The translations under genes and the position numbers were made by a program. DNA of 30,391 nucleotides from IMG/VR virus record IMGVR_UViG_3300020436_000053, positions 1 through 30,391 of that record; one strand, 5' to 3'. Shown piece by piece: positions 1-30,391 of this stretch (position 1 is the stretch's first letter; each line of letters starts with the position of its first letter). The notes below the pieces were generated by a model, which worked only from the letters and a program-made list of their open reading frames with translations, made no database searches and had not been told where the DNA came from. Source of the DNA: a virus.

Positions 1-285
1 TCTGTTGATAACGAAATTGAGGCTGTCTGGAGTGTCGATAATGAAGATTACGACTTAACATTAGAATCTGGTGTAACAGTACCAGTTTGGATTATGAGTG
101 CAAATATTAATGCAGATTTTGATATCGAAGCATTAATTGAAGATGAAGGTGCAGATACATATAAAGGTTTAGATATCGGTGTTGATTATACTTTATCATC
201 TTTTTTAATGTTAGAAGTTGATACTGGTGTAGACAATGATTGGGAAATGGAAGATATTAAATTATCAGCAACCCTTTCATTCTAA
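1..285 (+). CDS. C-terminal part of a beta-barrel outer-membrane-like protein (5' end outside window)
   Basis: The frame is open from base 1 and closes at TAA 283-285, giving 94 visible residues; the start lies upstream of the window. The visible part has alternating short polar and hydrophobic stretches, many Asp/Glu, and ends in LSATLSF. A last strand with a C-terminal Phe is the signature recognised by the BAM machinery in Gram-negative outer-membrane barrels. This would fit a porin-like protein or a phage-encoded outer-membrane protein. An intrinsic terminator follows 9 bases after the stop, so this is the last gene of its transcript. The family cannot be named from this fragment; a virion beta-rich protein is an alternative. 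Confidence 0.55.
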   Translation, partial: SVDNEIEAVWSVDNEDYDLTLESGVTVPVWIMSANINADFDIEALIEDEGADTYKGLDIGVDYTLSSFLMLEVDTGVDNDWEMEDIKLSATLSF

Positions 286-293
286 AGTTTTAG

Positions 294-319
294 AAACCCC
301 ATAGCAATATGGGGTTTTT
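294..319 (+). terminator. Intrinsic terminator after the beta-barrel-like gene
   Basis: A perfect 10-bp stem, AAACCCCATA (294-303) with TATGGGGTTT (308-317), is closed by a GCAA tetraloop (GNRA class) and runs into a T stretch at 315-319. It sits 9 bases after the stop codon, so it should end transcription from upstream. Its T tract overlaps the first base of the late promoter element at 319-326. Confidence 0.88.
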
Positions 320-326
320 ATAAATA
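319..326 (+). promoter_or_regulatory. T4-type late promoter element TATAAATA
   Basis: An exact TATAAATA lies 20 bases before the ATG at 346, directly abutting the terminator of the previous gene. In T4 this octamer is the whole late-promoter recognition element, read by gp55-RNA polymerase with gp33 and the gp45 clamp. The placement just after a terminator and just before a ribosome-binding site supports a real promoter. Confidence 0.7.
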
Positions 327-345
327 TTATATTATGGAGATTAAA

Positions 346-648
346 ATGGATTTAAATAAAACAGGACATAAACATTTATTAGAATTTCAAGAATTGATAT
401 ATCACATATTAAATGCACACAATGAAGAAATGAGTATGGAAGGTGAATTAGATATGGGAACTGGTATTAATATTCAAGCAGCAGTTCTCTTGAAAACAGC
501 TATGGAATTATATGCTATTCATTTTCCAAAAGATGAAGATGTTTTAAGAATATTAGATGTAGCAAAAAGTTCTATATCACAAGTTAGAAATAGAATAGAT
601 GCTGAAATTGATTGGAAAAATATAAATTCTAATCAAACATATCACTAG
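346..648 (+). CDS. Hypothetical protein, 100 residues, predicted helical
   Basis: I do not recognise this protein. The ATG at 346 was chosen because GGAG at 336-339 gives it a 6-base spacing; the in-frame ATG at 334 would place the Shine-Dalgarno inside the gene. The sequence is mostly helix-forming: an N-terminal part with HKHLLEFQELIYHIL, a central acidic segment with several Met, and a C-terminal helix with IRDxE-like spacing (SQVRNRIDAEIDW). It has no Cys, no membrane segment and no known catalytic motif. A TATAAATA element lies just upstream, so it is probably a late gene and monocistronic, since the next gene is 109 bases away with its own candidate promoter. Confidence 0.8.
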   Translation: MDLNKTGHKHLLEFQELIYHILNAHNEEMSMEGELDMGTGINIQAAVLLKTAMELYAIHFPKDEDVLRILDVAKSSISQVRNRIDAEIDWKNINSNQTYH

Positions 649-663
649 TTACATTTATGTAAC
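648..663 (+). terminator. Weak hairpin after the 100-residue ORF
   Basis: GTTACAT (648-654) and ATGTAAC (657-663) form a perfect 7-bp inverted repeat with a 2-base centre, overlapping the last base of the TAG stop. A T6 run occurs only at 674-679, so this is a poor intrinsic terminator and may be only an mRNA 3'-end hairpin. Confidence 0.35.
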
Positions 664-700
664 ACATATAAACTTTTTTCAATTTATTTTAAAAAAAGTA

Positions 701-728
701 TTGTATTTTCCTCAAAAAGTATTATATT
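701..728 (+). promoter_or_regulatory. Candidate sigma70-type promoter
   Basis: TTGTAT (701-706) and TATATT (723-728) are separated by 16 bases, ahead of the strong Shine-Dalgarno GAGGAG and the ATG at 758. A second possible -10, TATTAT at 731-736, lies next to it. The gap has no late-promoter octamer. The match is weaker than the two promoters at 2804 and 4917, and AT-rich DNA gives such matches by chance. Confidence 0.35.
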
Positions 729-757
729 AGTATTATATTAATGAGGAGATATAATTA

Positions 758-1153
758 ATGGATTTTACATACGACGATAATACTTTTTCTGATTTACACA
801 AAGAAGTTCATGGTTGGAGACCAAGTAATTCTTTGATGGTAGAATGGAATGAGCGTACACCTCGTCAAAAACAAGAGTTATGGAATGCTCTTTGTGATCA
901 ATTAGAAGATGTTATGGCAGAAGAAAAAGCTGCCCATGAACGTAAACTTGCAGCTTTTGAAAAGCTTGTTGGGTATAATATGCGTCTTGGTGCTTCTACT
1001 CGTAAAGATGCCATTCGTTGGATATTTGATGCGGAAGATATATCTTTTGATGATCCAGGTTATGCATGTTGGTTATTTGGACTTCCATATAGTCCTTATG
1101 AAGATGAATTTAGATCAATCAAACTTGAAAACATGGGTAACATTTTCAAATGA
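758..1153 (+). CDS. Conserved marine-phage protein of unknown function, 131 residues
   Basis: The start follows a clear Shine-Dalgarno (ATGAGGAG, about 9 bases upstream). The N-terminal motif YDDNTFSDLHKEVHGWRP resembles, from memory, a family of small tailed-phage proteins with YDxxTxSDLYKDxYGxRP; no function is known to me. The middle (about residues 30-70) is a charged helix, and the end is rich in aromatic and acidic residues. Six of its eight Arg codons are CGT, whereas most genes in the window use AGA almost exclusively, which may mean more recent acquisition. It begins a run of six tightly packed small genes ending with the cell-wall hydrolase, and its stop overlaps the next start (ATGA). 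Confidence 0.85.
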   Translation: MDFTYDDNTFSDLHKEVHGWRPSNSLMVEWNERTPRQKQELWNALCDQLEDVMAEEKAAHERKLAAFEKLVGYNMRLGASTRKDAIRWIFDAEDISFDDPGYACWLFGLPYSPYEDEFRSIKLENMGNIFK

Positions 1154-1344
1154 TAAAAGAACCCGAAAGATATTATGAATGGATTCTCTGGCGATTACGT
1201 CAAGAGAAACCAGAAACTCCACTTTCAAAGTTAGAGTTAAAGGATTTATTATATAAAGTTTCTAATAGAGTTGAAATATTAGAAGATCAAATTACATTGT
1301 TAAAAAAAGAGATAGCAGAGTTAAAAGATGCAAGTACTAATTAA
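1150..1344 (+). CDS. Small coiled-coil protein, 64 residues
   Basis: I do not recognise the family. The start overlaps the previous stop as ATGA, typical of translational coupling. The N-terminal half is rich in Trp, Arg and Tyr (YYEWILWRLRQ); the C-terminal half, about residues 33-60, has a heptad pattern (VEILEDQITLLKKEIAELK) predicting a short coiled coil, so the protein may oligomerise or dock on a partner. Its last 17 bases overlap the next gene in another frame. No catalytic or membrane feature is visible. Confidence 0.75.
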   Translation: MIKEPERYYEWILWRLRQEKPETPLSKLELKDLLYKVSNRVEILEDQITLLKKEIAELKDASTN

Positions 1345-1513
1345 TATCTTTCAAACTCTCATGGACGAAGCCTCCTCCCGCCCTTTCATTTTTCTCCTCG
1401 TTTTGATATTGGGAGGCTGGCTTCTTTTTCAAAGAACTTATGTTACTATAGTGATAGTAGTGTTATTGTATTTTACTTATTATATGGGCGATTATTATGG
1501 ATTCACAAACTAG
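1328..1513 (+). CDS. Small two-helix membrane protein, possible holin
   Basis: The protein has 61 residues. After an N-terminal amphipathic stretch come two hydrophobic segments, about residues 20-35 (FIFLLVLILGGWLLF) and 38-52 (YVTIVIVVLLYFTYY), parted by a short QRT turn. Size, two helices and a location 560 bases before a secreted cell-wall hydrolase fit a class II-like holin, but no family motif proves this. The gene overlaps both neighbours by 17 bases. An in-frame ATG at 1361 could give a 50-residue form. Unusually, a G+C-rich inverted repeat with a T5 tail lies inside the gene at 1367-1429. Confidence 0.6.
   Translation: MQVLINIFQTLMDEASSRPFIFLLVLILGGWLLFQRTYVTIVIVVLLYFTYYMGDYYGFTN
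1367..1429 (+). promoter_or_regulatory. Terminator-like hairpin inside the small membrane-protein gene
   Basis: GAAGCC (1367-1372) pairs with GGCTTC (1419-1424) and CCTCCC (1374-1379) pairs with GGGAGG (1411-1416). This gives a 12-bp stem with a 1x2 internal loop and a 31-base terminal loop. T5 (1425-1429) follows at once. The G+C-rich arms stand out in AT-rich surroundings. It could attenuate transcription into the downstream genes or stabilise an RNA 3' end; no function is proven. Confidence 0.45.
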
Positions 1514-1721
1514 ATTAAAATTAATAAAAAAAGTTGGTAAAAAGTTTAACAGTAAAATTAGAAGAAACCAACGTATAAAAAGAACTGAAACAAAATATTA
1601 TGATGGATATAATTTTGATCGTTTCAATATTAATCATTATACTGACGCATCAAAATATGCTGAACAGCATTATGGTGACAGATACTATCAAACTACTAGA
1701 TTAGATAACGATTGGGATTGA
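1497..1721 (+). CDS. Hypothetical small basic protein, 74 residues
   Basis: I do not recognise the family. The first third is strongly basic (RLKLIKKVGKK then SKIRRNQRIKR), which could bind nucleic acid. The remainder is rich in Tyr, Asp and Asn and ends acidic (RLDNDWD). The start overlaps the previous gene by 17 bases; the stop is followed after one base by the next ATG, so it is part of the same translational string. There is no Cys, no membrane segment and no enzyme motif. Confidence 0.7.
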   Translation: MDSQTRLKLIKKVGKKFNSKIRRNQRIKRTETKYYDGYNFDRFNINHYTDASKYAEQHYGDRYYQTTRLDNDWD

Positions 1722-1722
1722 T

Positions 1723-2073
1723 ATGTCATCACATTTATTACCTGTTTATTTTACAACTACTAAATATAATCGTAAACAGAAAAAAAGAAAATTTACTAAG
1801 GCTCATCAAGATCACGAAAAGTGGTTAAAAAAGATGGGTGTTAAAAAACTTTCTGAATCTGACAAAAAAGATTTGTATGATATACCAAATTATTCAGAAA
1901 ATAAATCTAAATATAAAACTTCAGATAAAATACCCGGTAATGGAACTTCTAAAGATAAACAAGAATATACTGGTACAAAAATTATGGGTATCGCAACTAT
2001 GCACAAATCTAACATGGTACCAGTAACTAATAAAAAAGCAGCAGAAGATATATCCAAAATGAGGAGAGGATAA
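1723..2073 (+). CDS. Conserved marine-phage protein with C-terminal MHKSN motif, 116 residues
   Basis: The N-terminal 40 residues are rich in Lys/Arg (KYNRKQKKRKFTKA) with a helix ending WLKKMGVKK. The C-terminal part carries YTG, then IMGIATMHKSNMVPV, then AAEDISKMRRG at the end. I recall this C-terminal pattern from many marine podo- and myoviruses, where the protein is uncharacterised; this is memory, not a search result. The low-complexity Lys/Ser/Asp centre is probably disordered. The stop overlaps the start of the hydrolase gene (TAATG), and the end of this gene supplies that gene's Shine-Dalgarno (GAGGAGAGG). Confidence 0.85.
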   Translation: MSSHLLPVYFTTTKYNRKQKKRKFTKAHQDHEKWLKKMGVKKLSESDKKDLYDIPNYSENKSKYKTSDKIPGNGTSKDKQEYTGTKIMGIATMHKSNMVPVTNKKAAEDISKMRRG

Positions 2074-2546
2074 TGAATATCTTATCAAACATAATAAATG
2101 CATTAATATTAATGTTGTTTATTGTGATAACAGTACAGGCAAAACAAATAGATGAAAAACAATTAAAGTGTTTAGCGCTTAACATATATCACGAGGCAAG
2201 ATCGGAACCACCAGTTGGTAGATATGCCGTGGCATGGGTTACTCTAAACAGAGTAGAACATGAAAAATTTAGAGACACAATCTGTAAAGTAGTTTATCAA
2301 CCTGGTCAATTTAGTTGGACAGAAGATGGTAAAAGTGATAAAGCATATGAAAAAGAAGCATTTAAAGAAGCCATGAAAATAGCTGAAGATGTTTATTATG
2401 CAAAAGAAGATGGTAAAATAGATCCTACAGATGGTGCAACTTTTTATCATGCTGTGTATGTTAAACCCAAGTGGAGACATAGTATGTCAAGTAGTATTAA
2501 AATTGGTAAACATATTTTTTATAGATGGGACGGTACATGGAAATAA
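2073..2546 (+). CDS. SleB/CwlJ-type cell-wall hydrolase with signal peptide (probable endolysin)
   Basis: This 157-residue protein belongs by motif to the Hydrolase_2 (SleB/CwlJ) family of peptidoglycan hydrolases. Residues 1-23 form a hydrophobic signal sequence with a plausible cleavage after VQA, so it should reach the periplasm by Sec or act as a signal-anchor-release enzyme. Residues 35-62 hold the hallmark LALNIYHEAR...AVAWVTLNRV, with Glu41 the expected catalytic acid. CKVVYQPGQFSW (71-82) and TDGATFYHA (119-127) are further family motifs. The start has a strong Shine-Dalgarno and overlaps the previous stop. The most likely role is host lysis at the end of infection; a virion-associated role is less likely because of the signal sequence. 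Confidence 0.9.
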   Translation: MNILSNIINALILMLFIVITVQAKQIDEKQLKCLALNIYHEARSEPPVGRYAVAWVTLNRVEHEKFRDTICKVVYQPGQFSWTEDGKSDKAYEKEAFKEAMKIAEDVYYAKEDGKIDPTDGATFYHAVYVKPKWRHSMSSSIKIGKHIFYRWDGTWK

Positions 2547-2800
2547 AACATAATGGTGACTTTGGTGAATACAAATTACATAAACAACATAAAATATCAG
2601 AGTATTTAGAAAATGAAGCTACAGATTGGGTTATGGGTTCTATTGAAGATCATTTTCAAGCTGAAATAAAAGAATTAACCATACAACAAATTGAAGAAGT
2701 TGTAAAAGAATATGAAAATTGTGATGATCAATATATTGCAATGGCTCTTAGAAATTCAATATCTCAGTGGGAAAATGATAACGACCAATATGTACTTTAA
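2537..2800 (+). CDS. Hypothetical acidic protein, 87 residues
   Basis: The product is acidic and helical (EIKELTIQQIEEVVKEYENC), ending SISQWENDNDQYVL. From memory it resembles a small uncharacterised family in marine T4-like phages with a C-terminal NxxxxWExDxD pattern, but I cannot name it. The ATG at 2537 was chosen because GGGACGG lies just upstream and the overlap with the hydrolase is then only 10 bases; an ATG at 2525 (four residues longer) is possible. It is the last gene before a strong promoter at 2804. Confidence 0.7.
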   Translation: MEIKHNGDFGEYKLHKQHKISEYLENEATDWVMGSIEDHFQAEIKELTIQQIEEVVKEYENCDDQYIAMALRNSISQWENDNDQYVL

Positions 2801-2803
2801 TAC

Positions 2804-2832
2804 TTTACAAACTATAAAATTTATTGTATAAT
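2804..2832 (+). promoter_or_regulatory. Strong sigma70-type promoter, predicted leaderless
   Basis: TTTACA (2804-2809), a 17-base spacer and a perfect TATAAT (2827-2832). The pattern TTTACAAA.TATAAAA is shared with the promoter at 4917-4945, which supports a phage-wide early or middle promoter read by host sigma70 polymerase. Transcription should start at about 2839, which is the A of the downstream ATG. Confidence 0.85.
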
Positions 2833-2838
2833 ATTATT

Positions 2839-3540
2839 ATGAAAAAAACAGTTAACTTAACATTTTACACAAAAGAAAATGAGCAATTAGTGGAAATGTT
2901 TTCGCCTGATTTAATGAAAAAGTTTATTCCAAACTGGTTCAAAGGTTTAAAACATACACCTGGTGTAACAATGAATAATTGTCCAGGTTTTGTAGATTTT
3001 TTACAATCTAGTATTGCTATTCCACTTTGGTCTGATTATAAGATAACTTATGAAAAAAGTATAATATTAGATGTTGAATGTCCTGGTGCAAATACTAGTA
3101 ATAATATACAAGAGTACATACAACAACATACACCGAATCAATGGAACTTTGCATATAAAGACAGTTGTCACGTAAAACTTATGAGTCCATGGTTAGTAAA
3201 ATCAGATACAGATATTGATTTTATGATGCATGATCCAACATGGCATAAAGAAAAACAAATGGGTATATACACATTAGTTCCAGGTATAGTTAATTTTAGA
3301 TATCAACCCAGTACTGCAATAAATATGTTTTTAACTCCATCTGAAAAATCAAAAACTATAGAATTTGAAGCAGGTGCACTAATGGCATATTTAACACCAC
3401 TTGGTAATGTAAATTTAAAAATTAAAACAGAATTAATAAGTCATGAAAGATGGAATCAAATGTTGAAACATAGATTTTCGTTTACAAATTTAGCACAAAA
3501 AACTAAAAAATTTATAATGAGGAGAAACAATGGCTATTAA
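2839..3540 (+). CDS. Conserved marine T4-like phage protein of unknown function, 233 residues
   Basis: The ATG at 2839 is chosen over the TTG at 2824 because the latter lies inside the -10 region of the promoter. No Shine-Dalgarno precedes it, and the predicted transcription start coincides with the ATG, so the message may be leaderless. Features include FYTKEN near the start, IPNWFKGL (about 30-37), NCPGFVDF (about 48-55), IAIPLWSDY (about 60-68) and, after a gap, KLMSPWLVKS and YTLVPGIVNF. I recall this layout from uncharacterised cyanophage and pelagiphage proteins (perhaps related to DUF6065); function unknown. It overlaps the next gene by 11 bases. Confidence 0.85.
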   Translation: MKKTVNLTFYTKENEQLVEMFSPDLMKKFIPNWFKGLKHTPGVTMNNCPGFVDFLQSSIAIPLWSDYKITYEKSIILDVECPGANTSNNIQEYIQQHTPNQWNFAYKDSCHVKLMSPWLVKSDTDIDFMMHDPTWHKEKQMGIYTLVPGIVNFRYQPSTAINMFLTPSEKSKTIEFEAGALMAYLTPLGNVNLKIKTELISHERWNQMLKHRFSFTNLAQKTKKFIMRRNNGY

Positions 3541-4675
3541 AAGAAAAAAGATAATTAGAAAAATACCCAAAACAGGTTTAAATGCAGTACCTTTTGATAA
3601 AGGTTTCCAAAGTACTTTACATTATTTTCAATACAATATTGAAAAGAAAGAAGTCGGTGATATAGTTAAAACTTATATTAAAAATAATTATAGTAAAAGT
3701 GATGCACGTTTTATACTATCTAATCCTGATTGGAAATTTTCAACTTATTCACATTATGGTTGTGTTGCATATTGGTTAAATACAAATACTATATTTGAAC
3801 AAGATATACATTGTAAAAAAATGTCACAAGATATTCTTGATGGATATGTTACATCATTTAAAAATTATTTAACTGAATTGATTGAACCAGGTAAAATTCT
3901 TTTAGAAGAAAAAAAATTAAAAGAAAAAGAAAAAGGTAATGTAGTAGTATTATCACCACAACAAAGATTGCAGAACAAAATTGGTGATACAATTATACAA
4001 GATTTACTCGAACTAGAAGATCAATGGATCGAGGGTAAAGAAACATCATTAAATGTTTATGAACAATTTAAGTTATATGGGTTAAGTGGTTCAGCCACTT
4101 TACCTGTACAGACGATGGTTGAGGGTTGGTTACTTGATTATGAAGATGCATTTTATAAAAGATGTGATCAAGCTGTTGAAGGTTATGCACATTTGAATAG
4201 ATCAGAACTCAACCGTCGTATAAATGAATGTCATAGTATGTTAAATGATTTATCAAAGATAAAACTAGCTACAAAAGCTCTAAGAAAAGTAAAAATCAAA
4301 AAAGTAAAATCAGCTGACAAACAAGTTAAAAATCTTAAATACAAAAAAGAAGATAATGATTTTAAAATAGTTTCAATTAATCCAGTACAAGTTATTGGCA
4401 GTGTAATGTTATATACATTTAATACAAAATATAAAGTATTAACACAATATATAACCCAAGCTGGCACTGGATTTGAAATATCTGGTTCAACTATCAAAAA
4501 TTTTAGTAAAGAAGATAGTCGATCTATTAAATTAAGAAAACCAGATCAAATATTACCCATTGTATTGAGTAAATCACAAACTCAAATAAACAAAGAATGG
4601 GATAAATTAACCACAAAAACATTTAAACCAAATGGCAGACTAAACAAAGAAACAATATTATTGAGAGTCAAATGA
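3530..4675 (+). CDS. Conserved T4-like marine phage protein of unknown function, 381 residues
   Basis: A GAGGAG Shine-Dalgarno at about 3520 serves this start. The protein has a basic N-terminus, an acidic/helical middle (about residues 140-230), a Lys-rich linker (about 245-285) and a beta-rich C-terminal part, including VQVIGSVMLYTFNTKYK and GFEISGSTIKNF and ending NGRLNKETILLRVK. The C-terminal half resembles, from memory, a large uncharacterised protein of T4-like cyanophages encoded beside gp33. The position in an operon with gp33 and next to gp32 suggests a role in replication or transcription, but nothing in the sequence proves it. Its stop overlaps the gp33 start (ATGA). Confidence 0.85.
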   Translation: MAIKRKKIIRKIPKTGLNAVPFDKGFQSTLHYFQYNIEKKEVGDIVKTYIKNNYSKSDARFILSNPDWKFSTYSHYGCVAYWLNTNTIFEQDIHCKKMSQDILDGYVTSFKNYLTELIEPGKILLEEKKLKEKEKGNVVVLSPQQRLQNKIGDTIIQDLLELEDQWIEGKETSLNVYEQFKLYGLSGSATLPVQTMVEGWLLDYEDAFYKRCDQAVEGYAHLNRSELNRRINECHSMLNDLSKIKLATKALRKVKIKKVKSADKQVKNLKYKKEDNDFKIVSINPVQVIGSVMLYTFNTKYKVLTQYITQAGTGFEISGSTIKNFSKEDSRSIKLRKPDQILPIVLSKSQTQINKEWDKLTTKTFKPNGRLNKETILLRVK

Positions 4676-4908
4676 TAGAACAAAATTTTCTTACAAAAAA
4701 TAAATTTACTAAACTGATTGAAAAAACGGTAACAGATTTAAATGTTCCATATATGGAAGCAATACTTCATGTATGTGAAAAAAATGATATCGAACCAGAA
4801 GATGTAAAAAAATTTATTTCACCAGTCATTAAAGGTAAAGTAGAAGCAGAGGCAATGGAGCTTAATTACTTACCCAAAATGAATACTTTAGATAGTGCTT
4901 TTTCTTAA
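4672..4908 (+). CDS. gp33: Late transcription coactivator gp33
   Basis: This 78-residue protein matches the conserved part of T4 gp33 (112 residues): helix NKFTKLIEKTV, then VPYMEAILHVCEKNDIEP, KFISPVIKGKVEAEA and the ending NTLDSAFS. In T4, gp33 binds the beta-flap of RNA polymerase and, through its hydrophobic/acidic C-terminus, the gp45 sliding clamp, coupling late transcription to replication. The C-terminal TLDxxF here fits such a clamp-binding tail. It lacks the first roughly 30 residues of the T4 protein. It is coupled to the upstream gene by ATGA overlap and so should come from the promoter at 2804. The exact TATAAATA elements elsewhere in the window are its expected targets. Confidence 0.92.
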   Translation: MIEQNFLTKNKFTKLIEKTVTDLNVPYMEAILHVCEKNDIEPEDVKKFISPVIKGKVEAEAMELNYLPKMNTLDSAFS

Positions 4909-4916
4909 AAAAAGTG

Positions 4917-4945
4917 TTTACAAAGTATAAAAAATGTAGTATAAT
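4917..4945 (+). promoter_or_regulatory. Strong sigma70-type promoter for gp32
   Basis: TTTACA (4917-4922), a 17-base spacer and a perfect TATAAT (4940-4945). It starts 8 bases after the gp33 stop. The upstream half of its spacer (AAGTATAAAA) is nearly identical to that of the promoter at 2804, so both belong to one class. The predicted start at about 4952 gives gp32 a leader of about 74 bases. Confidence 0.88.
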
Positions 4946-4961
4946 AATACTATATATTATG

Positions 4962-4982
4962 TGTTCCGCTTATACAGGAACA
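4962..4982 (+). promoter_or_regulatory. Leader hairpin of the gp32 mRNA, candidate autoregulatory element
   Basis: TGTTCC (4962-4967) pairs with GGAACA (4977-4982) across a 9-base loop, from -64 to -44 relative to the gp32 ATG. T4 gp32 represses its own translation by nucleating on a pseudoknot at a comparable distance upstream and then coating an unstructured AU-rich stretch. The following 30 bases here are also AU-rich and carry the direct repeat ATATTTCAG at 4986-4994 and 4998-5006. No convincing pseudoknot partner for the loop was found. Confidence 0.5.
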
Positions 4983-5025
4983 TTTATATTTCAGTTAATA
5001 TTTCAGCAATACGGAGAAACATACA

Positions 5026-5931
5026 ATGTCGTTTTCTAATTTAAAAAGAAATAGAGATCAAATCTCAAAATTACTCAAAGCTGCGGAATCAAATAGCGGT
5101 TCGAGTGAAAAAAAATCCTACGTAGATGATAGAATATGGAAACCAACAGTAGATCAAGCTGGTAATGGTTATTCTGTTATTCGTTTTTTACCTGCAAGTG
5201 AGGGTGCAGAATTACCTTGGGTAAGATTTTGGGATCACGGATTCAAAGGTCCTACTGGTTTATGGTATATTGAAAATTCTTTAACATCTATCGGTCAAGC
5301 AGATCCAGTAGGTGAATTAAATTCAAGATTATGGAATTCTGGTAATGATGCTGATAAAGAAAAAGCAAGAAATCAAAAACGTAGATTACACTATGTAACA
5401 AACATTTTTGTAAAATCTGATCCAGGTAATCCAACAAATGAAGGTAAAGTTTTTATCTTTAAATTTGGTAAAAAAATCTTTGATAAAATCATGGACGTAA
5501 TGCAACCACAATTTGCAGATGAAGATCCAATTAATCCATTTGATTTTTGGGAGGGTGCAGATTTTAAACTAAAAATCAGAAATGTAGAAGGTTATCGTAA
5601 TTATGATAAATCAGAATTTGCAGGTCAATCTGCTTTATCTGAAGATGATACTAAACTTGAAGATGTCTACAACAAAATGTATGGTTTAAAAGAATTTGTT
5701 GATCCTACAAACTACAAAACCTATGATGAATTGAAAGAAAAACTCAATAGAGTTTTGGGTGAGGATACTGTTTCAATGGGCGCACCAACTATGAAACAAG
5801 AAATTCAAATGAATGAACCAGAAATGCCTGTGCAAAATGTTACACAAATATCTGAAACACCTTCTTCAAATGAAAAAGAAGATGAAGATGATACAATGTC
5901 ATACTTTGCTAAACTTGCACAAGCACAATAA
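5026..5931 (+). CDS. gp32: Single-stranded DNA-binding protein gp32
   Basis: This 301-residue protein (T4: also 301) protects ssDNA at the replication fork and coordinates recombination and replication proteins. Visible features are the basic N-terminal LAST-type motif KRNR at 7-10 (cooperativity), IWKPTVDQAGNGYSVIRFLP starting the OB-fold core, KRRLHYVTNIFVKSDPG, GKVFIFKFGKKIFDKI and WEGADFKLKI in the core, and an acidic C-terminal tail (SNEKEDEDDTMSYFAKLAQ) for protein partners. The zinc ligands of T4 gp32 (His64, Cys77, Cys86, Cys90) are missing: the protein has no Cys at all, and the corresponding loop reads ENSLTSIGQADPVGELN. It has its own promoter, leader hairpin and GGAG Shine-Dalgarno at 5013-5016. 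It is convergent with the next gene. Confidence 0.96.
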   Translation: MSFSNLKRNRDQISKLLKAAESNSGSSEKKSYVDDRIWKPTVDQAGNGYSVIRFLPASEGAELPWVRFWDHGFKGPTGLWYIENSLTSIGQADPVGELNSRLWNSGNDADKEKARNQKRRLHYVTNIFVKSDPGNPTNEGKVFIFKFGKKIFDKIMDVMQPQFADEDPINPFDFWEGADFKLKIRNVEGYRNYDKSEFAGQSALSEDDTKLEDVYNKMYGLKEFVDPTNYKTYDELKEKLNRVLGEDTVSMGAPTMKQEIQMNEPEMPVQNVTQISETPSSNEKEDEDDTMSYFAKLAQAQ

Positions 5932-5956
5932 TAGGGTTGTTACTTAATAAACACGC

Positions 5957-5978
5957 GAGGGGCCATGGTTAGCCCCTC
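5957..5978. terminator. Hairpin between convergent genes
   Basis: GAGGGGC (5957-5963) and GCCCCTC (5972-5978) form a 7-bp G+C-rich stem with an 8-base loop between gp32 (+) and the small membrane protein (-), overlapping the latter's stop codon. No T run follows on either strand, so it is not a textbook intrinsic terminator, but its position suits a bidirectional stop or an mRNA 3'-end protector. Confidence 0.55.
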
Positions 5979-6192
5979 AGAAACCTCTTAATCTGTTTCT
6001 AAGATTTTCCATTTCTTCATCATAATCATCAAAACTAACATTTTCACTTCTTATCATAGCATCAATTGCTTTCCAATCAGTTGGTTCAATTTCATGTGTA
6101 TTTTCTTCTATAAACAATGTTGCTAATTGTGCAATAAGCCATATACAACCAACTGTACCAAAAATGTATAAAAAAACTATGTAAAGAAACAT
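5977..6192 (-). CDS. Small single-pass membrane protein, 71 residues
   Basis: Residues 3-28 form one hydrophobic helix (IVFLYIFGTVGCIWLIAQLA); the rest is an acidic soluble tail with a helix (DYDEEMENLRNRLRGF). The start overlaps the stop of the tape-measure-like gene as TAATG, so the two are translationally coupled, and it is the last gene of the leftward late operon. Its position directly after a tape-measure gene could suit a membrane component linked to tail or DNA injection, or a lysis accessory, but there is no motif to decide. Confidence 0.72.
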   Translation of the reverse strand: MFLYIVFLYIFGTVGCIWLIAQLATLFIEENTHEIEPTDWKAIDAMIRSENVSFDDYDEEMENLRNRLRGF

Positions 6193-8336
6193 TATTGTGG
6201 AAATGATATGTCGTCTAATATATCACTAGTTCTTACTGGACTATCACCAGAAAAAACATTAGTAGATCCACCCGATGTTGATGAATTATCACTAATATTG
6301 TTAATTACAACACCACCAGAAATTTGTCTTTGTATATCAATTAAAACTTCTAATTGCTTTAAAGCTGTATCATCTGGTGGTATACTTATTAAAATACTTT
6401 TTAATTGATCTGCAACGTCAGTAGCTATTGAAGATGAGTCTACTGGATTAGGTGAAGGTGAAACATTTTCGTTTAATGCTTCTCTTAATGATGTTATATT
6501 TTTTACTGCGGTAGCATAATCAATTTCTGAACTTGCAAGACCTTTAAATTCTCCAATTACTTTATTTCTTTGACCACGAATATCTCCACCCATTATTGAT
6601 TTTTCAATAACAGGAACCGCTTCTAGTAAATCATCTGCAAAATCTTTTATTTTAAATTTACTACCATCAAATTCAAAATCTGAAAGTTTCCCCATAGAAA
6701 TTGCTAATCTATCAACAGCATCTGCACCTACTGTTAATCCTTGAGCTTCTTGTGATATCATTCTAATGTTTTCAAATGGACTATCATTACCAGCAAAGAA
6801 ATTTACAATTGATGCTCCTGCATTTTTTAATGAACCAACAAAAGAACCACTAGCAAATGCATTTAATCCATCTTTAATTTTACTCATTGCTGCCGCAAAT
6901 GAATTAGCATTTTGTTCTAAATTTTCATTTTCTTTTACAATGGATAAAATATTATTAACTCGTCTTTTTGTATCTAATGTCCAGTCACCTCTACCTTCAC
7001 CAGGTGATATCCAATCACTTAGTGCATTACTGATACCACTTACTGTGGCTCCAATAGAAAATACCGCTAAACCAGCAGCAATTCCTGTCATTGTTTTTAG
7101 AAATACTGCTGTATCTGCACCAACATTTTCAAGAGATGCTATACTTAATAAATTTTGAACATTTTTTACGACTTCTAATGTCCAATCTGTGCCATCAGCA
7201 AACCAGTCCGCTAACATATCCGCGCCGCCTGCTACTACAGCTCCTGCACCAAAAGCAGCTAAACCCGCACCCAATCCAGTTAATGCAAGAACTATAGTAC
7301 CACCTTTTAATAGTAAACTAATATTACTACCAGCATCATCAGATATACTTAATAAGTTATTAACATTTTCTCTAATATTTTTACCAAAGTCCTTACCACC
7401 TACTGCTAAAGCACCACCAGCCGCAGCTCCACCTGCACCAAAGACCGCTAAACCTACACCCAAACCAACTAAAGCAGCACTTACACCAGCACCATCAAAT
7501 AACATTTCTAATGCACCAAGCGTGAAATTATTAGGTATACTTAATAATGTTATTACATTTTCACTTACTTGATTTGCCCAATCTGGTTCTGAAAATTTTT
7601 GAACACCGGCTGCAACTGCAGATCCAGCTCCAAAATATAATAAACCAGCACCTAATCCAGTTAATGCAACTATTACAGCACCATCACTAAAAAGTGTTTT
7701 TAGCGTACTTTCATTATATCTTTCACCAATAGAAAGTAATGTTGTAACATTATTTTTAACTGTTTCTGCCCAGTCACCTTGACCAAAATATTCTATACCA
7801 GCATTAACACCAGCTGCCACAGCTGAACCAGCAGCAAAAAATACTAAAGCGGTACCGAGTGTTTTTAGTGCAACTATTACTGCACCATCACTTAAAAGAG
7901 TTTTTAAAGTATTTTCATTATATCTTTCACCGATTGATAATAATGTTGTAACATTTTCTTTTATTTTATCCGCATCAATAAGATTAAGAGCAGTAAGTCC
8001 TATTAAACCAACTAATGCACTACCACCAACTAATTTAACTAAACCACCTAAAGCGCCAGTAATACCCGCTAGCATTCCACCTATACCACCTAAAGCAGAT
8101 TTACCTCCAGAAATTACACTTCCACCCATTTCTTTAATTTTACTTAAAGATGATCTATCATTTTTCTTTTCTCTTTTGGATTCTAAATCATCAGATGCAG
8201 TCATAGAAGATTTTTTGATAAAATCACCAAATAAATTAGTTAACTCCTGTAAACGCTCAGAAGTTTTATCGTGACCTTGTTCAATAGAAGTTCTATTTCT
8301 TTTTAGTTCTTCTGCTATTATTTTTAAATCCGACAT
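6192..8336 (-). CDS. Tape-measure-like tail/baseplate hub protein built of tandem repeats
   Basis: 714 residues. After a coiled-coil-like N-terminus (1-60) and a Gly-rich hydrophobic stretch (70-120), a unit of 64-68 residues repeats from about residues 128, 196, 260, 324, 392 and 460. Each starts (N)V.NLLSI, followed by a hydrophobic LTGLGAGLxxFGAG-type segment and usually a DW or DF near the end. The C-terminal 190 residues are helical and end in a Ser/Gly-rich tail. Length, alternating hydrophobic segments and the location directly after gp26/gp51-like chaperone-type genes point to the tail-length tape measure (position of T4 gp29). At 0.15 nm per helical residue 714 residues span about 107 nm, a plausible tail length. 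I see no direct sequence match to T4 gp29, so a different hub protein is possible. Confidence 0.7.
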   Translation of the reverse strand: MSDLKIIAEELKRNRTSIEQGHDKTSERLQELTNLFGDFIKKSSMTASDDLESKREKKNDRSSLSKIKEMGGSVISGGKSALGGIGGMLAGITGALGGLVKLVGGSALVGLIGLTALNLIDADKIKENVTTLLSIGERYNENTLKTLLSDGAVIVALKTLGTALVFFAAGSAVAAGVNAGIEYFGQGDWAETVKNNVTTLLSIGERYNESTLKTLFSDGAVIVALTGLGAGLLYFGAGSAVAAGVQKFSEPDWANQVSENVITLLSIPNNFTLGALEMLFDGAGVSAALVGLGVGLAVFGAGGAAAGGALAVGGKDFGKNIRENVNNLLSISDDAGSNISLLLKGGTIVLALTGLGAGLAAFGAGAVVAGGADMLADWFADGTDWTLEVVKNVQNLLSIASLENVGADTAVFLKTMTGIAAGLAVFSIGATVSGISNALSDWISPGEGRGDWTLDTKRRVNNILSIVKENENLEQNANSFAAAMSKIKDGLNAFASGSFVGSLKNAGASIVNFFAGNDSPFENIRMISQEAQGLTVGADAVDRLAISMGKLSDFEFDGSKFKIKDFADDLLEAVPVIEKSIMGGDIRGQRNKVIGEFKGLASSEIDYATAVKNITSLREALNENVSPSPNPVDSSSIATDVADQLKSILISIPPDDTALKQLEVLIDIQRQISGGVVINNISDNSSTSGGSTNVFSGDSPVRTSDILDDISFPQ
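7640..7960 (-). repeat. Near-identical DNA repeats in the tape-measure-like gene
   Basis: About 90 bases around 7661-7750 recur at about 7865-7954, shifted by 204 bases (68 codons). They encode DGAVIVAL preceded by NVTTLLSIGERYNE in both copies. These are the two most recently duplicated of the repeats; the others are diverged. Confidence 0.8.
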
Positions 8337-8536
8337 TATCGTGCCTTCATCTTTGCTCTTTCAGCTTCTAGTTTTTGTTTTTCTAATTTAATATAATTTT
8401 GTAATAAACTCAAATATATTTCTCTTTCCCATGGTATCATCATCTCTATCTCATTTAACGAATATTTACAATGTTGCATTAAACTAAAATTTGTTTCATA
8501 AAAATTTTCAAGTGTCTCATGAGATAGAGTTAGGAT
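8336..8536 (-). CDS. gp51: gp51-like reading frame, probably made only as a -1 frameshift extension of gp26
   Basis: From 8536 down to the TAA at 8338-8336 an open frame of 66 codons reads ILTLSHETLENFYETNFS..., then MMIPWEREIYLSLL and a charged helical end. The IPWEREIY block resembles, from memory, T4-type gp51 (baseplate hub assembly catalyst). The first 19 codons contain no ATG, GTG or TTG; the first ATG is at 8479-8477, without a good Shine-Dalgarno and past much of the domain. The frame is -1 relative to gp26, and the gp26 end carries T TTT TTA at 8542-8536, so a fusion of 301 residues (235 from gp26, 66 from here) is predicted. The stop overlaps the tape-measure start as TAATG. A short independent protein from 8479 is the alternative. 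Confidence 0.75.
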   Translation of the reverse strand: MLTLSHETLENFYETNFSLMQHCKYSLNEIEMMIPWEREIYLSLLQNYIKLEKQKLEAERAKMKAR

Positions 8537-8542
8537 AAAAAA
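8444..8542 (-). promoter_or_regulatory. Predicted programmed -1 ribosomal frameshift site (slippery heptamer plus stem)
   Basis: On the - strand the heptamer T TTT TTA (8542-8536) is in the correct phase with gp26 codons TTT and TTA, two codons before the gp26 stop. After a 6-base spacer (TCCTAA) the arm CTCTATCTCAT (8529-8519) begins; it is exactly complementary over 11 bases to ATGAGATAGAG (8454-8444), with a 64-base loop between. Heptamer, 6-base spacer, stable stem and a conserved downstream -1 frame are the standard parts of -1 frameshifting, as in the P2 E/E' and lambda G/GT tail chaperones. Confidence 0.78.
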
Positions 8543-9240
8543 TTGGCCAATCCTTCCATATCACCTTTAATATTTTCTTTACAACCACCACATTCTATAT
8601 CATAACTATGTCTTAATTTTGGTATTTCTTGTATAAAATCTTTTACTTTAGAAAATTGTCTTGAATCCATCGACTCAATAAAATCTGTTAATTCTTCTTT
8701 ACTTACTTCTTTTAAATTTATTCTTTCATCATCTGTTATAACTGTTTTAAATACAAAATTCATCATAGAAAATAATTGTTCTGATGCAGTTGATTTTATA
8801 CCAAGATCAGAATTTAATACATCACTAAATGTTGGATAATCTAATTCGACTTGTATTTTATCTGTTAATTGAACTAATTTTTCAGTTTCTGGTTTTTTAA
8901 TTTCTATTTCTTCTATATTAACATCTAATGTATTAGTGTGACCACAATTATTACATTTTACTCCTATTTTAGTTGTTTCACCAACACTTTTAGCTCTTAA
9001 CTTTAAGAACATATATTCCACATCAAATGTTGATAACTTATTTTCATTTATTTCAGCATCACAACACGCTTTTAATGTATCGAGAAGTGATAATAATATA
9101 GTTCTGTTATCACCACTTTCAGCTGCAATTAACATGGATTTTTCTTCTTTTATTAAAAAGGGTCTAAATCTAACTGTTTCTCCTGTAGATGGTATATTCA
9201 TTTCATACTTTGGTGTGCTATTCAATTTGGGTAGTGCCAT
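8530..9240 (-). CDS. gp26: Baseplate hub / tail assembly protein gp26
   Basis: 236 residues (T4 gp26: 208). The N-terminal GETVRFRPFLIKEEKSMLIA block is the gp26 signature. Two CxxC pairs, C96-C99 (KCNNCGHTN) and C217-C220 (ECGGC), make a likely zinc site. In T4, gp26 acts in baseplate hub assembly. Here it lies just upstream of the gp51-like frame and the tape-measure-like gene, the usual place of tail assembly chaperones, and its final codons contain a slippery heptamer. It would therefore be made in two forms: the 236-residue protein and a 301-residue frameshift fusion. It follows the tail-tube-fold gene after an 8-base gap. Confidence 0.87.
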   Translation of the reverse strand: MALPKLNSTPKYEMNIPSTGETVRFRPFLIKEEKSMLIAAESGDNRTILLSLLDTLKACCDAEINENKLSTFDVEYMFLKLRAKSVGETTKIGVKCNNCGHTNTLDVNIEEIEIKKPETEKLVQLTDKIQVELDYPTFSDVLNSDLGIKSTASEQLFSMMNFVFKTVITDDERINLKEVSKEELTDFIESMDSRQFSKVKDFIQEIPKLRHSYDIECGGCKENIKGDMEGLANFLS

Positions 9241-9248
9241 AATTTCTC

Positions 9249-9950
9249 CTATATACTAAAAAATATTGGTGTGCCGCTACGTCTTTTAAAGTTAGTATAA
9301 GACATAGCAACTGTCAACTCAAGTATTCCGTCTTGTTCGTTGTTAAAATCTATTTGACCTATTGTTGTTGGAAATGCATCAATTAGTTCTATTGAATAAG
9401 TAGATAAAGTTGCATTTATTGGTGATTGTGATAATGCTGTTCCAGTTATTGAATTTATTGTATTACTTATTGCATTGTTAAGTACGTTATTAACTATATT
9501 TTGAAAAAATGGAAATGCTAAACCAGTAGCTTTATCACCTATTGTTATTGATGTACTTGAAGATGGAATAGAATTTCTAAGTTGGTGAATTACTACTCTT
9601 TTTTGATAATTTGATTTATATGCAGCAACTTGACTATTTTCTCCAACAATTAATTTATTCCATGTGTCAAAATATTTTCTAACATAATAATCATTAGTTA
9701 ATAAAAAAGACATTGAAACATCATCTACTGCATATCCATATGCAACTTTTTCAAATTCCATACCAATTCTTCTGTCAGTAGTAAGTATTTGTTTACTTGG
9801 TATTGTTGCTGATCTACATAAAATATTTAAATTATCATTTGCTCTATCAAAACCTGGTAAAGATGGTAATTCAACAAGAAAATTATTTGGTCTTGCAATA
9901 CCACCTCTTTGGTTTATATTACTTTTTATTCTGTCTATTGATGCCGTCAT
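9249..9950 (-). CDS. Tail-tube-fold structural protein (gp54- or gp19-like)
   Basis: 233 residues, beta-rich. Motifs include ARPNNFLVELPSLPGF near the start, LCRSATIPSKQI (about 44-55), VDDVSMSFLLTNDYYVRKYFDTWNKL in two adjoining blocks (about 74-100), and near the end YSIELIDAFPTTIG and an ELTVAMSYTNFKR strand. This is the pattern of T4-type tail-tube proteins: the tube subunit gp19 (163 residues) and the tube initiator gp54 (320 residues) share this fold. The position next to gp26 favours a baseplate tube-initiation protein such as gp54; length does not decide. Its start overlaps the previous stop (ATGA), so it is coupled to the upstream gene. Confidence 0.68.
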   Translation of the reverse strand: MTASIDRIKSNINQRGGIARPNNFLVELPSLPGFDRANDNLNILCRSATIPSKQILTTDRRIGMEFEKVAYGYAVDDVSMSFLLTNDYYVRKYFDTWNKLIVGENSQVAAYKSNYQKRVVIHQLRNSIPSSSTSITIGDKATGLAFPFFQNIVNNVLNNAISNTINSITGTALSQSPINATLSTYSIELIDAFPTTIGQIDFNNEQDGILELTVAMSYTNFKRRSGTPIFFSI

Positions 9951-10510
9951 AGCATTTCCTGTGTATCTTTATAAACTTTACGTGGATCTGCACCCCTAAA
10001 ATCTGCCATTGGTAAGAATGATGCAATTTCCCATTCTGGTTTATCAACTAATGCAAATCTGCTTTTAACATGAGAAGTAAGATAATGTTTTAATGCAGGT
10101 GCTAAATATTTTTGTGGCATTTTACCACCGTTTCCCAATAGTATATCTAAAAGTCTAGCTCTTGCAACTGGGTGTAAGTAATGCAAATTAACACCCTTGA
10201 ATCCACCTCTTGCTGGACCCATAATTATAGTTAAAGGAAATCCATCATAGTATGGTAAAGTCTTTTTATGTTTTGCATCATAAAAGAACATATACATATT
10301 TCCAATTGGACCCTTAAATGAAGTTTCAACACTAGATTTTTGACTAAGTGCATCATCTTGCATAATATCGACTCTATTTCTTATTTGTCGACCACGAAAC
10401 AATTGTCGTGCTTTAGTTTTAAACCATTCAATAGATTGTTTTGTCCGTGGAGTAATACCCGCACGAAATGCCTCTATCTCTAATTCTCTAAATAAACTTT
10501 CTCCAGCCAT
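9947..10510 (-). CDS. Conserved T4-like marine phage protein of unknown function, 187 residues
   Basis: The N-terminal region is basic and helical (RTKQSIEWFKTKARQLFRGR). The core contains IGNMYMFFYDAKHKKTLPYY, DGFPLTIIMGPARGGFKGVN and LHYLHPVARARLLDILL; the end contains KSRFALVDKPEWEIASFLP followed by FRGADPRKVYKDT. I recall this FYD...LPYYDxFPL...GLNxHYL...WEIAxFLP pattern from an uncharacterised cyanophage/pelagiphage family lying among structural genes; function not known to me. There is no Shine-Dalgarno, and a TATAAATA element ends only 5 bases before the ATG, so the message may be leaderless or translated by coupling to gp4, whose stop is 14 bases upstream. Confidence 0.82.
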   Translation of the reverse strand: MAGESLFRELEIEAFRAGITPRTKQSIEWFKTKARQLFRGRQIRNRVDIMQDDALSQKSSVETSFKGPIGNMYMFFYDAKHKKTLPYYDGFPLTIIMGPARGGFKGVNLHYLHPVARARLLDILLGNGGKMPQKYLAPALKHYLTSHVKSRFALVDKPEWEIASFLPMADFRGADPRKVYKDTQEML

Positions 10511-10515
10511 ACTGT

Positions 10516-10523
10516 TATTTATA
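10516..10523 (-). promoter_or_regulatory. TATAAATA element abutting the ATG at 10510 (- strand)
   Basis: The octamer on the - strand (plus-strand TATTTATA) is followed by ACAGT and then ATG. In T4 the late start site is about 6 bases after the octamer, which here would be the ATG itself, predicting a leaderless transcript. It may be chance in AT-rich DNA, although it lies in the 14-base gap between two genes. Confidence 0.5.
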
Positions 10524-10524
10524 A

Positions 10525-11022
10525 CTATTTTTTACGTTTTCTTTTATATGGTCTGAACCGTTTTAATGGTTTTAGTTTACCAGGCATTGTTTTTGGTAGC
10601 AACTTCATTTCTTGTAGTGTTTTTTCTGTCCATATTTGAAACTCCCATCCACGATCTTTACAAAAATTTTCAGCTGCTTCCCACTTATTCATGTTTTTTA
10701 CATAAGTAAAACCTTCTGCAATATATTTTTTAGTACGTTTTGGACCTGTAGGTGGTACAGTTTGATCTTCTGGTTTTATTTCAACTAATAGAGTTTTATC
10801 TTCGAATACTATTTTGATGTCTGGAAAATATTTGTGATATCTTTTATCTGCTTCATAAAAGTATGGGACTACGATTTCTTCTGATGACCATTGTTTTACA
10901 TTAGGATTTTCATCACACCATTTAAATACATGCCGTTCCCATAAAGAACGATAAATGATGTTATCAAAATCACCCTTATATTTACTTAAATTCTTAACTT
11001 TAAACTTACCAGAATATGACAT
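10525..11022 (-). CDS. gp4: Head completion protein gp4 (PD-(D/E)XK fold)
   Basis: 165 residues (T4 gp4/gp50: about 150). It matches T4 gp4 along its length: SGKFKVKNLSKYKGD at the start, NIIYRSLWERHVFKWCDENP, QWSSEEIVVPY, YFPDIKIVF, LLVEIKPEDQTVPP, KWEAAENFCKDRGWEFQIWT. Glu30, Asp68 and Glu81-Ile-Lys83 are arranged like a TnsA/PD-(D/E)XK nuclease active site. In T4, gp4 is needed to finish DNA-filled heads before tail joining. The C-terminus has an extra very basic tail (KPLKRFRPYKRKRKK) suited to DNA binding. It is the first gene of the leftward late operon, 25 bases downstream of its TATAAATA element. Confidence 0.94.
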   Translation of the reverse strand: MSYSGKFKVKNLSKYKGDFDNIIYRSLWERHVFKWCDENPNVKQWSSEEIVVPYFYEADKRYHKYFPDIKIVFEDKTLLVEIKPEDQTVPPTGPKRTKKYIAEGFTYVKNMNKWEAAENFCKDRGWEFQIWTEKTLQEMKLLPKTMPGKLKPLKRFRPYKRKRKK

Positions 11023-11029
11023 AATCTTA

Positions 11030-11037
11030 TATAAATA
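11030..11037 (+). promoter_or_regulatory. T4-type late promoter of the rightward baseplate operon
   Basis: Exact TATAAATA, 30 bases before the gp48 ATG at 11068; predicted transcript start about 11043. It lies within 10 bases of the opposing element at 11047-11054, so both late operons start from one 25-base region. Confidence 0.82.
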
Positions 11038-11046
11038 CTTTCAAAT

Positions 11047-11054
11047 TATTTATA
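11047..11054 (-). promoter_or_regulatory. T4-type late promoter of the leftward gp4-tape measure operon
   Basis: Exact TATAAATA on the - strand (plus-strand TATTTATA), 25 bases from the gp4 ATG at 11022; predicted start about 11041. It faces the element at 11030-11037. Confidence 0.82.
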
Positions 11055-11067
11055 ACAGGTTAGTATA

Positions 11068-12180
11068 ATGCCATTTCAAAATATACTTAGCGGATTTAGT
11101 AGTTTAACTAATGACTTTTTTGGTAGTGGTGATCTTTTTGGTGCAGGACATCAAAGATATCCACTAGATACACATTCACAGGTTGGTTCAAAAGTTGTAT
11201 TTCAAGCTATAAAAGTACAAGCCCCATCTGCTCCAATTACCTTTGCTAAAAGTTCAACTTTTAATGAAATTAGTGGAGGCGGTGGTGGTGGAGGATTTAG
11301 TTTTTTTAGTAGTAATACTATGGGTGCTCTCGGTTCCGGTTTTAGTCAAGCATCAGGAAGAAAAATTATACCATTGAGTGGTGAAAGAGTTTCATTATTT
11401 TTACCAATATCTTTTCAAGTAAATGAAGGATTTCAATATAGTGGTGTAGAATTGGGTGCTAAGGGTGGAGCAGTTTTAAACGCTTTTAATAGTGGAAATA
11501 CTTCAATAGCTAGTAGTTTGATGCAATCTGTAAAAACTGGTGCAACATCTCTGTCAAACTTTTTTACGGGTGGAACTTTCACTGGTGATGCAGCTAAAAT
11601 TGGTGCAGCTATGGGTGCTGAGTTGATGCCAGGTGGTGTGGGTGATGCAGTTAGATTAACTGCAGGTGTTAAAATTAATCCAAATTTAAGAACTAAATTT
11701 GATGGCGTAAATATTAGAGATTTTACATTTACATTTAAATTTATACCCAAAAGTCAAAAGGAATCAATTGCTATAAGAAACATCATAAAATTTTTCAGGA
11801 TTCATGCATACCCTAAAGAATTACCTGGTAATGGACAGTTTCCAATTGCATTAGAATATCCTAATATGTTTAAAATTAAATTAAAAACACAAGTAGGTGG
11901 AACATTTAAAAATGTTGGAACTCCAATTAAATATTCTTATCTTAGAACTATATCAACAACTTATAATCCTACTAGTGCTGTTTTACACCCAGATGGTGCT
12001 CCAAATGAAATTGATTTAAGTTTAAATTTTACTGAATATAAACCACTTAGTAGACATGATGTTGCAGTTGAGGATAATGATGATGCATTTGATCAAGAAA
12101 GAAAATTTGCACCATATACTGGTGGTGCAGAACCAGTTATACCGGAATTTCCAGATGATACATCATCTGGGCCCAGATGA
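11068..12180 (+). CDS. gp48: Baseplate tail-tube cap gp48
   Basis: 370 residues (T4 gp48: 364). The C-terminal half is diagnostic: FDGVNIRDFTFTFKFIPKSQ, then IIKFFRIHAYPKELPG, LEYPNMFKIKLK, TPIKYSYLRTISTTYNPTSA, and PDGAPNEIDLSLNFTEYKPL. In T4, gp48 caps the hub and with gp54 starts tail-tube polymerisation. The N-terminal third contains a Gly run (GGGGGGG, about residues 70-76) and hydrophobic Ala/Gly-rich segments (about 140-200). The first gene of the rightward late operon, it has an AGGT Shine-Dalgarno. Its last codons and stop lie in a 22-bp palindrome. Confidence 0.88.
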   Translation: MPFQNILSGFSSLTNDFFGSGDLFGAGHQRYPLDTHSQVGSKVVFQAIKVQAPSAPITFAKSSTFNEISGGGGGGGFSFFSSNTMGALGSGFSQASGRKIIPLSGERVSLFLPISFQVNEGFQYSGVELGAKGGAVLNAFNSGNTSIASSLMQSVKTGATSLSNFFTGGTFTGDAAKIGAAMGAELMPGGVGDAVRLTAGVKINPNLRTKFDGVNIRDFTFTFKFIPKSQKESIAIRNIIKFFRIHAYPKELPGNGQFPIALEYPNMFKIKLKTQVGGTFKNVGTPIKYSYLRTISTTYNPTSAVLHPDGAPNEIDLSLNFTEYKPLSRHDVAVEDNDDAFDQERKFAPYTGGAEPVIPEFPDDTSSGPR

Positions 12181-12182
12181 TG
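12151..12182 (+). repeat. Perfect 22-bp palindrome and competing hairpin at the gp48 stop
   Basis: Positions 12161-12182 are a perfect palindrome: CATCATCTGG, centre GC, CCAGATGATG. An extra copy of CCAGATGAT at 12151-12159 can pair instead with ATCATCTGG at 12162-12170 (2-base centre). The middle arm therefore has two alternative partners, giving mutually exclusive RNA hairpins across the gp48 stop codon (12178-12180). No T run follows, so RNA processing, stability or control of gp53 translation is likelier than termination. Confidence 0.75.
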
Positions 12183-12208
12183 ACATGAGTTTAATTTAGG
12201 AGAATATA

Positions 12209-12940
12209 ATGTCAAGTTATTTTAAAAAATATCCAGCTGTAGATTACTTTTTTGGAAATGAAGGATTATCTAATAAAGTTGAAAACATTGCTGTATTTTC
12301 TGACGTTATAGATCAAATTAGAGATGCCACTACATCTTATCACGATTATTATATTTTACCAAATGAAAGACCAGATCAAGTATCTTTTAAAATATATGGA
12401 ACAACTGATTTTCATTGGACGTTTTATTTAATGAACAATCATCTAAGAGAAAGAGGTTGGCCATTATCAAATGAAAAACTTTATCAATATGCGGTTGATA
12501 ACTATACTGAAAGGGTTATAGATACACAAACCGTTTTAACTGATAAGTATGCAATAGGTAATGAAGTAGAAAGTTTAACAAACTTTGCAACAGGAAATGT
12601 TGTACATAGAAATTTAGATTTAGGTCAAGTTTGGATTACTGGTGGTAATGAAAAAGATTTTACAACTGGTGAAGTAGTTAGAACAACTACAACTATAGTT
12701 GACGAAATATTAGTTATAAGGGCTACATCTAAGCGTTTAAATGCGGTACATCACTATGAAAATGCAGCTGGTGAATACGTAGATATAGACCCAACAGCAC
12801 CCAGACCAGCTATATTTACAGAAAAAACTTGGTTAGATGAATTAACAAGACAGAATGATGAATTAAAACAAATTAGAGTAATTAGACCTGGTTTAATAGG
12901 AGAAGTAGTACGATCTTTTAGTAGTGCTTTATTATCATAA
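12209..12940 (+). CDS. gp53: Baseplate wedge protein gp53
   Basis: 243 residues (T4 gp53: 196). The N-terminal SSYFKKYPAVDYFFGNEG and IDQIRDATTSYHDYYILPNE, followed by RPDQVSFKIYGTTDFHWTFY and LMNNHLRERGWPLS, are the gp53 pattern. The RPDxxSxxIYGxxxxxW part is the LysM-like segment that joins neighbouring wedges around the hub. About 50 residues more than T4 are present in the middle (about 120-190, beta-rich). It ends with a helix typical of gp53 (DELKQIRVIRPGLI). Strong Shine-Dalgarno TAGGAGA; the stop overlaps the next start as TAATG. Confidence 0.93.
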   Translation: MSSYFKKYPAVDYFFGNEGLSNKVENIAVFSDVIDQIRDATTSYHDYYILPNERPDQVSFKIYGTTDFHWTFYLMNNHLRERGWPLSNEKLYQYAVDNYTERVIDTQTVLTDKYAIGNEVESLTNFATGNVVHRNLDLGQVWITGGNEKDFTTGEVVRTTTTIVDEILVIRATSKRLNAVHHYENAAGEYVDIDPTAPRPAIFTEKTWLDELTRQNDELKQIRVIRPGLIGEVVRSFSSALLS

Positions 12941-14322
12941 TGAGTGAAATAAGAAGTAGTTTTCAAGTACAATCAATTTCTTTACAATCTGAAAGATATA
13001 ATCAAGTATTAGATTTATCTGGTGTATTTGCATCAATTGATATATTTGAAAGTTTAGATAAGCCATATATTACTGCTGATTTGATAGTAAATGATGATCA
13101 AAACTGGTATGAAACATATGATATACTTGGTGGTGAAAAAGTAATTATAAATTTTGTATCTGATAGAGATAAAACAGAAGGTGCATCAACTAGTTTAATA
13201 TCAAAAACTTTTTATGTACATCATGTCTTTTCAAGAAAAAGAGTAAATGAATATACACAAATTGTTTTTTTACATCTAATAGAAGATATTCAATATATTT
13301 CAAATCTACAAAATGTAAATAAATTTTATGATGGTAAAGGTCATGAAATAATAGAAAAGATATGTAATGAATTTTTAAATATAGAGTTAGCAAAAACTAA
13401 TAATCCAAAAGATAATCAACTTTACAATTTAATAGTTCCAAATATGTCACCATTAGAAGCTATTAAATGGATAACAAATAGTTTAACAACACAAAATGGG
13501 TTTCCGTTTTTTGTATTTTCTACATTTGTTGGTAATAAATTAGTTTTAAGAGATTTAGAAACTTTATTATCAGGTGAAGTAATTAATAGACAACACCCAT
13601 ACACTTGGACACCATCATCAATTCAAAATCCGAATCCTGGAGTTGCTAGAAGAGCAATAAAATCTATGGAAGCTGCTAAAGCAGAAGATTTATTTAAATT
13701 AATTAAAAATGGACACATTGGTGCTAAGTACACATATTTAAATACTGCAGCACCAGATGAAGAAACAGATTTAGAATTTGATTATGATATTGTAAAAGAT
13801 ACATTACAACCTGCAATGCAATCTGGTGAAATTTTTAGAAATCAAAAAAATCCACCATATTCACCAAATTTTAAATACAATAACAAATCATTTAATGAAT
13901 TACAAAGTAAACACTATGCATTATTTGGTGGTTCAAATCCATACAGAATAACAAACTTACCAGAAGATGATTCAAAACCTGAGTTTCCACTAGCACTTGG
14001 TGAAGCGTATGATGAGGCAGATTATAAATTGTTTATATCTGGAAGATCAATAGAACAATTATTAAAAAAATCACCAATGAACATTGGTATAAATGGTTTA
14101 GATTTTGTTGATGGTGATCACCATTATACAATAGGAAATTTATTATTCTGTAAATTTTCTAAAACTCGTGATGTTGCACTTCCACATGAAAAAGAAAGCA
14201 CACTTGATTCAAAACTTTCAGGTAATTATTTAATATATAAAGCAAGACATATGATAAAAAGAGAAAACTATGATATATCTTTTACTATAGTAAAACTAGG
14301 GAGTATGGACGCAAATGGATAA
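12940..14322 (+). CDS. gp27: Baseplate central hub protein gp27-like
   Basis: 460 residues (T4 gp27: 391). The N-terminal domain (DLSGVFASIDIFESLDKPYI, TADLIVNDDQNWYE, ILGGEKVIINF) and the following FYVHHVFSRKR segment are the tube-like beta domain typical of phage hub proteins; IIEKICNEFL and LIVPNMSPLEAIKWITNSL follow in the middle. C-terminal blocks (GNLLFCKFSKT; NYLIYKARHMIKRENYDISF) are those of the gp27/gpD hub fold. In T4 a gp27 trimer carries the gp5 spike; here the next gene is gp5, overlapping by 8 bases. It is longer than T4 by an insert in the region 225-330. Confidence 0.85.
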   Translation: MSEIRSSFQVQSISLQSERYNQVLDLSGVFASIDIFESLDKPYITADLIVNDDQNWYETYDILGGEKVIINFVSDRDKTEGASTSLISKTFYVHHVFSRKRVNEYTQIVFLHLIEDIQYISNLQNVNKFYDGKGHEIIEKICNEFLNIELAKTNNPKDNQLYNLIVPNMSPLEAIKWITNSLTTQNGFPFFVFSTFVGNKLVLRDLETLLSGEVINRQHPYTWTPSSIQNPNPGVARRAIKSMEAAKAEDLFKLIKNGHIGAKYTYLNTAAPDEETDLEFDYDIVKDTLQPAMQSGEIFRNQKNPPYSPNFKYNNKSFNELQSKHYALFGGSNPYRITNLPEDDSKPEFPLALGEAYDEADYKLFISGRSIEQLLKKSPMNIGINGLDFVDGDHHYTIGNLLFCKFSKTRDVALPHEKESTLDSKLSGNYLIYKARHMIKRENYDISFTIVKLGSMDANG

Positions 14323-16147
14323 TTTTTATGGTGATAATATAAGATGGTTCATGGGTATTGTAAAAGATTTAAAAGATCCTATCAAGATGGGCCGTGTTCG
14401 TGTCAGAATATTTGGTGTACATAGTGAAGATCAACAAGAAATACCTGATGATAAATTACCATGGGCCCAAGTTATGGCTCCAGTTACAGAAGGTGGTGTA
14501 AATAATCAGGGTAATTTTTTGGGTATACAAACTGGTGCTCGAGTCTTTGGTATTTTTCTTGATGGAAAAAATTCACAAATGCCACTTGTTTTTGGATCAA
14601 TACCACATAGTGAAACATATACATCGGAAAATGGAAAAATTGAATCCAGAACTACAACTGATGTAAATGCACAAGGTGGTGATAATGAAGTTCAAGATCC
14701 TTATGGTGTAGAAGGAAAATTTGATCAATCAAAAGCTAATTATCAAGAATTTGATCATCAAACAAAAAGAAAAGAAGAACCAGTCAATGATGAACCGCAA
14801 CAAACAAATGTAAGAAAACCCGTTTATCCAAACAATAAAGTTAAAAGAACACCATCTGGCCATGTAATTGAAATTGATGATACACCTGGAGGAGAAAGAT
14901 TACAAGTATTTCATAAATCTGGTACATTAGTTGAAATACAACCAAACGGTGACTTTGTTGCACAACATAAAAATGGATTTAGAAGTGTAACTGGTACAGA
15001 TAAATTGTATGTAACTGGTGATGTTGAATGGATGGTTGATGGTAATATTACGATATCTGCATCAAAAGATATTGTAATAGGCACAGATACAAAAATTAAA
15101 TTACTATCAACTGGACAACAACAATATTACGCTAAAGATGACATATTTGTAGAAACAGATGGTGCATATAATAATGTAAGTACTGATACATTCTTTAATG
15201 CAAATGGACCTATGGATATTAGAGGTACAAGAATTGATTTAGCAAAAGCAGATCCAATCGCTCCTGCGCCAGAAGATTTTGCATTTGCTGGTATTGAACC
15301 AGTAGAAAATGCAACAGCAGGTGGTGGCGGTACTGGTACACCCCAAGCAGTAGATGGTAGTGGAGGTTTGGGTCCACAAGATGGTAGTGGTGGTCCGTTG
15401 TCAGCTGGTGATGTTACTGAACCAGGTAATTGTACTAGAAAAAATTTAGGATCAATATCATCAAAATATGAATCCAATGGTAAACCGGGTGCTATAGGTA
15501 ATGATACCACGGGTGGTTTTTCTTATGGTTCATATCAGATTGCTACTAAAACGGGTACAATGAAAGAGTTTTTTAAATTTGTAGAAAGTGATGATAGGTA
15601 CAAAAAATTTGGAACATCATTGAATAATGCAGGTGGTAGTAGCGGTGCAGCTTCTGGTTCTTCACAATTTCAAAATGAATGGAAAAGATTAGCAAACAAT
15701 GATCCAGATTTTGGACAAGCACAACATGATTTTATACAAGGGTCACATCATAATCCAGCTGTGAGAAAAATAAAACAATCCACAGGTATAGATGTATGTG
15801 ATGGTTCATGGAGTAATGGTGTACAAGATGCAGTATGGAGTACCGCAGTACAACATGGATCTGGTGGAGCAAACACTATTGTACAGAGAGCATTAGCACG
15901 TACAGGTAAAACAGCAAGTAATGTAACAGATCAAGAACTTATAAGTGCAATATACGCAGAACGCGGTAAGAAAAATGCATCAGGTAATTTACATTATTTC
16001 AGAAATAGTACATCTGGTGTACAAAATAGTGTAGCAAATAGATTTATACAAGAAGAAAAAGATGCACTTGCAAACAGTACAAGAACATTAAATAGGGAAC
16101 TTGCTGCAACAAGTACAGCATCTGCTAAAGGATTTTATACAGGATAA
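14315..16147 (+). CDS. gp5: Central spike protein gp5 with C-terminal lysozyme-like domain
   Basis: 610 residues (T4 gp5: 575). Residues 1-100 are the OB-fold (WFMGIVKDLKDPIKMGRVRV, then RIFGVHSED, LPWAQVMAP and GARVFGIFLDG). About 185-315 is the beta-helix needle (HVIEIDDTPGGERLQVFHKS, then GTLVEIQPNGDF and many short strands). A Gly/Ser-rich linker (about 325-370) leads to a separate C-terminal domain: SKYESNGKPGAIG, GGFSYGSYQIATKTGTMKEF and DAVWSTAVQHG. This resembles lysozyme/chitosanase-like peptidoglycan hydrolases fused to spikes and VgrGs, with Glu386 the likely catalytic acid. T4 has its lysozyme between OB-fold and needle, so the order is different. The stop overlaps the PAAR start (TAATG). 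Confidence 0.9.
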   Translation: MDNFYGDNIRWFMGIVKDLKDPIKMGRVRVRIFGVHSEDQQEIPDDKLPWAQVMAPVTEGGVNNQGNFLGIQTGARVFGIFLDGKNSQMPLVFGSIPHSETYTSENGKIESRTTTDVNAQGGDNEVQDPYGVEGKFDQSKANYQEFDHQTKRKEEPVNDEPQQTNVRKPVYPNNKVKRTPSGHVIEIDDTPGGERLQVFHKSGTLVEIQPNGDFVAQHKNGFRSVTGTDKLYVTGDVEWMVDGNITISASKDIVIGTDTKIKLLSTGQQQYYAKDDIFVETDGAYNNVSTDTFFNANGPMDIRGTRIDLAKADPIAPAPEDFAFAGIEPVENATAGGGGTGTPQAVDGSGGLGPQDGSGGPLSAGDVTEPGNCTRKNLGSISSKYESNGKPGAIGNDTTGGFSYGSYQIATKTGTMKEFFKFVESDDRYKKFGTSLNNAGGSSGAASGSSQFQNEWKRLANNDPDFGQAQHDFIQGSHHNPAVRKIKQSTGIDVCDGSWSNGVQDAVWSTAVQHGSGGANTIVQRALARTGKTASNVTDQELISAIYAERGKKNASGNLHYFRNSTSGVQNSVANRFIQEEKDALANSTRTLNRELAATSTASAKGFYTG

Positions 16148-16464
16148 TGCCAGCAGTTTGTAGAGAGGGTGATACATTGAATACAGGTCACGAGTGTGAT
16201 GCAGTATCAACACTTGATGTACCTGGACAAGATAAAGTATATTCAGATAATATACTAATAGCACGTAGAGGTGATTCAACTGTAACTCATAATATTAGAA
16301 CTGGTACTGATGAAAATGGTGGTCCTATATGTACACCGCACGTTGCAACAATTAGTGGTGGTTCTGAAAAAGTTTTTGTAGTTAATGCAGCGATTGCTAG
16401 AATTGGTGATGCAGTAGATGCAGGGAGTTTAACTTCAGGATCCTCAAAAGTTTTCTCAGGTTAG
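16147..16464 (+). CDS. gp5.4: PAAR-repeat spike tip protein (gp5.4-like)
   Basis: 105 residues (T4 gp5.4: 97). The start MPAVCREGDTLNTGHECDA and the internal IARRGDSTVTH and IARIGDAV blocks are the PAAR pattern: a small beta cone that sharpens the gp5 needle, folded around a metal ion. His15, His48 and His65 with Cys62 (CTPH) or Cys17 are candidate metal ligands. The start overlaps the gp5 stop (TAATG), so spike and tip are translated together. Confidence 0.9.
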   Translation: MPAVCREGDTLNTGHECDAVSTLDVPGQDKVYSDNILIARRGDSTVTHNIRTGTDENGGPICTPHVATISGGSEKVFVVNAAIARIGDAVDAGSLTSGSSKVFSG

Positions 16465-16472
16465 TATAAATA
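16465..16472 (+). promoter_or_regulatory. T4-type late promoter element
   Basis: Exact TATAAATA one base after the PAAR stop and 21 bases before the ATG of the Cys-rich gene. A strong GGAGG Shine-Dalgarno lies between. It would boost the Cys-rich gene and the gp25-gp6 part of the operon. Confidence 0.75.
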
Positions 16473-16493
16473 TAAGTTAAATGGAGGATAAAA

Positions 16494-16601
16494 ATGAGTT
16501 GTAAATGTAAAAAATGTAACCATGATTGTCACTGTGAAAAAGATTGTGAAGAATGTGTTAATGATATATGCACTGGTTGTGAATGTGGGTGTGTTAAATA
16601 A
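16494..16601 (+). CDS. Cys-rich 35-residue mini-protein (metallothionein-like)
   Basis: A complete short gene with a strong Shine-Dalgarno (ATGGAGGA, 5-8 bases before the ATG), its own TATAAATA element and a stop overlapping the gp25 start (TAATG). The 35 residues begin MSCKCKKCNHDCHC and end CTGCECGCVK. There are 11 Cys (3, 5, 8, 12, 14, 18, 21, 26, 29, 31, 33) and 2 His, in C-x-C and C-x2-C spacings. This is the composition of metal-cluster proteins such as metallothioneins or small zinc proteins. It sits between the metal-holding PAAR tip and gp25. Function unknown; metal delivery to the tip or metal sequestration is inference. Confidence 0.85.
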   Translation: MSCKCKKCNHDCHCEKDCEECVNDICTGCECGCVK

Positions 16602-17041
16602 TGCCTAGAGTTTTTTCACAAGAAGATGGTCAGTTAGAAAAACCGACTATTATATCAAGTAGAGAAAGAGTTTACAAAGATGTGGACTTAACATTTACTG
16701 CACGATCAATGGGTGATGTTTTTAAAAAAACAGATGCAGCCGCAGTTAAACAATCCATCAAAAACTTATTATTAACTAATCACGGTGATAAACCGTTTAC
16801 ACATTATTATGGAGGTAATTTAAATTCTTTTTTATTTGAAAATATTGATGATTTAGATGAAATGGAAATTATGGATCATATATCCGCAGCAATTAATAAC
16901 TATGAACCAAGAGCTTTAGTGCAATCATTAAAAGTAAATGTAAGACCGGATAACAATTCAATAGAATTACTAGTAAGATTTCAAATTGTCAACACATTTG
17001 AAAATGTAGAATTAAATGTAGAACTTACGAGGTTAAGATAA
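16601..17041 (+). CDS. gp25: Baseplate wedge protein gp25
   Basis: 146 residues (T4 gp25: 132). Conserved blocks: VYKDVDLTFTARSMGDVFKK, then DAAAVKQSIKNLLLTNHGDK, PFTHYYGGNLNSFLFE, and the EPR motif at E102-P103-R104 shared with type VI secretion TssE. gp25 ties the gp6/gp7 wedge to the first sheath ring and starts sheath assembly. Despite an old lysozyme-like name, it is structural. Its stop overlaps the gp6 start (TAATG). Confidence 0.95.
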   Translation: MPRVFSQEDGQLEKPTIISSRERVYKDVDLTFTARSMGDVFKKTDAAAVKQSIKNLLLTNHGDKPFTHYYGGNLNSFLFENIDDLDEMEIMDHISAAINNYEPRALVQSLKVNVRPDNNSIELLVRFQIVNTFENVELNVELTRLR

Positions 17042-18891
17042 TGGCTACTACTATTAAATCATCTGCTTTAGATTTTGACACAATTAAAGCAAACTTAAAA
17101 AATTATTTTGCACAACAATCAGAATTTTCTGATTATGATTTTGAAGCTTCTGGTTTAAATAATATATTAGATGTACTTGCATATAATACACACATTAATG
17201 GTTTAACCGCTAATCTAGCATTAAATGAAGCATTCTTAAATACCGCACAATTAAGATCATCTGCATTATCACATGCCGCAAACTTAGGATATTATCCAAG
17301 ATCAAAAACTTGTTCACAAGCTGTTGTTAATATAACTGCTTCTACAACTGATACAGTAACAGGAAGCGCAACACTTCCAATGTTTACTGCATTTACATCT
17401 ACAATAGATAATGTTACATATACTTTTAATACAGTTAATGAAACAACTGCATTAAACAATGGCTCTGGTGGTTTTACATTTAAAAATCAAGATGATACAA
17501 GTAATATTACAATAAAAGAAGGTATATTAAAAACAAAAACATTTATAGTTGGTAATCAATCTGACAATGCTGTTTATATCATACCAGATACAAATGTCGA
17601 TACATCAACAATTGTTATAAAAGTTTTTGATAATGTAAACTCACAAAGTTTTTCAGAATACTCAGACATACGTAATTCAGTTAATATAACACCCACATCA
17701 AAAGTGTATATTGTAAGAGAAGCACCAAACGGATTCTACGAATTGATATTTAGTGAAGGAAATGTATTAGGACAAGCACCGGTTGCAGGTAATAAAATAT
17801 CCGTGGAATATCTTTCAACAAAAGGTGCAACTGCAAATAATGCTTCTTCATTTACTGCATCTACTAAGGCATCAATTGGTGGTGCAAATTATACTTTAAC
17901 TGTAACAAAAGTTTCAAATTCAGCTGGTGGTGCTGACAAAGAATCCATAGATTCCATAAAATTAAATGCACCAACTGCATTTGCAGCTCAACAAAGAATG
18001 GTTACTGCGGAAGATTATAAAACATTAATTATTGGAAAATATAATAATGTATTAGATGATGTTATTGCATGGGGTGGCCAAGATAATATACCTGCTACTT
18101 TTGGAAATGTATATGTAAGTTTAAAATTTAAAGATGGTATTGCAGCTAATATTCAACAAGAAACAAAAGATTCGATAAAATCAAACTTTGCAGCTAATTT
18201 ATCAGTTATGTCAATTGATACTGAATTTGTTGATCCAACTGAAACATTTATGGAAGTTAATGTTAAGTTTGATTTTGATCCCGATTTAAGTGGTGATACA
18301 GTAAATACAACACAAATTAAAATTAAAGATGCAGTTGCTGCATTTTTCAAAGCAAATTTAGAATTGTTTGCAAAAACATTTAGAAGATCATTACTTTTAA
18401 CGGATCTTGATGCCTTATCACCTGCTATTTTAAATAGTAGTGCAACTGTAAAACTACAAAGAAGGATTGTAGCGCCAACAGATTTTCAATTAAATGTATC
18501 TGCACCTGTTACTGTAGATTTTCCATCAAGACTTGCATTACCAGATGATGAATTGCATGTTATAAGTTCTTCAGTATTTACATTTAATAATGTTTTAGCA
18601 AGATTAAGAAATAAATTAAGTACTACTACATTAGAAATTATTGATGTTAATACGAGTGGTGTATTGAATGAAAATGCTGGAAGTTATGATAGATTGAATG
18701 GCACAGTTCGTTTAGATGACACATTCAAAATTAGTGCTTATGAGGGTGCAGCTCTTAAAATAAGTGCAACACCTGATAATCAAAGTACAGTTAAACCATT
18801 GAGAAGTCACATTTTAAAATATGATAGAGATGCATCACTTTCTGCAGGTACTATAGATACACAAAACACATTAGCAGTAATTACAACATAA
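17041..18891 (+). CDS. gp6: Baseplate wedge protein gp6
   Basis: 616 residues (T4 gp6: 660). N-terminal blocks LDFDTIKANLKNYFAQQSEF and LDVLAYNTHINGLTANLALN, followed by EAFLNTAQLRSSALSHAANL and GYYPRSKTCS, are highly typical of gp6/gpJ-type wedge proteins. The C-terminal half keeps AAQQRMVTAEDYKTLI and VIAWGGQDNIPATFGNVYVS, also family hallmarks. In T4, gp6 dimers form the inner ring that holds the wedges together and triggers sheath contraction. The next gene starts one base after its stop. Confidence 0.95.
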   Translation: MATTIKSSALDFDTIKANLKNYFAQQSEFSDYDFEASGLNNILDVLAYNTHINGLTANLALNEAFLNTAQLRSSALSHAANLGYYPRSKTCSQAVVNITASTTDTVTGSATLPMFTAFTSTIDNVTYTFNTVNETTALNNGSGGFTFKNQDDTSNITIKEGILKTKTFIVGNQSDNAVYIIPDTNVDTSTIVIKVFDNVNSQSFSEYSDIRNSVNITPTSKVYIVREAPNGFYELIFSEGNVLGQAPVAGNKISVEYLSTKGATANNASSFTASTKASIGGANYTLTVTKVSNSAGGADKESIDSIKLNAPTAFAAQQRMVTAEDYKTLIIGKYNNVLDDVIAWGGQDNIPATFGNVYVSLKFKDGIAANIQQETKDSIKSNFAANLSVMSIDTEFVDPTETFMEVNVKFDFDPDLSGDTVNTTQIKIKDAVAAFFKANLELFAKTFRRSLLLTDLDALSPAILNSSATVKLQRRIVAPTDFQLNVSAPVTVDFPSRLALPDDELHVISSSVFTFNNVLARLRNKLSTTTLEIIDVNTSGVLNENAGSYDRLNGTVRLDDTFKISAYEGAALKISATPDNQSTVKPLRSHILKYDRDASLSAGTIDTQNTLAVITT

Positions 18892-18892
18892 T

Positions 18893-19933
18893 ATGGCTCA
18901 TACAGTAAAAGATTATAACAGAAGAAATATTACTTTAACAACATCTAAAGTTGGTGAAGTAGTACCTGAATATTTTGGTGAAGAAAATTCTAAATTAATT
19001 CAATTTTTAGAAAAATATCAAGACTTTTTGGATAGTGATCAAGCAAATGGTTTTGGTTACAAGATCAAACAACTTATTCATGCAAGAGATGCAGATAGAG
19101 TTGATGAAGATGAACTTGATGCAATCATTGAAGAAATAGGAAATGGGTTAAAGTCAGCATCATTTTTTCAAAAACCAAGATTGATGACTAAATTACTCGG
19201 TGACTATTATAGAGCAAAAGGATCACTCAATTCTGCACAAGGTTTTTTTCGTGGTTTTTTTGGACTAGAGCCCGAAATAAGTTATCCTAAAAAAGATTTA
19301 TTTAAAGTGGGTGAATCAAGAATAGGATATGAAAGTCAAAAATTTTTAGTAAATGCAGGTATCTATCAAGTATTTTCAATACTGATTAAGTGTGGTATAT
19401 CTACAGTTGACTATGAAACATTATACAAGAAATTTGTACACCCCGCAGGATTTCATTTTGCGGGTGAAGTTATTGCAGTTGATGAAGGTATATTAGATGT
19501 GGGTGTACCTGATCCTACAGTGGATCCATTAGAACCAGATAGTCCTAATTTTGTTGTTGCAGGTCACGCATTTGTTACACCTCTCACTGGTTTTAGATCA
19601 GATGGTTCAAGATCCCAAGATGTTGCGCCAACCATTCCATTTAGAGAACTTACAATACTTCTAGACTCTGGTGGAGACACAACATACATAACAAATGATA
19701 CATACAGAGTTGATCCTTATGGAGCACAAATAATTAATATACAATCTATGGTATCACAGAGTTTGAATAAAATATACAGTAACATTGCGGAAATCGTAAC
19801 ACCAAACTCATTTACATTTGATGATAGTGATACCGGTTTAACACCAGCTAATGCAAGACCGGATTTCTCAATAACAATTGAAACTATGGACGATGATAAG
19901 TTTACGACATATTTAAGTGATTCCGCATACTAG
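18893..19933 (+). CDS. Baseplate wedge protein in the gp7 position
   Basis: 346 residues. The N-terminal third has VPEYFGEENSKLIQFLEKYQ and DFLDSDQANGFGYKIKQL, then RLMTKLLGDYYRAKGSLNSA and QGFFRGFFGLEPEISYPKKD. This layout (helical docking segment, then YYxxKGTxxSxxFFFRxxFG) is common in baseplate wedge proteins of T4-like marine phages, and it is placed after gp6 where T4 has gp7. T4 gp7 has 1,032 residues, so this is a much smaller version or a different protein in the same place. The C-terminal third is beta-rich (PTIPFRELTILLDSGGDTTY). Confidence 0.75.
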   Translation: MAHTVKDYNRRNITLTTSKVGEVVPEYFGEENSKLIQFLEKYQDFLDSDQANGFGYKIKQLIHARDADRVDEDELDAIIEEIGNGLKSASFFQKPRLMTKLLGDYYRAKGSLNSAQGFFRGFFGLEPEISYPKKDLFKVGESRIGYESQKFLVNAGIYQVFSILIKCGISTVDYETLYKKFVHPAGFHFAGEVIAVDEGILDVGVPDPTVDPLEPDSPNFVVAGHAFVTPLTGFRSDGSRSQDVAPTIPFRELTILLDSGGDTTYITNDTYRVDPYGAQIINIQSMVSQSLNKIYSNIAEIVTPNSFTFDDSDTGLTPANARPDFSITIETMDDDKFTTYLSDSAY

Positions 19934-19937
19934 GTAG

Positions 19938-19945
19938 TATAAATA
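19938..19945 (+). promoter_or_regulatory. T4-type late promoter element
   Basis: Exact TATAAATA in the 38-base gap before the ATG at 19972. Predicted start about 19951. It should boost the connector, gp8 and fibre genes. Confidence 0.75.
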
Positions 19946-19971
19946 ATAATTAATTAAATTAAGAGTAAAAT

Positions 19972-20454
19972 ATGGCAAAAGAAGTAATATCAACAGGAAG
20001 TGCAGCTAATGATGGTACTGGCGATACATTAAGAACCGCTGGTACAAAAATTAATTCTAATTTTACAGAATTATATGATATGCGAACTAGAGTCACTGAA
20101 AGTAAAAGTATTGCATTAGGTGGTTCTGATAGTGATAGACTTAAATTTCCGAATGTGGGTAATTCATTTATATTACATACAATTAAATCAGATCAAAATG
20201 CTTACATAAAAATATATACTGATTCGGATTCAAGAGTAGCTGACTTTGGTAGAGGACAGTTAGCAGCTCCTGCACCACCTGGTTTAATACATGAAGTTGT
20301 CGCTACTGCTAATGTACCTGAAAGAATTACACCAGGTATACTTGGTTATACTGATTCAAGTAATGCAACTGGTATTCAAGTTCAAGTTAAAAACTTAACT
20401 GGTGGTGCTGCTACCATCAATGTAGAATTAAAAGCGTTAAAAATAGAAATATAG
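19972..20454 (+). CDS. Baseplate/fibre connector-like structural protein, 160 residues
   Basis: The N-terminal ISTGSAANDGTGDTLRTAGT followed by KINSNFTELYD is a short motif found at the start of many tailed-phage baseplate and fibre proteins, where it forms a trimeric helix and attachment site. The remaining 125 residues look like a small beta domain (SFILHTIKSDQNAYIKIYTD; ATINVELKALKIEI). Size and place between the gp7-position protein and gp8 suit a wedge-fibre connector (gp9/gp11-like role), but no direct match is claimed. It has its own late promoter; the Shine-Dalgarno is weak (AAGAG). Confidence 0.72.
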   Translation: MAKEVISTGSAANDGTGDTLRTAGTKINSNFTELYDMRTRVTESKSIALGGSDSDRLKFPNVGNSFILHTIKSDQNAYIKIYTDSDSRVADFGRGQLAAPAPPGLIHEVVATANVPERITPGILGYTDSSNATGIQVQVKNLTGGAATINVELKALKIEI

Positions 20455-20464
20455 GAATAATATC

Positions 20465-21904
20465 ATGCCAGCTATAGCAACAGAAGCTTTAAAATTTAAT
20501 TTTGCAGAATTGTTACATACACAAATAATAAACACTTCTGACAATAATCATTTTTATGTTGGTATTGGTAAAAGTGATCAATATGATAGCGCTTCTGATG
20601 ATACTATAAATCCTGTTAGAGTAAAAAGAGATGAACAAGAAGCAAGATATAACCTTGAATCCATAATTAAAGTTTCTGAAACAAACATGACTTTTACTGT
20701 TCCTAGAAACAATTGGATTAGTGGAACAGTATATTCAGCTTATAGTGATACACAAATTGGATATCCAATTCAACCATATTATGTAATTACTGAAGATCAA
20801 CATATTTACGTTTGTTTAGCAAATAATAGAAATGCATCTGGTGTTGCACAACCATCAACAATCAAACCAAATTTTGCCACTGAACAAGTTGGTGTACATG
20901 AACCGTTTAAAACTGCTGATGGATATATTTGGAAATATCTATATGAACTTACTGTGGTTAAAGTTGCTTCATTTTTATCATCTGGTTTTATGCCAGTTGG
21001 AGTTTTTGATTCTAGTACCGCAACTATTTCAGCTGAACAGGATCAAGCAAAAATAAGAAAAACTGCTGTACCAGGACAAGTTATTGGTGTTGAAGTTATT
21101 GATCCTGGTGCTGGTTATAGTAGTACTCCAACATTAACAATAACTGGTAATGGAACTGGTGCCTCTGGAACTGTTACACTTAATGGTACAACTGTTGGAA
21201 AAATTGATATGAATTGTGTAATAAGTGATTCTGGTTTTGGGAGAGATTATGATTTTGCACGTGCTACATTAACTGGTGGAGGCACACCAAGTAGAGCAGC
21301 TATACTACGTCCAATACTAGGACCAAGTGAAGGTTTCGGACATGATCCTCGTAGAGATTTAAAATCATCATCTATTATGTTTACTGCTAAACCTGCTGGT
21401 GCACAAAATGATAATTTTTCTGTTTCAACAACTGGTACATTTGGTGGTCAATCTGATTTTAGACAAATTACATTATTAAAAAATTTAGATTTTGAAGATA
21501 GTGCTGTACCTGGCAACAGAGTAGAATTAACTGATGCAAGAGCTAATAGAGTTGTAACACTAACAACAAAACCTGCATTTGTAAAAGATGAAAAAATAAC
21601 AGGACAAACAAGTGGTACCGTTGCACATATTGATCATATAGATAGTACTGGCGGTGGTGCTTTAAGAATACATTATCACTTTAATCATAGATCAGATTTT
21701 AGACATGGTACGTTTAGCGGATCTGAAGTCCTTCAAGGTAATACATCTGGTGTTTTTGGCACAGTCGATTCAGATAGTCAACCAAAATTAGTTGGTGGCG
21801 CAATAGATAGATTTAGTGGAGATGTACTATACATTGATAATAGATCGAGAATTGTTAGATCAACTTCACAAACTGAAGATATAAAAATTGTACTTACAAT
21901 ATAG
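20465..21904 (+). CDS. gp8: Baseplate wedge protein gp8
   Basis: 479 residues (T4 gp8: 334). Diagnostic blocks: HFYVGIGKSDQYD, TVPRNNWISGTVYSAYSDT, YYVITEDQHIYVCLANNRNA, KTADGYIWKYLYELTVVKV, FLSSGFMPVGVF, and GFGHDPRRDLKSSSIMFTAK. A beta repeat region (about 215-260: PGAGYSSTPTLTITGNGTGA and following strands) and further C-terminal strands account for the extra length. In T4, gp8 dimers sit in the wedge next to gp7 and gp10. It follows the connector gene after 10 bases with an AGGAAT Shine-Dalgarno. Confidence 0.88.
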   Translation: MPAIATEALKFNFAELLHTQIINTSDNNHFYVGIGKSDQYDSASDDTINPVRVKRDEQEARYNLESIIKVSETNMTFTVPRNNWISGTVYSAYSDTQIGYPIQPYYVITEDQHIYVCLANNRNASGVAQPSTIKPNFATEQVGVHEPFKTADGYIWKYLYELTVVKVASFLSSGFMPVGVFDSSTATISAEQDQAKIRKTAVPGQVIGVEVIDPGAGYSSTPTLTITGNGTGASGTVTLNGTTVGKIDMNCVISDSGFGRDYDFARATLTGGGTPSRAAILRPILGPSEGFGHDPRRDLKSSSIMFTAKPAGAQNDNFSVSTTGTFGGQSDFRQITLLKNLDFEDSAVPGNRVELTDARANRVVTLTTKPAFVKDEKITGQTSGTVAHIDHIDSTGGGALRIHYHFNHRSDFRHGTFSGSEVLQGNTSGVFGTVDSDSQPKLVGGAIDRFSGDVLYIDNRSRIVRSTSQTEDIKIVLTI

Positions 21905-21916
21905 TAGAGATAAAAA

Positions 21917-24900
21917 ATGGCAACAAATCTTTCAAATGTAACATTTTCAAACGTATACAAAGACGACTTTGCGGATAGTGATAATTTTCATAGAATATTA
22001 TTTAATAGTGGTAAAGCATTACAAGCTCGTGAACTTACACAGATGCAAACCATTATTCAGAAAGAAATCGAAAGATTTGGCTCTAACATCTTTAGAGATG
22101 GTGGTGCAGTAACTGGTGGTAACATAACAATAGACAATAAAGTTGAATATGTTAATTTAGCTACAAATCAGTTACCCTCGACACCATCAACACTTGTTGG
22201 AAAATATTACAAAGATAGTACAAATAATTTAATAATTCAAATTAAAGAAGTTTTAGTAGCAAGTGCAACGACTTCTGATATTGCTATTGGTAGCGCAAGT
22301 GCGGTTAATCATCAAGTCGATACTTTAATAGTTGAATATGTTAGTACTTCTTCTGGTACATCTGGTACAGCACCAGTAAGATTACAAGCAAGTAATATGT
22401 TACAAAGAATAACAGATCCAACAAATACAACTTTAGTAAATGATGCTGTTGGATATCCAGATATGGCAGTTACTGCTGGTCACCCAAGTACCGGTGAAAA
22501 TATATCAGGTATAGGATTAAAAGCAAGTATTGATAAGGGTAGTTTTTTCGCACAGGGTCATTTTGTATTTTGTAAAGCTCAAACAATACAAGTACAAAGA
22601 TTTTCACAAATACCAAATGCTGTATTAGGTTTTCAAGTTGCAGAAGAAATTATAAACACAGATGATAATACTGCTCTATTTGATAATCAAGGTGCAGCAC
22701 CAAATTTATCATCACCAGGTGCAGATAGATATAGAATACAGTTAACACTTACTACAAAAGCTCTTGCTGGTAGTAATAATTTTATATACCTTGCAAATAT
22801 AGTAAATGGTAGACTCTCAGATGAAGTTAATTTAGATAATTCATATAAACAATTAACTGATGTTTTAGCATTAAGAACTAAGGAAGAGTCCGGTAATTAT
22901 ACAGTTAAAAGATTTGATTTAAATCCAAGTACAATAACAACAACTGATGTAAACTATAAAATATCTGATGGTATAGCATATGTTGATGGTTATAGAATTG
23001 ATTTAGATGCTCAAACATTAACTGTAAATAGACCTACAACTACTCAACAAAATTTAAATGAACTAGTTGGTACAAATATAGGAAATTATGTAGTTGTAGC
23101 TGGTGAGGGTTCTGGTGATTCAGCAAGTTTTACTAATCAGGGTATACCTGATATATCAACTTACAAAAAATTAAATCTTTACCGTTCATTTTCTGCTGGT
23201 GGTGGTACAGCGGGTGGTGGTAATGCTAATCATGCAGCATTCGTAATTGGTAGTGCTCGTTGTAGGGCATTGTATAGAGAATCCACTGGAAGATATCGAA
23301 TGCATCTGTTTGATATTAGAATGAAAGTTGGACAATCATTTGCAAGTGTAAGAAGTATAGGTCGTGATCAAGGTGATTACATGAATGTTATATTAGAGGG
23401 TGAACAAGCTGTACTTAAAAATACAACAAATAATGATTTACTCTTTTCATTACCACATGATAGACCACAATTTGATGGTATAACTGGTGATACGCTTATT
23501 GCTCAAAGAAAATTCACTTTTACAGCACCAGGTAATGGAACACACACAATTTCACCAGCTTTACCAGCTGGTGTTAATGGGTTTTTTGGTGGTCAAACAT
23601 GGGTTGTTTCAAGACAAGGAAATGGACAAGGAAATGGTATAGAAGAAACAATATCATGTACAGCATCTGGTACATCTTTTTCTGCTACAAATTTATCTAA
23701 TGCCGTTACTTATGATGTACTTGCACAAGTGCAAATGAGTGGATCAACAAATGTAGCTGAAAGATCAAAAACATTAAAAGAAACCACAATAACTCGAGGT
23801 CATGAGTCTGATTCGGATGGTAGAGGATTAAAATTTTTAAGTTTAGATAAACCAGATATATTTACAATTAAATCTATTAAAGAAACTGATTCAGATGGAG
23901 CAGATGTATCAGATAACTTTACTTTAGATAATGGACAAAGAGATAATTATTATGGTATTGGAAGATTAATACCAAAGAAAAATGTAACTTTTCCTGCAGG
24001 AAATATTTTCGTAAGATATCAGTATTTTGAACATGAACCCTCAGTAACTGGTGTTGGTGGCCAAAAATGTTATTTTAGTGCTACATCATATAAAAATAAT
24101 GAAACAGCAGTTGGTTCATTAGATGGTACTGGTGTAACATACGAAACCATATTAGATTACACAAAGGGTAATGGTACAAAAATAAATTTAAGAGATGTTT
24201 TAGATTTTAGGCCAGTTGCTGTATTACAAAGAGATTTTGATTCAGCTGGAGATACATTAAAAGATAATGGACATTTCAATATTTCTTTTGACTCTAATGG
24301 CCCAGATGTTGCTGGTACTGATCCATTAATTCATTTACTACCACAACCAGGTGGCAATGTACAAGCAGACATAACATATTTTCTACCAAGAAGAGATAGA
24401 TTAGTCGCAAGTTCTGCTAATTTAAGAGGTGGTAGATCAGCTCTTGGTTCATTGGATTATATTGAAGGTACTCCGAGTTTTACACCAGAATTACCTCCTA
24501 TGCCAAGTGCAGCTATGCCATTATATAATTTAAGTTTGGGTGGTAATACAATTAATACTAAAGATATTACAACTGAACCATTTGTTAATAAAAGATTTCA
24601 AATGGCAGATATTGCTAGATTAGAAAGAAGAATTGATAATTTAGATGAGGTTACATCATTAAGTTTATTAGAATTAAATACATCAACACTTAATGTTGTG
24701 GATTCAGCAGGTAATTCAAGAGTTAAATCTGGATTTTTAGTAGATAATTTTAGAGATTATTCTTTTACTGATATTACAAGTAATGAACAAAGAGCAAGTA
24801 TTGATCCACAAGCTGGTTACTTAGCACCTTTAGTCCGATCTAAGGTTAACAGATTAATATATGACGCTACACAAGCAGGTAGTACCGCTACATTAAAAGG

Positions 24901-27355
24901 TGATAATTTATATTTAACAATATCAAATTCAGATGTAGTATTTGTTAATCAAGATTTATGTACTACTACAGAAAATATTAATCCATTTGCTGTTATTAGA
25001 TCAAATGGTCATATAGAATTATCACCTGCTACAGATACTTGGGTGGAAACACAATTTGCGCCAGATGAAGTTAATGGTGGTGGAACAGTAACACAAACTG
25101 TTCCAACACAAGTTCAGTTTGGAAGTTTAGCTGCTTTTAGAGATAATTGGATTGGACAACCAACGTCATGGAATGTTGGTGATACTTCAGTACAGGCAAC
25201 TGGTAGAAGAAGAGATTTTTCAAGAACAAATACAAGAAGTGTTACAATTAGTGGTGGATTTGATACAGTAACTACACAAGTTGGTGAAAGAATATTAAGT
25301 GTTTCAATATTACCGTTTATGAGATCAATTAAAGTTTATTTTAGAGCTCAAGGTTTAAGAAGAAAAACAAGACACTATCCATATTTTGGTAATGAAGCAA
25401 TTGATATTTTTACAAAACAAGAAAGTTTTGCTAGATATTCAACAAGAAGTGATGCTGGTGCGGTAAGTGCTGGTGCTACTGCTCACCCCGATGGTTCAAC
25501 AAATTTAGTTTCAGATAGTAATGGAACTATTACTGGTTCATTTATTATTCCAAGTAATAATAATTTACAATTTAGTACTGGTACACAACAATTTAAATTA
25601 TTAGATATTACTGGTGGTATAGATTCCAATTCTATATCTTCTGCTAATACTTCTTTTACATCATCAGGAACCCTAGAAACAAGACAAAGAATATTTACAT
25701 CAACAAGAATTGAAAGAATCCAAACAATAGTTGAAGAACAAACACAATCTTGGACAAATTGGGTTGATCCACTTGCACAATCATTTCTAGTTGATCCAGT
25801 TGATAATCCCAATGGCATCTATTTAACAAAAGTTAAAGTTTTCTTTGCAACTATTGAGGATAATTTTGGACCACCAGTACAATGTCAAATTAGGCCAATG
25901 GAAAATGGCGTACCGGTAAATAATCCATTACCACAAGCTGTTAAATTTTTACAACCTAATCAATGTAGTGCTGCTTCTTTTGGAACTTCACTTTCAACTG
26001 TACAAAGTGCTGGTACTACATTTGAATTTGATGAACCAATTTACTTAGCACCTGGAGAAGAATATGCAGTTGTTCTTCTTGCAGAGTCCACAGCTTATAC
26101 AGTATATGTGGCAGAAACATATGAATTTGTGGTTGGAACAACATCGCAAAGAATAGCTAAACAACCGACACTTGGTTCATTATTTTTATCACAAAACGGT
26201 TCTACATGGACTCCAGAACAATCTAAAGATTTAATGTTTACGTTGTTTAGAGCAGAATTTGCTACTTCTGCTGGCGCAATATTAAATAATGTTACACCAT
26301 CTACAGAAATATTAGCAAATAATCCGATACAAACAATTGGATCTTCAAAAAATATTAGAGTATTTCATACTGGGCATGGATTTTCTACAGGTGATCGAGT
26401 TACAGTTAGTGGTGTAGCTGACCCAATATCTGGAATACAAGCAGATAGTGTAAATGGTAATCATACAATTACAGAAGTTGATCCAACTAGTTATATATTT
26501 AATACTGGTGGTTTAAATAATGCTGCTTCAAATGTAAGAGGTGGTGGTGCAAATGTACAAGTTACAGCAAATACTGTTTACAATGTATTTTTACCACAAG
26601 TACAAACTTTACAATTAAAAAATACTGCAATATCTGCATCAGCTAAAACAACAACTGGTAGATCATTTGGTGGATCATCACCCAGAACAACCGCAAGAAG
26701 TTATACTAGAGATGCTGGATTTTCAAGTATAGTTTTAAATGAATTTAATTATACTGATAATACAAAAGTAATACTTACTGATTCAAATGCAACTACAATA
26801 AACTCTGGACCTGCTGGTGATAGATCATTACAAGTTAATTTACAAATGTCAACTACAGATACAAAAGTTTCTCCAATTATTGATTTACAAAGATCAAATT
26901 GGGTTGGTTTTGAAAACTTAATTGATAAACAAGGTTCTGCAACAACTGGTACAGAGAATAAACCAATAGTATTTACTGATGAAGTTCAACCAACAGATGG
27001 TACTCATGCTGCTAAACACTTAACTAGACCAGTAAATCTTGAGGAGTCTGCAGTAGGTTTAAAAATATTATTTGCAGCTAATAGACCAGGTGATTGTGAA
27101 TTTAAAGTTTATTTTAGAACAGCTACTTCAGATGAAGATTTATCAACAAAAACATTTACATTACAACCAGAATTTAGTAATAATCCACCAGATGATGATA
27201 ACCAAACTTTTAGAGAATATGAATATTTACCCGGTGGTCAGGTAGGAAACTTGGATTCTTTTACTAAATTTCAAGTTAAAATTGTAATGCGATCAAGTAA
27301 TCAATCTAAAGTTCCAACACTTAAGGATCTTAGAGTAATAGCAATGGTAACATAA
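21917..27355 (+). CDS. Giant baseplate/tail fibre protein, DUF4815-like N-terminus, 1,812 residues
   Basis: The N-terminal SNVYKDDFADSDNFHRILFN and GKALQARELTQMQTIIQKEI blocks, and the central DGYRIDL and ADITYFLPRRDRL blocks, are typical of the DUF4815-type large virion proteins of T4-like marine phages, placed where T4 has gp10. The middle is a long series of beta segments; about residues 1480-1530 (HTGHGFSTGDRVTVSGVADP, then VNGNHTITEVD) is a small beta module recurring in phage fibres. It ends TLKDLRVIAMVT. It probably forms the outer wedge plus a fibre or pin. Start: GAGAT 7 bases before the ATG. Stop overlaps the next ATG (TAATG). A pure tail-fibre role is the alternative. Confidence 0.78.
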   Translation: MATNLSNVTFSNVYKDDFADSDNFHRILFNSGKALQARELTQMQTIIQKEIERFGSNIFRDGGAVTGGNITIDNKVEYVNLATNQLPSTPSTLVGKYYKDSTNNLIIQIKEVLVASATTSDIAIGSASAVNHQVDTLIVEYVSTSSGTSGTAPVRLQASNMLQRITDPTNTTLVNDAVGYPDMAVTAGHPSTGENISGIGLKASIDKGSFFAQGHFVFCKAQTIQVQRFSQIPNAVLGFQVAEEIINTDDNTALFDNQGAAPNLSSPGADRYRIQLTLTTKALAGSNNFIYLANIVNGRLSDEVNLDNSYKQLTDVLALRTKEESGNYTVKRFDLNPSTITTTDVNYKISDGIAYVDGYRIDLDAQTLTVNRPTTTQQNLNELVGTNIGNYVVVAGEGSGDSASFTNQGIPDISTYKKLNLYRSFSAGGGTAGGGNANHAAFVIGSARCRALYRESTGRYRMHLFDIRMKVGQSFASVRSIGRDQGDYMNVILEGEQAVLKNTTNNDLLFSLPHDRPQFDGITGDTLIAQRKFTFTAPGNGTHTISPALPAGVNGFFGGQTWVVSRQGNGQGNGIEETISCTASGTSFSATNLSNAVTYDVLAQVQMSGSTNVAERSKTLKETTITRGHESDSDGRGLKFLSLDKPDIFTIKSIKETDSDGADVSDNFTLDNGQRDNYYGIGRLIPKKNVTFPAGNIFVRYQYFEHEPSVTGVGGQKCYFSATSYKNNETAVGSLDGTGVTYETILDYTKGNGTKINLRDVLDFRPVAVLQRDFDSAGDTLKDNGHFNISFDSNGPDVAGTDPLIHLLPQPGGNVQADITYFLPRRDRLVASSANLRGGRSALGSLDYIEGTPSFTPELPPMPSAAMPLYNLSLGGNTINTKDITTEPFVNKRFQMADIARLERRIDNLDEVTSLSLLELNTSTLNVVDSAGNSRVKSGFLVDNFRDYSFTDITSNEQRASIDPQAGYLAPLVRSKVNRLIYDATQAGSTATLKGDNLYLTISNSDVVFVNQDLCTTTENINPFAVIRSNGHIELSPATDTWVETQFAPDEVNGGGTVTQTVPTQVQFGSLAAFRDNWIGQPTSWNVGDTSVQATGRRRDFSRTNTRSVTISGGFDTVTTQVGERILSVSILPFMRSIKVYFRAQGLRRKTRHYPYFGNEAIDIFTKQESFARYSTRSDAGAVSAGATAHPDGSTNLVSDSNGTITGSFIIPSNNNLQFSTGTQQFKLLDITGGIDSNSISSANTSFTSSGTLETRQRIFTSTRIERIQTIVEEQTQSWTNWVDPLAQSFLVDPVDNPNGIYLTKVKVFFATIEDNFGPPVQCQIRPMENGVPVNNPLPQAVKFLQPNQCSAASFGTSLSTVQSAGTTFEFDEPIYLAPGEEYAVVLLAESTAYTVYVAETYEFVVGTTSQRIAKQPTLGSLFLSQNGSTWTPEQSKDLMFTLFRAEFATSAGAILNNVTPSTEILANNPIQTIGSSKNIRVFHTGHGFSTGDRVTVSGVADPISGIQADSVNGNHTITEVDPTSYIFNTGGLNNAASNVRGGGANVQVTANTVYNVFLPQVQTLQLKNTAISASAKTTTGRSFGGSSPRTTARSYTRDAGFSSIVLNEFNYTDNTKVILTDSNATTINSGPAGDRSLQVNLQMSTTDTKVSPIIDLQRSNWVGFENLIDKQGSATTGTENKPIVFTDEVQPTDGTHAAKHLTRPVNLEESAVGLKILFAANRPGDCEFKVYFRTATSDEDLSTKTFTLQPEFSNNPPDDDNQTFREYEYLPGGQVGNLDSFTKFQVKIVMRSSNQSKVPTLKDLRVIAMVT

Positions 27356-27579
27356 TGAGTGAATATATAAGAGTAGAAGGACATTCACATTTAATGAGAG
27401 ATGGCACTTCTGGTGCAATAGTAAATACAAACACAAATGAAATGAAACAAGCTCGTATAAGAAAATCATCTTGGAAAAAACAACAAAATGAAATAAAACA
27501 ATTAAGAAATGATCTTAGTGAAATGAAAGAACTTTTAAATCAAATGATAGAGGTAAATAATGGCCGTAACAGTAGTTAA
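27355..27579 (+). CDS. Small virion-associated protein, 74 residues, with C-terminal coiled coil
   Basis: The N-terminal VEGHSHLMRDGTSGAIVNTN is a pattern (LxRDxxSGAIxNTN) that I recall from small baseplate proteins of T4-like cyanophages, next to the fibre genes. The C-terminal half is a charged coiled coil (KQQNEIKQLRNDLSEMKELL). This suggests a small linker on the baseplate or fibre; function not proven. It overlaps the next gene by 20 bases. Confidence 0.78.
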   Translation: MSEYIRVEGHSHLMRDGTSGAIVNTNTNEMKQARIRKSSWKKQQNEIKQLRNDLSEMKELLNQMIEVNNGRNSS

Positions 27580-27913
27580 TTTATCTGATACAGTAACACA
27601 ATGGGTTACTAAAACAAATACTATATCCAGTGATTTGGGTGATAAAGCAAATTTGTTAACAACAGCAAATAGTGATTTAGTAGTTGCTATAAATGAACTT
27701 TTTAATCGTAAAACTACTGACTCAGATGCAATACATGCAATGCATGCAGATACAACTACTATAGATTTTTCAGTTAATTCTGGAACTGGGAAGATAGAAC
27801 ATAAAGTAATAGATGATTCGATAGTATCTGCAAAATTTAATTCAAAAATAACATTAAATATAAAAGATGCAAGTAATAACATATTAAAGACACTATATTC
27901 ACCAGGATCATAA
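27560..27913 (+). CDS. Short fibre-associated protein, 117 residues
   Basis: LSDTVTQWVTKTNTISSDLG followed by DLVVAINELFNRK is the N-terminal motif often found at the base of phage tail fibres, a helical trimerisation/attachment segment. The remainder is a small beta part (IEHKVIDDSIVSAKFNSKIT). It has only 117 residues, so it may be a connector or a short fibre N-terminal piece encoded as its own gene. Shine-Dalgarno GAGG lies inside the upstream gene. It is separated by one base from the next gene. Confidence 0.75.
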   Translation: MAVTVVNLSDTVTQWVTKTNTISSDLGDKANLLTTANSDLVVAINELFNRKTTDSDAIHAMHADTTTIDFSVNSGTGKIEHKVIDDSIVSAKFNSKITLNIKDASNNILKTLYSPGS

Positions 27914-27914
27914 T

Positions 27915-29126
27915 ATGAGTACTACTACTGGTCCTTTAGTTATTACAAGTGATACTTCTAATACAATGGAGTTAACAGAAATTAATTCTGGTGGCACTGT
28001 TGGATATGACGCTGCTGAAAAAGTAGCAAAGGTTCTTCTTGATTACTTTGCACAAATTACTTATAATAGTCCAGTTTATACTTCTGGTGCTATTGTTGTT
28101 AATCCTGCTAGTACAACTGGATTAACATCTATTGGTTCATTTACAGATACAAAAAGAGTTAACGCAGTTGGTAGTCACCCAGTTGGTACTTCAGTTAACT
28201 CTGTTACGTATAATTTTTATCAAGATAGAGCAGCTAATTTGGATTTTGGTAGTGGAGCTCCTGATCCAGTGTACTTGAATAATGGCGATATAATGGAATC
28301 TGATTACCATTCACCTGTTGATGATGCAGTAGTTGATGCGGTTTTAGATATATACGTTGGTAATGTTGCGAGTGATGTTCAAAATGGAAACTATGTATTA
28401 CAACCATCTGCTCCAGCTACGGGTACTTGGACGTCACAGTTTGTGTTATCAAATACTAAAGTAGATGGCAGTAGTGATACTACAACACTATGGAGAAAAA
28501 CAACTGCTGCTGGTTTACCGAGTGGTAATCGTAAACCTCTAAAAATAGAAAACAATACAACGGATTCAATTGATTTAAAAGAATTTAGTGATAATGAAAT
28601 TTTAGATAGATACAAAGCATTAATGATGAATACTATGAATAGTGGTAAGGGTCAGTACGAACTTGCTGCTAGTGCACCAACTAGTGGTGGTACATGGGTT
28701 GCAGCTGGTAGTGCTTTTAATGATACGAGATATGCACTGGGTAGTATAGGTTATTCTGGTAGTAGAACATATCAATTATATTCACAAGCATTTTATAACG
28801 TGACTACATTTACACCAGGTTCTTTTAGTAATACTTTTAGTGGTTCATATGCAGGAACAACTGTTGTTCCAGGTAGTTTTTCAGGTTTTACACCAGCACC
28901 ATATACTCTTGCACCAGTGCCTACTCAATTTTCTGGTACTAGAATTGTACCAGCAAATTACAGCGGATCTAGGGTTCACTCTTTTTCTGGCACTAGAGTT
29001 TCGTACTCAACTAGACAACAAAGTTTTCAAGGTCAAGTAACTTATGCTGGTACTTATGTTGGAACAACTGTACTTAGTTCAATTGAAACAAATGAAACAA
29101 AAACATTATGGATAAGGGTAGGATAA
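27915..29126 (+). CDS. Tail fibre protein with Ser/Gly/Tyr repeat C-terminus, 403 residues
   Basis: The N-terminal 60 residues (LVITSDTSNTMELTEINSGG; YDAAEKVAKVLLDYFAQITY) look like an attachment domain, the middle is beta-rich, and about residues 299-395 form degenerate short repeats (FSGSYAGTTVVPGSFSGF, QFSGTRIVPANYSGSRV, HSFSGTRVSYSTRQQSFQ, VTYAGTYVGTTV). Such Y/F-x-G repeats occur at fibre ends in T4-like marine phages. It ends TKTLWIRVG, a terminal block seen in such fibres. A host-recognition role is likely but not proven. Its stop overlaps the next start (TAATG). Confidence 0.8.
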   Translation: MSTTTGPLVITSDTSNTMELTEINSGGTVGYDAAEKVAKVLLDYFAQITYNSPVYTSGAIVVNPASTTGLTSIGSFTDTKRVNAVGSHPVGTSVNSVTYNFYQDRAANLDFGSGAPDPVYLNNGDIMESDYHSPVDDAVVDAVLDIYVGNVASDVQNGNYVLQPSAPATGTWTSQFVLSNTKVDGSSDTTTLWRKTTAAGLPSGNRKPLKIENNTTDSIDLKEFSDNEILDRYKALMMNTMNSGKGQYELAASAPTSGGTWVAAGSAFNDTRYALGSIGYSGSRTYQLYSQAFYNVTTFTPGSFSNTFSGSYAGTTVVPGSFSGFTPAPYTLAPVPTQFSGTRIVPANYSGSRVHSFSGTRVSYSTRQQSFQGQVTYAGTYVGTTVLSSIETNETKTLWIRVG

Positions 29127-29575
29127 TGCAATTAAATGAAATGAAACCAAATAGAATTATAAGAAATCCACATTGGACAAATGATAAAAAAAATCAAATA
29201 CATTGTGAATTTCATTATGAAAATGGACCGATAGTGAATGCTTGTGTCTCTGATACAAAAGAAGGTAATCCAGATTGGAAAGAAATATTTGATACATTTG
29301 ATATAACTGAAATAGAAAAAAACACTCAAACAATCATAAAAGATGCTGAATATACCAGGAAGTTCAAAAAAAGAGAAAGAAAAGAAAAAAAAGAGTCAGA
29401 AAAAATTGATGCGCTTTTTAATACAAAATTAGAAGCATTTGAAATATCAACTGTAAAAAATTCAAAAGATAGAAATTTAAAATCATTAATAAGAAAAGCG
29501 TCAAATGAAACTGAAGTATATGCGTATACAGCAGCCCTTATATTAAAAGAAATGAAAAATGAAGAAAATAAATAA
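29126..29575 (+). CDS. Conserved phage protein near the fibre genes, 149 residues
   Basis: The ATG at 29126 is chosen (GGGTAGGAT Shine-Dalgarno, TAATG overlap) over one 18 bases upstream. The first 60 residues are beta-like (HCEFHYENGPIVNACVSDT; GNPDWKEIFDTFD); then comes a long charged helix (FKKRERKEKKESEKIDALFN, KLEAFEISTVKNSKDRNLK). I recall a protein with the same HYEDG-...-NPDW-...-LFNxKLEAFEI order in T4-like cyanophages; function unknown, probably a small virion or fibre-assembly protein. It overlaps the glycosyltransferase gene by 17 bases. Confidence 0.82.
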   Translation: MQLNEMKPNRIIRNPHWTNDKKNQIHCEFHYENGPIVNACVSDTKEGNPDWKEIFDTFDITEIEKNTQTIIKDAEYTRKFKKRERKEKKESEKIDALFNTKLEAFEISTVKNSKDRNLKSLIRKASNETEVYAYTAALILKEMKNEENK

Positions 29576-30269
29576 TGGATTTTTGTATGTTGCTTCTAAA
29601 GATAAAATTTTCTTAACTGCAGCAAGATATTCCGTAACTAGTTTAAAAGATTATTGGCCTGAATCTCATGTGACTTTATTTACGCACGAAGATTGGGTTA
29701 AAGAAGAAGATTATGAATTATTTGATAACATTATAACTAAAGATGTTCCAAATCATGCAAGAGCTAAACTTTGGGCATTAGATAAAACTCCATACAAACT
29801 AACTTGTTACATGGATGCTGATACTGTTATACAGCATTCTAATATAAAAAATATTTTTAAACAATTTAAAAAAAGTTCTGATATAACACTTACAAGAGCT
29901 CGATCATACGCTGCTAGTATTGATCCAACTTTTTCAGAAGGTGAATTAACAGATCATTGTGGTTTGTTTATTTACAATGATAAACCAAGAACTTTAAATT
30001 TTATGAAAAATTGGTGGAAACTATTTAATAAACAAATACAAGGTAAATGGCAATGGGATACTAGAAAATATCCAGAATATTTTAGACAATTTGATATGTG
30101 GACATACTGGTGGTTACAAAATAAAACAGATTTAAAAATAAAAAGATCATTTTTTTCTAAACCAGACGCAATATGGAATTTTGTTTACACTTACAAAGAT
30201 GAAGAAACTGAAAGTAAGGACATCATAATTTATCATCAACCGGTGCCAAGGAGTGAAATAAACCAATGA
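29559..30269 (+). CDS. Glycosyltransferase (nucleotide-sugar dependent, GT8-like)
   Basis: 236 residues. The YVASKDKIFLTAARYSVTSL start, followed by WPESHVTLFTHEDW and the DxD motif CYMDADTVI at D86-A87-D88, are typical of GT-A fold glycosyltransferases that bind a nucleotide sugar with a metal ion. Later blocks (DHCGLFIYNDKPRTLNFMKN; FRQFDMWTYWWLQNK; HQPVPR) fit the acceptor side and end of such enzymes. Located next to tail fibre genes, it may glycosylate virion fibres or alter host surface sugar; the substrate is unknown. Its start overlaps the previous gene, and its stop overlaps the next ATG. Confidence 0.82.
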   Translation: MKKINNGFLYVASKDKIFLTAARYSVTSLKDYWPESHVTLFTHEDWVKEEDYELFDNIITKDVPNHARAKLWALDKTPYKLTCYMDADTVIQHSNIKNIFKQFKKSSDITLTRARSYAASIDPTFSEGELTDHCGLFIYNDKPRTLNFMKNWWKLFNKQIQGKWQWDTRKYPEYFRQFDMWTYWWLQNKTDLKIKRSFFSKPDAIWNFVYTYKDEETESKDIIIYHQPVPRSEINQ

Positions 30270-30391
30270 AACAACTTGAAATAAAAAATTCTGAATTAAT
30301 TGAATTATTAAATGATACATCAAATTGGTTTAAAAGTATAGATAAATCTATTTTATCATTTAAAAATAAAAAAGATGATAATGAATATTAT
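30266..30391 (+). CDS. 5' part of a hypothetical gene (runs off the window)
   Basis: ATG at 30266 overlaps the previous stop (ATGA) and follows an AAGGAG Shine-Dalgarno at about 30248-30253. The 42 visible codons begin MKQLEIKNSELIELLNDTSN and are rich in Asn, Lys and Ile. Too little is present to identify it. Its coupling to the glycosyltransferase suggests a related task. Confidence 0.78.
   Translation, partial: MKQLEIKNSELIELLNDTSNWFKSIDKSILSFKNKKDDNEYY

Follow-up and report, generated by a model that had tools for sequence, protein, structure and literature searches.

A predicted −1 frameshift joining gp26 to a gp51-like frame in a marine T4-like phage, and its conservation among relatives

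The window analysed here is the whole stretch of 30,391 nucleotides (positions 1 to 30,391) of IMG/VR record IMGVR_UViG_3300020436_000053, which belongs to a marine T4-like phage. Judged from its sequence and that of its relatives, gp26 and the −1 frame overlapping its 3′ end very probably (roughly 93%) constitute one tail assembly chaperone gene, expressed in a short and a long form by programmed −1 frameshifting. What the sequences show is the two reading frames, a heptamer and a −1 frame that are conserved, a T4 gp51 homologous to the predicted long form, and the cis-element statistics given below. Most ribosomes would stop after gp26 and release the short form of 236 aa, while a minority would slip back by one base on T TTT TTA and continue into a 301-aa gp26-gp51 fusion; the slip would be aided by a Shine-Dalgarno (SD)-like stretch upstream and, in the lineage of the window, also by a downstream stem. 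If the pair works as lambda G/GT does, the tape measure protein would be coated by many copies of the short chaperone and few of the long one, whose C-terminal extension would bring in subunits of the tail tube. That slippage occurs, its rate and its role in tail assembly are inferred.

Overlapping frames between the tail tube gene and a putative tape measure gene

All features of the locus lie on the minus strand. The putative short chaperone (TAC-N), gp26, occupies positions 8530–9240 (236 aa) and ends with GCC AAT TTT TTA TCC TAA. The first-pass annotation had pointed to an in-phase T TTT TTA near this end, a 6-base spacer, a 66-codon −1 frame lacking start codons in its first 19 codons and closing in TAATG, and products of 236 and 301 residues, and each of these can be read directly from the letters. 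The heptamer lies at 8542–8536, in the phase of gp26 and one codon ahead of its stop, and is followed by the spacer TCCTAA (8535–8530), which includes the stop codon itself. The −1 frame (8536–8336), predicted to encode the C-terminal 66 aa of the long form (TAC-NC), runs for 66 codons up to a TAA, has its first ATG only at codon 20 (8479), and overlaps with its stop the ATG of the following 714-aa ORF at 8336 (TAATG). The length of 301 aa is the sum of the 235 residues up to the leucine and the 66 of the extension. With 10 in-phase TTTTTTN in the 8,863 codons of the window's genes, the chance of finding such a site among the final codons of a given gene is approximately 0.3%. Its position is not decisive alone, and the decision rests with its conservation in relatives.

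The identities of the two frames were assigned by profile searches, in which gp26 matched the Pfam family T4_baseplate (PF12322, E 2.5e-55) and phrog_150 (E 7.6e-58), and the −1 frame matched phrog_634, "baseplate hub assembly catalyst" (gp51), with E 1.9e-24. As the −1 frame also matches the C-terminus of phrog_150 (positions 235–278, E 6.7e-08), this family reaches past gp26 into the gp51 domain. With both domains present, the locus is by sequence a member of the T4 gp26/gp51 family.

The overlapping ORFs sit between a tail tube gene directly upstream of gp26 (9249–9950, phrog_45, E 8.7e-36) and the 714-aa ORF (6192–8336). Position and repetitive make-up suggest that the latter encodes the tape measure protein: a "NVTTLLSIGERYNE..." unit recurs in it about five times, hydrophobic stretches are present as well, and its counterparts in HTVC008M and phiM12 are annotated as tape measure. 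Pfam and PHROG profile searches gave no family match for this putative tape measure, and no sequence homology was found between it and annotated tape measures. On the opposite strand to gp26, genes at 11068–16147 of the window (plus strand) matched a tail tube cap (gp48), a wedge protein (gp53), a tail protein family and a gp5-like tail lysozyme, the last with a VgrG3-like C-terminal domain (PF21277, 3e-37).

The AlphaFold2 model of gp26 (pLDDT 85.9) was fitted best in the PDB by the uncharacterised 3fgx (Z 7.8) and by 2ob9 (Z 7.1), followed by 5ir0 (5.3) and a next fit at 4.2. The second of these, the HK97 tail assembly chaperone, superimposes on residues 1–86 of gp26 with an rmsd of 4.1 over 79 residues (Z below 8) and 9% identity, from which gp26 differs by an extra domain of approximately 140 residues; the fit of the N-terminal domain, modest and short of proof, agrees with a chaperone fold. 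No chaperone was among the listed PDB fits of the modelled T4-type long form, and the gp26 profile had no matches among PDB sequences.

Conservation of the junction among relatives

Two sets of relatives were used, which may share a few contigs. The first consisted of 80 viral contigs fetched with gp26 as query, nearly all of them usable, together with six phage records, giving 85 scorable loci. The first-pass annotation had named related gp26/gp51 loci as the place to look for a conserved heptamer, and an in-phase TTTTTT was found inside the last 20 gp26 codons in 85/85, at a distance to the gp26 stop of 0 nt in 66 loci, 3 nt in 18 and 24 nt in one. Upstream of the slip site the −1 frame was startless in 78 of the 85, and in several loci (L045 and L062 among them) it opens only about one codon ahead of the slip. 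The second set was fetched with the alignment of the gp51 tail alone, i.e., with no selection on gp26, and here too each of the 80 contigs showed the tail in the −1 frame relative to an upstream gp26, whose stop lay 0, 3 or 24 nt behind an in-phase TTTTTT.

Among non-redundant loci the in-phase TTTTTT was present in 94/94, as TTTTTTC (46), TTTTTTT (31), TTTTTTA (16) or TTTTTTG (1). Across 38 genes, the rest of gp26 contained only 4 in-phase T TTT TTN, while NNT TTT occupies the slip site in 38/38, a departure from the codon usage of the genes with log10 P of −12 (kinship ignored). TTT TTN and the −1 tail are also kept in the distant phages DLP6, phiM12, Ci1, YB07, ACP17, Vibrio D490 and XG4. 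A −1 gp51-like tail with its PW motif, lacking the run of six T, was seen in Ackermannviridae (Salmonella phage SS9, Klebsiella phage Menlow) and in Vibrio phage D506 (loci L093, L099 and L096, respectively), with junctions reading ATT TTC ATT TAA or CTT TTC AAG TAA; these phages may use another slip site or mechanism.

Candidate stimulatory elements and competing explanations

A putative stimulator of the slip is the SD-like GGAAGGA at 8557–8551, 8 nt upstream of the heptamer. Family-wide, anti-SD pairing in the 15 nt upstream was about 1 kcal/mol stronger than in a synonymous-codon null (t −5.4, kinship ignored), and the same test at five control positions gave t values from −0.9 to +2.7 (kinship likewise ignored).

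Downstream, the 11-base complementarity on which the first-pass annotation had remarked is real and exact: the 5′ arm CTCTATCTCAT (8529–8519) can form 11 bp with the 3′ arm ATGAGATAGAG (8454–8444), its exact reverse complement, and under synonymous codons a stem of 11 bp would arise with a chance of 0.4%. It is, as part of the signal, specific to a lineage: of the 94 non-redundant loci, 8 have it complete or almost so. It reaches 10–11 bp in L015, L019, L022, L023, L042, L043 and L066, which lie in two subclades of one 31-row clade (98), and two of its pairs are compensated, the basal one having changed from C-G to G-C and the top one from T-A to C-G. In L010 and L011, both close relatives, two C-A mismatches weaken it, and elsewhere it is absent. 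As a family-wide element at 8519–8529/8444–8454 the stem was rejected, since the mean pairing was 5.4 of 11 vs. 3–5 for slid versions, and no covariation was detected between the stem columns over the 94 loci. For downstream structure in general, comparison with synonymous codons gave a z of −1.36, a value modestly stronger than in gene-body controls (−0.36 to −0.96), and Rfam had no match at 8300–8700.

The alternative that gp51 is a short protein in its own right, translated from the ATG of codon 20 (8479) or by re-initiation after the gp26 stop, agrees with that ATG being present and with public records in which short gp51 genes with internal starts are annotated. We consider it very unlikely: no SD precedes 8479 (duplex energy +0.4, vs. 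−7.3 for the gp26 start), the first usable start varies among relatives, yet conservation extends up to the heptamer, and the conservation of the heptamer itself would be left unexplained; in T4, moreover, the domain is fused behind a gp26 domain. Fainter still is the chance of RNA polymerase slippage at the T run, with the fusion made from edited mRNA. The site is indeed a homopolymer, and the run reaches 8 T in 23/94 loci, but it is exactly 6 T in 63/94, the window included. A run of 6 T is short for efficient transcriptional slippage. The heptamer also ends as TTTTTTC in 46/94, and the SD-like element and the fixed phase suit ribosomal slippage. A single gene split by a frame-breaking mutation or a sequencing error, for which nothing speaks except the split itself, is refuted by the same −1 relation recurring in every scorable locus, across independent samples.

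T4, known frameshifting chaperones and the annotation of gp51

Programmed ribosomal frameshifting, the preferred reading, leaves the separate gene 51 of T4 to be accounted for, as the first-pass annotation had named relatives with a self-standing gp51 as evidence that would speak against the frameshift. Such relatives exist, T4 being one, although gp51 there carries its own full gp26 domain: residues 1–201 of T4 gp51 (249 aa) match the whole PF12322 model (3.9e-52), after which the protein runs into the gp51 tail (phrog_634). As a gp26-type domain followed by a gp51 tail, T4 gp51 is the long form and T4 gp26 the short one, so that the separate gene fits the idea of a short and a long product, and an in-frame long form is found in nature. 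Genes 26 and 51 of T4 lie on opposite strands and are divergent (4803–6229 in locus L007), and T4 gp26 ends in AAA GAG TTC TTT GAG, which holds no heptamer. In each of ten T4-like contigs, a short gp26 was accompanied by a gp51 that had a gp26-type domain (the gp51 reading was split in L108), and the tree placed the short and the long sets of T4 in one clade each, the two being joined weakly (77, with a long-branch warning). The window has the −1 overlap instead of this arrangement of separate, divergent short and long genes; its sole gp26-type domain is gp26, and no second long-form gene was found in the 30 kb. A broader scenario, tentative and in our judgement rather doubtful, is that frameshifted expression is ancestral in the T4 superfamily, that the signal is a composite of SD-like stretch, T6 heptamer and a lineage-specific long-range stem with compensated pairs, that the T4 lineage replaced it when it duplicated the gene into short gp26 and long gp51 and lost the heptamer, and that this signal and its turnover are so far undescribed.

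In lambda G/GT and P2 E/E′ (Levin 1993; Christie 2002; Xu 2004), a short protein and its −1 extension are likewise encoded just upstream of the tape measure gene. The slip lies close to the 3′ end of the first ORF there as in the group of the window, which has extensions of ~60–67 aa and T TTT TTN as slip site, the likeness being drawn from layout. The lambda slip heptamer differs from T TTT TTN. The proposal of the first-pass annotation that gp26 and gp26-gp51 are the T4-like equivalent of these pairs is supported by the universal in-phase T TTT TTN and the conserved tail, startless in 78 of 85 loci, and further by the enrichment for SD-like sequence, the location of the pair between a tail tube gene and a tape-measure-like one and the presence of the HK97 chaperone among the top fits. 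According to a 2016 review (PMC5009743), G-T frameshifting is widely conserved "except T4", and it is this named exception that the present data tie to the other phages. A comparable locus exists in Vandenendeviridae/Andersonviridae (phage Adele, PMC12846349), where a conserved −1 frameshift occurs at a T run ending TAC-N and the −1 frame, stop-free across the family, is annotated as a hypothetical gene; that family is another one and has an invariant GTTTTT, whereas the group of the window has an in-phase TTTTTT.

The view that this gene pair had not been described does not hold, as both the kind and the pair appear to be known since Vladimirov, Gautam & Davidson 2022 (Virology 566:9–15), who, going by the title, identified tail assembly chaperones of T4-like phages. 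As relayed by PMC10885494, the short and the long form are encoded by separate genes in some T4-like phages, and PMC12846349 cites the same work for poly-T −1 signals in the TAC-N genes of T4-like phages, from which frameshifting members were probably covered as well; in light of our data, gp26 and gp51 are presumably the genes meant. Short and long forms are common to that system and the window, though the emphasis in the title and in PMC10885494 is on a short gene and a second, long one in place of frameshifting, and the window has one gene and a −1 site. In the literature searched, where Vladimirov et al. 2022 is represented by its title and citing papers, no full description of the gp26/gp51 pair was found. 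With the pair apparently known since 2022, the gain is one of breadth and cis-element detail and not of a new device; the device is of a known kind and well conserved, and the detail at the level of lineages may be new.

For annotation, it follows that gp51 of marine T4-like phages is most likely the C-terminal portion of a frameshift product and is routinely mis-annotated, and that a separate role as "assembly catalyst" in these phages is thereby most likely wrong. The names gp26 and gp51 ("baseplate hub") misdirect functional assignment in the genomes of many cyanophages and pelagiphages. No annotated record examined contained a joined frameshift CDS, and in cyanophage and pelagiphage records (L001–L006, L190–L192) gp51 either stood as a short gene of its own, with internal starts that vary, or was omitted. 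The gp51 tail was matched by 859 phage records.
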